A program made the position numbers and the translations under genes. Of a stretch of 64,000 bases of DNA, positions 1 through 64,000 are shown in pieces. The DNA lies in the NCBI GenBank assembly GCA_015068825.1, contig SVJU01000005.1, positions 1 through 64,000 of the forward strand, in the 5' to 3' direction. Positions within the stretch are counted from its first letter, which is position 1; the number at the start of each line of letters is the position of its first letter. The notes under the pieces are model-generated. The model ran no database searches, had not been told where the DNA came from, and saw nothing but the letters and a program-made list of their open reading frames with translations. The DNA comes from Oscillospiraceae bacterium. GTDB taxonomy: Bacteria; Bacillota; Clostridia; UMGS1810.

Positions 1-160
1 TGTCATTTTTGTGAAGATGGTTTTTGGCATCTACTATTTTCTTTTTACTTCTATTTTTAAAGGAACCCCTTAAACTCGCTTAAACACTGGGGAAATCGGA
101 TGGCATCTAAATTGTGCGTCTATTATACCATAATTTTACATAAAAATCAATACAAATACC

Positions 161-1603
161 TTATTTTAATTCTTCTAAAACTTTTAACACAAGCTCATAT
201 ATTTCTTTAGTTGATGAAATTGATACCCTTTCCTTTGGTGTGTGAATATCATACATTTCAGGACCTATTGAAATACAGTCAAAATTTTTGATTTTTGATG
301 CAAATATTCCACATTCAAGCCCTGCATGAATTGCTTCAACCTTTATATCTTTATTGAATTTTTCTTTATAAAGATTTTGATAAAGATTTTGAAGAGATGA
401 ATTTTCTTTAAATTCCCATGCAGGATAGTGCCCAAAGCTTTCGCATTTTGCATTTATCTTTTTTGAAAGTGTAAAAAGCTTCTGCTCTAAAAATGCCATC
501 GCACTTTCTTTATTGCTTCTTAATGTAAAATGAGCTATAATTTTTTCATCTTCTGTTTTCAAAATACCAAGATTTAACGATGTTTCAACTAATCCTTCTA
601 TTTTGTCGCTCATACTTACAACACCATTTGGAGCAAGGAAAAGCAAAAACAAAAGATTTTCTTTTGTTTTGTCATCTAAAACATCAAATGTATTTTTACC
701 TTCTTTTGTTATATTAACTTTAAAATCAGGCTCAGAATTTATTATTTCACTTTTTATAATTTTTACATAATCATTAATTATATTTACAATTTTTTCTGCA
801 TCATTTGTCAAAAGATTAATTTTGCAGAAATCTGGAATTGCATTTCCCTTTTCACCGCCATCAATAGAGATGATATCAAAGTCACATTTTTCTTTTGCAA
901 AATTTAATATTCTTCCTGCAAGAAAGTTCGCATTCTGTCTGTGACTGTTTATTTCAACACCAGAATGTCCGCCTTTTAAACCTTCTATACTGATTGTGAT
1001 TTTTTCGTTAACAACACTTTTTCTTACAAAATCAAATGTCATAACAAAATCGCTTCCACCTGCGCAAGAAACTGTTAAAACCTTGTCGTCTTCTGAATCT
1101 ATGTTTATCATTTTTTTGCTTTTAAGCTTATCAAAAGACAATCCTTTTGCACCAAACATACCTGTTTCTTCATCTGTTGTAAAAACTGCTTCAATTGGCG
1201 GGTGTGAAATATCATTTCTTTCTAAAACCGACAAAATCATAGCTACTGCAATTCCGTTATCGGCACCAAGAGTTGTGCCTCTTGCCTTTATAAAATTTCC
1301 ATCAACATAAATATCAAGACCTTCTTTTTCAAAGTCGATATCTACACCTTCTTCTTTCTGGCACACCATATCAAGATGTCCCTGAAGTATTACTGGTTCG
1401 CTGTTTTCATAACCTTTTGTTCCGTCTTTAAAAATTATAATATTATTTGCAACATCACGAATATATTTTAAAGAATTCTTCTTTGCAAATTCTTCGCAAT
1501 AACTGCTTATTTTTTCCATATCACCAGAACCTCTTGGAATAGAGGTTATTTCTTCAAAATATTTAAACACACTTTCGGGTTTTAGCTGTGAAAGTTTTTG
1601 CAT
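161..1603 (-). CDS. pepD: beta-Ala-His dipeptidase (PepD family, M20)
   Basis: ORF with EITSIPRGSGDMEKIS, LQGHLDMVCQK, GTTLGADNGIAVAM, TTDEETGMFGA motifs typical of PepD. Confidence 0.93.
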   Translation of the reverse strand: MQKLSQLKPESVFKYFEEITSIPRGSGDMEKISSYCEEFAKKNSLKYIRDVANNIIIFKDGTKGYENSEPVILQGHLDMVCQKEEGVDIDFEKEGLDIYVDGNFIKARGTTLGADNGIAVAMILSVLERNDISHPPIEAVFTTDEETGMFGAKGLSFDKLKSKKMINIDSEDDKVLTVSCAGGSDFVMTFDFVRKSVVNEKITISIEGLKGGHSGVEINSHRQNANFLAGRILNFAKEKCDFDIISIDGGEKGNAIPDFCKINLLTNDAEKIVNIINDYVKIIKSEIINSEPDFKVNITKEGKNTFDVLDDKTKENLLFLLFLAPNGVVSMSDKIEGLVETSLNLGILKTEDEKIIAHFTLRSNKESAMAFLEQKLFTLSKKINAKCESFGHYPAWEFKENSSLQNLYQNLYKEKFNKDIKVEAIHAGLECGIFASKIKNFDCISIGPEMYDIHTPKERVSISSTKEIYELVLKVLEELK

Positions 1604-1680
1604 TTTTATTACCTCCGTTTTTTAAACACATACTATTATATTTTACCACGGTTTGCCTTAAAATACAAGTTAAATTAAAT

Positions 1681-1715
1681 TAAAAACACACAAGTATTCG
1701 TCTTGTGTGTTTTTA
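1681..1715. terminator. Intrinsic terminator between pepD and serpin gene
   Basis: Inverted repeat aaaacacacaag-tattcgt-cttgtgtgttttt. Confidence 0.6.
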
Positions 1716-1721
1716 TAATTT

Positions 1722-3869
1722 TTATTCTGCAATACAAAACTGTCCTACAAAGATTATTTCACCCTTTTTTTCTTCTACAATAGCGTATGTAAATGGTTTA
1801 TCAAAGAAAAGATTTATCGGTTTTTCTTCGATAACACTTGTTGCGCCCGCCATCATACCGGTAACTGCAGCTGCTTCTGTTCCTTTTTCATCAACCTTTA
1901 TGTATGTTTTGTGAATTGCATCGGTAAGAATAACATTATCGTCAAGCATTTTTGACAAATCGGCATTTTTGGTAAACGCAGTTTTAATACCCATATTTTT
2001 TAAAATATCAATAAGAGAGGTTGAAAACTCTTCTTCAAATTTAGGAAGCTTTAAATTAAGTCTTGAATATGGCGCATTAATAGCTTTATTTACAATTTCG
2101 GTTACATTTTCGATTTTTTCATCACCCATCATAATAACCATACTCATTTGTCTGCCATAATCTATTGTGTGGAATGTATCTTCGTAATTTGAATTCTGAT
2201 ATTCCAAAACTGTTGCTTTAACACCATTTTCATCAAAATATCTAAGATGTGAAATTTTATTCATAAAATCAAGTTCAATTTTTCTGTTTTTAATATCGGT
2301 AAAAATACCTTTTTGTGTTGCCAAATCACTAAAAGTATTAATCCATTGTGCTTTAAAATATACCGCATTTGTCAAAAGAGCAGTAAAGTCAGCATTTGCT
2401 ATAAGAGAATTTATTTTATTGTTGGTTTTTTCGCTCACCCAGTTATTTACATCAGATACTGCATTTTTGTTATTTACTTCTTTTGCGTCTGCCATATAGT
2501 ATTCTTTAAGCACATTTAAATAATTCTGTTTGAAAGTTGAATGTGCATTATCAGTATTAAGCCATATTGAATTTGCAATATCAAGATTATATCCTGAACC
2601 TGAGCTTAGTCTTTCAATAAGCTGTTTATTTGCCTTATTAAAGCTTTCAATTTCTGTAATACCAAGAGTATTTAATATTTCCTGTTTTGTTTCCCCGTCT
2701 GCTCCATTTAGCAATAGTCCCAGTGCATATTTTATACTAAGTGGCGAAAACATATAGTTTGTATACTTTGGCATATTTAAGTTTAAAGCATCAACAAAGT
2801 CATCTGCCATTTTGGTATAAAAATCCACACCGTTATCGCACGCATATCCCATAAAATCAGCAAATGTGTTTGAAGTAATATAAACTATTCCTTCGTAAAT
2901 AATTGCATCAATGGTTTGTCTTGATTCAGAAAAACGGTACTGATGAAGCCCTGTTTTATTATAAAATTCTTCACCATTTACAACAAGCTTTATAGGAAAT
3001 GTCCAACTTTCAGAATTTTTTAAAAAATCATTGTCAATTTCATACATAGTTTCATATAAAGGTTCTTGTTTTTCTATTAACGGAAGCTGTTTTGTTTTAT
3101 CGTAATTTACAGTTAAAACCTTTTGTGAATTATTCCATTCATACTCTGCACCAATCGCATCAAGTGTTTTTACAAGCGGTACAAATCTTGTATTACCCCA
3201 GCCTGTTAGAAAAATTTTAGCATCAGGCACATCAAGCGACATATTTTCAATATTAAACGAACCATTTGCCACCGAAGTCATCATTCCGAATGAAAAATGC
3301 TCTTTTTTAAGAGTACCCGATTCGGTTGATGAAACCAATCCCAAATCTGAGTCGGTAGAATATGTAGTTTCGGTAAATTCAACTTTTATTTCTCTTTCTT
3401 CTTCATTCCAGATAACATCATAACCGTGATTTTTCATTTCTTCTGCCACAATAACAGTTCTTCCGCCTATATTATAGCTTTCTATTTCCTTACCATTAAG
3501 ATAAGTTTTTATATCGGTTGTGTAATATGATCCGATTACATCGCCAGGTTTTGCATTTTCTTGTTTGTCAACTGTATCTCCTGCAGCTGCCTGAAGCGAA
3601 ACAAAGTCAGAACCCTTATCTGTTATATCAAGTTTTCTTAAATCTTCATACCAATACACATCAAAGCCATAGTGCCAATTTAAAATTTCTGCATCAATAA
3701 CTGTTTTTCCACCTATATTATACGAAGTTACAGGTGCGCCTTTTACATATGCAATTATATCAGTTGCATAATAATTACCTGCAATTTCGCCAATTGCAAA
3801 GGACGAAAAAGAATTTAAAAAAATCAAAAATAACAATACCACACAAACAAACGATTTTATTTTTTTCAT
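1722..3869 (-). CDS. Secreted serpin with N-terminal tandem stalk-like repeats
   Basis: Signal peptide; two copies of a G-x-I-x-G-x-Y-x-T-D-I...SYNIGG[KR]T unit; C-terminal serpin domain with hinge KVDEKGTEAAAVTG and FxFDKPFTYAI. Confidence 0.9.
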   Translation of the reverse strand: MKKIKSFVCVVLLFLIFLNSFSSFAIGEIAGNYYATDIIAYVKGAPVTSYNIGGKTVIDAEILNWHYGFDVYWYEDLRKLDITDKGSDFVSLQAAAGDTVDKQENAKPGDVIGSYYTTDIKTYLNGKEIESYNIGGRTVIVAEEMKNHGYDVIWNEEEREIKVEFTETTYSTDSDLGLVSSTESGTLKKEHFSFGMMTSVANGSFNIENMSLDVPDAKIFLTGWGNTRFVPLVKTLDAIGAEYEWNNSQKVLTVNYDKTKQLPLIEKQEPLYETMYEIDNDFLKNSESWTFPIKLVVNGEEFYNKTGLHQYRFSESRQTIDAIIYEGIVYITSNTFADFMGYACDNGVDFYTKMADDFVDALNLNMPKYTNYMFSPLSIKYALGLLLNGADGETKQEILNTLGITEIESFNKANKQLIERLSSGSGYNLDIANSIWLNTDNAHSTFKQNYLNVLKEYYMADAKEVNNKNAVSDVNNWVSEKTNNKINSLIANADFTALLTNAVYFKAQWINTFSDLATQKGIFTDIKNRKIELDFMNKISHLRYFDENGVKATVLEYQNSNYEDTFHTIDYGRQMSMVIMMGDEKIENVTEIVNKAINAPYSRLNLKLPKFEEEFSTSLIDILKNMGIKTAFTKNADLSKMLDDNVILTDAIHKTYIKVDEKGTEAAAVTGMMAGATSVIEEKPINLFFDKPFTYAIVEEKKGEIIFVGQFCIAE

Positions 3870-3919
3870 TATAAAGCCTCCTTTAGTAATACTTTTATAA
3901 AATTAGACTCATACAAAAC

Positions 3920-3952
3920 AAAAAAGTTCCGTATTACAGAACTTTTTATGAT
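3920..3952 (-). terminator. Intrinsic terminator
   Basis: aaaaaagttc-cgtattaca-gaacttttta hairpin after the EamA gene. Confidence 0.55.
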
Positions 3953-3953
3953 T

Positions 3954-4793
3954 TTATTTTTTTGTATCAGCTTTTATACACCATATTGTTATTGTAACAA
4001 TTATAATCACGCCACCAACAAATGCCATAATACCAGGGATTTCATTATAAAAAACGGCAACCCACACAGGATTTAAAAGTGGTTCTATTACTGATAAAAG
4101 TGATGATGCAACTGGTGAAATATATCTTGATGCATAACAAAGCAGTATGTAAGGAATACCAAGCTGAACTACACCAAGAAGTACAAAAAGCCACATTGCG
4201 TCAGCATTTATTGTATTTTTGGTGAAAAACATAACCGGTATTCCAATTGATGCTGTTATTATATGCGCCAAAAGTGTTCCTGTCATTTTTTCGTTCATAT
4301 CTATATTTGACGCACACACAAACATTACACCAAGAAAAAATCCTGCTGCAATTGCTATTATATTTCCTAAAAGATGCCCTGTATCAAGCTCATCAAAAAA
4401 GAAAAGCGCAATTCCCAAAAGAGTTATAACAGTTGCAATAACATCTATCTTTTTTAGTTTTTGTTTTAGAAAAACAGATGAAACAATAAGCACAAACACA
4501 GGCGCTGTAAACTGAAGCACAATTGCATTTGCCGCTGTTGTAAGCTTGTTTGCTGAAACAAACAGCAAAAACACAAGTGACATACAACATGCCATTATAA
4601 CTGCTTTTTTATTAATAACGAACTTAATTTTTGCTATAATCATAAACAAAAAAACAGTAAATGCCGAAAAAAGGCTTCGAAAGCCCGATATTACAAACGG
4701 ATTCGCATCAATAAGCTTTATAATTATTCCTGCAATACTCCACAAAAAAGAACAGATTATCATTTGAAGCATAGCACTTTTTTCTTTTGTCAT
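3954..4793 (-). CDS. EamA/DMT family transporter
   Basis: Ten hydrophobic segments in two repeats, EamA-like pattern (SFLWSIAGIIIKLI...PLLNPVWVAVFYNEIPG). Confidence 0.85.
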   Translation of the reverse strand: MTKEKSAMLQMIICSFLWSIAGIIIKLIDANPFVISGFRSLFSAFTVFLFMIIAKIKFVINKKAVIMACCMSLVFLLFVSANKLTTAANAIVLQFTAPVFVLIVSSVFLKQKLKKIDVIATVITLLGIALFFFDELDTGHLLGNIIAIAAGFFLGVMFVCASNIDMNEKMTGTLLAHIITASIGIPVMFFTKNTINADAMWLFVLLGVVQLGIPYILLCYASRYISPVASSLLSVIEPLLNPVWVAVFYNEIPGIMAFVGGVIIIVTITIWCIKADTKK

Positions 4794-4812
4794 ATTAATA
4801 AAACTCCCTTTG

Positions 4813-6069
4813 TTATCTTATCTGTCCATCGCCCGAAATAATATATTTATAACTTGTTAATTCTTTAAGTCCCATTGGTCCTCTTGCGTGCATTTTTTGA
4901 GTACTTATACCTATTTCTGCACCAAAGCCAAATTCACCGCCATCGGTAAAACGGGTAGAAGCATTTACATAAACCGCCGCTGCATCTACCTCATTTAAAA
5001 ATCTTTGAGCATTATCTTTGTTTTTTGTTATTATTGCTTCTGAATGTTTTGTGCCGTACTTATCAATATGATCTATTGCTTCGTCCAAATCATCCACAAT
5101 TTTAACAGCAAGAATATAATCTAAAAATTCATATTTATAATCATCTTCCGTTGCTTTCTTTGCATTTTCGAATATTTTAAGTGTATTTTCGCAGCCTCTT
5201 ATTTCAACATTTTTTTCATCAAGAGCTTTTTTTAGTTTTTCAAAAAACTTATTATCAATGTTTTTATTTACAAGAAGTGTTTCAAGTGCATTGCATACCG
5301 AAGGTCTTGATGTTTTTGCGTTGATTATAATATCAACTGCCATATCAATATTACATTCTTTATCTACATATAAGTGGCAGTTTCCTACTCCTGTCTGAAT
5401 AACAGGAACAGTTGCATTTTTAACGACCGAATTTATAAGTGATGCTCCGCCTCTTGGAATTAAAACATCAATATATTCGTTTGCCTTCATCATTTTAGTT
5501 GCACTCTCTCTTGAAGTATCTTCAACAATACATATTGTGCCTTCTAAAAATCCCAAAGGTGCGATTGCATTTTGCATAATTTTTGCAATTTCAAGATTAG
5601 AATTAATTGCATCGCTGCCACCTCTTAAAATTACCGCATTAGATGATTTTAAACAAAGTGCAGCAGTATCGCAAGTTACATTAGGGCGCGCCTCATAAAT
5701 TACACCTACTACTCCTAAAGGCACTCTTATTTTGTTTATTTCAAGACCGTTAGGACGAATAATTTTTTCGTAAATTTCGCCAATTGGGTCATCTAATTTT
5801 GCAATATCTTTAATGTCATCTGCAATTTTTTCAATTCTTTCTTTGGTAAGTGTAAGACGGTCCAGCATTGCATTTGATGTATTATTTTTTATTGCGTTTT
5901 CTATATCAATTTTGTTTTTTTCTATAATGGCATCCGCATTATTACAAAGTGCATCTGCCATCAAAAAAAGTGCTTTATTTTTAAGATTTGTGTCTGCCAA
6001 TGCTAAAAACTTTGCAGCTTTTTTTGCTTTTATTCCAAGTGCCTTAATACTCAACGAAAAAACCTCCAT
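4813..6069 (-). CDS. proA: Glutamate-5-semialdehyde dehydrogenase
   Basis: VPLGVVGVIYEARPNVTCDTAALCLKSSNAVILRGGSDA; adjacent to proB. Confidence 0.96.
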   Translation of the reverse strand: MEVFSLSIKALGIKAKKAAKFLALADTNLKNKALFLMADALCNNADAIIEKNKIDIENAIKNNTSNAMLDRLTLTKERIEKIADDIKDIAKLDDPIGEIYEKIIRPNGLEINKIRVPLGVVGVIYEARPNVTCDTAALCLKSSNAVILRGGSDAINSNLEIAKIMQNAIAPLGFLEGTICIVEDTSRESATKMMKANEYIDVLIPRGGASLINSVVKNATVPVIQTGVGNCHLYVDKECNIDMAVDIIINAKTSRPSVCNALETLLVNKNIDNKFFEKLKKALDEKNVEIRGCENTLKIFENAKKATEDDYKYEFLDYILAVKIVDDLDEAIDHIDKYGTKHSEAIITKNKDNAQRFLNEVDAAAVYVNASTRFTDGGEFGFGAEIGISTQKMHARGPMGLKELTSYKYIISGDGQIR

Positions 6070-6071
6070 AA

Positions 6072-6860
6072 TTATTTATTTGCAACAAATGTTGTACCAA
6101 TTTTTTCACCATCAAATATTTTATACAAAATATACGGGTCTTTTCCATTTGCAATAATCATATCACATCCTGCCTTTGTTGCAATTTTTGCGGCGGTTAT
6201 TTTTGTTATCATACCACCTGTTCCTCTGTTAGAGGTTGCAACTCCTGCACACGCTTCAATATTTTCATCAATTTTTTCGACTGTACCAATAATTTTTGCA
6301 TCAAAATATTTTTTTGGGTCTTTGTTGTAAAGACCGTCAATGTCGGATAAAATTATAAGAAGGTCTGCTCCTGTAAGAGCAGATACATAAGCAGATAAAG
6401 TATCGTTGTCGCCAAATTCAAGCTGCTCTGTTGAAATTGTATCGTTTTCATTTACAATTGGAAGAGCAGAAAGCTCAAACAGGTTCTCAAATGTATTTTT
6501 AGCATTTTCATATCGGATTTTATCATCTATAACATCTTTTGTTAAAAGAATCTGTGCTATTGTATGACCGTAGTGAGAAAAAAGCTCATCATAAAAATTC
6601 ATAAGCTCACACTGACCAATTGCTGCAAGTGCCTGTTTTTTTGCAAGCTCATCAGGTTTCTTTGAATAACCGGCTTTTCCCATTCCAACGCCAACTGCAC
6701 CGCTTGTTACAAGAACAATTTCTTTTCCGCTGTTTTTTAAATCTGACAAAACTTTTACAAGCTTTTCAATTGTGCGTATATTAAGACTTCCCGATTCATA
6801 AGTAAGTGTTGATGTGCCAACCTTAACAACCACTCTTTTTGCTTTATTAAAAAAATCCAT
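6072..6860 (-). CDS. proB: Glutamate 5-kinase
   Basis: VVKVGTSTLT...LVTSGAVGVGMG...NENDTISTEQLEFGDNDTLSA. Confidence 0.96.
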   Translation of the reverse strand: MDFFNKAKRVVVKVGTSTLTYESGSLNIRTIEKLVKVLSDLKNSGKEIVLVTSGAVGVGMGKAGYSKKPDELAKKQALAAIGQCELMNFYDELFSHYGHTIAQILLTKDVIDDKIRYENAKNTFENLFELSALPIVNENDTISTEQLEFGDNDTLSAYVSALTGADLLIILSDIDGLYNKDPKKYFDAKIIGTVEKIDENIEACAGVATSNRGTGGMITKITAAKIATKAGCDMIIANGKDPYILYKIFDGEKIGTTFVANK

Positions 6861-6891
6861 GCACTAAACCTTCTTCCGTAGATAAAAATTA

Positions 6892-6932
6892 AAAGGTTTT
6901 AAAGGGTACATAAAACCCTTTAAAACCCTTAT
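6892..6932 (-). terminator. Intrinsic terminator downstream of the 6953-7393 gene
   Basis: Long inverted repeat aaaggttttaaaggg / ccctttaaaaccctt. Confidence 0.55.
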
Positions 6933-6952
6933 TAGTGTAAAATTTAAAGTTA

Positions 6953-7393
6953 TTATTTTCTTAAATCTGTTCTTGACTGCTTAATAGAATCACTCATCGC
7001 TTTAAGTGAATTGTCAAGCTGTGCAAGCATACTATCAGAATATTCCAAGGTACCGATTCTGATATCTCTTGCATTTTTCTGAGCTTTTGCAATAATTTCG
7101 TCAGCCTGCTCTGTTGCACGCTTTGTAATTTCGTGTTCATCAACCATAGAAATTATTTTCTGTTCTGCATTTTTAATAATTAAATCTGCCTGTTTTTGTG
7201 CATCAGCCAAAATTCTTGTTCTGTCTTCTGCAATCTGTTTTGCCATTCTTACTTCATCAGGAAGCTGAAGGCTGATATCCCCTATTAAATTCATAAGTTC
7301 TTCTTTGTTAACGAATGCTTTTTTTATAAAAGGGATTTCCAAACTTGAGTCAATTTTTTCTTCCAATTCGCTGATTAGTTCTAAAATATCCAT
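6953..7393 (-). CDS. Coiled-coil protein resembling ATP synthase subunit B/DivIVA, downstream of coaD
   Basis: AEDRTRILADAQKQADLIIKNAEQK coiled-coil pattern; same-strand context with coaD. Confidence 0.6.
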   Translation of the reverse strand: MDILELISELEEKIDSSLEIPFIKKAFVNKEELMNLIGDISLQLPDEVRMAKQIAEDRTRILADAQKQADLIIKNAEQKIISMVDEHEITKRATEQADEIIAKAQKNARDIRIGTLEYSDSMLAQLDNSLKAMSDSIKQSRTDLRK

Positions 7394-7408
7394 TTTATCC
7401 TCCTCATA

Positions 7409-7903
7409 TTACGCTTTATAAGCTCTGTTTATAATATCATCTACAATTCTTTCATCAACAAGTCCGTCAAGAGAGCCGTTATATTTTGCTACCTCTTTAA
7501 CAATGCTTGAACTTAAATAGGAATATTTCGCACTTGTCATAAGAAACATTGTTTCAATATTTCGGTTTAATTTATGATTCATAAGTGCCATCTGAAATTC
7601 GTATTCAAAATCAGAAATTGCACGAAGTCCTTTGATTATTACATTAGCATTTATTTTTTCCATATAGTCTACCAAAAGACCGGAAAAAGTATCGATATAT
7701 ACATTGTCAAACTCGCCTGTTATCCTTTTAATAAGCTCAATTCTTTCTTCAATGGTGAACATTGGATTTTTTGCACTGTTGTGTAAAACCGCAACATAAA
7801 CCCTATCGAAAATTTTTGATGCTCTTTTTATTATATCGGTATGACCTTTTGTTATAGGGTCAAAACTACCGGGATAAACAGCTATGTTGTTTTTTTTCTC
7901 CAT
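7409..7903 (-). CDS. coaD: Pantetheine-phosphate adenylyltransferase
   Basis: [41 protein letters not shown]. Confidence 0.97.
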
Positions 7904-7906
7904 AAT

Positions 7907-8450
7907 TTAAGCCTCTTTTTCAAGCTGCAGAATAAAAAGCTTTACCCTGCCGTATTTTCTTTCTTTTAAAAGAGTATATCCGTCGTATAAAATATTAGTT
8001 CCGTCATCTGCCTCAACTGCAACAATTGCATCATCATTAAGATGCCCTTCTTTTAGTTTTGAAAGTATTTCATCTAAAAGACCCATTTTATATGGCGGAT
8101 CTAAAAAAACAAGGTCAAATTTTTCTTTGGAAGTGGCTAAAAAGCTCTCAAAGCTTATGTTTTTTACAATGCTTTTTTCTTCCATTCGCGCTTTTTTCAC
8201 ATTATCCAGAATAACCTTTACACATTTTGGATTTTTATCTGTAAAAGTGCACTTTAAAGCACCTCTGCTTATAGCCTCTATTCCAAGTGCACCACTACCT
8301 GCAAACAAGTCAAGCACATTTGCATCGTTTAAATATGGCATAAGCATAGAAAACAACGGTTCTTTAACCCTGTCTAATGTTGGTCTGGTTTCCATACCGT
8401 CAATACTTGAAAGTTTTAAACCCCGAGCCAAGCCAGATATAACTCTCAAC
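7907..8450 (-). CDS. rsmD: 16S rRNA (guanine(966)-N2)-methyltransferase RsmD; probable TTG start
   Basis: LRVISGLARGLKL...TRPTLDRVKEPLFSML...DLFAGSGALGIEAISRGA...DPPYKMGLLD; minus-strand GGGAGG RBS precedes TTG at 8450 (ORF track begins at 8518). Confidence 0.9.
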
Positions 8451-8556
8451 GACTGCAACCTCCCGACCAAAATCAACTTATACATCAATATTATATATTT
8501 TTTGTCGTCTGATGTCAAGTATTTGCGCCTTTTTTGTTAAAAAAGTATTACATTTT

Positions 8557-9105
8557 TTAGAATTTAACCGCTCTTTTAACAGTAGGAACAATAATCCATG
8601 CAATAATACCACCTAAAAATGCGGTGAAAAGCTGGGTTATTCCAAAAGTGGCACCATAAGCTTTCATAGCCGCCTCCCCTACATTCAAAAACGGTAGAAG
8701 AAATTTTACAACGCCAAAATATAATGCCGCAAATTTTAAAATTGCTCCATAAGCAATTGCCATAGGATACGAAACCGAATTTCGTTTTATCCATCTGAAA
8801 ATTATATAATATGTTAATACCAGAACACTGTTTCCAACTGCAATAGCCGCAACAAGTTCAATAAGTTTTGGCCCTATCCCAAGCATTGATGCCAAGAAAG
8901 GCGACACAATTGCAACAACAAGTCCAGCCTCAACATTTACAACAAGACAAGCTGAAATAAGAATAAAATTAACAAGTGCTCCTGTTACAAGCTGACCTAA
9001 AGGTTTTGAAAAAAACTGCGCAACAATAAGCATTGATAAAAGTGCCGCAGTATATGTTATAAATTTAACTCCCTTATTCATAAAAAAGCTCCTTTTTGAT
9101 ATCAT
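8557..9105 (-). CDS. Putative ECF transporter S-component-like membrane protein
   Basis: Hydrophobic small integral membrane protein with ECF-S-like pattern. Confidence 0.55.
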   Translation of the reverse strand: MISKRSFFMNKGVKFITYTAALLSMLIVAQFFSKPLGQLVTGALVNFILISACLVVNVEAGLVVAIVSPFLASMLGIGPKLIELVAAIAVGNSVLVLTYYIIFRWIKRNSVSYPMAIAYGAILKFAALYFGVVKFLLPFLNVGEAAMKAYGATFGITQLFTAFLGGIIAWIIVPTVKRAVKF

Positions 9106-9156
9106 TTAACTATATAATTTTACTTTTATTTATTCAATTTGTCAATATTTTATAGA

Positions 9157-10485
9157 TTAATACCTGTATTTTTTCTTTTTTGCCATAATAAATATAACCG
9201 TTATAATAAACGCCATTACTTCTGCAACAACAATAGATACCCATATTCCCCCAAGTTTTAATATGATCGGTAAAATTATAACTGCTGCAGCCTGAAAAAC
9301 CAAAGTTCTTAAAAAAGATATAACAGCCGATGTAAGTCCATCGTTAAGTGCGGTAAAAAATCCCGAACCAAAAATTGCAAGTCCTGCAAACAAAAAAGAA
9401 AAAGAAAAAATATAAAAAGCATTAACAGTCATACTCATTAAATCTTTATCGTATCCAACAAAAATATAGGATAAAGGATATGCAAAAATTTGCGAAAGTA
9501 TGAACATTAAAAGCGAAAATACACTTATAATCACAAGACTCTTTTTTAAAAGACTTTTTAACTCATCATGATTTTGTGCGCCGTAATGATAGCTTATAAC
9601 AGGTGCTGTTCCAACAGAATAGCCTATGAATGCGGCAAGAAAAATCATATTTACATACATTAATACACCATAAGATGCAATGCCATTTTCACCCGCATAT
9701 TTTAAAAGCTGAATATTGTAAAGCATGCCTACAATTGACATCGAAATATTACTCATAAGTTCTGACGAACCATTTGTACAAGCTTTTATCATCGCTTTTG
9801 AATCGTAGCTTGTTTTGGTAAGATGCAAAAGACTTGTGTTAGGTCTTAAAAAATATATAACCGGAACTACACCGCCCACAAACTGACTTACCGCCGTTGC
9901 AAGTGCTGCACCCAAAAGTCCCCATTTAAAAACCGCAACAAAAAGAGCATCCAGAACCATATTTGAAACTCCCGACGCTACTGTAACATAAAGTCCAAGC
10001 TGAGGTTTTTGTGCTGCAACAAAAAAACTTTGAAACTCAAACTGAAGCATATAAAACGGAAGTGCGGCAAGTATTACTCTTGAATACAAAACACTGTCTT
10101 TAAGCATATTTTCTCTTGCACCAAGAAGATGGGCAATTTGTGGTATAAATATGATGCTTACAACAGAAATTACAACGCCAAGTATAAAGCTTGAATAAAC
10201 AAACATAGAAAAAAGCCTGTTTGCCTTATCTTTTTTTCCCTCCCCCATAGTTTTTGCAATAAGCGCGCTTCCACCCGTGCCAAACATAAATCCAAAGGAA
10301 CCTAATATCATAAGAACGGGCATTATAAAATTAACTGCGGCAAATGGTGTTTTACCAACTATGTTTGATACAAAAAAGCCATCAACAACGCCGTAAATTG
10401 ATGTGAATATAATCATAACTATTGACGGAAATGTAAATTTTAACAGTTTTGCATAATTAAAATGTTCTGATAATTGTATTTTCAT
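9157..10485 (-). CDS. MATE family efflux transporter
   Basis: FPSIVMIIFTSIYGVVDGFFVSNIVG, GTGGSALIAKTMGEGKKDKA, 12 TM segments. Confidence 0.92.
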   Translation of the reverse strand: MKIQLSEHFNYAKLLKFTFPSIVMIIFTSIYGVVDGFFVSNIVGKTPFAAVNFIMPVLMILGSFGFMFGTGGSALIAKTMGEGKKDKANRLFSMFVYSSFILGVVISVVSIIFIPQIAHLLGARENMLKDSVLYSRVILAALPFYMLQFEFQSFFVAAQKPQLGLYVTVASGVSNMVLDALFVAVFKWGLLGAALATAVSQFVGGVVPVIYFLRPNTSLLHLTKTSYDSKAMIKACTNGSSELMSNISMSIVGMLYNIQLLKYAGENGIASYGVLMYVNMIFLAAFIGYSVGTAPVISYHYGAQNHDELKSLLKKSLVIISVFSLLMFILSQIFAYPLSYIFVGYDKDLMSMTVNAFYIFSFSFLFAGLAIFGSGFFTALNDGLTSAVISFLRTLVFQAAAVIILPIILKLGGIWVSIVVAEVMAFIITVIFIMAKKKKYRY

Positions 10486-10504
10486 AATTTTTTACTCCCA
10501 ATCA

Positions 10505-10600
10505 TAAAAAAAGCCGGATAAGAAAACGGATATTTCAATCCGTAGCCTTATCCAGCTTGGCATTTCTTTTGAATGCTTTGCCCTCCGAGCCAGCACAAAT
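10505..10600 (-). ncRNA. Attenuating leader upstream of MATE gene; candidate guanidine-IV (mepA-type) riboswitch
   Basis: Minus strand GUGCUGGCUCGGAGGGCAAAGCAUUCAAAAGAAAUGCCAAGCUGGAUAAGGCUACGG, then a terminator hairpin and U-tract just before the MATE RBS; class assignment from context and memory of the mepA motif, not alignment. Confidence 0.55.
10512..10557 (-). terminator. Terminator hairpin of MATE leader
   Basis: Minus strand AGCUGGAUAAG...CUUAUCCGGCU followed by UUUUUUU; inner CGGAU/AUCCG. Confidence 0.8.
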
Positions 10601-10601
10601 T

Positions 10602-10630
10602 AATATACCATATTTTTAAAACAAAGTCAA
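10602..10630 (-). promoter_or_regulatory. Sigma-A-type promoter of MATE leader
   Basis: Minus strand TTGACT (10625-10630), 17-nt spacer, TATATT (10602-10607). Confidence 0.65.
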
Positions 10631-10646
10631 GAAACAGAGTTTTGTT

Positions 10647-11270
10647 TTAATCCCTTTTATTCCTTTTAGGTCTTTTCTTTGGAGGGGTTTTCTTTTTACG
10701 CACACTAAATCCAAAATCACCAAGATGTTTTCCAAGTTCAAAATAATCTCCGTGAGCATAGGCAATAAGCCCTGCTTTTTCAAGACAAAACCGTCCGTTT
10801 TTATCTAGTAAATCCTCGTCTACATTAACAGCTACAATATCTGCTAAAAACATATGATGTGTGCCAAGTTCTATTTTATCAAAAACCTTACACTCAAGGC
10901 TTAACGGACTTTGCTTGATTTGCGGACACAAAACAGATTCGCACCTTTGCGCATCAAGTGAGCATAATTTAAATTTATCAACATCTCTGCCACTTTTTAC
11001 GCCACAAAAATCTACTGCCCTTACCATATCTTTTGTAGCAAGATTTATAACAAATTCGCCCATTTTTTCAATTATATCGTAAGAATAGCGTTCGGGACGG
11101 ACAGAAATATATGTTTTTGGCGGAGTGGTATTGATAATACCTGTCCATGCAATTGTAAGAATATTTGATTTTTCCATTGTTCCACACGTTACAAGTGCAG
11201 GTGGCACAGGCGCTAAAAGCGCTCCACCCTTCCAACTTACTTTACCCATAAAAATACTCCTTAAATCCAA
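10647..11270 (-). CDS. Flavin reductase-like (FMN-binding split barrel) family protein
   Basis: LAPVPPALVTCGTMEKSNILTIAWTGIINTTPPKTYISVRPERYSY, FVINLAT. Confidence 0.88.
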   Translation of the reverse strand: MDLRSIFMGKVSWKGGALLAPVPPALVTCGTMEKSNILTIAWTGIINTTPPKTYISVRPERYSYDIIEKMGEFVINLATKDMVRAVDFCGVKSGRDVDKFKLCSLDAQRCESVLCPQIKQSPLSLECKVFDKIELGTHHMFLADIVAVNVDEDLLDKNGRFCLEKAGLIAYAHGDYFELGKHLGDFGFSVRKKKTPPKKRPKRNKRD

Positions 11271-11336
11271 TTCAACTTTAATATATATAATGCAAGTTCA
11301 TTGCATAAAAAACTGTATAATTCAGATGCCGCACCT

Positions 11337-11457
11337 CAAAAGCTCCCTTGTGTAAAGGGAGCTGTCAGCATAGCTGACTGAGGGATTGTTTTCTATTCAT
11401 TTACAACCCCTCCGAGTTACTTCGCACCCCACCTCCCCTTGCACAGGGAGGCTTTCT
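11337..11457. repeat. Intergenic palindromic repeat, subtype C
   Basis: ctcccttgtgtaaagggagctgtcagcatagctgactgagggattgttttc...cccctccgagttacttcgcaccccacctccccttgcacagggagg; nested inverted repeats. Confidence 0.7.
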
Positions 11458-11512
11458 TTCGACAACATTCAACATTTCTTATATGAAGACTTTATAATCT
11501 GGATGCCTTTCC

Positions 11513-11646
11513 AAAGGCTTCTCCTTGAGGAGAGGCTCCGCCGTAGGCGGTGGTGAGGTGTAGATTGCGAAAGCAATCGTTATTTTTCCACCTCATCCGA
11601 GTTTGCTCCGCAACCCACCTTCCCCTCAAGGGGAAGGCTTTTTTGA
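11513..11646. repeat. Intergenic palindromic repeat, copy A (paired with 58796-58926)
   Basis: aaaggcttctccttgaggagaggctccgccgtaggcggtggtgaggtgtagattgcg...ccttcccctcaaggggaaggcttttttg, nearly identical to copy B. Confidence 0.85.
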
Positions 11647-11740
11647 ATTCGACTTTTTTCGACATCCTTTAAATGCGACACATAAGGTTTAGATGCAACT
11701 AGTTTTAAATTGAAATTCGTGTTTAGTTAGAACTAAAAAA

Positions 11741-12316
11741 TCAACCTTCTGCATAAACCTGGTTTGGTTCGTCTCTTAAATTCCACATATCTTCGCTATC
11801 TTCCATAAGTTTATATGTATCATGCTGATTGGCAGTGACAACATTTACATACATTCCGTCTGCTTCTTGAAAATAGATTAACAGTCCTGACTTTTTAAAT
11901 TCATCAAAGTCAGATCCAATAACAATGCTTTTATCAAACAAATAATTTTCTCCATAATAAACATAGCAAGAAAGCATTATTTCAAAATCGTCAACATTTA
12001 CTTTTGGTATTTTGTATTTGAATACATCAAATTCTGACACTTGTTCGGCAGAACAAAGCAAAATTTTCTCATTGGTTTGCTTATTATACAATGCTAGTTT
12101 TAAATCATAGGTCATACAAGCACCACGCATCATCTTGCCCCAGAATTCACCTCTCCAGCCACCGTCACGGTCAGCAGCTTCGCGGAATTGCTGAACAAAT
12201 CTGCTCCATATTTCGGGACGCATAAGCTGAAAATCCTCAATAAAGCGATATGTGTCATCAACAAAGCCTTTGTAGGAATAATTGTTTTGTGTTTCGTAAG
12301 TAAATGTTTCTTTCAT
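11741..12316 (-). CDS. Hypothetical protein (191 aa)
   Basis: Intact ORF upstream-adjacent to the GH78 reading direction; no family recognised. Confidence 0.6.
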   Translation of the reverse strand: MKETFTYETQNNYSYKGFVDDTYRFIEDFQLMRPEIWSRFVQQFREAADRDGGWRGEFWGKMMRGACMTYDLKLALYNKQTNEKILLCSAEQVSEFDVFKYKIPKVNVDDFEIMLSCYVYYGENYLFDKSIVIGSDFDEFKKSGLLIYFQEADGMYVNVVTANQHDTYKLMEDSEDMWNLRDEPNQVYAEG

Positions 12317-12332
12317 AATGTTTTATCTCCCT

Positions 12333-14585
12333 TTATTTTACCGGAACAACTCCGAAAATGTAGCTGTTTCCATCAATTTTACTGTCTGTAATTTCCATAT
12401 TGGAAAACTCAAATTCAATTTCAATTTCAGCCGGACAGGTAACCTTATATATAAAGTTCTCCCCTTCTTTTGCCCATTCAACAGAGATTCTTCCGTGATC
12501 GGTATCGTAATGACCGGAGGCTTTATTAATTTTTCCCGTCAAATCAAAAACCGGTGCAAATTTTACCTTTTTAAAGCCGGGAGCTTCAATATCAGGCTTT
12601 ATACCAAGACAGTATTCATACATCCACTCTGTACACGAGCCAAGTGAATAATGGTTAAAAGAATTCATTCCTTCCTTAATACCGTTTTCTTCTGTATAGC
12701 TGTCCCAATGCTCCCATATGGTTGTAGCACCGTTAACTATTGAATAACCCCAGCCGGGATATTCTTTATTTGTGATAAGATGATATGCGATATCCCCTCT
12801 TCCGATGTCGCAAAGTGTGGGAAGAAGGAAGCGGATTCCTAAAAATCCCGTTGTAAGCTTGCCGTCATCATCCTTTTCAAACTTTCGCACAAGGTTTTCC
12901 CGTGCTTCTTCTATGTCAATCAACCCAAAACTGTAAGCAATCACATAAGCGCTTTGTGTATCGGAAACAATTTTTCCATCATCGGTAATGAATTTTTTCC
13001 GGAAAGCTGTTTTGATATTTTCATAAAGTGTTCTGTAATAGCCTTCTTCAAAATCTCCGATAAATCTACACAATTCCGCCGCAAGAAAAGCGGCTCTTGC
13101 ATAATACATTGTAGAAACAACCCTGAAGCTTGTAGGGTTACCGAGACAAAGCCAGTCTCCGTATCTGCCGGCGGCAGGTCTTGTATATTCCGGACTTTCT
13201 GTTTCATAATAATCAAGAAGCTTTTTAAGTGCCGGAAGGTTATCACGTATAACCCTTTTTTCACCATACATTTTATAATGCTGATAGGGAATTTCACCAA
13301 TAGCTTCACTCCAGCCTGCCGATGCATCATATCCGGTATAGGCATATGAGCCAACGGGCGGAACTGGTGCTACCGCAGTTATAACACCATTACCAAGCTG
13401 AGCATCCCTTACATCTGCAAGATATTTTTCAAAAAACTTCTTGCAGTTCATATTATACATTGCGCTGAGGCAGAAAACCTGAGCATCACCCGTCCAGCCA
13501 AGCCGTTCATCACGCTGAGGGCAATCGGTGGGCACATTAAGAAAATTATCGCGCTGTCCCCATAAAGCATTCTGCCAGGCTTTTGTCGCAATCTGGTCAT
13601 CACATTCAAACTCACCCGTCTGTAGAAGGTCTGTGTACATTGCCTCTGCAGTAACATCCACTATTTCCGCATTGCCATTTACTGTAATCTCGGCATATTG
13701 GAAACCGTGAAATGTGAAAAGAGGTCTAAAGGTTTCTTCACCTTTTCCCGAAAGAATGTATGTATCGGTAGCTTCTGCTTTACGCAGATTTTCGGTGTAA
13801 AGTTCACCCTCCGATAAAAGCTCTCCGTGTTTTATAACAATTTCCGTACCTTCCTCACCTTTGAAAACGCACCTGAGAACACCTGAAATATTCTGAGTCA
13901 CATCGTAAAGAAATGCACCGTTTCTCTCTCTTAAAAGTTCAGGCTTAAAGGTATGCTTTACAACAACAGGCGGAATATAGGTTTCCTCAAGGTAAAGATT
14001 TCGCGAGAACTTGAAAATGCTTTCTTCGGGATTGTCCCACTCAGAATCATCATAATCATACAAAGAAAAGTCACCAAGAGAAAGCCTTGCGTCAACATAT
14101 TCACCCATATAAATATCACTTCTACGGATTTCACCCGAGCTTGCACGCCAAGAGGTATCGGTAGGAATTTCTTCTACCCTGCCGTCAGCATATTCAATGC
14201 GCACAAGGGCGGTAAACTCAATACGGTCACAATAGCCGTTTCTCCTGAAAGCATAGGTTGAGCCAAGATGTCCCACCGCCCAGCCGTCACCCAGAACAGC
14301 CGCCACAGCATTGTTTTGAAGAAGCATATCGGTTATGTCGTACCGAACAAATGGAAGCTTCTTTTTATAATCTACCCAACCGGGTGAAAGGTAATCGTCA
14401 GCTACGGCTTTTCCGTTGAGATATATTTTAAAAACACCCAACGCCGATGCCAAAAGAGTGGCTTTTTTTACCTCACCATTAAGAGAAAAGGTCTTTCTAA
14501 AATAGGGTGCCGGGTTTCCGTACTTTTCCGTTGCCGACTTATAATCACCTGTCTTGTAGGTTATCCACATAGAATCAAATAGCAT
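12333..14585 (-). CDS. Alpha-L-rhamnosidase (GH78)
   Basis: PAPYFRKTFSLNGEVKKATLLASALGVFKIYLNGK, DYLSPGWVDYKK, LNVPTDCPQRDERLGWTGDAQVF, TTIWEHWDSY, NSFNHYSLGSCTEWMYEYCLGI. Confidence 0.95.
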   Translation of the reverse strand: MLFDSMWITYKTGDYKSATEKYGNPAPYFRKTFSLNGEVKKATLLASALGVFKIYLNGKAVADDYLSPGWVDYKKKLPFVRYDITDMLLQNNAVAAVLGDGWAVGHLGSTYAFRRNGYCDRIEFTALVRIEYADGRVEEIPTDTSWRASSGEIRRSDIYMGEYVDARLSLGDFSLYDYDDSEWDNPEESIFKFSRNLYLEETYIPPVVVKHTFKPELLRERNGAFLYDVTQNISGVLRCVFKGEEGTEIVIKHGELLSEGELYTENLRKAEATDTYILSGKGEETFRPLFTFHGFQYAEITVNGNAEIVDVTAEAMYTDLLQTGEFECDDQIATKAWQNALWGQRDNFLNVPTDCPQRDERLGWTGDAQVFCLSAMYNMNCKKFFEKYLADVRDAQLGNGVITAVAPVPPVGSYAYTGYDASAGWSEAIGEIPYQHYKMYGEKRVIRDNLPALKKLLDYYETESPEYTRPAAGRYGDWLCLGNPTSFRVVSTMYYARAAFLAAELCRFIGDFEEGYYRTLYENIKTAFRKKFITDDGKIVSDTQSAYVIAYSFGLIDIEEARENLVRKFEKDDDGKLTTGFLGIRFLLPTLCDIGRGDIAYHLITNKEYPGWGYSIVNGATTIWEHWDSYTEENGIKEGMNSFNHYSLGSCTEWMYEYCLGIKPDIEAPGFKKVKFAPVFDLTGKINKASGHYDTDHGRISVEWAKEGENFIYKVTCPAEIEIEFEFSNMEITDSKIDGNSYIFGVVPVK

Positions 14586-14631
14586 TTATTTTTCCTCCGT
14601 TACTTATGTTCTTATTGATTTATACAGCTTA

Positions 14632-14926
14632 TCCGGGAAATGTTTCCGGAAATTTTATCAATGTAATACTTCTATCATAGAATCCGGTTTTACAGCTTCC
14701 GTAAATTTTCAACCTGCGAAGCTCCTCCAGGGTGTAACCGGAAACCTTTCCAGTACCATCCGGAACACGTCAACAGTATCATCATGAAACAATACCAAAA
14801 CACCGTCCCCGGTTCTTTGCACATCAGTTTCTATACCGTTGGCTTCCTGCAAAAGCCCGGATAAAAGTATGATAGTGTATTTTTAGGTGCATATTCACTT
14901 GCACCTCTGTGTGCGTAGTTAATCAT
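14632..14926 (-). pseudogene. Truncated, frameshifted glycerophosphodiester phosphodiesterase (GDPD)
   Basis: Minus-strand frames together read MINYAHRGASEYAPKNTL / QEANGIETDVQRTGDGVLVLFHDDTVD / PDGTGKVSGYTLEELRRLKIYG, split across frames. Confidence 0.85.
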
Positions 14927-14989
14927 GATCAATACCACCTTTCTTATATTTTATTCTAATCTCAAACCAAGTTAAGACTAAAAAATTAT

Positions 14990-15304
14990 TTACCAATAGC
15001 GAATATTCAAATAATACTCTTCTAAAAATAGCAATTCGCTTATTGTTATCGCCCATAAAGTAACATCATATATCAAAAATTTTTTATCTATAGATTTATT
15101 AACTGCTTTATGTATATATATTACAATATCTGATATAGCAATTAAACCTAAAATAATATATTGCAAATAAAACACTCGCATAAAAACCATTGAAAAAACA
15201 AATATAGTGATTAAACTAAACCATCTAAAAATTCTATATGGTATATTTCCACCACCAGTTGCTTTTATTAACCGAAAAACAAGCACCCCAAATGTAAAGC
15301 ACAT
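14990..15304 (-). CDS. Small hypothetical membrane protein (104 aa)
   Basis: ORF with three hydrophobic segments. Confidence 0.45.
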   Translation of the reverse strand: MCFTFGVLVFRLIKATGGGNIPYRIFRWFSLITIFVFSMVFMRVFYLQYIILGLIAISDIVIYIHKAVNKSIDKKFLIYDVTLWAITISELLFLEEYYLNIRYW

Positions 15305-15575
15305 AAAACGGTATGTAAAATTCGAACTATCTTCTCAAATCTTTTCATTTGTCACTTTTCTTTCGACATCCGACACTTCCTGTATTATAATCATCAACTA
15401 ATTTTATCCCAATTCAGTTTTAGAAAAGCCGATTTAACTTTAAAGTATAAAGTGCAAACTCATTATACAATATTTTTTATTATAATTCAACATATATAAA
15501 ATTAAAAAAAATATTGTAAATTTTTTCGTAAAATGTTAAAATATAAATATACATTTTATTTTACGGAGATATAAT

Positions 15576-16061
15576 ATGAACAAAAGAGTTAAATTTATTA
15601 CACAAAGTGCCGCAATTGCTGCTATATATATTGTGCTTACGGTATTTATATCAGCTTTCGGTCTTGCAAACGGTGCTATTCAAATAAGACTTAGTGAGGC
15701 ACTTACCATTTTACCATACTTTTCTTTAAGTGCTCTGCCAGGACTTTTTATTGGTTGTTTAATTTCCAATCTTATAACAGGCTGTGCAATCTGGGATGTT
15801 GTTTTTGGAAGTATTGCAACTTTAATTGGAGCAGTTTTTACTTATCTTTTAAAAAACAAAAGCAAATATCTTGCACCAATAGCACCAATACTTTCTAACT
15901 CAATAATTATACCGTTTGTTTTAATTTATGTTTACGGCATAAAAGACGCATGGTGGTTTTTGTTTTTAACAGTTGGAATTGGTGAAGTTATATCGTGCGG
16001 AGTACTTGGAATAATGCTTCTTAACATTATAGAAAAGAATAAAAATTTGATTTTTAAATAA
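15576..16061 (+). CDS. queT: QueT-like ECF S component (queuosine precursor transporter family)
   Basis: AIAAIYIVLTVFISAFGLANGAIQIRLSEALTILPYFS...GLFIGCLISNL. Confidence 0.85.
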   Translation: MNKRVKFITQSAAIAAIYIVLTVFISAFGLANGAIQIRLSEALTILPYFSLSALPGLFIGCLISNLITGCAIWDVVFGSIATLIGAVFTYLLKNKSKYLAPIAPILSNSIIIPFVLIYVYGIKDAWWFLFLTVGIGEVISCGVLGIMLLNIIEKNKNLIFK

Positions 16062-16092
16062 ACAAAAAGGGCATCTTACGATGCCCTTTTAA
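16062..16092. terminator. Bidirectional terminator between queT and gpmI
   Basis: aaaaagggcatc-ttac-gatgcccttttaattttt. Confidence 0.75.
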
Positions 16093-16096
16093 TTTT

Positions 16097-17623
16097 TTAT
16101 TTTACTATTAAGCTTTCGCCTGTCATTTCACTTGGTTTTTCCAATCCCGCAATATCAAGCATTGTAGGTGTAAGGTCTGCAAGTCTTCCTTCTTTTAAAG
16201 TAGCATCCATACCAACCAAAACAAGTGGTACAACATTTGTTGTGTGTGCAGTAAATACCGATTTATCCTGAGGGTCAATCATTTGTTCTGCGTTACCGTG
16301 GTCTGCTGTAATTAGCATTACACCGCCCATTTCAAGCACTGCATCTTTAACCTTACCAACACAGGTATCAACTGCTTCAACTGCTGCTACTGCCGCTTCC
16401 ATAACACCGGTATGTCCAACCATGTCACAGTTTGCAAAGTTTAATATAACAGAATCATATTTTCCGCTTTTTATAGCTTCTACAACTTTGTCACAAACTT
16501 CATAAGCGCTCATTTCTGGTTTTAAATCGTAAGTTGCAACCTTTGGTGAAGGAACAAGAATTCTGTCTTCGCCTTCGTAAGTTGCTTCTACACCGCCGTT
16601 AAAGAAAAATGTAACATGAGCATATTTTTCTGTTTCGGCAATTCTTAATTGTTTTTTACCAAGCTTGCTTATATATTCGCCATAAGTATTTTCTAATGTC
16701 TGAGGCTTAAATGCTACATCTACATTTGGCATAAGGGCATCATACTGAGTCATACATACATAATATGTCGGGAAGAATTCTCTTGCAAAGCCATTAAACT
16801 CTTCATCAACAATTGTTCTTGTAATTTCTCTTGCTCTGTCAGGACGGAAGTTAAAGAAAATAACTGAATCGTTCTTTTTTATTCTTCCTTCTTCACATAC
16901 TATTGTAGGAACGATAAATTCGTCGGTAACATCGTTTTCGTAAGAGTTTTTCATAACGCATTTTGCGCATGCAGCCTTTGCACCAATGCCTTTAACCATT
17001 GCATTGTAAGCCTGTTCAACTCTTTCCCAACGGTTATCTCTGTCCATTGCATAGTATCTTCCAATGATAGTAGCGATTTTGCCAACACCGATTTTTGCCA
17101 TTTCTTCTTCCAAAGAAGCTACAAAATCAATTCCGCTTGTAGGAGATACATCACGACCATCTGTAAAGCAATGAACAAAAACATCGTTAATACCATTGAT
17201 TTTTGCAAGTTCCAAAAGACCGTAAAGATGTGTTATATGGCTATGAACACCACCATCAGACAAAAGTCCCAAAAGATGAAGTGCACTGTTATTCTTTTTG
17301 CAGTTTTCTACCGCTTTTTTGAAAGCATCATTCTCGAAAAATGTTTTTTCTTCGATTTCTTTTGTTATTCTTGTAAGCTCCTGATATACAATTCTTCCTG
17401 CACCGATATTTGTATGACCAACTTCACTGTTACCCATTTGCCCGTCAGGAAGGCCAACATCAAGTCCGCTTGCATGGATTACTGTATTGGGGCACTCTTT
17501 TAAAAGAGAATCCATAACAGGTGTTTTTGCAGTAAATACTGCATTTCCTTCTTCAGATTTATTAATTCCGTAGCCGTCTAAAATTGTTAAAACGATAGGT
17601 TTTTTTGACATAAGTTTATTCAC
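16097..17623 (-). CDS. gpmI: 2,3-bisphosphoglycerate-independent phosphoglycerate mutase
   Basis: VLTILDGYGI, GNSEVGHTNIGAGR, ITADHGNAEQM. Confidence 0.97.
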   Translation of the reverse strand: MNKLMSKKPIVLTILDGYGINKSEEGNAVFTAKTPVMDSLLKECPNTVIHASGLDVGLPDGQMGNSEVGHTNIGAGRIVYQELTRITKEIEEKTFFENDAFKKAVENCKKNNSALHLLGLLSDGGVHSHITHLYGLLELAKINGINDVFVHCFTDGRDVSPTSGIDFVASLEEEMAKIGVGKIATIIGRYYAMDRDNRWERVEQAYNAMVKGIGAKAACAKCVMKNSYENDVTDEFIVPTIVCEEGRIKKNDSVIFFNFRPDRAREITRTIVDEEFNGFAREFFPTYYVCMTQYDALMPNVDVAFKPQTLENTYGEYISKLGKKQLRIAETEKYAHVTFFFNGGVEATYEGEDRILVPSPKVATYDLKPEMSAYEVCDKVVEAIKSGKYDSVILNFANCDMVGHTGVMEAAVAAVEAVDTCVGKVKDAVLEMGGVMLITADHGNAEQMIDPQDKSVFTAHTTNVVPLVLVGMDATLKEGRLADLTPTMLDIAGLEKPSEMTGESLIVK

Positions 17624-17709
17624 ATAACCTTTCTATTATATTTTTGCCACATATAAAACAAAAACTTGACCGCATACCTATGGCATACGGTCAAATGTAT
17701 TAATTTTTC

Positions 17710-18456
17710 TTAGCTGTTTGCAATAACAGAAAAATCGTTAGCTTTTAAAGACGCACCGCCTACCAAGCCACCGTCAATATCTTCTTTTGCAAATAATTCT
17801 TTTGCATTTGCTGCATTTACACTGCCGCCGTACTGAATTGTAACTTCATCAGCAACATCTTTGCCAAACACATCAGAAATTGTATCTCTGATTTTTTTGC
17901 AAACTTCCTGTGCCTGTTCGCTTGTAGCAGTTTTACCTGTACCGATAGCCCAGATTGGTTCATATGCGATGATTGTCTTTTTAACCTGTTCTTTTGTAAG
18001 GTTTAAAAGAGCAATTTTTGTCTGCATAGCAACAAGTTCAAATGTGATACCCTGTTCTCTTTGTTCCAAAGATTCACCAACGCAAACGATTGGAATAAGA
18101 TCGTGTTCAAAAGCTTTGATAACTTTTTTATTTACAGTTTCATCTGTTTCTGCAAAATACTGTCTTCTTTCAGAGTGGCCGATGATAACATAGTCAACAC
18201 CGATTTCTTTTAGCATATCAGGAGCAATTTCGCCTGTGTATGCACCGCTTTCTTCAAAATACATATTCTGTGCGCCAACTTTAATAGCTGTTCCTTTACA
18301 TTCTTCAACAGCTGTTGCAAGTGATGTAAACGGTACACAGATGATAACATCATTTTTGCTGTTTTCAACTAATGGTTTTAATTCGTTTATAAGCTCCTTT
18401 GTAGCCTTAGGAGTTTTATTCATTTTCCAGTTACCTGCTGCAACTATTTTTCTCAT
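17710..18456 (-). CDS. tpiA: Triose-phosphate isomerase
   Basis: [45 protein letters not shown]; start set at the conserved Met rather than 18522. Confidence 0.97.
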
Positions 18457-18537
18457 AGTAATTATCTCCTTTAAATTAAGTATGTAAACAATGCAAATGC
18501 CGTATTTAAACGGCATTTGCAAAAAATTTATTCAAAA

Positions 18538-19725
18538 TTATTTATCGTTTAAAGCTGCAATACCAGGAAGTTCGATACCTTCAAGATATTCTAATGAAGC
18601 ACCGCCGCCAGTAGAAATGTGAGTCATTTTATCTGCAAAACCAAGCTGTGTTACAGCAGCAGCACTGTCACCACCACCAATAATTGTGATAGCATCTGTT
18701 TCTGCTAAAGCACGAGCTATAGCTTTTGTACCTTCAGCAAATTTAGCAAATTCAAATACACCCATAGGTCCGTTCCAGATAACTGTTTTTGATTTTTTAA
18801 TAACTTCAGAGAATAGTTCAACTGTTTTAGGACCAATATCCATACCCATTGTATCAGCTGGAATGTTGTCAGATGCAACAACGATAGCTTCTGCATCAGC
18901 ATTGAATTCTTTTGCAACAACATTTTCAACAGGAAGAAGAAGTTCTACACCTTTCTGCTGAGCTTTTTCCATTAATTTTGTAGCAAGTTCAACTTTTTCA
19001 TCTTCACAGATTGATGTACCGATTTCATAACCTTTAGCTTTAAGGAATGTATAAGCCATACCGCCACCGATTAGAAGATAATCAACTTTTTCTAATAGAT
19101 TTTCGATAACACCAATTTTATCAGAAACTTTTGCACCACCTAAAATAGCAACAAAAGGTCTTTCAGGGTTAGATAATGCTTTACCCATAATTTCAATTTC
19201 TTTTTTAATTAAATATCCGCATACAGCAGGAAGATAATCTGCAACACCTGCAGTTGATGCATGTGCTCTGTGAGCTGTGCCAAAAGCATCGTTTACATAG
19301 ATTTCTGCCATAGAAGCAAGCTCTTTAGAAAAAGCAGCATCATTCTTTTCTTCTTCTTTGTGATATCTTACGTTTTCAAGAAGAACAACTTCACCGTCTT
19401 TAATTTCGCTTGTTAGTTTTTTAGCGCTTTCGCCAATAACATCCTGAGCCATTTTAACTTCTTTGCCTAGCATTTCTGAAAGTCTTTTAGCAACAGGAGC
19501 TAAACTGTATTTAGGATTGAATTCGCCCTTTGGTCTGCCAAGGTGTGAGCAAAGAATAACCTTTGCATTGTTGTCTACAAGGTACTTAATTGTAGGAAGA
19601 GCTCCTACAAGTCTGTTTTCATCTGTAATGTTTTTGTTTTCATCAAGTGGAACGTTGAAATCGCAACGAACAAGCACTTTTTTGCCTGCAACAGCGATAT
19701 CTTCAATAGTTTTCTTATTTAGCAT
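18538..19725 (-). CDS. pgk: Phosphoglycerate kinase
   Basis: [52 protein letters not shown]. Confidence 0.98.
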
Positions 19726-19868
19726 AGTAATTTCCAGCCTTTCATTTATTTTTAAAATTTAATGTTCAATTTTAAACCATTTTACATTATATACCAATTA
19801 AATAATTTTTTCAAGTGTTTATGCAAAAATTGGTAAAAGTTTGTGAAAAATTTAACTTTCTTTGCATG

Positions 19869-20720
19869 TTATTTGGTTATATATATAATTCCAATTGCAC
19901 CCGGTCCTGTGTTTGTGCCAACAGTTCCGCCAATAGATGCAACTTCTACATTATTTAAATCAACAATACCGTCTATTTTTTCTTTTAGTTTTTCTACTTT
20001 ATCAGAAGCTACTGCATGAAGAATATAAACAGTGTGTTCAGTGTCAATTTCATCCTTCATTATATCGGCAAATTTAGAATAAATCTTTTTCATTCCCCTT
20101 ACCTTATCAAAGCTTTCAACAAGACCATTTGCAATAGTAAGTATTGGTTTTATGTCAAGAACATTTCCAATGATTTTTGTTGTAGGGCTTATTCTTCCGC
20201 CTTTTTCAAGATAATCAAGAGTATCTACTGCAAAAAGTATTTTTGTTTTTTCTTTAAGATAATCAATTTTTTTGATAATTTCGTCTAAATCTTTGCCATC
20301 ATTTGCCATTTGTGCGGCAACAAGTGCAAGACGACCATATCCAAGTGATAAACTGTATCCGTCATAAATTGTAATATCTGCATCATCATGCTCTTCTAAA
20401 AACATATTTTTTGCAAGATTTGCAGTTTGATTTGTTCCGCTTGCCTTTGACGAAATTGTTATATATAAAATTTTATAATCTTTATAATATTTTTCAAACA
20501 TTTCGGTTATTTTTGTAATATTAACCTGACTTGTTTTCGGCACACCATCAAAGCTTACAAGCTTATCGTAAAAATCTTCAGCATTAAGTTCCAAAGTTTC
20601 TACAAATGTTTCATCACCGAATGATATATTTTGTCCTAAAAGGTCAATATTATACTTATTTGCAATTTCTAAGCTTATATCTGATGTAGTATCTGTTATA
20701 ACCTTTATTTTTTTCACCAA
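19869..20720 (-). CDS. DegV family protein
   Basis: VITDTTSDISLEIANKYNID, KTSQVN, GRISPTTKIIGNVLDIKPIL. Confidence 0.93.
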   Translation of the reverse strand: MVKKIKVITDTTSDISLEIANKYNIDLLGQNISFGDETFVETLELNAEDFYDKLVSFDGVPKTSQVNITKITEMFEKYYKDYKILYITISSKASGTNQTANLAKNMFLEEHDDADITIYDGYSLSLGYGRLALVAAQMANDGKDLDEIIKKIDYLKEKTKILFAVDTLDYLEKGGRISPTTKIIGNVLDIKPILTIANGLVESFDKVRGMKKIYSKFADIMKDEIDTEHTVYILHAVASDKVEKLKEKIDGIVDLNNVEVASIGGTVGTNTGPGAIGIIYITK

Positions 20721-20735
20721 AGCTCCTCCAATCTG

Positions 20736-21230
20736 CTACCATTCAAATTTTGTAAGCGCACCTTGTTGTTTAAGGTGCTCAAAATTATTTTGTCTTAATG
20801 CTTCGTAAAGAACAATTGCAACCGAATTTGATAGATTAAGACTTCTTGCTTCATCTATCATAGGTATTCTTATGCAGTGCTCCTTATTTTCTTTTAAAAG
20901 CGCCTCATCAAGACCTTTTGTTTCTTTTCCGAACAAAATAAAGTCGTTATCTTTATATTCAACATCGCAATAGTTATTAAGTGCTTTTGTTGTTGAAAAG
21001 AAAAATCTTCCACCTTTATTTTTTTCAAAAAAATCATCTATATTTTCATAATATTTAACACCTAAAAAATGCCAGTAATCAAGACCTGCTCTTTTAAGTT
21101 TTGCATCGGTTATTTCAAATCCCATTGGCTTTACTATATGAAGCTTGGTATTTGTTACAGCACAGGTTCTTGCAATATTTCCGGTATTTTGCGGGATTTC
21201 GGGTTCGACTAAAACTATATTGTAACTCAC
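20736..21230 (-). CDS. trmL: tRNA (cytidine(34)-2'-O)-methyltransferase
   Basis: IVLVEPEIPQNTGNIARTCAVTNTKLHIVKPMGF, FGKETKGL, SLNLSNSVAIVLYEALRQ. Confidence 0.95.
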   Translation of the reverse strand: MSYNIVLVEPEIPQNTGNIARTCAVTNTKLHIVKPMGFEITDAKLKRAGLDYWHFLGVKYYENIDDFFEKNKGGRFFFSTTKALNNYCDVEYKDNDFILFGKETKGLDEALLKENKEHCIRIPMIDEARSLNLSNSVAIVLYEALRQNNFEHLKQQGALTKFEW

Positions 21231-22414
21231 TTTTTATCACCCTCATGCAGTTCTTTCATAAATTCTTCTATTCTTAAAAGCGCCTCGTTAATAAGCTCAA
21301 TTGAATAAGCATACGAAACACGAAGATATCCTTCACCACAATCACCAAATGCAGTACCCGGAACAAGAGCAACTTTTTTCTTTTCCAAAAGAGTCTGACA
21401 AAACTCGGCTGATGTCATACCGGTTGATTTAATAGACGGGAAAATATAAAATGCGCCCTGCGGATTAAAGCAGGTAAGCCCCAATTTATTAAATCCGTCA
21501 ACAATTACTTTTCTTCTGTAATTATATTCATTTGTCATCATTTCAATCGACTTATCGCCATTTTTAAGTGCTTCTATTGCTGCAAACTGACTGGTTGTTG
21601 GCGCACACATTATTGCATACTGATGAATTTTTGTCATAACCTTTATAATTTTTTCGTTACCAACAGCGTATCCAAGACGCCATCCTGTCATAGCATACGC
21701 TTTTGAAAAACCATTTATAACAACAACTCTGTCTTTCATATCGGGAAATGATGCAATCGAGGTATGCTTTCCTTCGTATGTAAGCTCAGCATAAATTTCG
21801 TCCGAAATAACCATAATATTATTTTCTTTTATAACAGGCACTATTTCTGCAAGCTCATCTTTTGTCATAATAGCACCTGTGGGGTTATTTGGATACGATA
21901 ATATAAGAAGCTTTGTTTTATCGGTTATATGCGACAAAACATCTTCTTTTGTAAGCTTAAATGAGTTTTCTGCTTTTGTTTCAATAGGTACTGCTACACC
22001 GCCTGCCATTTCGGTACACGGTTTATAGCAAACAAACGACGGTTCAGGAATAAGAACTTCATCACCAGGATTTATAAGTGCTCTTAAAGCTACATCAACA
22101 GCTTCACTTCCACCTACTGTAACAAGGACTTCGTTTGCACTATAGTTTAGAGAAAATTTTCGTGCAAGGTAATTACAAATTTCTTCTCTTAATTCAATAA
22201 GACCAGCATTTGCTGTGTAATGGCTTTTTCCTCTTTCAAGAGAATAAATACCTGCATCTCTTATATGCCACGGAGTCTGAAAATCAGGTTCACCAACACC
22301 AAGTGATATACAATCCTTCATATTACTTGCTGCATCAAAAAATTTTCTTATACCCGACGGCGGCATTTTTGCTATTTTTTCATTGATAAAGCTTTCGGGA
22401 TTAAAATTTTTCAA
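21227..22414 (-). CDS. Class I/II PLP-dependent aminotransferase
   Basis: ISLGVGEPDFQTPWHIRDA, SYPNNPTGAIM, VINGFSKAYAMTGWRLGY. Confidence 0.95.
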   Translation of the reverse strand: MKNFNPESFINEKIAKMPPSGIRKFFDAASNMKDCISLGVGEPDFQTPWHIRDAGIYSLERGKSHYTANAGLIELREEICNYLARKFSLNYSANEVLVTVGGSEAVDVALRALINPGDEVLIPEPSFVCYKPCTEMAGGVAVPIETKAENSFKLTKEDVLSHITDKTKLLILSYPNNPTGAIMTKDELAEIVPVIKENNIMVISDEIYAELTYEGKHTSIASFPDMKDRVVVINGFSKAYAMTGWRLGYAVGNEKIIKVMTKIHQYAIMCAPTTSQFAAIEALKNGDKSIEMMTNEYNYRRKVIVDGFNKLGLTCFNPQGAFYIFPSIKSTGMTSAEFCQTLLEKKKVALVPGTAFGDCGEGYLRVSYAYSIELINEALLRIEEFMKELHEGDKK

Positions 22415-22890
22415 AGTGTAATCACCTGCCTGTCATCTTTTTTAACGTCTTCAAATATGATATTTTCAACTTTGTATTTTTTAAGAACAAAATGTGTTGC
22501 TGTGCTTACAATACATTCCATTGGTGCAAGCTTTTTGTGCACAAAAAGCGCAACCTCCTGCATTGTTTTGCCTTCTATTGTAACAGATAAATCATAATCT
22601 CCTGCCATTAAAAGAACAGTTTTTACTTCAGGATACTGATAAATTCTTTCGGCAATTTTATCAAAGCCCTCTCCTCTTTGAGGTGTTACTTTAAGTTCAA
22701 TCATTGCAGATACTATTTCTTTATCTGTTTTTTCCCAGTTAATAACACTTTTATTCTTTAAAATTACACCTTTGCTTTTAAAATCTTCTATTGCTTTTTC
22801 AACATCTTCCACCTTCATATCAAGCATAAGCGCTATCTGATTAGGTGTGGTATTACAATTTTCTTCTAAAATTTCAAGTATTCTTTCCAT
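22411..22890 (-). CDS. Lrp/AsnC family transcriptional regulator
   Basis: N-terminal HTH and C-terminal ligand-binding domain (VLLMAGDYDLSVTIEGKTMQEVALFV). Confidence 0.85.
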   Translation of the reverse strand: MERILEILEENCNTTPNQIALMLDMKVEDVEKAIEDFKSKGVILKNKSVINWEKTDKEIVSAMIELKVTPQRGEGFDKIAERIYQYPEVKTVLLMAGDYDLSVTIEGKTMQEVALFVHKKLAPMECIVSTATHFVLKKYKVENIIFEDVKKDDRQVITL

Positions 22891-23381
22891 TATTTTCTAC
22901 CTCCATTTAAAGTCGGTTTATTTAAAAATTTATTTTTCAGTGATAAAGCAAAAAATATGCCTATTGACGAGCCGGAAAAATCAATTAAAACATCCTTCAT
23001 ATTTCCGCTTCTTCCTTCGGTAAAAAGCTGATGAATTTCGTCTGACACTGCATATATAAGACATACTAAAACAGCGATAGCCACATAAGCATAATCTTTT
23101 TTTGAAAACGAAAATTTGAGTGCAAAAAACATAAAAAATCCTAAAAAAAGATATATAGAAAAATGTGCACTCTTTCTTACAACTGCATTAAGCGACCAGT
23201 TGTCTGTCCACTCTTTTTTTACAAGCGGTTTGTCTTTAGGTACATACTTTCCGTCAGATATAGCAACCGAAATTTTTTCACTTATGCTATCTGATTTTTC
23301 ACCCTCTTGTGATGAAAACACAAAGATTATTGCCATAATGAATATTACAATAATCCATAAAAGATATTTTATAAATTTCAT
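22890..23381 (-). CDS. VanZ family protein
   Basis: FSSQEGEKSDSIS, RKSAHFSIYLFLGFFMFFAL, VSDEIHQLFTEGRSGNMKDVLIDFSGSSIG. Confidence 0.92.
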   Translation of the reverse strand: MKFIKYLLWIIVIFIMAIIFVFSSQEGEKSDSISEKISVAISDGKYVPKDKPLVKKEWTDNWSLNAVVRKSAHFSIYLFLGFFMFFALKFSFSKKDYAYVAIAVLVCLIYAVSDEIHQLFTEGRSGNMKDVLIDFSGSSIGIFFALSLKNKFLNKPTLNGGRK

Positions 23382-23518
23382 TTCTTCTTCCTTAATATTA
23401 TAGATAATGAAATTATCTCATAAATACATATTTTTGTCAATGAGAAAGTTAAATACATTTTACCTCCGTTTTTATAATACTTATCTTTCGACATACTTAA
23501 TTTGTGCATATATCCATC

Positions 23519-23547
23519 TTGACACACATTTTGATTTTTGATATACT
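23519..23547 (+). promoter_or_regulatory. Sigma-A-type promoter of Cys-rich protein leader
   Basis: TTGACA (23519-23524), 17-nt spacer, TATACT (23542-23547). Confidence 0.75.
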
Positions 23548-23553
23548 TCTAAT

Positions 23554-23737
23554 TGCGACACAAGTTAATATTGGTGGAATTTATAAAAAGTGTGTATTTC
23601 TACTTTGGTAAAAATGCAGGCTCTGTTTTCGCATACTTTTTATAAGTTCCGAGAATTTGTGTCGCAGCAAATTAGAGCTATGTGTTTTTCATGCGTGGCT
23701 TTATGCTGCGCATTTTTTAATTTAAGGAGAAATTTTT
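23554..23737 (+). ncRNA. Candidate cis-regulatory attenuator/riboswitch-like leader
   Basis: 19-bp helix 23576-23594/23632-23650; antiterminator AGCUAUGUGU/AUGCGUGGCU overlapping terminator AUGCGUGGC-UUUAU-GCUGCGCAU-UUUUU directly before the RBS. Confidence 0.6.
23691..23718 (+). terminator. Attenuator terminator in the leader
   Basis: ATGCGTGGC TTTAT GCTGCGCAT followed by TTTTT. Confidence 0.7.
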
Positions 23738-23965
23738 ATGCTTATTGATGTAACGGGAATTATACTGACGCCAGGAAATATGGGAAAGGATTGTGTTGGT
23801 AACGGTCAGCATTTTGATGAGAATGGAAATTTAATAGAATGCTGTTGTGATGAATGTGATTATATGATGTGCTGTATAAATAAAATAAACAAAGAAAAAT
23901 GCAGAAATTGCCCTGTTTTTGATTGCCCGAACAATATTAATTCAAATAAAAAATCCCTGATGTAA
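23738..23965 (+). CDS. Small cysteine-rich protein (75 aa)
   Basis: RBS aaggag; ECCCDECDYMMCC...CRNCPVFDCPN; 11 Cys; bounded by promoter and terminator. Confidence 0.8.
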   Translation: MLIDVTGIILTPGNMGKDCVGNGQHFDENGNLIECCCDECDYMMCCINKINKEKCRNCPVFDCPNNINSNKKSLM

Positions 23966-23983
23966 ATCAGGGATTTAATTTTT
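23951..23983. terminator. Bidirectional terminator between Cys-rich gene and rnpB
   Basis: aaatccctga-tgtaaa-tcagggattt followed by aattttt. Confidence 0.75.
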
Positions 23984-23991
23984 ATAAAAAT

Positions 23992-24333
23992 GAGTAATCC
24001 TGTAAGCCGGGTTCTGTTTTAAATAGTCATCTATCTAGACCGCACATCTCTATGCGGTTCAAGCCACCTCTATCGAAAGATATCGGGCAAATATATTTCT
24101 TTCTTTACACGGTGTTGCATCAGATGGGGTTTACACATCAGGTTGATTTCCCAACCCATGGTGAGCTCTTACCTCGCCTTTTCATCCTTACCGTAAAAAT
24201 ACGGCGGTTCTTTTCTGTTGCACTTTCCTTAGAGTCGCCTCCACCGGGAGCTACCCGGCACCCTGCCCTATGATGCCCGGACTTTCCTCATATACATCCT
24301 TTCGGATTGCATCTGCGACTATTTGGATTACTC
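23992..24333 (-). ncRNA. rnpB: RNase P RNA (bacterial)
   Basis: Minus strand GAGUAAUCC...GAGGAAAGUCCGGGC...ACAGAACCCGGCUUACAGGAUUACUC; terminal P1 pairing GAGUAAUCC/GGAUUACUC. Confidence 0.96.
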
Positions 24334-24347
24334 ATATTTAAGCTTAT

Positions 24348-25151
24348 TTAATTATACAAAAAATTAACTGGATTTTTATTTTCACAAGATTTTATAATTT
24401 CAATATCACTAAATTTTTCTGTTAATTTTTCATGAAACCAATCCATTGCAATTATTTCGGTTTCATAATGACCTGCATCTACAATTGCAAAATCATTTTC
24501 ATAAGCATCTCTTATTAAATTATACTTAAAATCGCCCGTTATGTAAAGGTCGATTTTTTTGTCAAAGCAAAATTCCATCATAGAAGAGCCACCGCCTGAA
24601 TTTACGGCTACATATTCAATAATTTTTTCTTCATTACCAGAAAATTTTAAATTTTCATTACCAAGACTTTGTTTTATATTTTTTAAAACATCTTTAAGCT
24701 TTTGTGGCTTTTCTAATTTTGAAAATCTACCGTATCCGCACATTTTACCATTAAACTCTTTAGTTGGTACTAAAATTTCACACTTTTCAAGTCCGATTTT
24801 TTTGGCAAGTAAATCATTAAGTCCATCAGAAACTACATCTAAATTTGTATGTGCACTGTAAACAGAAATATCGTTTTTTATAAGATATCTTAAAAGCTTT
24901 TCGTTATCCTCAGTTAATCTTTTTACAGGATTAAAAATAACAGGATGATGCGAAATTATTAGATTGGCTTTGTTTTCACAAGCCTCTTTTGCCACAGACA
25001 AATCCACATCAAGACAAACCATAATTTTTGTAACTTCGCTTTTTTTATCGCCAATCAAAAATCCTACATTATCCCATTCTTCTGCCAGATTTTCGGGGCA
25101 TATACTATTTAAATAATCGCAAATTTCAAAAATCTTAGCCATTAAACTCAT
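24348..25151 (-). CDS. Nif3-like dinuclear metal center hexameric protein
   Basis: EEWDNVGFLIGD, ISHHPVIFNPVKRL, SAHTNLDVVSDGLND, DAGHYETE. Confidence 0.94.
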   Translation of the reverse strand: MSLMAKIFEICDYLNSICPENLAEEWDNVGFLIGDKKSEVTKIMVCLDVDLSVAKEACENKANLIISHHPVIFNPVKRLTEDNEKLLRYLIKNDISVYSAHTNLDVVSDGLNDLLAKKIGLEKCEILVPTKEFNGKMCGYGRFSKLEKPQKLKDVLKNIKQSLGNENLKFSGNEEKIIEYVAVNSGGGSSMMEFCFDKKIDLYITGDFKYNLIRDAYENDFAIVDAGHYETEIIAMDWFHEKLTEKFSDIEIIKSCENKNPVNFLYN

Positions 25152-25821
25152 CCCTCGCTTTTATGTAATACGAAAGTTCTTTTTCTCTTTTTTCTATTTC
25201 ACAAGATAGATTTTTAGACTTTTTAAGACCATTTATTATTTTTGTAACTGTATATATTTTGTTATCCATATACTTTAAAAAAAGCTCATCTTTATCCAAA
25301 AAAAGTCTTTTACCCACATATATATCAAATTCACTTAAAACTTCGTTTCCTTTTTTACACACCAGAATATTATATATTTTATCCTCTTCTTTTGCAAGAC
25401 ATTCCTTTGTTATTACAAAACCATTTTCACAAAGATACTTTCTTACTTCGTTAACTGCAAGCATAGGCTGCAAGATAAGCGTAGCATCAGACGAAATTTT
25501 ATCTTTTCCTTTATCTAAAATTTCGTTTATCAAAAGCCCGCCCATTCCAGCAATAACAGCCATATCAAAGCTGTTTTTTTCAACATTTTCAAAACCATTT
25601 GAGATAAGGGGCAAAATTTTATCTTCAAGACCATACTTTTTTATATTTTTGCTTGCAATTTTTACAGGACCTTCTTTTACATCTGATGCAACTGCATTTT
25701 TAGCTCTTTGTGTTTTTACGCAGTAAATTGGAATGTATGCGTGGTCCGTACCAATATCAACAAGATTTTCAACATTATTTATATTTTGAGCAATAGAAAG
25801 AAGTCTTTGTGGTAAAATCAT
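25135..25821 (-). CDS. trmK: tRNA (adenine(22)-N(1))-methyltransferase
   Basis: LVDIGTDHAYIPIYCV, AVASDVKEGPV, AVIAGMGGLLI, LILQPM. Confidence 0.92.
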   Translation of the reverse strand: MILPQRLLSIAQNINNVENLVDIGTDHAYIPIYCVKTQRAKNAVASDVKEGPVKIASKNIKKYGLEDKILPLISNGFENVEKNSFDMAVIAGMGGLLINEILDKGKDKISSDATLILQPMLAVNEVRKYLCENGFVITKECLAKEEDKIYNILVCKKGNEVLSEFDIYVGKRLFLDKDELFLKYMDNKIYTVTKIINGLKKSKNLSCEIEKREKELSYYIKARDEFNG

Positions 25822-25889
25822 TTTTTAATCCTTTTAATATAATTTATAAAGTATAAAAACGCATACATCACAAAAGATATATGCGTATT

Positions 25890-26594
25890 TTACATATTTA
25901 TTATCATTTTGCCGTTTTGTAAGATTTTATTTGTAAATTCGCTTCCGTGGCACCTTTTCATAAGCTTTACACATTTTTCAAACTCTGGCTTTCTGTCGGT
26001 AAGATTGTGACAATCTGTTCCGATAACCTGAATTGCATCATACGATGCAAGTTTTTTTGCCTTTCTTCTTGATGAAAACGAAAAATAGCACTCCTGATTA
26101 ATCTGAAAACAAACATTCATATCAAAAAGAGTTATGTAGAATGAAAAATCATCTTTTGTGCGGATGTACCTGTCAATATGAGCCATTACAGGAATAAGCT
26201 TTTTATAAATTGTAATTGAATAAATTTCATCAAAAATCCACATTGAACGATTATTAAACGGCATTTCAAGAAGTATGTAGTTTGAAGAAGCTATACATAG
26301 TTTTGACAAATCACAAATTTCTGATAAATGCGGCACAATTTTAACTTCTGCACCAAGACATATTTTGGGAATTTGAATATTATTTTTATTTGCCTCTTCC
26401 ATAACTAAGTTATATGCCATATTTCTTTTTGACAAAAACTCATTTAAATCATCTTTTTCCGCATCAAAATGCGGAGTGGCAACAACACATTCCACACCTT
26501 CATTATAAAGCATTTTAAGCATTTTAACAGATGTAGAAATATCTTTTGCACCGTCGTCAATTCCGGGTAGAATATGGGTATGAAAATCTATCAT
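25890..26594 (-). CDS. CpsB/CapC-family tyrosine-protein phosphatase
   Basis: MIDFHTHILPGIDDGAKDISTSVKML, VVATPHFDAE, PVMAHIDRY, GTDCHNLTDRKP. Confidence 0.93.
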   Translation of the reverse strand: MIDFHTHILPGIDDGAKDISTSVKMLKMLYNEGVECVVATPHFDAEKDDLNEFLSKRNMAYNLVMEEANKNNIQIPKICLGAEVKIVPHLSEICDLSKLCIASSNYILLEMPFNNRSMWIFDEIYSITIYKKLIPVMAHIDRYIRTKDDFSFYITLFDMNVCFQINQECYFSFSSRRKAKKLASYDAIQVIGTDCHNLTDRKPEFEKCVKLMKRCHGSEFTNKILQNGKMIINM

Positions 26595-26611
26595 ATTATC
26601 CCCCGTATATT

Positions 26612-27466
26612 TTATTTTTTGTCTTCTTCGGCATTTTTTGCAGCTTCAGCATATTTATATGCGTATTTGTATCCGCCATAGCCGTAGCCTTTTGAACCAT
26701 AGCCGTATTTATAACCATATTTATATTTGTATTTATATTTATAGTATTTAGAATAGTATCCCTCAGATGCAACAACACCATTAAGCATAAACCCTAAAAT
26801 TCTTGCATTTGCAAATTCAAGGCTCGAAATACATTTTTTAAGTGCATCGTGAGTTGTAAAGTTTTCTTTAACAATTACCACTACACCTGTTACAAATTTT
26901 GACATTGAAACAGCATCAGAAACAATGTTTACAGGAGGGGCATCGACAAAAATATAATCATATTTTTGTGATAACTCTTCCATTGCACTTTTCATTTTTG
27001 CTGATGACAAAAGTTCTGAAGGGTTAGGCGGAATCTGACCTGAAGAAATAACATCAAACCCATGTTCTTTATCATGCTGTATTATTTCATCAAGTGAAGC
27101 AAATCCTGCAAGATAATTAGAAAAACCAGTTTTATTTTCAAGATTTAAATTTCTGTGTATTTTAGGTTTTCTAAGGTCACCGTCTATTAAAAGAACTCTT
27201 TCGCCTGTAAGTGCAAATGTAATTGCAAGATTAATACAAGATGTACTTTTACCTTCTGCAGGCATTGCAGATGTAAAAATAATCTTTTTGCACCCTTCTT
27301 CCGTGTTAAGAGCATATTCAATGTTTGTACGAGTAGACTTATATGATTCTACAATAGCAAAATCACTGTCTTTTTTTAATATAACTTTAGAATAATTCCG
27401 TATATTGGTTGTTGTTTGTTCCACTTTATTATCAATCTTATTTTCAATTTTGGTATTGTCTGTCAT
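26612..27466 (-). CDS. CpsD/CapB-family BY-kinase (tyrosine-protein kinase) with Tyr-rich tail
   Basis: SAMPAEGKSTSCINLAITFALTGERVLLIDGDLRKPKIH, DYIFVDAPPVNIVSDA; C-terminal KYKYKYKYGYKYGYG tail. Confidence 0.94.
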   Translation of the reverse strand: MTDNTKIENKIDNKVEQTTTNIRNYSKVILKKDSDFAIVESYKSTRTNIEYALNTEEGCKKIIFTSAMPAEGKSTSCINLAITFALTGERVLLIDGDLRKPKIHRNLNLENKTGFSNYLAGFASLDEIIQHDKEHGFDVISSGQIPPNPSELLSSAKMKSAMEELSQKYDYIFVDAPPVNIVSDAVSMSKFVTGVVVIVKENFTTHDALKKCISSLEFANARILGFMLNGVVASEGYYSKYYKYKYKYKYGYKYGYGSKGYGYGGYKYAYKYAEAAKNAEEDKK

Positions 27467-27538
27467 ATTACCACACCTATTATAATTATATTTAACATTA
27501 AAATTATATCACACATCTTTTTTAATTGCAACAAAAAT

Positions 27539-28267
27539 TTATATTACAAAACCGCCACTTACATTAATAACCTCACCTGTAATGTAGCTTGCCTCATCAC
27601 TTGCAAGAAATTTAACAGTATTTGCAATTTCAAAAGGAGAAGCAATTTTTCCAACGGGAATTTCTTCTTTGAGCATATTTTTTGTTTCATCATCAAATGT
27701 GCACATATCGGTATCTACAACACCGGGAGCGATGCAGTTTACAAATATATTCGAAGGTGCAAGTTCTTTTGCAAGTGCTTTTGTAAAACCGATTATTGCT
27801 GACTTTGATGTAGAATAATGAACCTCACATGATGCCCCACAAATGCCCCACACAGACGAGATGTTTATTATTTTGCCTTCTTTTTTTCTCAAAAACTCAC
27901 TCATTACAGCCTTCGACATATTAAATACACTGCCTACATTTGTACGCATCATATTTTCAAAATCATCTTCTGTAATGTCGCAAAAAACCTTTTGCTCAGC
28001 TATACCTGCATTATTTACAACAACATCAACAGTTCCAAATTTTTTAATTGCAAAATCACAAAGTGCCTTTGCCTGATTAAAATCAGAAACATCTGCTTTA
28101 AAAGTGGCAGCATCTCCGCCGTTTTTTAAAATTTCATTTAAAACCTCGTTTGCCTTATCTTCACTTTTATTATAGTTTATAACAACATTAAAATCACTCG
28201 CAAGTTTTAGAGCAATTGCTCTGCCAATTCCTCTTGATGCACCTGTTACAATTACCGTTTTTTTCAT
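27539..28267 (-). CDS. SDR family oxidoreductase (FabG-like)
   Basis: VTGASRGIGRAIALKLA, VVNNAGIA, VHYSTSKSAIIGFTKALAKELAP, GGFVI. Confidence 0.93.
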   Translation of the reverse strand: MKKTVIVTGASRGIGRAIALKLASDFNVVINYNKSEDKANEVLNEILKNGGDAATFKADVSDFNQAKALCDFAIKKFGTVDVVVNNAGIAEQKVFCDITEDDFENMMRTNVGSVFNMSKAVMSEFLRKKEGKIINISSVWGICGASCEVHYSTSKSAIIGFTKALAKELAPSNIFVNCIAPGVVDTDMCTFDDETKNMLKEEIPVGKIASPFEIANTVKFLASDEASYITGEVINVSGGFVI

Positions 28268-28282
28268 TTTTAAAATACTCCA

Positions 28283-28750
28283 TTACATATCAACATATTT
28301 TGAAAGCATATAAAGATAATCAGACATTCTGTTAAGATATTTTATAACTCCAATATCAATATAATCAATTCCTACGGCACATCTTTCAGCCTCACGGCAG
28401 ATACATCTTGCAAAATCAATATATGCACCCGCTTTTGTTCCGGCAAAAGAAAAACCTTCAAATGAGCCTGCTTCTGATGTATAATAATCTATTCTTTCTT
28501 CAAAAAAACTTACATCACATAAAAATGAGGAATATCCGGAAATAAATCCATTTAAAGATACCAAGTCCTTCTGAAGTTTTAAAATTTCTTCTTTTATTTC
28601 AGTTTTTTCAGCTTCAATACGCGCAAAATTAAGACTTGACGAAAGCTTATCTATTGTTCCTACAAGATTAAAAATTTCGTCATCTTTTCTGACACGCTTT
28701 TTAAGGATATCACTATATCCTTCATCACCTTTTTTTGTATATATTTTCAA
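28283..28750 (-). CDS. Divergent PduO-type cob(I)alamin adenosyltransferase-like protein
   Basis: MKIYTKKGDEGYSDIL, ARCICREAERC, YLNRMSDYLYMLSKY. Confidence 0.75.
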   Translation of the reverse strand: MKIYTKKGDEGYSDILKKRVRKDDEIFNLVGTIDKLSSSLNFARIEAEKTEIKEEILKLQKDLVSLNGFISGYSSFLCDVSFFEERIDYYTSEAGSFEGFSFAGTKAGAYIDFARCICREAERCAVGIDYIDIGVIKYLNRMSDYLYMLSKYVDM

Positions 28751-28756
28751 ATTATA

Positions 28757-30022
28757 TCAATCCTTTTTTATATCCTTCCAGTATGCATAAAAAGAATTTT
28801 CTGTTTTGTTATCGCCCCTGTTATAGTATTTTTTATCTTTTATTTTATCAGGAAGATATTGCTGTTTTACATAGTTATTCTTATATGCATGCGGATATTT
28901 GTATTCTACTCCTCTTCCAAGGCTTTTAGCACCCTGATAGTGACTGTCTTTTAAATGAAGGGGAATATCTCCTGTATCAATATTTTCTACATCGCTCATT
29001 GCTTCGTCTATTGCACATATTGCAGAATTTGACTTTGGTGCTGATGCTAAAAGAATCACCGCCTCTGCAAGAGGAATTCTTGCTTCGGGAAGTCCAAGCT
29101 GAAGTGCAGAATCAACACAAGCTTTTGTTATTACAACCGCATTAGGATAAGCAAGACCAACATCCTCGGATGCAATCACTAAAAGGCGTCTGCAGGCTGT
29201 TATAAGGTCACCGCCGGAAAGAAGTCTTGCAAGATAATGAATTGCCGCATTGGCATCACTTCCGCGGATTGACTTTTGAAAAGCACTTATAACATCATAA
29301 TGACTATCACCGTTTTTATCATGCACAAGTGAGCTTGTCTGTGTACATTCAACCGCTATATCAAGGGTTATATTTATTGTTTCTGACAATGTATAGCTTT
29401 GAGATAACACACACACCTCAACCGCATTAACCGCTTTTCTTACATCACCGCCCGAGGCATTTGCAATGTGTTCAATTGCATCCTTATCAAACAATATCTT
29501 TCTGTCGGGATAGTCATCATCTATAATTTTAACGGCACGCTCTATTGCCTTTTTAATTTGCAAAGGTTCAATTTTTTTAAATTCTAAAACGGTTGAACGA
29601 GAAAGTATCGCATTATAAATATAAAAATGCGGATTTTCGGTTGTGCTTGCAATAAGCGTTATTTTTCCGTTTTCTATATACTCCAAAAGCGATTGCTGTT
29701 GCTTTTTATTAAAATTTTGTATCTCATCAAGATAAAGTAAAATTCCGTTTTCGTGAAATTCAAGCTTTTCTACAACATCACGAACATCTTTCAGACCTGC
29801 AGTTGTTGCATTAAGCTTATAAAATCCACGTTTTGCTTCTTTTGCACAAATATTTGCAATGGTTGTTTTTCCCGTTCCTGAAGGACCATAAAAAATCATA
29901 TTTGGTATTTTATCCGATTTTAATATATTAGTTAAAATTTTATCTTCACCTATAAGATGAGATTGTCCAACAACCTCATCTAAGGTTGTTGGACGTATTC
30001 TTTCAGCCAATGGGATATTCAA
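28757..30022 (-). CDS. rarA: Replication-associated recombination protein A (RarA/MgsA AAA ATPase)
   Basis: PLAERIRPTTLDEVVGQSHL, FYGPSGTGKTTIANI, IRGSDANAAIHYLARLLSGGD, ASEDVGLAYPNA. Confidence 0.95.
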   Translation of the reverse strand: MNIPLAERIRPTTLDEVVGQSHLIGEDKILTNILKSDKIPNMIFYGPSGTGKTTIANICAKEAKRGFYKLNATTAGLKDVRDVVEKLEFHENGILLYLDEIQNFNKKQQQSLLEYIENGKITLIASTTENPHFYIYNAILSRSTVLEFKKIEPLQIKKAIERAVKIIDDDYPDRKILFDKDAIEHIANASGGDVRKAVNAVEVCVLSQSYTLSETINITLDIAVECTQTSSLVHDKNGDSHYDVISAFQKSIRGSDANAAIHYLARLLSGGDLITACRRLLVIASEDVGLAYPNAVVITKACVDSALQLGLPEARIPLAEAVILLASAPKSNSAICAIDEAMSDVENIDTGDIPLHLKDSHYQGAKSLGRGVEYKYPHAYKNNYVKQQYLPDKIKDKKYYNRGDNKTENSFYAYWKDIKKD

Positions 30023-30046
30023 AGCATATCACCCCATAAAAATTTA

Positions 30047-31285
30047 TTATTCGTAAAGAGGATATTTAGCACAAAGATCAGCTACCATACCTCTTACTGT
30101 ATCCTGATTTTTTTCAAAATCTGTAAGTGTAAGGTAAATAATTTCGGCAATCACCTTCATATCTTCTTCTTTAAAGCCTCTTGAAGTTACTGCAGGTGTG
30201 CCTATTCTTACACCGCTTGTAATAAACGGGCTTGTTGTTTCAAAAGGAATTGTGTTTTTGTTAACTGTAACACCAACTTCATCAAGAAGTTTTTCTGCTT
30301 CTTTACCTGTTAAATTCATATTTGTTAAATCTACAAGCATAAGGTGATTATCTGTTCCGTCCGACACAAGCTTGAAGCCTTTTTCCATAAGTGATTCAGA
30401 TAAAACCTTTGCATTTTTAACAATCTGAGTCTGATAAGCTTTAAATTCGTCTGTTAAAGCTTCGCCAAAGCAAGCAGCTTTTGCTGCGATTGTATGCATT
30501 AATGGTCCGCCCTGAATACCGGGGAATATTGCTTTATCAATCATTTTTGCATATTCTTCTTTGCAAAGAATAAGTCCGCCTCTTGGGCCTCTTAATGTTT
30601 TGTGAGTTGTTGTAGTTACAAAGTCTGCATAAGGAACCGGATTTGGATGAAGTCCTGCTGCAACAAGGCCTGCAATATGCGCAATATCAACCATTAAATA
30701 TGCGCCTACCTTTTTTGCAATCTCGCCAAAACGTTTAAAATCTATAACTCTTGGATATGCACTTGCACCTGCAACAATAAGTTTTGGTTTACATTCCATA
30801 GCAATTCTTTCAACTTCATCATAATCTATAAGCTTTGTATCTTCTGATACACCATAAGGAACAATGTTAAAATATGAACCTGACATATTAACAGGGCTTC
30901 CGTGTGATAAATGTCCGCCGTGAGATAAGTTCATACCTAAAACTGTATCACCAGGTTTTAAAACTGCAAAAAATACTGCCATATTTGCCTGAGCACCTGA
31001 GTGTGGCTGAACATTGGCATGGTCTGCTCCAAAAATTTTCTTTGCTCTGTCGCGCGCAAGGTCTTCTACCACGTCAACACATTCGCAGCCACCATAGTAT
31101 CTTTTACCAGGATATCCTTCAGCATATTTATTTGTAAGAGGTGTTCCGATTGCCTCCATAACTGCATTGCTTACAAAGTTTTCGCTGGCAATAAGTTCTA
31201 TTTTATTTCGCTGTCTTTCAACTTCCATTTCAATTGCATCAGCAAGAACCGGGTCATTTTTTCTTATTTCATTTGTTGAATACAT
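30047..31285 (-). CDS. glyA: Serine hydroxymethyltransferase
   Basis: [62 protein letters not shown]. Confidence 0.97.
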
Positions 31286-31381
31286 ATTCCTTCTCCTTAG
31301 CATATATAAAATTTATTATTAAAAAACAATATACAATTTCATTATACCTTTTTTTGTGAAAATTTTCAATAGTTATTTTCA

Positions 31382-31424
31382 AAAAAAGCGTCAACAAACT
31401 AAGAAGTTTATTGACGCTTTAAAA
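31382..31424 (-). terminator. Intrinsic terminator of glycosyltransferase gene
   Basis: aaaaagcgtcaataaac.../gtttattgacgcttt inverted repeat. Confidence 0.6.
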
Positions 31425-31427
31425 TGT

Positions 31428-32687
31428 TTATATTTTTTCAAGATCTTCAAGTGTAATTTGTCTTGTGTGTTTGGTGTGTGACCATTCTTTATTATCCTTT
31501 TTAAGCCAGCCGATAACAGTAATCGGTATCCAGGTTAAAGAATATAACCAGAATGTTACATAACACCAGATTAGTTTTGCATTAATCATTCTTTTTTCAT
31601 AGGTAATAATAAATGGAATATACATCATCTGCACTGCTGCAAATGCACTCCACCACTGAGTATCACCAAACAGCTTATTGAGTTCAAATATTTCAACAAC
31701 GCCTGTAACTTTTACCCATGTCATAATTGTTGCAAACAAAAGACATAATATTTTTAGTGGTTGCAAAAGATATATTCCACAGTCAAATGCAGAAAAATCT
31801 TTATCCTTTATTGCTTTTGTAAAAAGCTTTTTAGCAAATCTTGATGCAACATCAGAATGACCCTGCATCCATCTTATTCTCTGGTTCCACGACTGCATAA
31901 AGCTAAGCGGTTTTTCATCGTAAACAAGTGCTTTGTGTGCCCAGCCTACTTTTTTACCTTTAAGAGCAAGCTTTGCAGTAAATTCCATATCTTCAGTAAG
32001 ACAAGTTGCACCCCAACCCATTTCTTTTAAAAGATCGGTTGACACAACAAAACCTGTACCACTAAGCTGACAGGTAATGCCAAGGTTGTATCTTGCATTC
32101 TGGAACATTCTTGCAATCATCCAGAAAGAAACAGAATATGCACAGCTAACCCATGAATCAAACGGATTTTTGCTGTCTACATTACCCTGAACAACTTCGT
32201 AGCCCTTGTTAAGCTCTTTGTTCATTTCTTTTAAGTAATCGCGGCCTACAATATTATCGGCATCAAAAATGGAGATAGAATCATACTTTTTCTCCATATT
32301 GAATATTTTTTCGAACATCCATTCTAAAGCGTAGCCTTTACCCCTTAATTCCTTGTTTGTTCTTTCAAAAACATAAGCGCCGGCATCTCTTGCCACTTTA
32401 GCAGTTGTATCATCACAGTTGTCGGCAATAACAAAAATGTCATACGCCTCTTTAGGATAATCAAGGTTATGAAGACTCTTTACCATTTCACCTATAACCA
32501 TTTCTTCATTATGTGCTGCAACAATTAGAGCAAATGTATGAGTTTTATTGGTTGTAGGTTTTACATTTGTCTGTCTGTCTGACCAGCCGAATATTGAAAC
32601 AACAAAATAATATCCGCCATAGATTAAAACAAACAACTGCAAAAATGCACTGATTAGATAGACAAGCATTCTTAAGCTTTCCGGCAC
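31428..32687 (-). CDS. Glycosyltransferase family 2 membrane protein
   Basis: ALIVAAHNEEMVIGEMVKSL, IADNCDDTTAKVA, FDADNIVGRDYL, LTEDMEFTAKLAL, QRIRWMQGHSDVA. Confidence 0.94.
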   Translation of the reverse strand: MPESLRMLVYLISAFLQLFVLIYGGYYFVVSIFGWSDRQTNVKPTTNKTHTFALIVAAHNEEMVIGEMVKSLHNLDYPKEAYDIFVIADNCDDTTAKVARDAGAYVFERTNKELRGKGYALEWMFEKIFNMEKKYDSISIFDADNIVGRDYLKEMNKELNKGYEVVQGNVDSKNPFDSWVSCAYSVSFWMIARMFQNARYNLGITCQLSGTGFVVSTDLLKEMGWGATCLTEDMEFTAKLALKGKKVGWAHKALVYDEKPLSFMQSWNQRIRWMQGHSDVASRFAKKLFTKAIKDKDFSAFDCGIYLLQPLKILCLLFATIMTWVKVTGVVEIFELNKLFGDTQWWSAFAAVQMMYIPFIITYEKRMINAKLIWCYVTFWLYSLTWIPITVIGWLKKDNKEWSHTKHTRQITLEDLEKI

Positions 32688-32978
32688 AAAATCACCTCAT
32701 AGTAAATTTTATTTTTTAATCAACCCGCTATTAACCAAATGATATTATATACCATAAAATTCACTTAATCAAGTGTCAATTTTACTAAAATTTCGCATAT
32801 ATTATTCTTTTTCTTTATTTGTTAATCTTATTCTTCCTATTTTTACCGTTTAAGTTCTTTTTCTTCGTTTTTCTCGTTTTTAAAATCAAAAATATTTCAT
32901 TTTTATTAAAATATATATGGACATTTCTCAAAAATTATTATACTATTATATTATAACTGTTTTAGGAGAAGTAAAATC

Positions 32979-34331
32979 ATGGCAGAAAAAATAAAATATG
33001 TTTGCTCAGAATGCGGTTACGAAACTGTTAAATGGCTTGGAAAATGTCCTGCATGTTTAAACTGGAATACATTTGAAGAAGAGGTTACACAGAAAGTAGG
33101 CAAAGTTAAACAGACATTTTTAAAAAGCGAAGCAAAACCGCTTTCTGAAATAGAAACATCAAAAGATATAAGAATTGTAACAAAGCTTAAAGAGCTTGAC
33201 AGAGTTCTTGGTGGCGGACTTGTAGCTGGTGAACTTGTGCTTGTGGGAGGAGATCCCGGAATTGGAAAATCAACTCTTCTATTGCAGATTTGCGAAGCAC
33301 TTGGAAAAGATAATAAAATCCTTTATGCATCAGGTGAAGAATCCTTAAGCCAAATTAAAATAAGAGCTGACAGACTTAAAATAAAAACACCAAATCTTTT
33401 GATTTTGGCAGAAACATCACTTGACAAAGTTTTAGAAACTGCAAAAGATGAAACCCCTAACATACTCATTGTTGACTCTATTCAGACAATGTTTTGCGAA
33501 GAGGCAACATCAACACCAGGTAGTGTAACACAAATAAGAGAAGCAACTCATCAGCTTATGCGTTATGCAAAACATACCAACACAGCAGTTCTTATTGTAG
33601 GACATGTTACAAAAGACGGAAATATTGCAGGACCAAAAATTCTGGAACACATGGTTGACTGCGTTTTATATTTTGAAGGTGAAAGGCACCAGAGCTACCG
33701 TATTTTAAGAACAATTAAAAACCGCTTTGGCTCAACGAATGAAATAGGCGTTTTTGAAATGACAGATGTTGGTCTTTGCGAGGTTTTAAATCCATCGCAA
33801 ATGATGATAAACGGCAGACCTGAGAATGCGTCCGGCTCGGTTATAACATGTACCATTGAAGGAACAAGGCCAATGCTTGCAGAAATTCAGGCTCTCTCAT
33901 CACCTTCAGGGTTTGGCAATGCTCGAAGAATGGCAACGGGACTTGATTTTAACAGAGCAATAATGCTCGTTGCAATTTTAGAAAAGAAACTTGGATTTAA
34001 TATGCAAAGTCAGGATATATACTTAAATATTGCGGGTGGACTTAAAATAAACGAACCTTCAACCGACCTTGCAGCAATAATTGCAATAGCATCAAATTAT
34101 AAAAACTATGTTGTAGATTATAAAACACTTATTTTAGGAGAAGTTGGTTTAACAGGTGAAGTAAGAAGTATTACATATCCTGAAAAACGGGTTAACGAAG
34201 CTAAAAAGCTTGGTTTTAACAAAGTTATTCTTCCAAGCGATAATGTAAAAAGCATTAAAAATATTGATGATATTGAAATAATTGGTGTTAAAACAGTTGC
34301 ACAGGCAATAAAGTTTTCTAAAAACGAGTAA
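32979..34331 (+). CDS. radA: DNA repair protein RadA
   Basis: VCSECGYETVKWLGKCPACLNWNT, LVGGDPGIGKSTLLLQI, KNRFGSTNEIGVFEM, LNIAGGLKINEPSTDLA. Confidence 0.97.
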   Translation: MAEKIKYVCSECGYETVKWLGKCPACLNWNTFEEEVTQKVGKVKQTFLKSEAKPLSEIETSKDIRIVTKLKELDRVLGGGLVAGELVLVGGDPGIGKSTLLLQICEALGKDNKILYASGEESLSQIKIRADRLKIKTPNLLILAETSLDKVLETAKDETPNILIVDSIQTMFCEEATSTPGSVTQIREATHQLMRYAKHTNTAVLIVGHVTKDGNIAGPKILEHMVDCVLYFEGERHQSYRILRTIKNRFGSTNEIGVFEMTDVGLCEVLNPSQMMINGRPENASGSVITCTIEGTRPMLAEIQALSSPSGFGNARRMATGLDFNRAIMLVAILEKKLGFNMQSQDIYLNIAGGLKINEPSTDLAAIIAIASNYKNYVVDYKTLILGEVGLTGEVRSITYPEKRVNEAKKLGFNKVILPSDNVKSIKNIDDIEIIGVKTVAQAIKFSKNE

Positions 34332-34335
34332 TAAA

Positions 34336-34368
34336 AAATGGATAGCATTTGCTATCCATTTTTTATTT
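34336..34368. terminator. Bidirectional terminator radA/cytidylate kinase-like
   Basis: aaaaaatggatagca-tt-tgctatccattttttatttt. Confidence 0.75.
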
Positions 34369-34995
34369 TGCAAGATTATATATAATATCTGCACATTTCT
34401 CTGCACCTATTTTTCCACTGTTTAATGTTATATCATAATTTTTTGCAACTCCCCATTCAATACCTGTATAATAATAGTAATGACTGGCTCTTGCTTTATC
34501 TTTTTTACGAATTTCTTTTTCTATATTTTTTTGGTTCATATTATAAAACTTAACTGCTCTTTCTATTTTATCTTCCATATCGCAATGAATAAACACATTT
34601 AAACAATCATCACGCTCTTTTAAGATATAATCTGCGCATCTGCCCACAATTACACACGGGCCTTCATTTGCAATCTGATTAATAATTTTGGTCTGGACAA
34701 CAAAAATTTTATCAGATAACGGCATTAGATTGTTGTTATAACTATTACTTAAATACATTCCGCCCATTGCAACATTAAAAAGAAGACTGCTTGTTATTTT
34801 TTCGCCCGATTCTTCAATAAATTCGTCAGACAATCCGCTTTCTTTCGCCATAAGCAAAATAAGCTCTCTGTCATAAAATTTGTACCCAAGTTTTTCTGCT
34901 GCAAGCTGACCTATATATCTTCCGCCACTTCCAAATTCTCTTCCTATTGTAACAACTTTTTTCATATTTGTAGCCTCCTTTATGTGTCTATACAT
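34363..34995 (-). CDS. Cytidylate kinase-like family protein
   Basis: VTIGREFGSGGRYIGQLAAEKLGYKFYDRELI, CVIVGRCADYIL. Confidence 0.92.
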   Translation of the reverse strand: MYRHIKEATNMKKVVTIGREFGSGGRYIGQLAAEKLGYKFYDRELILLMAKESGLSDEFIEESGEKITSSLLFNVAMGGMYLSNSYNNNLMPLSDKIFVVQTKIINQIANEGPCVIVGRCADYILKERDDCLNVFIHCDMEDKIERAVKFYNMNQKNIEKEIRKKDKARASHYYYYTGIEWGVAKNYDITLNSGKIGAEKCADIIYNLAK

Positions 34996-35139
34996 TAATT
35001 ATATTCTACTATTATCAATTAGTCAACATCATTAAAGATTTTCTACATATAATTAAAATTATGTTTTAAAATTCAAATTTGGTCATTGTTTTTTTAATGC
35101 AAAATCAATAAAAATAATGTCTGTTTTTCAAAATGGGTA

Positions 35140-35168
35140 TTGACTTTTTTATAAAAAATATGTATACT
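35140..35168 (+). promoter_or_regulatory. Promoter of tRNA-Thr
   Basis: TTGACT (35140-35145), 17-nt spacer, TATACT (35163-35168). Confidence 0.65.
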
Positions 35169-35188
35169 ATCAGTTGTGACAATTTTAT

Positions 35189-35264
<76 letters not shown>

Positions 35265-35350
35265 GAAAAACGGATACCATGTTGGTGTCTGTTTTTTATT
35301 TAAAAAATAAATTTACGCACATTAAGCAACCATTATAAATAACTTCAAGC

Positions 35351-35394
35351 AAAAAGATACCACCTCATTTTCTATAAAGAGGTGGTATCTTTAT
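35351..35394. terminator. Terminator (aagataccacctc / gaggtggtatctt)
   Basis: 13-bp perfect inverted repeat downstream of the large surface protein gene. Confidence 0.75.
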
Positions 35395-35402
35395 TTATTC
35401 TG

Positions 35403-38400
35403 TTATTTTATAACATACACTTCGCACTTTGGTACAAGCTTTGATATGTCAGACATGAGCATAATTTTATCATTCTTATCAAGATTGAAGTTCATTGTAA
35501 TCATTGGTTTATAAGCTTTTGGTTCATTAACAACTACTGTTACAAGCTCACAATTTGCAAATCCTGTATCGTCATAATCTGCAAAGATAACTGTATATGT
35601 TCCAGTCTCTGGAATAAGGATAGTTGCTGCCTTTGTTAAAGCATCGTAGTTTGAAATAACGAACTCTGTTCCCAGATACATTTCACACACATCGCATAAA
35701 TGGTTGGTATCTTCGTCAATGTGGTCGATATTTTCATCTGTATTGGAGTAAACCTCAGTTTTTCCGTCACAGTGTAAAACCTTATAAACCACATCTTTAC
35801 CAAATACAGGATAATCATCAGTATCTATTTTCTGTCCGAAATCATTACCTAAAAGGTGCGCAACTTCGCCTGACTTAAACTGTGTTTCTGTCTTATATTC
35901 GCCAATAGAGTTAGTATCTTTAACATCTGCCATATAGAAAGCATTTGTTACAGATGACTGTGTTCCATCGGCAAAAGCATTATATGTGGTAAAAACGTTT
36001 GTAAAACTTGAAGATGTTGCCTTTCCAGCAATTCCGCCTTTATGCTCGTTGGTAGTTTCAATAGCTATATCTCCTGCGGTAAATACATTGGCAAGAGTTG
36101 CACCTTCTAACTCACCGCCAATTACACCTGCACTCTCAGAGGTACCCTTTATTGTGGCATTTATAACACCAAGATTCTTTATCACACCACCTGATGTAAT
36201 TCGTCCGAAAAGACCTGCTCCAAAAGTTTCAGATGCATTTACTGTCAGATTTCTAATAACATGACCCTTTCCATCAAACATACCTTTATAAGGCGAATTA
36301 TCTGCTATATAGGCTGTATCATAGCTGTATTTTCCGATTGGTATAAATGTATAACCAGTCATATCAATATCGTTTAATAAAACAGCATTTTTCTCTGTCA
36401 ACCCACCATTTACCATATCAGAAAATGCTTGCAAATCCTTAGGTGTTCTTATAGGATAATCCAAAGAACCGTTCAGACTTATCTCCTTACAATAGTCTGT
36501 TCCGTCTGCATTCGCATCTTTTGCAACAACATATAAAATGAACGGTACATCTTGACCTATCTTAAGTACATTATCAGTAAGAGTTATATCCGAACCAATG
36601 TAAATAGGAACAACATCCCATATAACATCTACAAGCTCTCCTGTTTCTAAGCTTCTGGTTTTTTCAGGAAGAATATATTCTTCGCCTACATAAACACCGT
36701 CTTTAAAAATAGATTCTATTTTCGAAAGCTCAATGAATTTAACCCAGACTGCGTAAAATCCTATGTGTTTTTCAACTGTCATTGTATCGCTCGGATAATA
36801 ACGCTCTCCATCTAAGACACTCTGCCAACCATCAAAAGCATATCCTTCCGGTATATTTTGGGGAGCATCAGGGAATACAAATTCATCGCCCTTATACTTA
36901 GTATACTGCTCTGTGCTATCTATATCATTTCTCGGGTCAATTTGTATTTTATAAAATTCCTTATAAACAAGCTCTACTGTGATATCACGATCTATATAAT
37001 TATTTTCACCAAACTGATATATACCGCCAGACTCTTCTTCCCAGTACTCAGGCTCGTGGTTACTGTAAATATTATTGAAAATATCTCCTGGTAATCTGAA
37101 TGTATATTTTATACCATCAAGTGCCATATCTTCATATGTTTTAGTAAGCTTGGTTCCGTCAGATGCAATATAGGTGTAGACATATTTTATTGTATAGGCT
37201 GTATACCATTTTGCCAAAATATCAGTATTTTTATCTACAAAATATTCCTGACCAGGTAAATATTCTTCGCCATCTATCTCCCAGCATTTAAACGATATTC
37301 CTTCAGGATGAGTAAATGTATTTTCAGCAAGCAAAATATGTGTTGCCTCAGTATATTTTTCTGTGATTGTTTTTCCTGTGCCACCGTTTGGAAGATATGT
37401 AACTTTATATCCTTCATTCCATACCGCATAAATTTCTGTAGGTTCGGTAATCTTAATCTGTTTTCCAACAGGATATTCCTTTCCATTTATCTGCCATGCC
37501 TTGAATGTTTTATTCGCCGGAGCAGTAAAGGTATTTTCTGGAAGTGTTATATTTTTTTCACTATCAGCAAAAATCACTATATCATCGCCTATACCGCCGT
37601 TTGCCTTATATGTTATAGCAACTCCGTCCTTCCATATTGCATTAACCTGGGTATCTGTATACAGAGTAACAGTTTGACCGGCAGAATACAAATCTTCTCC
37701 TATTTGCCAGACATCAAATACCTTTCCGTAAGGTGGTGTAAATACACAATCAGGCAGAATAAATGGTGCTGATGAAGTTGATGGAAGTGCATCCATATTT
37801 CCCGATCCGCCATTTGCATCAAAGGAAACTGAAATAATCTCTGATGGCTTCCACGAAGCCAAAAAATGCATATCCCTTTGCGGAATTATAACCTGACCTA
37901 CCTGATAAAGCATATTATCAGAAACATCTTTCCAACATTCAAACACCGATCCAAGTTCAGGAACAAGTGTACAATCAGGCATTGTATACTCTTCTCCATT
38001 TCTGACCTTTACCACAAGGTCTAACTCCTGGAATGTAAGAAAACAATTAAAATCTATATAGTATACCTGCCCACTTGAAATTATGTTCTCAGCATTACCA
38101 CCCGGAACAAGGGAGACGATTACTCTGTCTTTTACTCCGAGGTCATCTGGTAAAATAGAAAGATTTTCCAATACATATATGGTAGATTCATTAGATTCAA
38201 TGTTACTAATGTTAATATTATTATTGTAATCACTACCCGTATATAAAATGTGGGCAAACGATGGAAAACCGAGAAGATTACCGCCTTTTACTGTAAGCTT
38301 TCCGTCTGCCACCAAAATGACTGATTCAGAACCCGAATGTAAAAATCCGCCACTGATAGTTATATTTGATGCCGAAGTTAATTCACGGATAATTCCGGCA

Positions 38401-39512
38401 CCTTGTGTTTCAAAATAACCACCTGCTATTTCAAAAACAGAATTCTCCACTCGGAACATATATTTATCTGTATTTGCAGTTGCTGTTACCCCTGTATTAC
38501 CTTCAGAATTAACAATTTTAACATCAGCATATTGAAGAACAAACGGTTCTTCTGCAGACGAGGTAATATTAAACCCCGAAAGGTCAATCTGATATTTTCC
38601 ATCCACAATTGTTATTGTTTCTTCTAAGCTTAATTCTTTAATAAGTTTGATATAAATAGTTTCACCTGCATATAAAGCGAGTGCTTCCCGAAGCATTGTA
38701 TATCCTTCAATACGATTTTCCGAATATCCCCAACTAACCTGTGCATTCTCATCAGGAAGTATTATTTCAGGAGGAATTTCTTCAGAACCGCCACCGGGTG
38801 TTTCTTTAAAGCTCCATTCACCCGATGCCCCACCCGACATACCAGAATCGAGAGTATAATGATTAAATTGTGATGAAGGTTTTGATACAGTAACACTTCT
38901 TAATGTAGTCTGATCAGGTGATGTTGCTGTTGCTCTTAAAGTGCAAAATACATATCGAGTTGCATCAGATCTGTTCAAAACTGCATAGGAGCCGTCACCA
39001 ACTGCTGTCATTTCCACATATGTATTCTGATTGTTCGCACCAGAAAAGCACACCGAAAAACGATTAGATGTCATAAGCCAGTCTTCGTTCGGAGTAAAAT
39101 ACAAAACATTTCCATCTGACAAAATCTGTGTCAGATAGTCGCACCACTTAACCAATTGCGGATCATCCGAAAATGAAGCGCAGTTCATATTGGAATCTTG
39201 ATATTCGCACATGGCACTCCACAGCATACTACCATCGGCACTCATAAGGTTGAACTCCAATGTTGTAACATTGGAGTTAACAACTGCAGAAAAATATTCA
39301 CTGCTATTTTTTGTCATTGCAATACTATTTGTGCCGTTATTGCTATGGTAAGTAAGGTAAAAATACGAATCCGGCGTACTGTCAGCCGTCATAAGTGTGA
39401 TTTCATTAGGCTTTAAATAAATAGTAGAAGCATACACCTCTGCCGATACTGACACGGGCAGTATTGATATAAGCATTGCCAATGTAAGTGCTATACAAAT
39501 AAATCTTTTCAT
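35403..39512 (-). CDS. Large secreted surface protein with InlB B-type (Listeria-Bacteroides) repeats and GLUG-like C-terminal region
   Basis: Signal peptide; repeats such as VTYLPNGGTGKTITEKYTEATHILLAENTFTHPEGISFKCWEIDGEEYLPGQ; DIDMTGYTFIPIGKY...YKGMFDGKGHVIRNLTVN...GAGLFGRI. Confidence 0.88.
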   Translation of the reverse strand: MKRFICIALTLAMLISILPVSVSAEVYASTIYLKPNEITLMTADSTPDSYFYLTYHSNNGTNSIAMTKNSSEYFSAVVNSNVTTLEFNLMSADGSMLWSAMCEYQDSNMNCASFSDDPQLVKWCDYLTQILSDGNVLYFTPNEDWLMTSNRFSVCFSGANNQNTYVEMTAVGDGSYAVLNRSDATRYVFCTLRATATSPDQTTLRSVTVSKPSSQFNHYTLDSGMSGGASGEWSFKETPGGGSEEIPPEIILPDENAQVSWGYSENRIEGYTMLREALALYAGETIYIKLIKELSLEETITIVDGKYQIDLSGFNITSSAEEPFVLQYADVKIVNSEGNTGVTATANTDKYMFRVENSVFEIAGGYFETQGAGIIRELTSASNITISGGFLHSGSESVILVADGKLTVKGGNLLGFPSFAHILYTGSDYNNNINISNIESNESTIYVLENLSILPDDLGVKDRVIVSLVPGGNAENIISSGQVYYIDFNCFLTFQELDLVVKVRNGEEYTMPDCTLVPELGSVFECWKDVSDNMLYQVGQVIIPQRDMHFLASWKPSEIISVSFDANGGSGNMDALPSTSSAPFILPDCVFTPPYGKVFDVWQIGEDLYSAGQTVTLYTDTQVNAIWKDGVAITYKANGGIGDDIVIFADSEKNITLPENTFTAPANKTFKAWQINGKEYPVGKQIKITEPTEIYAVWNEGYKVTYLPNGGTGKTITEKYTEATHILLAENTFTHPEGISFKCWEIDGEEYLPGQEYFVDKNTDILAKWYTAYTIKYVYTYIASDGTKLTKTYEDMALDGIKYTFRLPGDIFNNIYSNHEPEYWEEESGGIYQFGENNYIDRDITVELVYKEFYKIQIDPRNDIDSTEQYTKYKGDEFVFPDAPQNIPEGYAFDGWQSVLDGERYYPSDTMTVEKHIGFYAVWVKFIELSKIESIFKDGVYVGEEYILPEKTRSLETGELVDVIWDVVPIYIGSDITLTDNVLKIGQDVPFILYVVAKDANADGTDYCKEISLNGSLDYPIRTPKDLQAFSDMVNGGLTEKNAVLLNDIDMTGYTFIPIGKYSYDTAYIADNSPYKGMFDGKGHVIRNLTVNASETFGAGLFGRITSGGVIKNLGVINATIKGTSESAGVIGGELEGATLANVFTAGDIAIETTNEHKGGIAGKATSSSFTNVFTTYNAFADGTQSSVTNAFYMADVKDTNSIGEYKTETQFKSGEVAHLLGNDFGQKIDTDDYPVFGKDVVYKVLHCDGKTEVYSNTDENIDHIDEDTNHLCDVCEMYLGTEFVISNYDALTKAATILIPETGTYTVIFADYDDTGFANCELVTVVVNEPKAYKPMITMNFNLDKNDKIMLMSDISKLVPKCEVYVIK

Positions 39513-39547
39513 ATAATACCTCCTTCTTTATATGCTATCATTTTTGT

Positions 39548-40240
39548 TTATATATCATTATCAAGTCGCTTAACAAACTTGAGAAACATTTCTTTTGCAA
39601 TCTTCTCATTATCAAGCGCAAGAACCTTTTCAATCGTCTTCTTTCGCTCAGACTCAGAAATATCATAGGCTTTCATCATTGTATCAAGTGTAAGCCTTAT
39701 TTTATCCTCTAATGTGAAATATCTGTCGCAAGGTGATGATAATGCTGCAAGCTCAATTCCGCTTGTTATATTTTCTAATTTGTGATAATCTGCTTCGTGA
39801 AGATTTGGTGTTTTATCACCAAGCAGTTGATAATTTTTCCTTATTGCCCAATCCTTTATATATGCATATGTCGGTGGATGATTATACGCCGAGTGATATA
39901 AATCCCATGCCTTTTTATCAATTTCACATAGTGTAAGCTGAATAGCAATTTCCTTTGCATAAGAAAAAAGATTATCTCCTGTTTCTTTTACCGCATTCTC
40001 TAAAACATCCAGATGATAATCCATAAGCTCCTCAATGAGAATACGGAGCATATCCTCTTTTGCTCTGTAATGATATGTTACAGTCCCCAGGCCGAAACCG
40101 GATTCTTTTGCTATCTGCCTGTGTGTTGTCATTGAAAACCCCTGATTCAAAAAAAGCCTTGTTGCAGTTGAAATGATTTTAATTTCTGTTTCTGACAACG
40201 GAGTAAGTTTGTTATGTCGCTCAATAATGCTATTAATCAC
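39548..40240 (-). CDS. TetR/AcrR family transcriptional regulator
   Basis: ISTATRLFLNQGFSMTTHRQIAKESGFGLGTVTYHYRAKEDML. Confidence 0.92.
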   Translation of the reverse strand: MINSIIERHNKLTPLSETEIKIISTATRLFLNQGFSMTTHRQIAKESGFGLGTVTYHYRAKEDMLRILIEELMDYHLDVLENAVKETGDNLFSYAKEIAIQLTLCEIDKKAWDLYHSAYNHPPTYAYIKDWAIRKNYQLLGDKTPNLHEADYHKLENITSGIELAALSSPCDRYFTLEDKIRLTLDTMMKAYDISESERKKTIEKVLALDNEKIAKEMFLKFVKRLDNDI

Positions 40241-40279
40241 AATTTATCACCCTTTTAATATTTGTTTCGTACATGTTCT

Positions 40280-40308
40280 ATTATAAAGCAATTTTTATAT
40301 ATTGTCAA
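40280..40308 (-). promoter_or_regulatory. Promoter of tetR-family gene
   Basis: Minus strand TTGACA (40303-40308), 17-nt spacer, TATAAT (40280-40285). Confidence 0.65.
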
Positions 40309-40505
40309 TGCTTTTTTATAAATTTGTTATTTTACACTGCATAGTGCATAAAAAGTTATTTTAAAATCTGTACTAAGTGAAACATTAATTGCCACACATA
40401 TTTTTTCAAAATGGACTTATTCTTGATTTTGTTTTGTCTTTTATTATTAAATTTGTTTTTTTAGGGAATAATTATTGTATTAATAAAAAGAAAGGAAACT
40501 ATTTT

Positions 40506-40940
40506 ATGGTGGAACAAGATACAATAAAACTTCTTAAAGAATGTGATGCAGGAGTGAAAATGGGGATATCATCAATAGATGATGTTTTGGATAATACAGG
40601 TGATGAAACTTTTAAAAGTATTCTTTCCAAGTGCAAAGGAGAACACCAAAAACTCGATAAAGAAATACAATCACTTCTTGATAAATACAATGATGATGGA
40701 AAAGAACCTAACCCAATGGCAAAAGGAATGTCATGGATTAAAACAAATGTTATGCTTTCAATGAACGATTCAGACAATACAATTGCAGATTTAATGACAG
40801 ATGGATGTAATATGGGTGTTAAATCGCTAAATAAGTATTTAAACAAATATAAAGCCGCCGATGAAGTGTCAAAAGACATAACTAAAAGACTTATTAATCT
40901 TGAAGAAAAACTTGCAGTGGATATAAGATGCTATCTTTAA
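40506..40940 (+). CDS. Putative four-helix-bundle (DUF2383-like) protein
   Basis: RBS aaaggaaac before ATG 40506; MVEQDTIKLLKECDAGVKMGISSIDDVLDNTGDETFKSILSKCKGEHQKL; helical throughout. ORF track starts at 40389 but the RBS supports 40506. Confidence 0.7.
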   Translation: MVEQDTIKLLKECDAGVKMGISSIDDVLDNTGDETFKSILSKCKGEHQKLDKEIQSLLDKYNDDGKEPNPMAKGMSWIKTNVMLSMNDSDNTIADLMTDGCNMGVKSLNKYLNKYKAADEVSKDITKRLINLEEKLAVDIRCYL

Positions 40941-41016
40941 AATAAGAACCCGACCCGATAACGCAATCAAAGATTTCGGTCGGGTACCCCTTAAGCCTTG
41001 TTGTATTCCACAATAA

Positions 41017-41047
41017 AAAAACGGATGTTTAAACATCCGTTTTTTAT
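41017..41047. terminator. Bidirectional terminator
   Basis: aaaaaaacggatgttt-aaacatccgttttttatt. Confidence 0.8.
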
Positions 41048-42775
41048 TTACTCAATCATTTTTGAAACTGCATCTTTTAATGCATCTAATTTATCGTCAG
41101 CCTCTTTTTCTTCTTTTCCTACTGTTCCAAAATAGAATTTGATTTTTGGCTCTGTACCCGAAGGACGGGCTGCAAACCACGAATTATCGTCAAGGAAGAA
41201 TTTTAAAACATTTGATGAAGGAAGGTTTGAAGGCTCTTCTTTGCCGCTTTCCACATCTAAGATTGTTCCTTTTAAAACATCAAGGATTCTTTCAACTTTA
41301 TGTCCAGCAACTTCTTTTGGAGGATTTTCTCTTATTTCCTTCATAATGGCTTTAATCTTTTCAGCTCCGTCAAGACCTTTTAAAACTACATTATAAAGCG
41401 CATCCTTATAATATCCGTATTCTTCGTAAAGAGATATTAAACCTTCGTAAAGGGTTTTTCCGTTTTTCTTGTAGTCGGCTGCCATCTGTGCAATAAGCAT
41501 TGTAGCAACAACCGCATCTTTATCTCTTGCATAAGTTCCCGCAAGATATCCATAGCTTTCTTCAAACCCAAAAAGATACTCATTAGAACCCGTTTGTTCA
41601 AACTCTTTAATCTTTTCGCCAATAAACTTAAAGCCTGTTAAAACATCAAAAACAGTTGTATTATAAGCATTGGCAATTGGATAAAGCATTGCCGTAGTAA
41701 CAATTGTTTTTATAATCGCACCGTTTTCAGGAAGATTGTTATTTAACTTTCTGTTTCTTAAAATAAATTCGCAAAGAAGCATACCTGTCTGGTTACCAGA
41801 AAGTGTAACATACTCACCTTTATTGTCTTTAACAACAATACCCACTCTGTCGCTGTCAGGGTCGGTTGCTATTATAACATCGGCATCAACTTCTTTTGCA
41901 AGATTGATTGCAAGATAAAAGCCTTCTTTTTCTTCAGGATTTGGTGATTTTACTGTTGAAAAATCAGGATCCGGCTCCTCCTGCTCTTTTACGATATATA
42001 CATTTTTCACACCAATCATATCAAGAATTCTTCTTACAGGCTTATTACCTGCGCCGTGAAACGGTGTATAAACAACCTTAAAATCATCACCAAGTGATTT
42101 TATGGCCTCTTCGTTAATTGACTGTTTTTTAACTTCAGCAAGATAAGCTTTATCTACTTCTTCACCGATTACTTCAATAAGCCCACTTTCTAAAGCCTTT
42201 TCATAATCCATTGTTAAAACATCGTCAAAAATATCAAGCTTATCTATAATTCCTATTACATAATCACTCGATTCAGGCGGAAGCTGACCGCCATCCTCAC
42301 CGTATGCCTTGTATCCATTATACTCCTTTGGATTGTGGCTTGCTGTAACAACAATACCTGCAGCAGCTTTTTTGTATCTTACCGCAAAAGAAAGCTCTGG
42401 TGTTGGTCGCAGTTCATCAAAAAGATATGCTTTAATTCCGTTAGCTGCAAGTGTAAGTGCACTCTCTTTTGCAAATTCAGATGATTTGTGACGGGAGTCA
42501 TACGCAATTACAACACCTTTGTTTTTATATTCTTCACCTTTATTTTTAATATCCTCACAAAGGCCCTGTGTAGCCTTTTTTACTGTATAAATATTCATTC
42601 GGTTATCGCCTGCGCCAATAATACCTCTAAGACCGCCTGTACCGAATTCCAAATCTTTAATAAATCTTTCTTTTATTTCATTTTCATTATCTTTAATGCT
42701 TAAAAGCTCTTTTTTTGTTGCCTCATCAACCTTGTCGCTGTCAAGCCATTTTTTGTATCTTTCCATATAGTCCAT
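41048..42775 (-). CDS. pgcA: Phosphoglucomutase/phosphomannomutase
   Basis: LEFGTGGLRGIIGAGDNRMNIYTV, GIVVTASHNPKEYNGYKAYGEDGGQ, DPDSDRVG, FGFEESYGYLAGT, RPSGTEPKIKFY. Confidence 0.96.
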   Translation of the reverse strand: MDYMERYKKWLDSDKVDEATKKELLSIKDNENEIKERFIKDLEFGTGGLRGIIGAGDNRMNIYTVKKATQGLCEDIKNKGEEYKNKGVVIAYDSRHKSSEFAKESALTLAANGIKAYLFDELRPTPELSFAVRYKKAAAGIVVTASHNPKEYNGYKAYGEDGGQLPPESSDYVIGIIDKLDIFDDVLTMDYEKALESGLIEVIGEEVDKAYLAEVKKQSINEEAIKSLGDDFKVVYTPFHGAGNKPVRRILDMIGVKNVYIVKEQEEPDPDFSTVKSPNPEEKEGFYLAINLAKEVDADVIIATDPDSDRVGIVVKDNKGEYVTLSGNQTGMLLCEFILRNRKLNNNLPENGAIIKTIVTTAMLYPIANAYNTTVFDVLTGFKFIGEKIKEFEQTGSNEYLFGFEESYGYLAGTYARDKDAVVATMLIAQMAADYKKNGKTLYEGLISLYEEYGYYKDALYNVVLKGLDGAEKIKAIMKEIRENPPKEVAGHKVERILDVLKGTILDVESGKEEPSNLPSSNVLKFFLDDNSWFAARPSGTEPKIKFYFGTVGKEEKEADDKLDALKDAVSKMIE

Positions 42776-42834
42776 TAAAAAGCCCCCTTATATCAAGTAA
42801 TAAAATAATAACACGATTATCTTTTTTTGTCAAT

Positions 42835-43545
42835 TTATTCGTCACTTTTTGACATTCTTTTTTCTTCAATAAGCTGATACAATTTTTCGGTTGCATCACA
42901 AAGTCCGCCGATTTCGTTTATAAGCCCGCATTCAACTGCATCTTTACCAAATAAAACCGTTCCTATATCATTTGCAAGATCATCGGTATTTAAAAGCATA
43001 TCCATAAAATCCTGTTTTTCAAGTGAAGAATTTCTTACAACAAAATCGGTTATCCTCTCCTGAATTTTCCATAAATATTCAAAGGTTTGCGGAACACCTA
43101 TAATAAGTCCGTTTGTCCTTATCGGGTGCACTGTCATTGTTGCAGAGCGTGCTATAAAAGAATAATCCGATGATACTGCAAGTGGCACACCTATGCTGTG
43201 CCCACCGCCAAGAACAAGTGATACTGTTGGTTTTTTCATAGTTGAAATCATCTCTGCAATGGCAAGTCCTGCTTCAACATCACCACCTACCGTATTTAAA
43301 AGAATAAGCATACCGTCAATTTCGTCATTTTCTTCTACATTTACAAGCTGAGGAAGTATATGCTCGTATTTCGTACTTTTGTTTTGCGGTGGCAAAAGCA
43401 TATGCCCTTCAATCTGACCTATTATTGTAAGACAATGTATGCAGCCTCTTTTTGTTTTTATAACAGATGAGCCAAAGTCTTTTATTTCTTCTGCTTTTTC
43501 GTTAGTATTATTCTGATTTTGATTTTCGTCATTCGAATTTTTCAT
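42835..43545 (-). CDS. ClpP-family (TepA-like) peptidase
   Basis: [54 protein letters not shown]. Confidence 0.88.
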
Positions 43546-43663
43546 AATATTATTCCTCTTTTTGTTATTTTTATATTATTGTTTGCATTTTTAGTAAAAT
43601 TATCATTGCAATATAAAAATAAATTTGATATAATTTTTGTGTATGTAATTAAACAAAAAAGAG

Positions 43664-44590
43664 GTGGATATTATGCCTATTAAAATACCGGATAAACTTC
43701 CTGCAACAAAAATATTAAATAGCGAAAATATTTTTGTTATGACTGAAAAAAGAGCCATAACTCAGGATATCAGGCCACTTAAAATTGCAATTGTAAATTT
43801 AATGCCTACAAAAATTGTTACCGAAACTCAACTTTTAAGGCTTTTAGGAAACTCTCCCCTTCAGGTTGAATTTGATTTTATAAACACTGCAACTCATAAT
43901 TCAAAAAATACATCTGTTGCGCATCTTGCATCATTTTACAAAGATTTTGAAATGATAAAAAATCAAAAGTACGATGGTATGATTATAACAGGTGCACCTG
44001 TTGAAAAGCTTGAATTTGAAGAAGTTGACTACTGGGATGAGCTTAAAAAAATTATGGAATGGTCTAATACAAATGTAACAAGTACACTCCATATCTGCTG
44101 GGCTGCTCAGGCAGGCTTATACTATCATTTCGGCATACCGAAAGTTTCGCTTGATAAAAAACTTTCGGGAGTTTATGAGCATAAGGTTGTACGAAAAAAA
44201 GCAATGCTTGTGAGAGGTTTTGACGATACATTCTATGCACCGCATTCCCGTTATACCACAGTTTTGGAAAGTGACATAAAAAAATGTCCTGACCTTCAGA
44301 TAATGGCAAAATCGGATGAAGCAGGAATTTACATTGTAACATCAAAAGATAAAAAGAAAATTTTTGTTACAGGTCATTCTGAATACGATAAGCTCACACT
44401 TCACGAAGAATATATGCGTGATTTGCAAAAAGGTCTTGATATTGATATGCCAAAGAATTATTATCCCGATAATAATCCTAAAAAAGAGCCTCTTGTTAAA
44501 TGGAAGGCTCATGCAAATCTTCTTTTTACAAACTGGCTTAACTATTATGTATATCAGACAACACCTTACGATATAACAAAAATTAAATAA
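43664..44590 (+). CDS. metA: Homoserine O-acyltransferase (MetA family)
   Basis: [23 protein letters not shown] (actual start at internal MPIKIP, ~43673), [61 protein letters not shown]. Confidence 0.96.
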
Positions 44591-44601
44591 AATAAAAAAT
44601 A

Positions 44602-44633
44602 GCAGTGATATTAAAAATATCACTGCTGTTTTT
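44602..44633. terminator. Bidirectional terminator
   Basis: agcagtgata-ttaaaaa-tatcactgctgttttt. Confidence 0.75.
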
Positions 44634-44783
44634 CTATTCTTCGTTTCTGTTTGCAAGATAATTTGAAAACTTATTAAGTAACATTGTAATTATTACAATA
44701 ATACCAATTACAATAAAAATTGTAACCATACCCGATAACATATAATGCAAATTTGAAATAAAATTACCAAAATTTATGTTCAT
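44634..44783 (-). CDS. 49-aa OadG-like small gamma subunit of a sodium-pump decarboxylase (absent from ORF track)
   Basis: Manual translation MNINFGNFISNLHYMLSGMVTIFIVIGIIVIITMLLNKFSNYLANRNEE*; ggaggatataaaaatg RBS; directly downstream of the beta subunit. Confidence 0.75.
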   Translation of the reverse strand: MNINFGNFISNLHYMLSGMVTIFIVIGIIVIITMLLNKFSNYLANRNEE

Positions 44784-44799
44784 TTTTATATCCTCCCAA

Positions 44800-45900
44800 T
44801 TATTTCATAAAGAAGTTAAGAATAAGTCCACCAGCAATAACCGATGCAAGCTGACCTGATACATTGACACCGATTGAATGCATAAGAAGATGGTTCTGAT
44901 TATCTTCTTTTAATCCCATTTTATGAACAATTCTACCTGACATTGGGAATGCCGAAATACCTGCAGCACCAATCATAGGATTGATTTTCTTCTTCAAGAA
45001 AAGATTTAAGAATTTTGCAAAAAGAACACCGCCTGCTGTGTCAAATATAAATGCAACAAGACCAAGTCCCAAAATTAAAAGTGTTTCGGGTTTTAAAAAG
45101 TTTGCAGCTTCCATCTGTGATGCAATTGTAATACCAAGAAATATTGTAATAAGATTTGCCAAAACCTTTTGTGCAGTTTCTGAAAGCGAATTTAAAACGC
45201 CACACTCTCTTATGAGGTTACCAAACATTAAAAATCCGATAAGTGAAACTGATGCAGGTGATACAACACCCGCAACAATTGTAATTGCAATCGGGAATAT
45301 TATTCTTGTAAGTCTGGATACACTCTTTTGCTGGTATTCCATTCTTATTTTTCTTTCTTTTTTGGTGGTTAAAAGTTTAATTACAGGCGGCTGAATAATG
45401 GGAACAAGTGCCATATAAGAATATGCTGCAACCATAATTGCACCAAGATATTTTGAGCCAAGCTTTTGTGCAACTACAATTGATGTAGGGCCGTCTGCCG
45501 CACCGATAATTGCAATTGATGCTGCGTCGTTTATATCAAAAAACATTGATGCCATGCACAAAGTTAAAAATATACCAAACTGTGCTGCTGCACCAAAAAT
45601 CATAAGCTTTGGATTAGATAAAATAGGACCAAAATCAATCATTGCACCAATACCGATAAACAGTATAAGAGGGAATAATTCATTTACAATACCTGCGTTA
45701 TAAAGTGTAGTAAGAGCACCTTCTGCTCCTATTGCGCCCGAAAACGGAATATTTACAAGTATTGCACCAAAACCGATTGGCAACAAAAGTGTTGGTTCCA
45801 TATCTTTTTTAATTGCAAGATAAATCAAAACCGCTCCAATAATCCACATTATAATGTGTCCCGGCTGGATTGAAGCTAAATTGTGTAAAACATCTGACAT
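44800..45900 (-). CDS. Sodium ion-translocating decarboxylase subunit beta (OadB/GcdB family)
   Basis: LLLPIGFGAILVNIPFSGA, GAMIDFGPILSNPKLMIFGAAAQFGIF, AASIAIIGAADGPTSI, MIGAAGISAFPMSGRI. Confidence 0.95.
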   Translation of the reverse strand: MSDVLHNLASIQPGHIIMWIIGAVLIYLAIKKDMEPTLLLPIGFGAILVNIPFSGAIGAEGALTTLYNAGIVNELFPLILFIGIGAMIDFGPILSNPKLMIFGAAAQFGIFLTLCMASMFFDINDAASIAIIGAADGPTSIVVAQKLGSKYLGAIMVAAYSYMALVPIIQPPVIKLLTTKKERKIRMEYQQKSVSRLTRIIFPIAITIVAGVVSPASVSLIGFLMFGNLIRECGVLNSLSETAQKVLANLITIFLGITIASQMEAANFLKPETLLILGLGLVAFIFDTAGGVLFAKFLNLFLKKKINPMIGAAGISAFPMSGRIVHKMGLKEDNQNHLLMHSIGVNVSGQLASVIAGGLILNFFMK

Positions 45901-46080
45901 TTTTTATTTCTCCTTATTTTTTATAGTTATTATATTTTACCACTAAAAAACAAAATTGTAAATATATTATATGTTTTTTGTGATAGTTTATTAAAAATGT
46001 TTGACTTAATATGCTTTATTGTTGTATAATAATTGAGTTAGACAGTGTTAATTTTTATACTTAAAAGGAGCGTTTTTTAA

Positions 46081-46935
46081 ATGTATAAAATACTCAAAAA
46101 AGCTGAGCTTAACCCCACAGTTACAATGATGGATATTTATGCACCTTTGGTAGCAAAAAAAGCTCAGCCAGGACAATTTATAATTTTAAGAGTTGACGAT
46201 GAAGGCGAAAGAATTCCTTTAACCGTTGCAGGCTTTGACAAAGATGCCGGATGGGTTAAAATTATATTTCAGATTGTTGGTGCAACTACAATGAAACTTA
46301 ATCAGAAAAAAGAAGGCGAATACATAAAAGATTTTGTTGGACCTTTAGGGGTTGAAACACATACCGACGGTCTTGAAAAGGTTTGTATTGTAGGCGGCGG
46401 TGTAGGTTGTGCAATTGCACTTCCTGTTGCACAAAAATTAAAAGATTCCGGATGCGAAGTTACATCTATTATAGGATTCCGTTCCAAAAACCTTTTAATT
46501 TTGGAAGATGAATTTAAAAAAGCATCAAAAAAACTTATTGTTATGACAGATGACGGCTCATACGGTGAAAAAGGAAATGTTTGTATGCCTTTAAACAAGC
46601 TTTTTGAAAGCGGCGAAAAATTTGACAAGGTTATTGCAATAGGACCACTTGTGATGATGAAATTTGTTGTAGAAGCAACAAAACCTTATAATATTCCCTG
46701 CGATGTTTCGATGAATCCTATTATGATTGACGGAACAGGAATGTGTGGCGGATGCAGATTAACTCTTATAAAAGATGGTAAAAGGGTTACTAAATTTGCC
46801 TGTGTTGACGGACCTGACTTTAACGGATACGAAGTTGATTTTGATGAGGCAATGTCAAGATCAAGTATGTATTCTGACTTTGAAAGACATTCTTACGAAA
46901 AGACTTGTAACCTTTTTAAAAAGGAGGTTAAATAA
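46081..46935 (+). CDS. nfnA: NADH-dependent ferredoxin:NADP+ oxidoreductase subunit A / SudB-like
   Basis: KAQPGQFIILRVDDEGERIPLTVAGFD, GGGVGCAIALPVA, MIDGTGMCGGCRLT; paired with nfnB. Confidence 0.92.
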   Translation: MYKILKKAELNPTVTMMDIYAPLVAKKAQPGQFIILRVDDEGERIPLTVAGFDKDAGWVKIIFQIVGATTMKLNQKKEGEYIKDFVGPLGVETHTDGLEKVCIVGGGVGCAIALPVAQKLKDSGCEVTSIIGFRSKNLLILEDEFKKASKKLIVMTDDGSYGEKGNVCMPLNKLFESGEKFDKVIAIGPLVMMKFVVEATKPYNIPCDVSMNPIMIDGTGMCGGCRLTLIKDGKRVTKFACVDGPDFNGYEVDFDEAMSRSSMYSDFERHSYEKTCNLFKKEVK

Positions 46936-46937
46936 AA

Positions 46938-48356
46938 ATGGCTAACTTTAATATGAAACCGGATAAAAATCCTATGCCATCACAAGATGCTTTGGTGCGT
47001 GCACACAACTTTGACGAGGTTGCATTAGGATATACGGAAGAAATGGCAATTGATGAGGCACTAAGATGCTTAAGCTGCAAAAATATGCCATGCGTTGACG
47101 GATGTCCTGTAAAAATACACATTCCAGAATTTATTGCTAAAATCAAAGAAGGCGATTTTGAAGGCGCTTATCAGATTATAAATAAATCATCTTCACTCCC
47201 TGCTGTTTGCGGAAGGGTTTGTCCACAGGAAGTTCAATGTGAAGCAAAATGTGTAAGAGGAATTAAAGGCGAAAGTGTTGGTATTGGCAGACTCGAAAGA
47301 TTTGTTGCAGACTGGCACAACGCACATGCTGATAATGAACCCGAAATAAAAGAAAATAACGGCCATAAAGTTGCAGTTGTAGGCTCGGGCCCATCAGGCC
47401 TTACATGCGCAGGCGATCTTGCAAAAAAAGGATATCAGGTTACTGTTTTTGAAGCACTTCACACTGCAGGCGGAGTTTTAGTTTATGGTATCCCTGAATT
47501 CAGACTTCCAAAAACAATTGTTCAAAAAGAAGTTGATAACCTTACAAAAATGGGTGTTAAAATAGAAACAAATATTGTAATTGGAAAAACCTTAACAATT
47601 GACGAACTATTCAAAATGGGATTTGAAGCAGTATTTGTAGGTTCAGGTGCAGGACTTCCAAACTTTATGGGAATACCTGGTGAATCATATAAAGGTGTAT
47701 ATTCTGCAAACGAATTTTTAACACGAAGCAATCTTATGAAATCTTACTTAAATGAGCCTGAAACACCAATTATGAAAGGTGGAAAGGTTGCAGTTGTTGG
47801 TGGCGGAAATGTTGCAATGGATGCCGCAAGAACTGCACTTAGACTTGGTGCCGACAAGGTTTACATTGTTTACCGCCGTTCTATGGACGAGCTTCCTGCA
47901 AGAAAGGAAGAGGTTGAACACGCAATAGAAGAAGGCATTGAATTTAAGCTTTTGAATAACCCTGTTGAAATTTTAGGATATAACAATCCCGATGATAAAA
48001 AAGATGCTAAAAACGGATTTGTTTGCGGTATGAAATGTATTAAAATGGAGCTTGGCGAACCTGACGAGCAAGGAAGAAGACGCCCCGTTCCCGTTGAAGG
48101 AAGCGAATTTGTTTTAGATGTTGATACAGTTATTATTTCGATAGGTACATCCCCTAACCCACTTATTAAATCCACAACCGAAGGACTTGAGGTTAACAGA
48201 TGGGGCGGAATTATTGTTGAAGAAAACGGTGCTACCACAAAAACGGGTGTTTATGCCGGCGGTGATGCTGTAACAGGTGCGGCAACTGTTATTTCTGCAA
48301 TGGGTGCGGGTAAAGTTGCGGCAGATGCAATAGATGAATTTATTATGAATAAGTAA
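46938..48356 (+). CDS. nfnB: NADPH-dependent glutamate synthase-like oxidoreductase, NfnB
   Basis: CLSCKNMPCVDGCPVKIHIPEFI, AVVGSGPSGLTCAGDLAKKGY, GGGNVAMDAARTALRLGA, GDAVTGAATVISAMGAGK. Confidence 0.93.
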   Translation: MANFNMKPDKNPMPSQDALVRAHNFDEVALGYTEEMAIDEALRCLSCKNMPCVDGCPVKIHIPEFIAKIKEGDFEGAYQIINKSSSLPAVCGRVCPQEVQCEAKCVRGIKGESVGIGRLERFVADWHNAHADNEPEIKENNGHKVAVVGSGPSGLTCAGDLAKKGYQVTVFEALHTAGGVLVYGIPEFRLPKTIVQKEVDNLTKMGVKIETNIVIGKTLTIDELFKMGFEAVFVGSGAGLPNFMGIPGESYKGVYSANEFLTRSNLMKSYLNEPETPIMKGGKVAVVGGGNVAMDAARTALRLGADKVYIVYRRSMDELPARKEEVEHAIEEGIEFKLLNNPVEILGYNNPDDKKDAKNGFVCGMKCIKMELGEPDEQGRRRPVPVEGSEFVLDVDTVIISIGTSPNPLIKSTTEGLEVNRWGGIIVEENGATTKTGVYAGGDAVTGAATVISAMGAGKVAADAIDEFIMNK

Positions 48357-48361
48357 AAAAA

Positions 48362-48390
48362 ATAAAGGCGGTCATTGACCGCCTTGTTTT
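48362..48390. terminator. Bidirectional terminator
   Basis: aaaggcggtca-tt-gaccgccttgttttt. Confidence 0.75.
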
Positions 48391-49571
48391 TATTTTACAA
48401 AATAGTTATTAAGATTAAATTCACAGCTTATCATTACAGGTTTTCCGTGTGGATCTAATGTAGGGCCTTCAAAAATTTTTATTGTATTTTCTCCTGTTTT
48501 CTCCATTTTTCTTTCTTTGTAATATGTTGAACCACTATAAATCTTGCCGAAACCACCAGTTTTTTTAATAAGAACAAAAGATATATCACTTATATTTTTG
48601 TCGACCTTTAAAAGTTCCACACAAGCTACATAAAAATCTTCTGTTTCAAGCACATCAAGTGTTTTGTAATTTATTTTATCATCAAGAAATTCAAATGCTT
48701 CATCTGCAGTCGGAGTTTTTTCATCATGTATATTTTCAGTAATAGTCTTCATTAGTTCAGGCTTTGTTATATATACTTTATTCAAAAAAGACCCATCTAC
48801 TGTGTCATTTTCAACATACATAAAACCAATTTCTGTTTTTTCTTTTCCATCATCAAAATAAAGCGGTTTTAAAACATTTGCCTCTTTTTTGAATTCATCC
48901 GATATATTATACTCAATAATTTCCGAAACACACTCTGCCATTCTGTCAAACTCTGCACTTATTATATTGTCGTTTATTCTGTATTTCAAAAAATTAGCGT
49001 AATCATACACAGAAAAACTACTTTTTTCATCAATAAAATCAAGCGCAATAATTCTTTCATCTTCATTCCATTTAGCTTTGCAACGATATTTTGAATATCC
49101 AAATTCTTCATTTATTCCGCCTATCAATCCTAAATCTTCAATAACTACCGCCGTTTTTCCACCAATATTTATTCCATCTATTTCATATCCGTTAAAATAA
49201 ACTTTTATATCAGTTTCATAAACATCACCTAATATTTTGCCAACACTACCTCTTTTTATTTCGTTATATTGTTCACCCCAAAATCCACTTGATGAACTCA
49301 TTGTTACATCAAGCCTTCGTTCATTGTCATCATATTTGGCTTTTATAGCATAACTAAGGCTTGAATTTTTATCTGATAGCTCTTCTATAATAATAGCTGT
49401 TTTTCCGTTAATATTGTAAGATGGTGCATTAAGCCCGTCTATTTTAGCAATAATATCGGTAGAATAAACCTTGCCGATTATATCGCCATTTTTTGCATAT
49501 ACACCTGTTTTTAAAAATGTGATACTGACTAATGCAATTCCAAGCATCATAAACAGTTTGAATTTTTTCAT
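48390..49571 (-). CDS. Secreted protein with two copies of the same tandem repeat domain found N-terminal in the serpin
   Basis: Signal peptide; GDIIGKVYSTDIIAKIDGLNAPSYNINGKTAIIIEEL and GKILGDVYETDIKVYFNGYEIDGINIGGKTAVVIEDL. Confidence 0.75.
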   Translation of the reverse strand: MKKFKLFMMLGIALVSITFLKTGVYAKNGDIIGKVYSTDIIAKIDGLNAPSYNINGKTAIIIEELSDKNSSLSYAIKAKYDDNERRLDVTMSSSSGFWGEQYNEIKRGSVGKILGDVYETDIKVYFNGYEIDGINIGGKTAVVIEDLGLIGGINEEFGYSKYRCKAKWNEDERIIALDFIDEKSSFSVYDYANFLKYRINDNIISAEFDRMAECVSEIIEYNISDEFKKEANVLKPLYFDDGKEKTEIGFMYVENDTVDGSFLNKVYITKPELMKTITENIHDEKTPTADEAFEFLDDKINYKTLDVLETEDFYVACVELLKVDKNISDISFVLIKKTGGFGKIYSGSTYYKERKMEKTGENTIKIFEGPTLDPHGKPVMISCEFNLNNYFVK

Positions 49572-49651
49572 TTTATCATCTCCTTAAAAATGTTTATATA
49601 CTAATTATACTTTAAAACTATTATAATATCAATAGTATAGTCATAGAAAAA

Positions 49652-49684
49652 AGCACAGAGTAAACAACTCTGTGCTTTTTTGCA
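49652..49684 (-). terminator. Terminator of leuS
   Basis: aaaagcacagagt-aaacaac-tctgtgcttttttgc. Confidence 0.75.
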
Positions 49685-49686
49685 TT

Positions 49687-52095
49687 TTATTTTATAACGA
49701 TATTTACAAGTTTACCTTTTACAACAATAACTTTTAAAATAGTTTTGCCATCTGTAAGCTCTTTAACCTTATCGTTTGCAAGGGCTTTTTCTTTGATTTC
49801 ATCATCGTTAAGTCCTTGTGGGATTTTAATTTTATCCTTAATTTTACCGTTAATCTGTAAAACAATTTCAATTTCGCTGTCAACTGTTTTTGCTTCGTCA
49901 TAAACAGGCCATTTTGTTTCGTCTATTGTTTTTTCGTTTCCGATAATGCTCCAAAGCTCTTCTGTAATATGAGGTGCTGTTGGATTTAAAAGCTGAAGAA
50001 GAATTGAAAATTCACCTTTTGTAATACTGCCTTTTGCATAAACTTCATTTAAAAAGCTCATCATTGCGGCTATTGCAGTGTTAAATTTCATTCTGTCAAT
50101 ATCTTCTGTAACCTTTTTAATCATTTTATGAACAGAAGATTCAAGTTCAGCTCTGATATCACCATCAATCAATATATCCTGCAAATTCCATACTCTTTCA
50201 AGGAATTTTCTGCATCCTCTTACACCCTGCTGTGACCATGGTGTTGCCTGATCGAACGCACCGATGAACATTTCGTAAGTTCTGAATGTATCTGCGCCAA
50301 ATTCATTTACAATGTCATCGGGATTTACAACATTTCCTCTTGATTTAGACATTTTTTCATTGTTCTCACCCAAAATCATACCGTGAGATGTTCTTTTCTG
50401 ATATGGCTCTTTTGTAGGAACAACGCCGATATCATAAAGAAATTTATGCCAGAATCTTGAGTACAAAAGATGAAGTGTTGTATGCTCCATACCGCCGTTA
50501 TACCAGTCAATAGGAAGCCAGTAGTTTAACAAATCTTTTGCGGCAAGATTTTCGTTGTTTGTTGGGTCAATATATCTTAAGAAGTACCACGATGAACCTG
50601 CCCACTGAGGCATTGTATCGGTTTCTCTTACAGCATGGCCACCACATTTTGGACATGTTGTATTTTTCCATTCTTCTGCTTTATTTAATGGAGATTCACC
50701 GTTTTCGCCCGGTTCAAAATCTTCCATTTCAGGAAGCATAAGAGGAAGCTCACTCTCATCAATCGGCACCCATCCACATTTTTCACAATATACAAGCGGA
50801 ATAGGTTCGCCCCAGTATCTTTGTCTTGAAAATACCCAGTCACGAAGCTTATAATTAACTTTTCTTTTACCAATTTTCTTTTCTTCAAGAAAATCTATCA
50901 TAGAAGAAATTGCATCTTTAACACTCTTTCCTGTTAAAAATCCTGAATTTACCATTGTGCCTTCAGAAACATCGGTATAAGCCTCAGATTGAACATCTTT
51001 ACCGCCTGCAACAACTTCAATAATTGGAAGGTTAAATTTTTTAGCAAATTCCCAATCACGGCTATCGTGTGCAGGAACAGCCATAATAGCACCTGTACCA
51101 TAAGTAACAAGTACATAGTCAGAAATCCATACAGGAATTTTTTTGCCGTTTACAGGATTAATTGCTTCAAAGCCTTCAAGACAAACACCTGTTTTATCTT
51201 TATTAAGCTCGCATCTTTCAAATTCAGATTTTTTAGCAGCATTAGCCTGATATTCTTTAACTTCTGCAATATTTTTAATTTTGTCATGATATTTTTCAAT
51301 ATACGGATGTTCAGGCGACAATACCATATATGTAGCACCAAATAATGTATCACATCTTGTTGTATATACAGTAATTTTATCGTCTGTACCATCTATTTCA
51401 AATTCAACCTCAGCACCTTCAGAACGGCCAATCCAGTTTTTCTGCTGAATTTTAACTTTTTCTATATAGTCAAGGTCGTCTAAATCATCTATAAGACGTT
51501 GTGCATATTCTGTAATTTTAAGCATCCACTGACTTTTTTCTTTTTGAACAACTTCACTTCCGCATCTTTCGCAAACACCGTTTACAACTTCTTCATTTGC
51601 AAGACCTACCTTACAACCTGTGCAGAAGTTAATCGGCATTTTTGTTTTATATGCCAAGCCTTTTTTGAAAAGCTGTAAGAAAATCCACTGAGTCCATTTA
51701 TAGTAATTCGGGTCAGTTGTATTTACTTCTTTTGACCAGTCAAAAGAAAAACCAAGCATTTTAAGCTGGCGTTTGAAGTTATTTATATTGTTCTCGGTAA
51801 CTTTAGCAGGATGAATTTTATTTGCAATAGCAAAGTTTTCGGTAGGAAGACCAAAAGCATCCCAGCCCATTGGGAACAAAACATTATATCCTTCAAGACG
51901 TTTTTTTCTTGAAATAATATCTATAGCAGTATAACCTCTTGGATGTCCAACATGAAGACCATGTCCTGACGGATACGGAAATTCTACAAGACCATAAAAT
52001 TTTGGTTTGGACATATCACAGCCTGCTTTATAGGTTTCGTTTTCCTCCCAGATTTTTTGCCACTTTTTCTCAATTTCATTGGCATTATAATTCAT
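49687..52095 (-). CDS. leuS: Leucyl-tRNA synthetase
   Basis: [67 protein letters not shown]. Confidence 0.98.
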
Positions 52096-52130
52096 TTATT
52101 GTCATTCCCTTCATAAAATAAAACTTAAGT

Positions 52131-52487
52131 TTAGTCAGTAATAAATTCTGTTATATCAACTTCCAAGGCATCTGCCCACAAATGCTCTATTGAATAAAAC
52201 TCTCTTGTTTCTTCTGAAAAAATATGAACAATTACGCTATCGTAATCCATAAGAATCCAGTTTGCAGTAGAAAAACCTTCTTTGCCTAAAAACTCAATTC
52301 CTTCTTCGGAAAGCTTTTCATCAAGTTCATCCGAAAGTGATTTAATATGAGTTGAAGCAGTACCTGTGCACACAACAAAATAATCTGCAATTGTTGTTAA
52401 ATCGCCTATATAAAGTACCTTTATATTTTTTGCTTTTTTAGCATCCAAAAGCGTAACCGCTTTTTGCATAAGTTCCTTTGATTCCAT
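52131..52487 (-). CDS. rsfS: Ribosome silencing factor
   Basis: ADYFVVCTGTASTHIKSLSDELDEKL, WILMDYDSVIVHIFSEETREFYSIEHLWADA. Confidence 0.95.
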   Translation of the reverse strand: MESKELMQKAVTLLDAKKAKNIKVLYIGDLTTIADYFVVCTGTASTHIKSLSDELDEKLSEEGIEFLGKEGFSTANWILMDYDSVIVHIFSEETREFYSIEHLWADALEVDITEFITD

Positions 52488-52507
52488 TTATTTTCCCTTC
52501 TTAAAAT

Positions 52508-53809
52508 CTATTGAAAATCTTCTCCTATTACAATAAGTATGTCATACCCTTCCGTTTTTGAAGGACTTATAACATATTTATCAACAGAAAACATTTTACA
52601 GATTGTATTTACATTTTTAGTGTCTTTATTAGCTATTATTTTTGACGAACCATATATTACACTTCCGGTATCTTCAATATTTTTTACAGAATAACCTGCA
52701 TTTTCAAGTGCAATTTTGATATTATCAACATCTACCTTTTTGTTAGAACCATCGATAATTCCAATATTAGCAAATCTCTTTTCAAAAAAGCTTGCATCAC
52801 TTTTTGAAATATCGGTTGCGATACTGTTTGCATCATCATCTGACAAAAGAAGATTTCTTCTTGACATTTCAATTGAATTTGCTGCATTGGTTTCATCATC
52901 AATAAAATACTTATTCACAAGCTCCTTGTTAAGCCTTTGGTTTGCAATAAAATACGAGCCATACGGTCTGTTTTCTGCAACACCTTCAATACCCATTATA
53001 TTGATATTTTCTCTTGGTACAGAAAGCGCAATTGTTGAATACTGCAAAATCTGATTACTGTTAAAACTTGTTTTAACACTTTTTGTAACAGATGCAATAA
53101 GCTCGGGAAGTTTTGCAATATTTGTTATATCTATAACCTTATCAATAACAGCATATATAAAATCGCGCTGTACTTCGTTTCTTTGAAGGTCTGCTCTTGG
53201 ATATCCGGAGCCGTCATTGTTCTGTCTGAAACGAACAAGCTGTTCTGCTCTGTTTCCGTCAAGCATCTGTACACCAGGATAAAGATTTATATGAAGATTT
53301 TGTTCAGGATCGTCGTAAAGCATTCGCATAGGAACATCAAATTTTACACCGCCGATTGAATCTATAATATTTCGAAATCCTTTTATATCAACCATAATAT
53401 AATTATCGGTTTTAAGACCTATAACCTCTTCAACAGCAGCATAAACACCCTTCACATCTGTTGATATTTTGCCGTTTTTATATGTTAAATAACACGAATT
53501 TATTTTATGGTCAAACCTGTTTTTAGATACGTAAGTATCTCTGGGAATTTGCAGTATATTAAGTGAATTATTGGCAAGATTAAGCTGAGCAAACATAATA
53601 ACATCTGTTCGGTAGCCATCTTTGTCAACACCCAAGATAAGTGAATTAACACACATATTTTCGCTTGTAAGATTAGCCTTATCGCCTGCTCTTACACCAT
53701 ATATAATTTTAGACCAGAAAAATCCAAATCCGCCCGTTGCAATAAGAGCAAAAATGAGCGTAAACGAAATTGTATTTTTCCAATATGTTCTAATGCCTGA
53801 TTTAGACAA
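52508..53809 (-). CDS. LCP (LytR-CpsA-Psr) family protein with LytR_C-like domain
   Basis: LILGVDKDGYRTDVIMFAQLN, LQIPRDTYV, VGLKTDNYIMVDIKGFRNIIDSIGGV, AEQLVRFRQNNDGSGYPRADLQRNEVQRDFI. Confidence 0.94.
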   Translation of the reverse strand: MSKSGIRTYWKNTISFTLIFALIATGGFGFFWSKIIYGVRAGDKANLTSENMCVNSLILGVDKDGYRTDVIMFAQLNLANNSLNILQIPRDTYVSKNRFDHKINSCYLTYKNGKISTDVKGVYAAVEEVIGLKTDNYIMVDIKGFRNIIDSIGGVKFDVPMRMLYDDPEQNLHINLYPGVQMLDGNRAEQLVRFRQNNDGSGYPRADLQRNEVQRDFIYAVIDKVIDITNIAKLPELIASVTKSVKTSFNSNQILQYSTIALSVPRENINIMGIEGVAENRPYGSYFIANQRLNKELVNKYFIDDETNAANSIEMSRRNLLLSDDDANSIATDISKSDASFFEKRFANIGIIDGSNKKVDVDNIKIALENAGYSVKNIEDTGSVIYGSSKIIANKDTKNVNTICKMFSVDKYVISPSKTEGYDILIVIGEDFQ

Positions 53810-53813
53810 AACA

Positions 53814-54374
53814 TCACCTGCTTAAATAATAATTTCTGGTATCTACCGTATTCGGATGCAAAAGTGATCCTTTTTTTAAAACCGACTTTATTGTCATATC
53901 AATCTGATAAACAAGTGCTTTATCAAGATCGGTATGAGCAAGCTCTCTCAATCTTTCAACACCTTCGTAGTGTCTTAAAGGCTCTATTGCATCTGCTATG
54001 TAAATGATTTTTGTAAGAAGGCTCATATTGGGCTTTCCTACTGTATGATAAAAAATTGCATCGTAAATTTCTTCATCATCTACTTCAAACAAATCCTTTG
54101 CCATTTCAGCTCCAAGATACGCATGAATAAGGCCTGTTTGATTTGCCGAAATATTATCAAGATTTATTCCATACTTTTTGCAAAGTTCAAACATTTCTTC
54201 TTTTGTAAAGTTTTTTGCGCAATCATGCAAAAGCCCTGCAATTTCGGCTTTTTTTACATCCGCCCCAAAAAGATGGGCGAGCTCAACTGCAGTTTCTTTT
54301 ACCATCATAGAATGATTATATCTTTTTTCAAGAAGCATTTCTTTAAGCTTTGACTGCATACAATCTACATTCAT
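53814..54374 (-). CDS. yqeK: YqeK family HD-domain hydrolase
   Basis: RYNHSMMVKETAVELAHLFGADVKKAEIAGLLHDCAKNF, YHTVGKPNMSLLTKIIYIADAIEP. Confidence 0.95.
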   Translation of the reverse strand: MNVDCMQSKLKEMLLEKRYNHSMMVKETAVELAHLFGADVKKAEIAGLLHDCAKNFTKEEMFELCKKYGINLDNISANQTGLIHAYLGAEMAKDLFEVDDEEIYDAIFYHTVGKPNMSLLTKIIYIADAIEPLRHYEGVERLRELAHTDLDKALVYQIDMTIKSVLKKGSLLHPNTVDTRNYYLSR

Positions 54375-54377
54375 TGA

Positions 54378-54983
54378 TTATTCTTCCTTTTCAGAATAAA
54401 GATTATGTTCAATAATATAATTTTCAACCTCTTTCAAAGTTAAAAATTCTATGCTTTTTTTGTCTTTTACTCTTTGGCGTATAAGAGTTGAAGAAACATC
54501 TATAACCGGCATTTTAGCACCTAAAACTTTAGCATCATACTTTTTATTAAAAATTTTTATATCATCTTCAAAACTGGTTTCAACATCTGAAATTCTGTCA
54601 AATGCAATAAAATAGCATTCTTTTTTCAGTTTATCAAAATTTCTCCAGGTTTCAAGATAATAAAAAGAATCTGCACCGATTATGAAATATATTTCATCAC
54701 CATCTCTTTTTAAATGCCTTACAGTATCTATTGTGTAAGAAGGCTCGTCCTTTAAAATTTCGAAATCACAAACTTCAAACTTTTTGTTATATGATGTAAC
54801 TATTTTTGTCATATCAAGCCTATGCATACGATGTGATTTTGCCATTTTATGCGGTGGATTTCCGTTAGGAACAAAAATAACCTTATCAAGATTAAATTCA
54901 TCTAAAGCAAACGATGCCATTACAAGATGCCCGATATGAATCGGGTCAAATGTTCCACCTAAAATCCCCACTTTACAAGACAT
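54378..54983 (-). CDS. nadD: Nicotinate-nucleotide adenylyltransferase
   Basis: VGILGGTFDPIHIGHLVMA, FVPNGNPPHK, IDVSSTLIRQRVKDKKSIEFL. Confidence 0.96.
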   Translation of the reverse strand: MSCKVGILGGTFDPIHIGHLVMASFALDEFNLDKVIFVPNGNPPHKMAKSHRMHRLDMTKIVTSYNKKFEVCDFEILKDEPSYTIDTVRHLKRDGDEIYFIIGADSFYYLETWRNFDKLKKECYFIAFDRISDVETSFEDDIKIFNKKYDAKVLGAKMPVIDVSSTLIRQRVKDKKSIEFLTLKEVENYIIEHNLYSEKEE

Positions 54984-55017
54984 AGAATAAATATCCTTCC
55001 TTAAAAGCTTTGCAAAA

Positions 55018-55311
55018 TTATTTTGGCAAAACTATTGTTTTGTGATCCTTCGATTCTCTGTATATAACAAATTTTGAGCCAACAACACTAACTGGCTCTG
55101 CTCCTACTCTTTCAGCAATCTCATTGCATACAGGATATGCATCAAGAAGTGAATTTTCAAGAACATGAAGCTTTATAAGCTCTCTTCTTTCTAATGTAGC
55201 ATCAATCTGCTCAATCATATTATCATTTATGCCGCCTTTACCTATTTGAAAAATAGCAGGCAGATTATTTGCAAGAGAGCGAAGATATGCTCTTTGTTTG
55301 CTTTTTAACAT
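55018..55311 (-). CDS. yhbY: YhbY family RNA-binding protein
   Basis: LKSKQRAYLRSLANNLPAIFQIGKGGINDNMIEQIDATLERRELIKLHVLEN. Confidence 0.95.
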   Translation of the reverse strand: MLKSKQRAYLRSLANNLPAIFQIGKGGINDNMIEQIDATLERRELIKLHVLENSLLDAYPVCNEIAERVGAEPVSVVGSKFVIYRESKDHKTIVLPK

Positions 55312-55384
55312 TTATATTTTTCTCCCTTAAATATGTTATACGCATATATAGTTATTATACTAAATTTAAATACCCTATGTCAAG

Positions 55385-56662
55385 CTACTTAACATAATCA
55401 AATTCAATATCATAAATTTTTACAGGGCAGCCTTCGGTTATTCCTTTTTCTTCAAGTGCCTTAATAACACCTTTTTTCTTCAAAGAACGCTGGAAATACT
55501 GAAGTGATTCGCTATCAGAAAAGTTTGTTGAACCAACAAGCCTTTTAACCCATTCACCCTCAACAACATAAAATTCGTTCTCTCTGCGGATTGTAAAGTC
55601 AGGCTCAGCTTCAAATTTTATGATTTTTTCTTCCTGATCATCTTCATCGACAAGTACGGGCATAGGAATTTTATCAAGCATTCCCGAAACATACTTCATT
55701 AAAGAATCAACATTAAGCTTTGTTGCAGCAGAGATTTCAAAAACCTCATAACCTCTTTCTTTCATTTCTTTACAAAAAGCGTTATAAACATCTTCATCAA
55801 AAGCAATATCCTTTTTATTTGCCGCAACAATCTGTTTTTTCTCGGCAAGCTTTGGATTGTATTTTTCTATTTCTTCGTTTATTTTATCAAAATCCTCAAT
55901 AGGATTTCTTCCTTCAATACCCGATGCATCAACTACATGAATTAAAAGTCTTGTTCTTTCAACATGCTTTAAAAATTCGTGTCCAAGACCAATACCCTCG
56001 CTTGCACCTTCAATAATTCCGGGGATATCCGCAATAACAAAGCTATTGCCGGCACCAAGGTCTACAACACCCAAATTTGGCTCAAGTGTTGTAAAATGAT
56101 AGTTTGCAATTTTGGGGCGCGCATCACTTACAACAGATAAAAGAGTAGATTTTCCTACATTTGGAAATCCAACAAGACCAACATCTGCCAAAAGCTTTAA
56201 TTCAAGCTTAATCTCTCTTTTTTCACCGTCCGTTCCGCTTTTTGCAAAACGGGGGATTTGCCTTGTAGGAGTTGCAAAATGGCTGTTTCCCCAACCGCCT
56301 GAACCACCTTTGGCAATAACAATTCTTTGTCCAAGTTTATTTAAATCGGCAATTACTTTATCTGTGTTTGCATCTTTAACAAGCGTACCAACCGGAACAG
56401 TTACAACAAGGTCCTCACCATTTTTACCTGAGCATCTTGCCGCACGTCCGTCACCGCCGTTTTGTGCTTTATACTGTTTTTTATATCTGAAGTCCGCAAG
56501 CGTACTTACCTTATCGTCAACTTCTAAAATAACGCTTCCGCCATTTCCTCCGTCACCGCCATCAGGACCGCCTGCTGCAACATATTTTTCTCTGTGAAAT
56601 GAAACAAGACCGTTTCCGCCGTTTCCCGCTTCTATATAAATTGTAGCTGTATCTGCTAACAT
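55385..56662 (-). CDS. obgE: GTPase ObgE
   Basis: IYIEAGNGGNGLVSFHREKYVAAGGPDGGDGGNGGSVI, GFPNVGKSTLLSVVSDARPKIANYHFTTLEPNLG. Confidence 0.98.
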   Translation of the reverse strand: MLADTATIYIEAGNGGNGLVSFHREKYVAAGGPDGGDGGNGGSVILEVDDKVSTLADFRYKKQYKAQNGGDGRAARCSGKNGEDLVVTVPVGTLVKDANTDKVIADLNKLGQRIVIAKGGSGGWGNSHFATPTRQIPRFAKSGTDGEKREIKLELKLLADVGLVGFPNVGKSTLLSVVSDARPKIANYHFTTLEPNLGVVDLGAGNSFVIADIPGIIEGASEGIGLGHEFLKHVERTRLLIHVVDASGIEGRNPIEDFDKINEEIEKYNPKLAEKKQIVAANKKDIAFDEDVYNAFCKEMKERGYEVFEISAATKLNVDSLMKYVSGMLDKIPMPVLVDEDDQEEKIIKFEAEPDFTIRRENEFYVVEGEWVKRLVGSTNFSDSESLQYFQRSLKKKGVIKALEEKGITEGCPVKIYDIEFDYVK

Positions 56663-56694
56663 ATTCTTAACCTCCTTATAAGGTTTAAAACAAA

Positions 56695-56732
56695 TGGGAT
56701 TGACTTAAAAAAGCTTAAGCCAATCCCATTAA
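56695..56732 (-). terminator. Hairpin between rpmA and obgE
   Basis: atgggattgacttaa-aaaagc-ttaagccaatcccatt imperfect inverted repeat. Confidence 0.6.
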
Positions 56733-56746
56733 AATCCTAAAAAGTC

Positions 56747-57031
56747 TTATTCAGCAATTTCGTAAACACTAACCTGCTTTTTATCTTTGCCGACTCTTTC
56801 AAATTTAACTTTTCCGTCAACAACAGCAAATAAAGTGTCGTCACTGCCTTTTTTAACATTTATACCAGGATGGATTTTTGTTCCACGCTGTCTAACCAAA
56901 ATGTTACCTGATAATACAAACTGTCCGTCGCCTCTTTTAACACCAAGTCTTTTCGACTCACTGTCACGACCGTTCTTTGTACTACCAACACCTTTTTTAT
57001 GTGCAAATAATTCAAGATTTAATTTAAACAT
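56747..57031 (-). CDS. rpmA: 50S ribosomal protein L27
   Basis: [52 protein letters not shown]. Confidence 0.98.
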
Positions 57032-57036
57032 TAAAC

Positions 57037-57366
57037 TTACACCTCCAGTTCAGAAATTGTGATGTTATCACGATACTGTTCTTTTAAATCGTTTAAAAAT
57101 AAGTACATTCCTTCTAAAACTATGTTTGCTTTATCTCTTATTTCAAAAGACAAATCATTTGGCATAACAAAAAACAAATAACCGTCATCTGTTTCATACC
57201 CTATATTTATACCCAAAACATTTTCTAATGTGTTTAAAGTCATATAAGATACTGCCGATATTGCAGAACACACTATATCATTCTCATCAGAATGCATTGC
57301 ATGTCCGTCGAATATAGCTTTTACAATATTCTTATTTTTATCACGATAAATTTTAACATTAGTCAT
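57037..57366 (-). CDS. prp: Ribosomal-processing cysteine protease Prp
   Basis: [27 protein letters not shown]; located between L21 and L27 genes. Confidence 0.93.
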
Positions 57367-57677
57367 TATCCGTTGATTTTTTCGATTTTAACCTTTGTGA
57401 AAGGCTGTCTGTGACCCTGTTTGGTTTTAGAACCTTTTTTAGGTTTGTACTTAAATACTATAATTTTTTTAGATTTACCGTTCTTAAGAACAGTTGCATC
57501 AACGCTGGCACCTTCAACAACTGGTGTACCGATAACTGTTTTGTCATCAGATGATACACAAAGAACTTTGTCAAAGTTAACTTTATCGCCTTCGTTAGCT
57601 TCTAATTTTTCAATAAACAATTCGTCTCCTTCAGAAACTTTATACTGTTTACCGCCTGTTACTATAATAGCGTACAT
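57366..57677 (-). CDS. rplU: 50S ribosomal protein L21
   Basis: [25 protein letters not shown]...[23 protein letters not shown]. Confidence 0.98.
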
Positions 57678-57684
57678 TTAAAAT

Positions 57685-57760
57685 GCACCTCCTTCGTTAT
57701 TCTCGCTAAAAATCAAGGTTCTGAAATTAATCAGATTAATACCCATTTTATGCGGTTACC
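57685..57760 (-). ncRNA. Possible L21 (rplU) leader
   Basis: Minus-strand leader with GUAACCGCAUAAAAUGGGU upstream of rplU, behind a promoter; assigned from context. Confidence 0.4.
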
Positions 57761-57765
57761 GATAT

Positions 57766-57794
57766 ATTGTATCATACCCAATGGCATTTGTCAA
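57766..57794 (-). promoter_or_regulatory. Promoter of rplU operon
   Basis: Minus strand TTGACA (57789-57794), 17-nt spacer, TACAAT (57766-57771). Confidence 0.7.
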
Positions 57795-57853
57795 TCATTT
57801 TTGTAAATATTTTCAGGCTATTTTTTAATAAAATTTACCTGTTTTTAAATTTA

Positions 57854-58723
57854 CTACACAAGCCCGTTAAAATCTTTTGGGATTTCGGCAACTACCGAAA
57901 TTTCTTTGCCTGTTACAGGATGAAAAAAAGTTAATTTTCTGCAATGAAGCCTTGTTCTTTCATCTTTTTGCACAGCGTTATACATACTATCCCCGTAAAT
58001 AGGATGTCCTATATAACTCATATGTACTCTTAATTGATGTGTTCTGCCTGTAATGGGGAAAAGATTTACCAAACAAAATTTATCCGTATTCTTCTTTATT
58101 TCATATTTTGTTATAGCTTCTTTGCCATATTCTGAAACGCATCTTAACATTTCGTCTTCTTCTTTTCTTTTTATTGGCGCACAAATCGTTCCTCTTGAAG
58201 GCCTTAGCGCACCATTTACAATTGCAATATATTCTTTTTTGATTTTTCCGTTTTTTATATCCTCTGTAAGTATTGATGCCGCCCAAGGATTTTTTGCGAT
58301 AAGAACAACTCCTGAAGTTTCGCGGTCAAGACGTGTTATTATATGAATAGTCTCTTTTGTACCTATATGATATAATACAGCATTTGCAAGAGTATCATTT
58401 ATGTGCATGCGTGAAGGGTGCACAGGCATTGTCCCCGGCTTATTAACAACTATAATATCTTCGTCCTCCCAAAGAACATCAAGAAAAATATTTACAGGAA
58501 TAATATTTTTCGCTTCTTCCCCTTTTATGTTGACAACAATAATATCTCCCTCGCTGACTTTGGTAATTACAGTTGCATGGACACCATTTAACATAATTCC
58601 GTTTTTATCTTTTTTAAGGCGTATTATCAAAGCACTTGATATATTTAAGTAGTTTTTAAGAATATAGTCAACTCTTTTCCCATGCATTGAGGAATCAATT
58701 TTAATACTTAATGTCCTTTCCAT
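57854..58723 (-). CDS. RluA family pseudouridine synthase
   Basis: VVNKPGTMPVHPS, HIITRLDRETSGVVLIAKN, PITGRTHQLRVHMSYIGHPIYGDSMY; start at MERTL. Confidence 0.95.
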   Translation of the reverse strand: MERTLSIKIDSSMHGKRVDYILKNYLNISSALIIRLKKDKNGIMLNGVHATVITKVSEGDIIVVNIKGEEAKNIIPVNIFLDVLWEDEDIIVVNKPGTMPVHPSRMHINDTLANAVLYHIGTKETIHIITRLDRETSGVVLIAKNPWAASILTEDIKNGKIKKEYIAIVNGALRPSRGTICAPIKRKEEDEMLRCVSEYGKEAITKYEIKKNTDKFCLVNLFPITGRTHQLRVHMSYIGHPIYGDSMYNAVQKDERTRLHCRKLTFFHPVTGKEISVVAEIPKDFNGLV

Positions 58724-58795
58724 ATCAATAATAAACCCTTTCAAAAGTTTCTGCATTATTTACTATGCTCATGTTATATTAGGGACTAAATTTTT

Positions 58796-58926
58796 AAAGG
58801 CTTCTCCTTGAGGAGAGGCTCCGCCGTAGGCGGTGGTGAGGTGTAGATTGCGTAGCAATCGTTATTTTTTCCACCTCATCCGTCAGCTATCGCTGACACC
58901 TTCCCCTCAAGGGGAAGGCTTTTTTG
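58796..58926. repeat. Intergenic palindromic repeat, copy B (paired with 11513-11646)
   Basis: aaaggcttctccttgaggagaggctccgccgtaggcggtggtgaggtgtagattgcg...caccttcccctcaaggggaaggcttttttg. Confidence 0.85.
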
Positions 58927-59012
58927 TCCCTTGTATATCAAACTTTATAAAGACTGTATAATTTAGATGTCAATATTATTGACAACATCTTCGTATCAAG
59001 TTAAGAGCAAAA

Positions 59013-59390
59013 TTACTTCTTGAATTTATTTATCCATTTCAGAATTTCATCATATTTCATATCCCCTGATGCGACAGACAAACCGAAATCAACAACATCT
59101 GCATTGGTGCAATTCATTTTTATTCCCTCTGCTTCCAAAAATGTTAGCATAGCATATACACCTATTCTCTTATTACCATCAACAAATGCATGATTGGATA
59201 TTAACGAAAATCCAAGGCTTGCTGCTTTTTCCTCTTTTGTTTTATAAAGTTCTTCTCCGCCAAATGTAGCATACGCATTGTTAAGAGCACTTTCTAAAAG
59301 TCCAACATCTCTTACACCAACACTACCGCCCGTTTCTTCTGCTATTAATTGATGTAATAGCAAAACCTTTTCTTTGCTTAGTTTAATCAT
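59013..59390 (-). CDS. doc: Doc-family toxin (Fic/Doc, death-on-curing)
   Basis: HAFVDGNKRIGVYAMLTFLEAEGI; overlaps antitoxin gene by 4 nt. Confidence 0.92.
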   Translation of the reverse strand: MIKLSKEKVLLLHQLIAEETGGSVGVRDVGLLESALNNAYATFGGEELYKTKEEKAASLGFSLISNHAFVDGNKRIGVYAMLTFLEAEGIKMNCTNADVVDFGLSVASGDMKYDEILKWINKFKK

Positions 59391-59629
59391 TTTGCCAACT
59401 CCTCAAAAGCAGGTTTGAATCTTTGCATAATTCTTTTTGCTGCTACATCTATTTTTTCATCATCTGTAATATCAAAGTAGCAGTCCGAGTCAATATCAAT
59501 AAGCAAAAATTTCGGCTTGTTGTTTTTGAAAATAACAGCCTGACCATTGTTTTCTGCAACTTTAGCCACTTTTGAAAAATTCTGATTTGCTTCTGTCATA
59601 GTTGTGATTGTTTCAGTATTTATATTCAT
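59387..59629 (-). CDS. phd: Phd/YefM-family antitoxin
   Basis: TITTMTEANQNFSKVAKVAENNGQAVIFKNNKPKFLLI. Confidence 0.9.
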   Translation of the reverse strand: MNINTETITTMTEANQNFSKVAKVAENNGQAVIFKNNKPKFLLIDIDSDCYFDITDDEKIDVAAKRIMQRFKPAFEELAK

Positions 59630-59662
59630 AACTGCCTCCTATTATTTATACAATAAATATAT

Positions 59663-59703
59663 CCTACAATTTATATTATATATAAATTGTAGGATATTGT
59701 CAA
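59663..59703 (-). promoter_or_regulatory. phd-doc promoter with perfect palindromic operator over the -10
   Basis: TTGACA (59698-59703), 17-nt spacer, TATAAT (59675-59680); CCTACAATTTATAT-TAT-ATATAAATTGTAGG (59663-59693). Confidence 0.8.
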
Positions 59704-59743
59704 CCTATTTATTTTTCTATAAAATTCGATACTTTTACTATGA

Positions 59744-59758
59744 TTTTGTCAAGTCAGG
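59744..59758. repeat. 15-bp direct repeat TTTTGTCAAGTCAGG, copy 1
   Basis: Exact match to 61471-61485, flanking the HEPN-like gene. Confidence 0.85.
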
Positions 59759-59896
59759 AGAACAGTGAATAATAGGACCTACTAAATTCACCCAAACATT
59801 TTTTCATCAGAACCCGCAGGAATATTAGATTTTCCTGCCCGATATGTAAATATTTATTATCGGCAAACTAATCTTTTAAATTGTATAGACTTGACA
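59747..59896. other. Structured multi-hairpin intergenic element (candidate ncRNA)
   Basis: 9-bp closing repeat TGTCAAGTC/GACTTGACA enclosing GTGAAT/ATTCAC, GCAGGAA/TTCCTGC and CCGATA/TATCGG hairpins. Confidence 0.45.
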
Positions 59897-59930
59897 CGAG
59901 TAAAATCACAACCAAAAGTCATCTTGTATT

Positions 59931-61406
59931 TTATATATCATTTAGTTGTGTAATCATTAATTCAAATGTATCAATTGCTTTCGCAGAAATATATTGTAAA
60001 TCTTCTTTAATTTCATAACCATGCACAATCTCATTTCTGCGTTTCTTAATTATGCTAATTTGTTTAGACAACTGTGTTTTTGTTATAGCTAAATCTTCAT
60101 ATTCATAGCACTTTGAGAATATTTTGTAAATCGTAGGTGGAGAATCTTTTATTATTCCTTTCTTTTTTGCTGATATAAAATCTTTTTCTGAAATATAATC
60201 CCTCAAGAAATATGTATCATATGTTGTATTCCCTTCAAGGAAACTAGACAATTGCTCATCAGTCAAATATTTCTTCAACTTTTTCTTTGCAAAATAATAC
60301 GAAAAATTCTCCAAGGCGATATTAATCATAACTATAGCATTTTTATAATCTTGTATCAAAAAATAATCTTTAGCACGATTTTTACTCAATTTCCAAATTT
60401 CAGTATCAGACTCTTTCAACTCTTCTGTTATCTTACTTATTTCACTCTCACTTAACGATGGTTTTAAAGAGCCACTAGAAGAAACCGCCATTGATATACT
60501 TAATGGTATGTTTTTAATACACACATCGCCTGCATAAGCACTAATTTGATAATTAAATATCATATTCTCATTTAATTCAGAAAGCCAGTATCTTTGAGTT
60601 GCTACTATATATTTCTTTAAAAAGAAATTATACACTTTTATCCCTTCATACAATGGCTTAAACACTTCAATACCAGATCTATTTGTTTTAACTAATTCAT
60701 TGCCATTTACATACTTTCCTATAGTTATTTTTATAATAGAATGATTAACGATTCCATACTTGTCTTTTTCAGTGTAAATGTTATCTCCAACAAATAGTTC
60801 TGAGGATTTGCTTCTAATTGTTTCACTCTCTATTGTACAAATGCTATTATCATATTCAAATTGAAAAACTTTTTTATCTTTAATCAGTAAATGATATGGT
60901 ATTTCCACAACAATGACTGTCTTTAGATCATCATTTAACACCGCATCTAAAATTGCTTTAGTTTCAATTAAGTTTTTCTTAAATTGCTCATTCCAATTTT
61001 TGTCATAGAATTTATATATGTAACCAATTAATGTTTGTGCCTCTGTCAATTTCTTTTCATTATTTGCATTTAAATATATCATTATTTTTTCTCTAGCTAG
61101 CATTTGTTTCGTAATGCATTCATTTACAAAACTATCTATTGTTGGATACTTTTCTTTAATTTGCAAAGACATTTCAAAGAATTTTTCAGAATTTGAATAC
61201 TGATTTACCTCTAAATATAGTGAACCCAGACCTCTATAAATGAGATATATATGTGAAATCAACAGAGTTTTATCTTCATCACCTATTATATCAATTTTTT
61301 TACAAGCATCTAATCCCATATTTATACGCATTTCATTATTTAATTCTTTTATCGAAATATTCTTGGATGTATTAATGATGAATTCCGCTATTTCTCTGTT
61401 ATTCAC
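59931..61406 (-). CDS. 491-aa protein with C-terminal HEPN-like region (RRNEIVHG)
   Basis: GTG start after aaggag; N-terminal helical region; KKRRNEIVHGYEI matches the HEPN R-x4-6-H motif. Confidence 0.65.
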   Translation of the reverse strand: MNNREIAEFIINTSKNISIKELNNEMRINMGLDACKKIDIIGDEDKTLLISHIYLIYRGLGSLYLEVNQYSNSEKFFEMSLQIKEKYPTIDSFVNECITKQMLAREKIMIYLNANNEKKLTEAQTLIGYIYKFYDKNWNEQFKKNLIETKAILDAVLNDDLKTVIVVEIPYHLLIKDKKVFQFEYDNSICTIESETIRSKSSELFVGDNIYTEKDKYGIVNHSIIKITIGKYVNGNELVKTNRSGIEVFKPLYEGIKVYNFFLKKYIVATQRYWLSELNENMIFNYQISAYAGDVCIKNIPLSISMAVSSSGSLKPSLSESEISKITEELKESDTEIWKLSKNRAKDYFLIQDYKNAIVMINIALENFSYYFAKKKLKKYLTDEQLSSFLEGNTTYDTYFLRDYISEKDFISAKKKGIIKDSPPTIYKIFSKCYEYEDLAITKTQLSKQISIIKKRRNEIVHGYEIKEDLQYISAKAIDTFELMITQLNDI

Positions 61407-61470
61407 TAAAAATTCTCCTTAAATCTAATTTTTAAAATACAGTTTTCAACATCTTCCGACCTTTTTCGAC

Positions 61471-61485
61471 TTTTGTCAAGTCAGG
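61471..61485. repeat. 15-bp direct repeat TTTTGTCAAGTCAGG, copy 2
   Basis: Exact match to 59744-59758. Confidence 0.85.
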
Positions 61486-61604
61486 CTAAAAATTAACATA
61501 TTACAAATATCATATAACTGATTTTATTTTTCTACCTATTAATTTAGCAACCTATTTAATTATATCATACAGAATATATCTTTTCAATAATTTAAAAAAC
61601 AAAA

Positions 61605-61645
61605 TCCGCAAGACTATTTCTAATCCTGCGGATAATATTTTTTTA
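61605..61645 (-). terminator. Terminator of thrS
   Basis: aatccgca-agactatttctaatcc-tgcgga followed by taatatttttttaaaa. Confidence 0.5.
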
Positions 61646-61648
61646 AAA

Positions 61649-63586
61649 TTAAAGTGCTCTTGTATTAATTTCTTCTAAAATTTCGTTTAAGAATTCGTCA
61701 ACCGATTTTGCACCTTTATCGCCGTCTTTTCTTGAACGAACAGAAACCATATTTTCTTCGATTTCTTTATCACCCAAAATAAGCATATAAGGAACTTTTT
61801 CAAGCTGAGCTTCTCTTATCTTATAACCAAGTTTTTCGTTTCTGTAATCAGTTTCTACTCTGATTCCTTTATCTTTTAGAACATTATGAATTTTTTGGGC
61901 ATAATCAAAATGTTTTTCTGATACAGGAATAATCTGTACCTGAGTTGGAGATAGCCATGTTGGGAATGCACCTGCGTATTTTTCGATTAAAAGTGCAAGT
62001 GTTCTTTCATAGCAACCAATTGATGTTCTGTGAATAATATAAGGATTTTTCTTTGTACCATCTGTATCGGTATATTCCATTCCGAATTTTTCTGCAAGCA
62101 TCTGGTCAATCTGAATGGTGATAAGTGTATCTTCTTTACCAAATACATTTTTAATCTGAATATCAAGCTTAGGACCATAGAATGCAGCTTCGCCGATACC
62201 AACCTTATAAGGAATTTCAAGATGGTTAAGAATTTTTTCCATTATATCCTGAGCTTCATCCCATTGTTCCTCAGTACCAATATATTTTTCTCTGTTATCA
62301 GGATCCCATTTTGAGAATCTATATGAAACATCCTCGTACAAACCAAGTGTTTTAAGCATATAAATTGCCATTTCAAGACAAGCTTTAAATTCATCTTCAA
62401 GCTGGTCGGGACGGCACATTAAGTGACCTTCCGAAATGGTAAACTGTCTTACTCTTATAAGACCATGCATTTCACCTGATGCTTCATTTCTGAATAGTGT
62501 ACTTGTTTCGTTATATCTAAGAGGTAAATCTCTGTAACTTCTTGCTTTATTTAAATAAGCCTGATACTGGAACGGGCATGTCATAGGACGAAGTGCAAAC
62601 ACTTCTTTATCCTTTGATTCATCACCCAAAACAAACATACCATCCTGATAATGATCCCAGTGACCTGACAATTTATATAAATCAGATTTTGCCATATATG
62701 GCGTTTTTGTAGGAATCCAGCCATGTGCATATTCGTGGTCTTCAACAAATCTTTGAAGAATCTGAATAACCTTTGCACCCTTTGGAAGAAGAATTGGAAG
62801 TCCCTGACCGATAAGGTCGGCTGTTGTAAAGAAACCAAGCTCTCTTCCAAGCTTATTGTGGTCTCTTTTTCTTGCTTCTTCCTGCTGAGCAATAAATTCG
62901 TTAAGCTCTGTTTTATCGGTAAAAGCAGTGCCATAAATTCTTCTTAACATTTTATTGTTTTCGTTACCTCTCCAGTAAGCACCTGTTACACTAAGCAGTT
63001 TAAATGCTTTAACAGGCGATGTTGAAAACAAATGCGGACCTGCACAAAGGTCGGTAAAATCACCCTGTTTATAGAAAGAAATTTCTGCTCCCTCGGGCAA
63101 ATCTTTAATAAGTTCAACCTTATATGGTTCATCTTTTTCCTGCATAAATTTAATTGCTTCATCTCTTGAAAGTGTAAATCTTTCAAGTTTAATATTTTCT
63201 TTAACGATTTTTTTCATTTCGGCTTCAATTGCTTTTAAATCGTCATTAGTAAAGCCTTCTTCATAATCAAAATCATAGTAAAAGCCTGTATCAATTGCAG
63301 GACCTATTGCAAGCTTTGCAGTTGGATAAAGTCTTTTTACTGCCTGTGCAAGAACATGCGATGCAGTATGACGAAGAATCATTTTACCTTCATCATCCTG
63401 GAATGTAAGTATATTAAGCTCACAGTCTTTGGTTATTTGTTTGGTAAGTTCACAAACCTCTCCATCAATAAGTGCGCCCAATGCTTTTCTAGCAAGGCCT
63501 TCACTTATTAATTTTGCAACATCATAGGCTGTTGAGCCATTTTCCACTTCGATAATGCTTTTGTCTTTTAGTGTAATTTTTAACAT
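61649..63586 (-). CDS. thrS: Threonyl-tRNA synthetase
   Basis: MRLTMTCPFQYQAY-like RPMTCPFQYQAYLN, LPLRYNETSTLFRNEASGEMHGLIRVRQFTISEGH, IIHRTSIGCYERTLALLIEKYAGAFPTWLSPTQV; start at MLKITLKD. Confidence 0.98.
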   Translation of the reverse strand: MLKITLKDKSIIEVENGSTAYDVAKLISEGLARKALGALIDGEVCELTKQITKDCELNILTFQDDEGKMILRHTASHVLAQAVKRLYPTAKLAIGPAIDTGFYYDFDYEEGFTNDDLKAIEAEMKKIVKENIKLERFTLSRDEAIKFMQEKDEPYKVELIKDLPEGAEISFYKQGDFTDLCAGPHLFSTSPVKAFKLLSVTGAYWRGNENNKMLRRIYGTAFTDKTELNEFIAQQEEARKRDHNKLGRELGFFTTADLIGQGLPILLPKGAKVIQILQRFVEDHEYAHGWIPTKTPYMAKSDLYKLSGHWDHYQDGMFVLGDESKDKEVFALRPMTCPFQYQAYLNKARSYRDLPLRYNETSTLFRNEASGEMHGLIRVRQFTISEGHLMCRPDQLEDEFKACLEMAIYMLKTLGLYEDVSYRFSKWDPDNREKYIGTEEQWDEAQDIMEKILNHLEIPYKVGIGEAAFYGPKLDIQIKNVFGKEDTLITIQIDQMLAEKFGMEYTDTDGTKKNPYIIHRTSIGCYERTLALLIEKYAGAFPTWLSPTQVQIIPVSEKHFDYAQKIHNVLKDKGIRVETDYRNEKLGYKIREAQLEKVPYMLILGDKEIEENMVSVRSRKDGDKGAKSVDEFLNEILEEINTRAL

Positions 63587-63670
63587 AATTTTCCTCCTGT
63601 AAAGTTCTTCGCTACGAATGAAGAACACAAATTATATTAAATTATATTATATGCTTTTTTACATTAAAAG

Positions 63671-64000
63671 TCAAGCATTATGCATTTTTTTAAAGTTCTT
63701 TGAAATTTTAAAACAAGTTGATACAAAGGCAATAGAAACAGCCATAATAGTAAGGTTCACCAAAGTATCACCACCAATAACAAGGGCTTTTTCATAGTTT
63801 TTATTAAACAGTTCCAAAAAGGTTTTATAAAGCCCGGAACCTGGCACAAGCGGATATATTCCTATAACAAGAAAAATTATGGCAGGGCGTTTTGAAATTC
63901 TTGCAAACATTTCGCACAAAAGCATTAAAATTGCAGAAGAAATAAAATATGCACTTTTATCGTGCGGAATAACAAGATAGATAAAATAACATATTGCTGA
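63671..64000 (-). CDS. Threonine/serine exporter family (ThrE C-terminal domain-like), partial at window end
   Basis: SAYFISSAILMLLCEMFARISKRPAIIFLVIGIYPLVPGSGLYKT; frame stays open to 64000 (YLVIPHDKSAYFISSAI). Confidence 0.85.
   Translation of the reverse strand, partial: SAICYFIYLVIPHDKSAYFISSAILMLLCEMFARISKRPAIIFLVIGIYPLVPGSGLYKTFLELFNKNYEKALVIGGDTLVNLTIMAVSIAFVSTCFKISKNFKKMHNA

Follow-up and report, generated by a model that had tools for sequence, protein, structure and literature searches.

Transcription attenuation riboswitches combine a promoter, a structured 5' leader and mutually exclusive antiterminator and terminator hairpins placed just ahead of the ribosome binding site (RBS), and the leader RNA described here is like them in each of these respects. 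It differs from them in having few invariant unpaired bases and variable P1 and P2 helices, in being a candidate without an assigned ligand, in occurring in multiple copies per genome ahead of unrelated genes, and in being absent from Rfam. Attenuators of the trp type are also alike, given that consecutive segments pair alternately, with the terminator coming last; however, five segments are found here instead of four, no leader peptide was recognised, and segments 2 and 3 are separated by the long 3' strands of P2 and P1.

In antisense attenuation of the pT181 type, RNA-RNA pairing removes the antiterminator arm, which leads to termination. The likeness would be one of analogy: the antiterminator arm may be paired off in a similar manner here, but its complement lies in the same transcript, whereas in pT181 it lies in an antisense RNA. 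In RCd22-abiF (PMC12373285), one promoter serves both a short terminated RNA and the gene that follows it. AbiF and type III modules thus share with our locus the order of a short terminated RNA and then a gene under one promoter, but here no repeat pair was seen inside the RNA, and the downstream genes are diverse.

The leader studied occupies positions 23519-23737 of the window (i.e., the whole stretch of 64,000 nucleotides that was analysed) and is one copy of a larger RNA family.

Elements of the leader RNA

All elements lie on the + strand. As an earlier note on this DNA had placed it, a sigma-A type promoter, TTGACA-N17-TATACT with a TG-extended -10 box, is present at 23519-23547 and matches the consensus at 11 of 12 positions. 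The predicted 5' end of the transcript is the 5' strand of helix P1, UUGCGACACAAGUU (23553-23566), which pairs with the 3' strand AAUUUGUGUCGCAG (23654-23667) in a covarying 14-bp helix, the latter strand being assigned by covariation and partner energies. P1 encloses P2 and had been overlooked in the earlier note; the AATTTG/CAAATT hairpin proposed there has its letters in place, but as a structure it is overridden by P1. Between P1 and P2 lies the J1/2 bulge (23567-23575), which contains an AUA that is invariant among aligned units of the family (within AAUAUUGGU). P2 itself (23576-23594 with 23632-23650) is the 19-bp helix already noted, here obtained by folding, and its sequence and length vary across the family; the small hairpins claimed within its insert were found as well.

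The tip of the long hairpin begins with the 5' strand of P3 (segment 1, 23595-23603), assigned from the energies of own versus swapped partners. It is followed by the apical loop UUUGGU (23604-23609), which lies 5' of an A tract and whose UUG is conserved among aligned units, and by the apex strand AAAAAUGCAGGCUCU (segment 2, 23610-23624), the complement of segment 3 according to covariation and partner energies. Segment 3 is the 5' arm of the antiterminator together with a U tract, AGAGCUAUGUGUUUUU (23674-23689), and covariation and folding give it either segment 2 or segment 4 as partner. This long-range complementarity between the apex and the antiterminator arm, likewise overlooked before, includes A5 against U5 of the antiterminator loop. 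The terminator consists of a 5' arm supported by covariation (segment 4, 23691-23699) and of a 3' arm plus U run (segment 5, 23705-23718), the latter supported by sequence and model match and predicted to end the short transcript.

The terminator noted ahead of the RBS was recovered as a stem (23691-23713) with a T run after it. The antiterminator is also present, with 13 bp in the fold rather than the 10 first proposed, and the claim that the two are mutually exclusive holds: segment 4 is common to the 3:4 and 4:5 pairings, both of which are supported by covariation. Downstream are a Shine-Dalgarno (SD) sequence, AAGGAGAA (23724-23731), and an open reading frame (23738-23965) for a small Cys-rich protein of 75 aa, which profile searches left without an assigned family. 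A promoter and an intrinsic terminator therefore both lie ahead of the RBS, as expected of an attenuator leader.

The leader folds at -61.7 kcal/mol, in comparison with -37.8 kcal/mol for shuffled sequences (z = -6.7; none of 200 shuffles as low). Its terminator and antiterminator folds are nearly equal, at -56.0 and -55.7 kcal/mol, and given this gap of 0.3 kcal/mol, a modest push would decide between them.

Covariation and competing pairings

Covarying helices, which the earlier note had suggested looking for, were found to be common to 20 leaders. In the MAFFT alignment of these leaders (A5), P1, apex:segment 3 and the terminator together reach 93% pairing, and in 22 of the pairs both bases vary. 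Their covariation score is 0.440; shuffles average 0.221 (0 of 500 as high), and slid controls lie at 0.07-0.11. Ten of the 14 pairs of P1 (helix 1) have two-sided changes. The antiterminator alone is weaker, with a score of 0.350 against 0.242 shuffled, yet lies above every slid control. Column 172 covaries both with column 99 in the apex and with column 194 in the terminator arm, with six pair types in each case. The five consecutive segments hence form a chain: 1:2 (P3), 2:3 (apex:antiterminator arm), 3:4 (antiterminator) and 4:5 (terminator).

The pairings were also evaluated by swapping partners among units, in an independent set of 83 units that are outside the covariance model and have no Cys-rich gene; neither apex:segment 3 nor segment 3:4 is part of the model's structure. 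For apex:segment 3, own partners average -16.5 kcal/mol and swapped partners -12.0 kcal/mol (z = -14.8; 0 of 10,000 permutations), and for segment 3:4 the values are -14.5 and -10.8 kcal/mol (z = -12.5; 0 of 10,000), with independent evolutionary events being fewer than the units counted in these tests. The control pairing of the apex with segment 4 (2:4) gives -6.7 kcal/mol for own and swapped partners alike (z = 0.0), so relatedness alone gives no signal. Common descent flatters the swapped partners, hence it does not inflate the advantage of own partners. Segment 1:2 over all units gives -11.2 own against -7.2 kcal/mol swapped (z = -17), and the P1 strands -16.1 against -7.7 kcal/mol. When apex:segment 3 was permuted only within genomes, own partners averaged -16.9 and swapped ones -12.9 kcal/mol (0 of 10,000), and own partners again won for segment 3:4 (0 of 10,000). 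At the level of sequence, these comparisons show the pairings and their conservation locus by locus, and they place the alternative antiterminator pairing under selection, as expected of an attenuator.

P2 was assessed through folding rather than alignment. Its length across the family averages 19 bp (range 6-39) and has no correlation with that of P1 (rho = 0.16), so no fixed docking geometry is seen for an intramolecular apex:segment 3 contact. A rigid fold-back of P2 onto P1 was considered and dropped on the same grounds. The intramolecular 2:3 contact may nevertheless be compatible with the linkers and the J1/2 bulge.

The RNA family and its distribution

A covariance model, R1, was built from the 20 leaders, with P1 and the terminator only as structure; its E-values are rough, and many of the surveyed genomes are metagenome-assembled. 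Within the window, R1 finds only the unit at 23519-23737. The window's genome has nine units and others have up to 18, and most genomes carrying the leader ahead of Cys-rich genes have 9 to 18. In the class Clostridia, R1 matches 99 of 392 genomes, which belong to 56 of the 222 genera. Among 399 genomes sampled from the phylum, some of them of the same class, the only match at E 1e-4 is in the window's own genome, which also argues for the specificity of R1. The set includes just one more genome of the window's genus (G001), and it has zero units, so the family is patchy even among close relatives.

Nearly all units have their own promoter and terminator, and a -10 box (at least 5 of 6 matches) stands directly ahead of P1 in 109 of 117. 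The J1/2 AUA, the tip UUGNUAAAAA and the antiterminator/terminator block are common to the 115 distinct units collected. Over 118 aligned units, the AUA is conserved at 98% (A), 81% (U) and 97% (A), and few unpaired positions are invariant, alongside the conserved covarying structure.

Some units are found in tandem arrays of two or three, about 210-320 nt apart (L234, L235, L236, L237, L238, L240 and L033). Where the sequence was read, every unit has a promoter ahead of it; in L240, an SD and the remnant of a very short ORF come after the upstream unit. In a longer form of the RNA, type B (L006, L008, L041, L052-L054, L056, L058, L063 and L086), an additional hairpin or helix separates P1 from P2, and the tip AUGCAAAUUCC pairs with GGAGUUUGCGU in most. 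The RNA is present in a few contigs of viral collections, one of which (L265) holds ordinary bacterial genes. In another, from a faecal phage collection (L266, MT837627.1), a unit has a recombinase-like gene nearby, a hint that some copies may travel on mobile elements.

The earlier note had not recognised the aptamer as one of a known class. Rfam 15 gave no match over the RNA at the gathering score for the window and 40 further loci, and the Rfam T-box model did not match these loci either; for two segments, permissive E-values returned chance matches only. No description of the RNA was found by topic or motif letters in the text of open papers. The family is absent from Rfam 15 and, on the best reading, constitutes an undescribed class.

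Genes downstream of the units

An SD and an ORF follow within 75 nt of the terminator in 76 of the 115 units (median 19 nt). The other 39 lack them; some of these stand alone or are the upstream member of a tandem, and some have SD-like remnants. In the window's genome, a gene follows eight of nine units. The 76 genes comprise at least 29 Cys-rich ones, whose units were gathered through that gene, and 47 others, of which 25 encode short proteins (<110 aa) and 21 have a signal or membrane-like N-terminus according to a simple rule. Recurrent families among them are HDF-ending (6), YKKLYF (5), YELGK (2) and AbrB-like (2), and the large proteins include secreted and surface proteins. Downstream of one unit in genome G302 (L180), two membrane-anchored proteins and the ATPase of an ABC transporter are encoded in what looks like an operon. 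The HDF-ending and YKKLYF small families recur after the RNA in different genomes (L213, L249, L250, L205, L182 and L232; and L174, L181, L184 and L246, respectively) and have no Pfam or NCBIfam name.

The Cys-rich protein

The Cys-rich protein of the window matches no Pfam, NCBIfam or PHROG family, its matches among PDB sequences are marginal, and its AlphaFold model is too weak for use (pLDDT 66, pTM 0.39). A plasmid or phage origin was considered and rejected, given that the protein had no match in the plasmid and phage collections searched. The class A bacterial RNase P RNA (window 23987-24334, - strand) is convergent and directly 3' of the gene; a terminator-like hairpin between the two (23951-23976) could serve both strands.

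The gene was found in 26 of 392 Clostridia genomes, often in multiple copies, and 80 further loci came mostly from Oscillospiraceae and other Clostridia metagenome-assembled genomes of gut samples. Two paralogues in the window's genome (on contigs C36 and C14 of G000) retain the leader and differ in its helix sequences; the former (G000:C36:64465-64671, L002) adjoins thioredoxin-reductase-like and glutaredoxin-like genes. About 30 of these Cys-rich genes are preceded by the leader. Many of the remaining ones lack it and are instead accompanied by a divergently oriented HTH-type gene (including L022, L023, L024, L027, L066, L075, L106 and L110); in several, an inverted repeat of the GGACT type separates the two genes. 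Judging from this arrangement, control by the RNA and control by a repressor seem to substitute for each other at Cys-rich genes. The link that had been drawn between the leader and the 11-Cys protein is hence not sustained, both because of these leaderless homologues and because, in the genomes searched, the majority of copies lie ahead of unrelated genes or of no gene.

Proposed mechanism and alternative explanations

The leader probably attenuates transcription in cis, as a member of an undescribed class of RNA. RNA polymerase would start at the foot of P1, where transcription is presumed to begin, and a long hairpin would be made, composed of P1, the J1/2 bulge with its invariant AUA, P2 and P3. 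As long as P3 (1:2) holds, the 3:4 antiterminator would form and transcription would read through into the gene. If the apex (segment 2) pairs with segment 3 instead, segment 4 would be freed for the 4:5 terminator, and the transcript would end at about 23718. A signal favouring one pairing would set the expression level, and the same device would control different genes in many Clostridia; both termination and the direction of the switch are what we infer. In favour of an attenuator are the two paralogues in the window's genome, which keep the leader with different helix sequences, the covariation and swapped-partner results given above, and the SD plus ORF that follow 76 of 115 units. Against it, 39 of 115 units have no SD and ORF, including standalone and tandem units each with its own promoter, stable stems lie between segments 2 and 3 with no fixed docking geometry seen, and the few invariant unpaired positions are scant for a small-molecule pocket.

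It is possible, if unlikely, that the terminated RNA is itself the product, i.e., a multi-copy trans-acting small RNA, with the downstream genes read only by leakage. Its apical loop would then pair either with segment 3 of nascent sister transcripts, so that the locus feeds back on itself, or else with different mRNAs. This would agree with the own promoter and terminator of nearly every unit, with the standalone and tandem units, some followed by SD-like remnants, with an apex that forms the loop capping a long stem, an arrangement also found in antisense RNAs, and with cross-pairing between units of one genome, which averages -12.9 kcal/mol. However, two thirds of the units lie about 19 nt ahead of a gene with an SD, segment 3:4 covaries per locus as a cis-acting antiterminator requires, and on average the apex fits segment 3 of its own locus more closely than segment 3 of another, which leaves fewer targets elsewhere. 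Somewhat more doubtful is a large chromosomal RNA network, in which terminated RNAs, each both regulator and target, would expose a tip at the end of a long stem and pair in trans with the antiterminator arms of their own or related nascent transcripts; if true, it would determine how strongly genes for small proteins and surface proteins are expressed across Clostridia.

That the RNA is a riboswitch for a small molecule or ion, of a class already known but missed by the Rfam models, is very improbable. The overall shape (closing helix, internal bulge, tip and expression platform) is riboswitch-like, but the Rfam search reported above speaks against a known class.

An RNA antitoxin with a terminator and its toxin gene behind it, on the pattern of type III systems or AbiF, is hardly credible: the order of promoter, RNA, terminator and small gene is alike, and RCd22-abiF has a comparable layout, but the downstream families are many and unrelated, large secreted proteins included, rather than a single cognate toxin, and no toxin family was matched among these genes except for one HicA-like protein. 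A sensor of a metal, a cofactor or a redox signal particular to the Cys-rich protein, along the lines of the earlier note, has 29 or more collected units ahead of Cys-rich genes on its side, though these were gathered via that gene, and is extremely improbable given that six of the nine units in the window's genome are not ahead of such a gene, that other Cys-rich homologues stand beside HTH genes without the RNA, and that the downstream genes are diverse, encoding small, secreted and surface proteins.

Significance

Because every base of the three competing pairings is specified, the mechanism of the proposed attenuator is open to study with compensatory mutants. The downstream genes for small uncharacterised proteins and for secreted or surface proteins constitute a candidate regulon in which a common signal can be looked for. 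As the RNA occurs in about one in four of the 392 Clostridia genomes sampled, and frequently in several and up to 18 copies, the family would represent a common and so far unnamed layer of gene control in gut Firmicutes.
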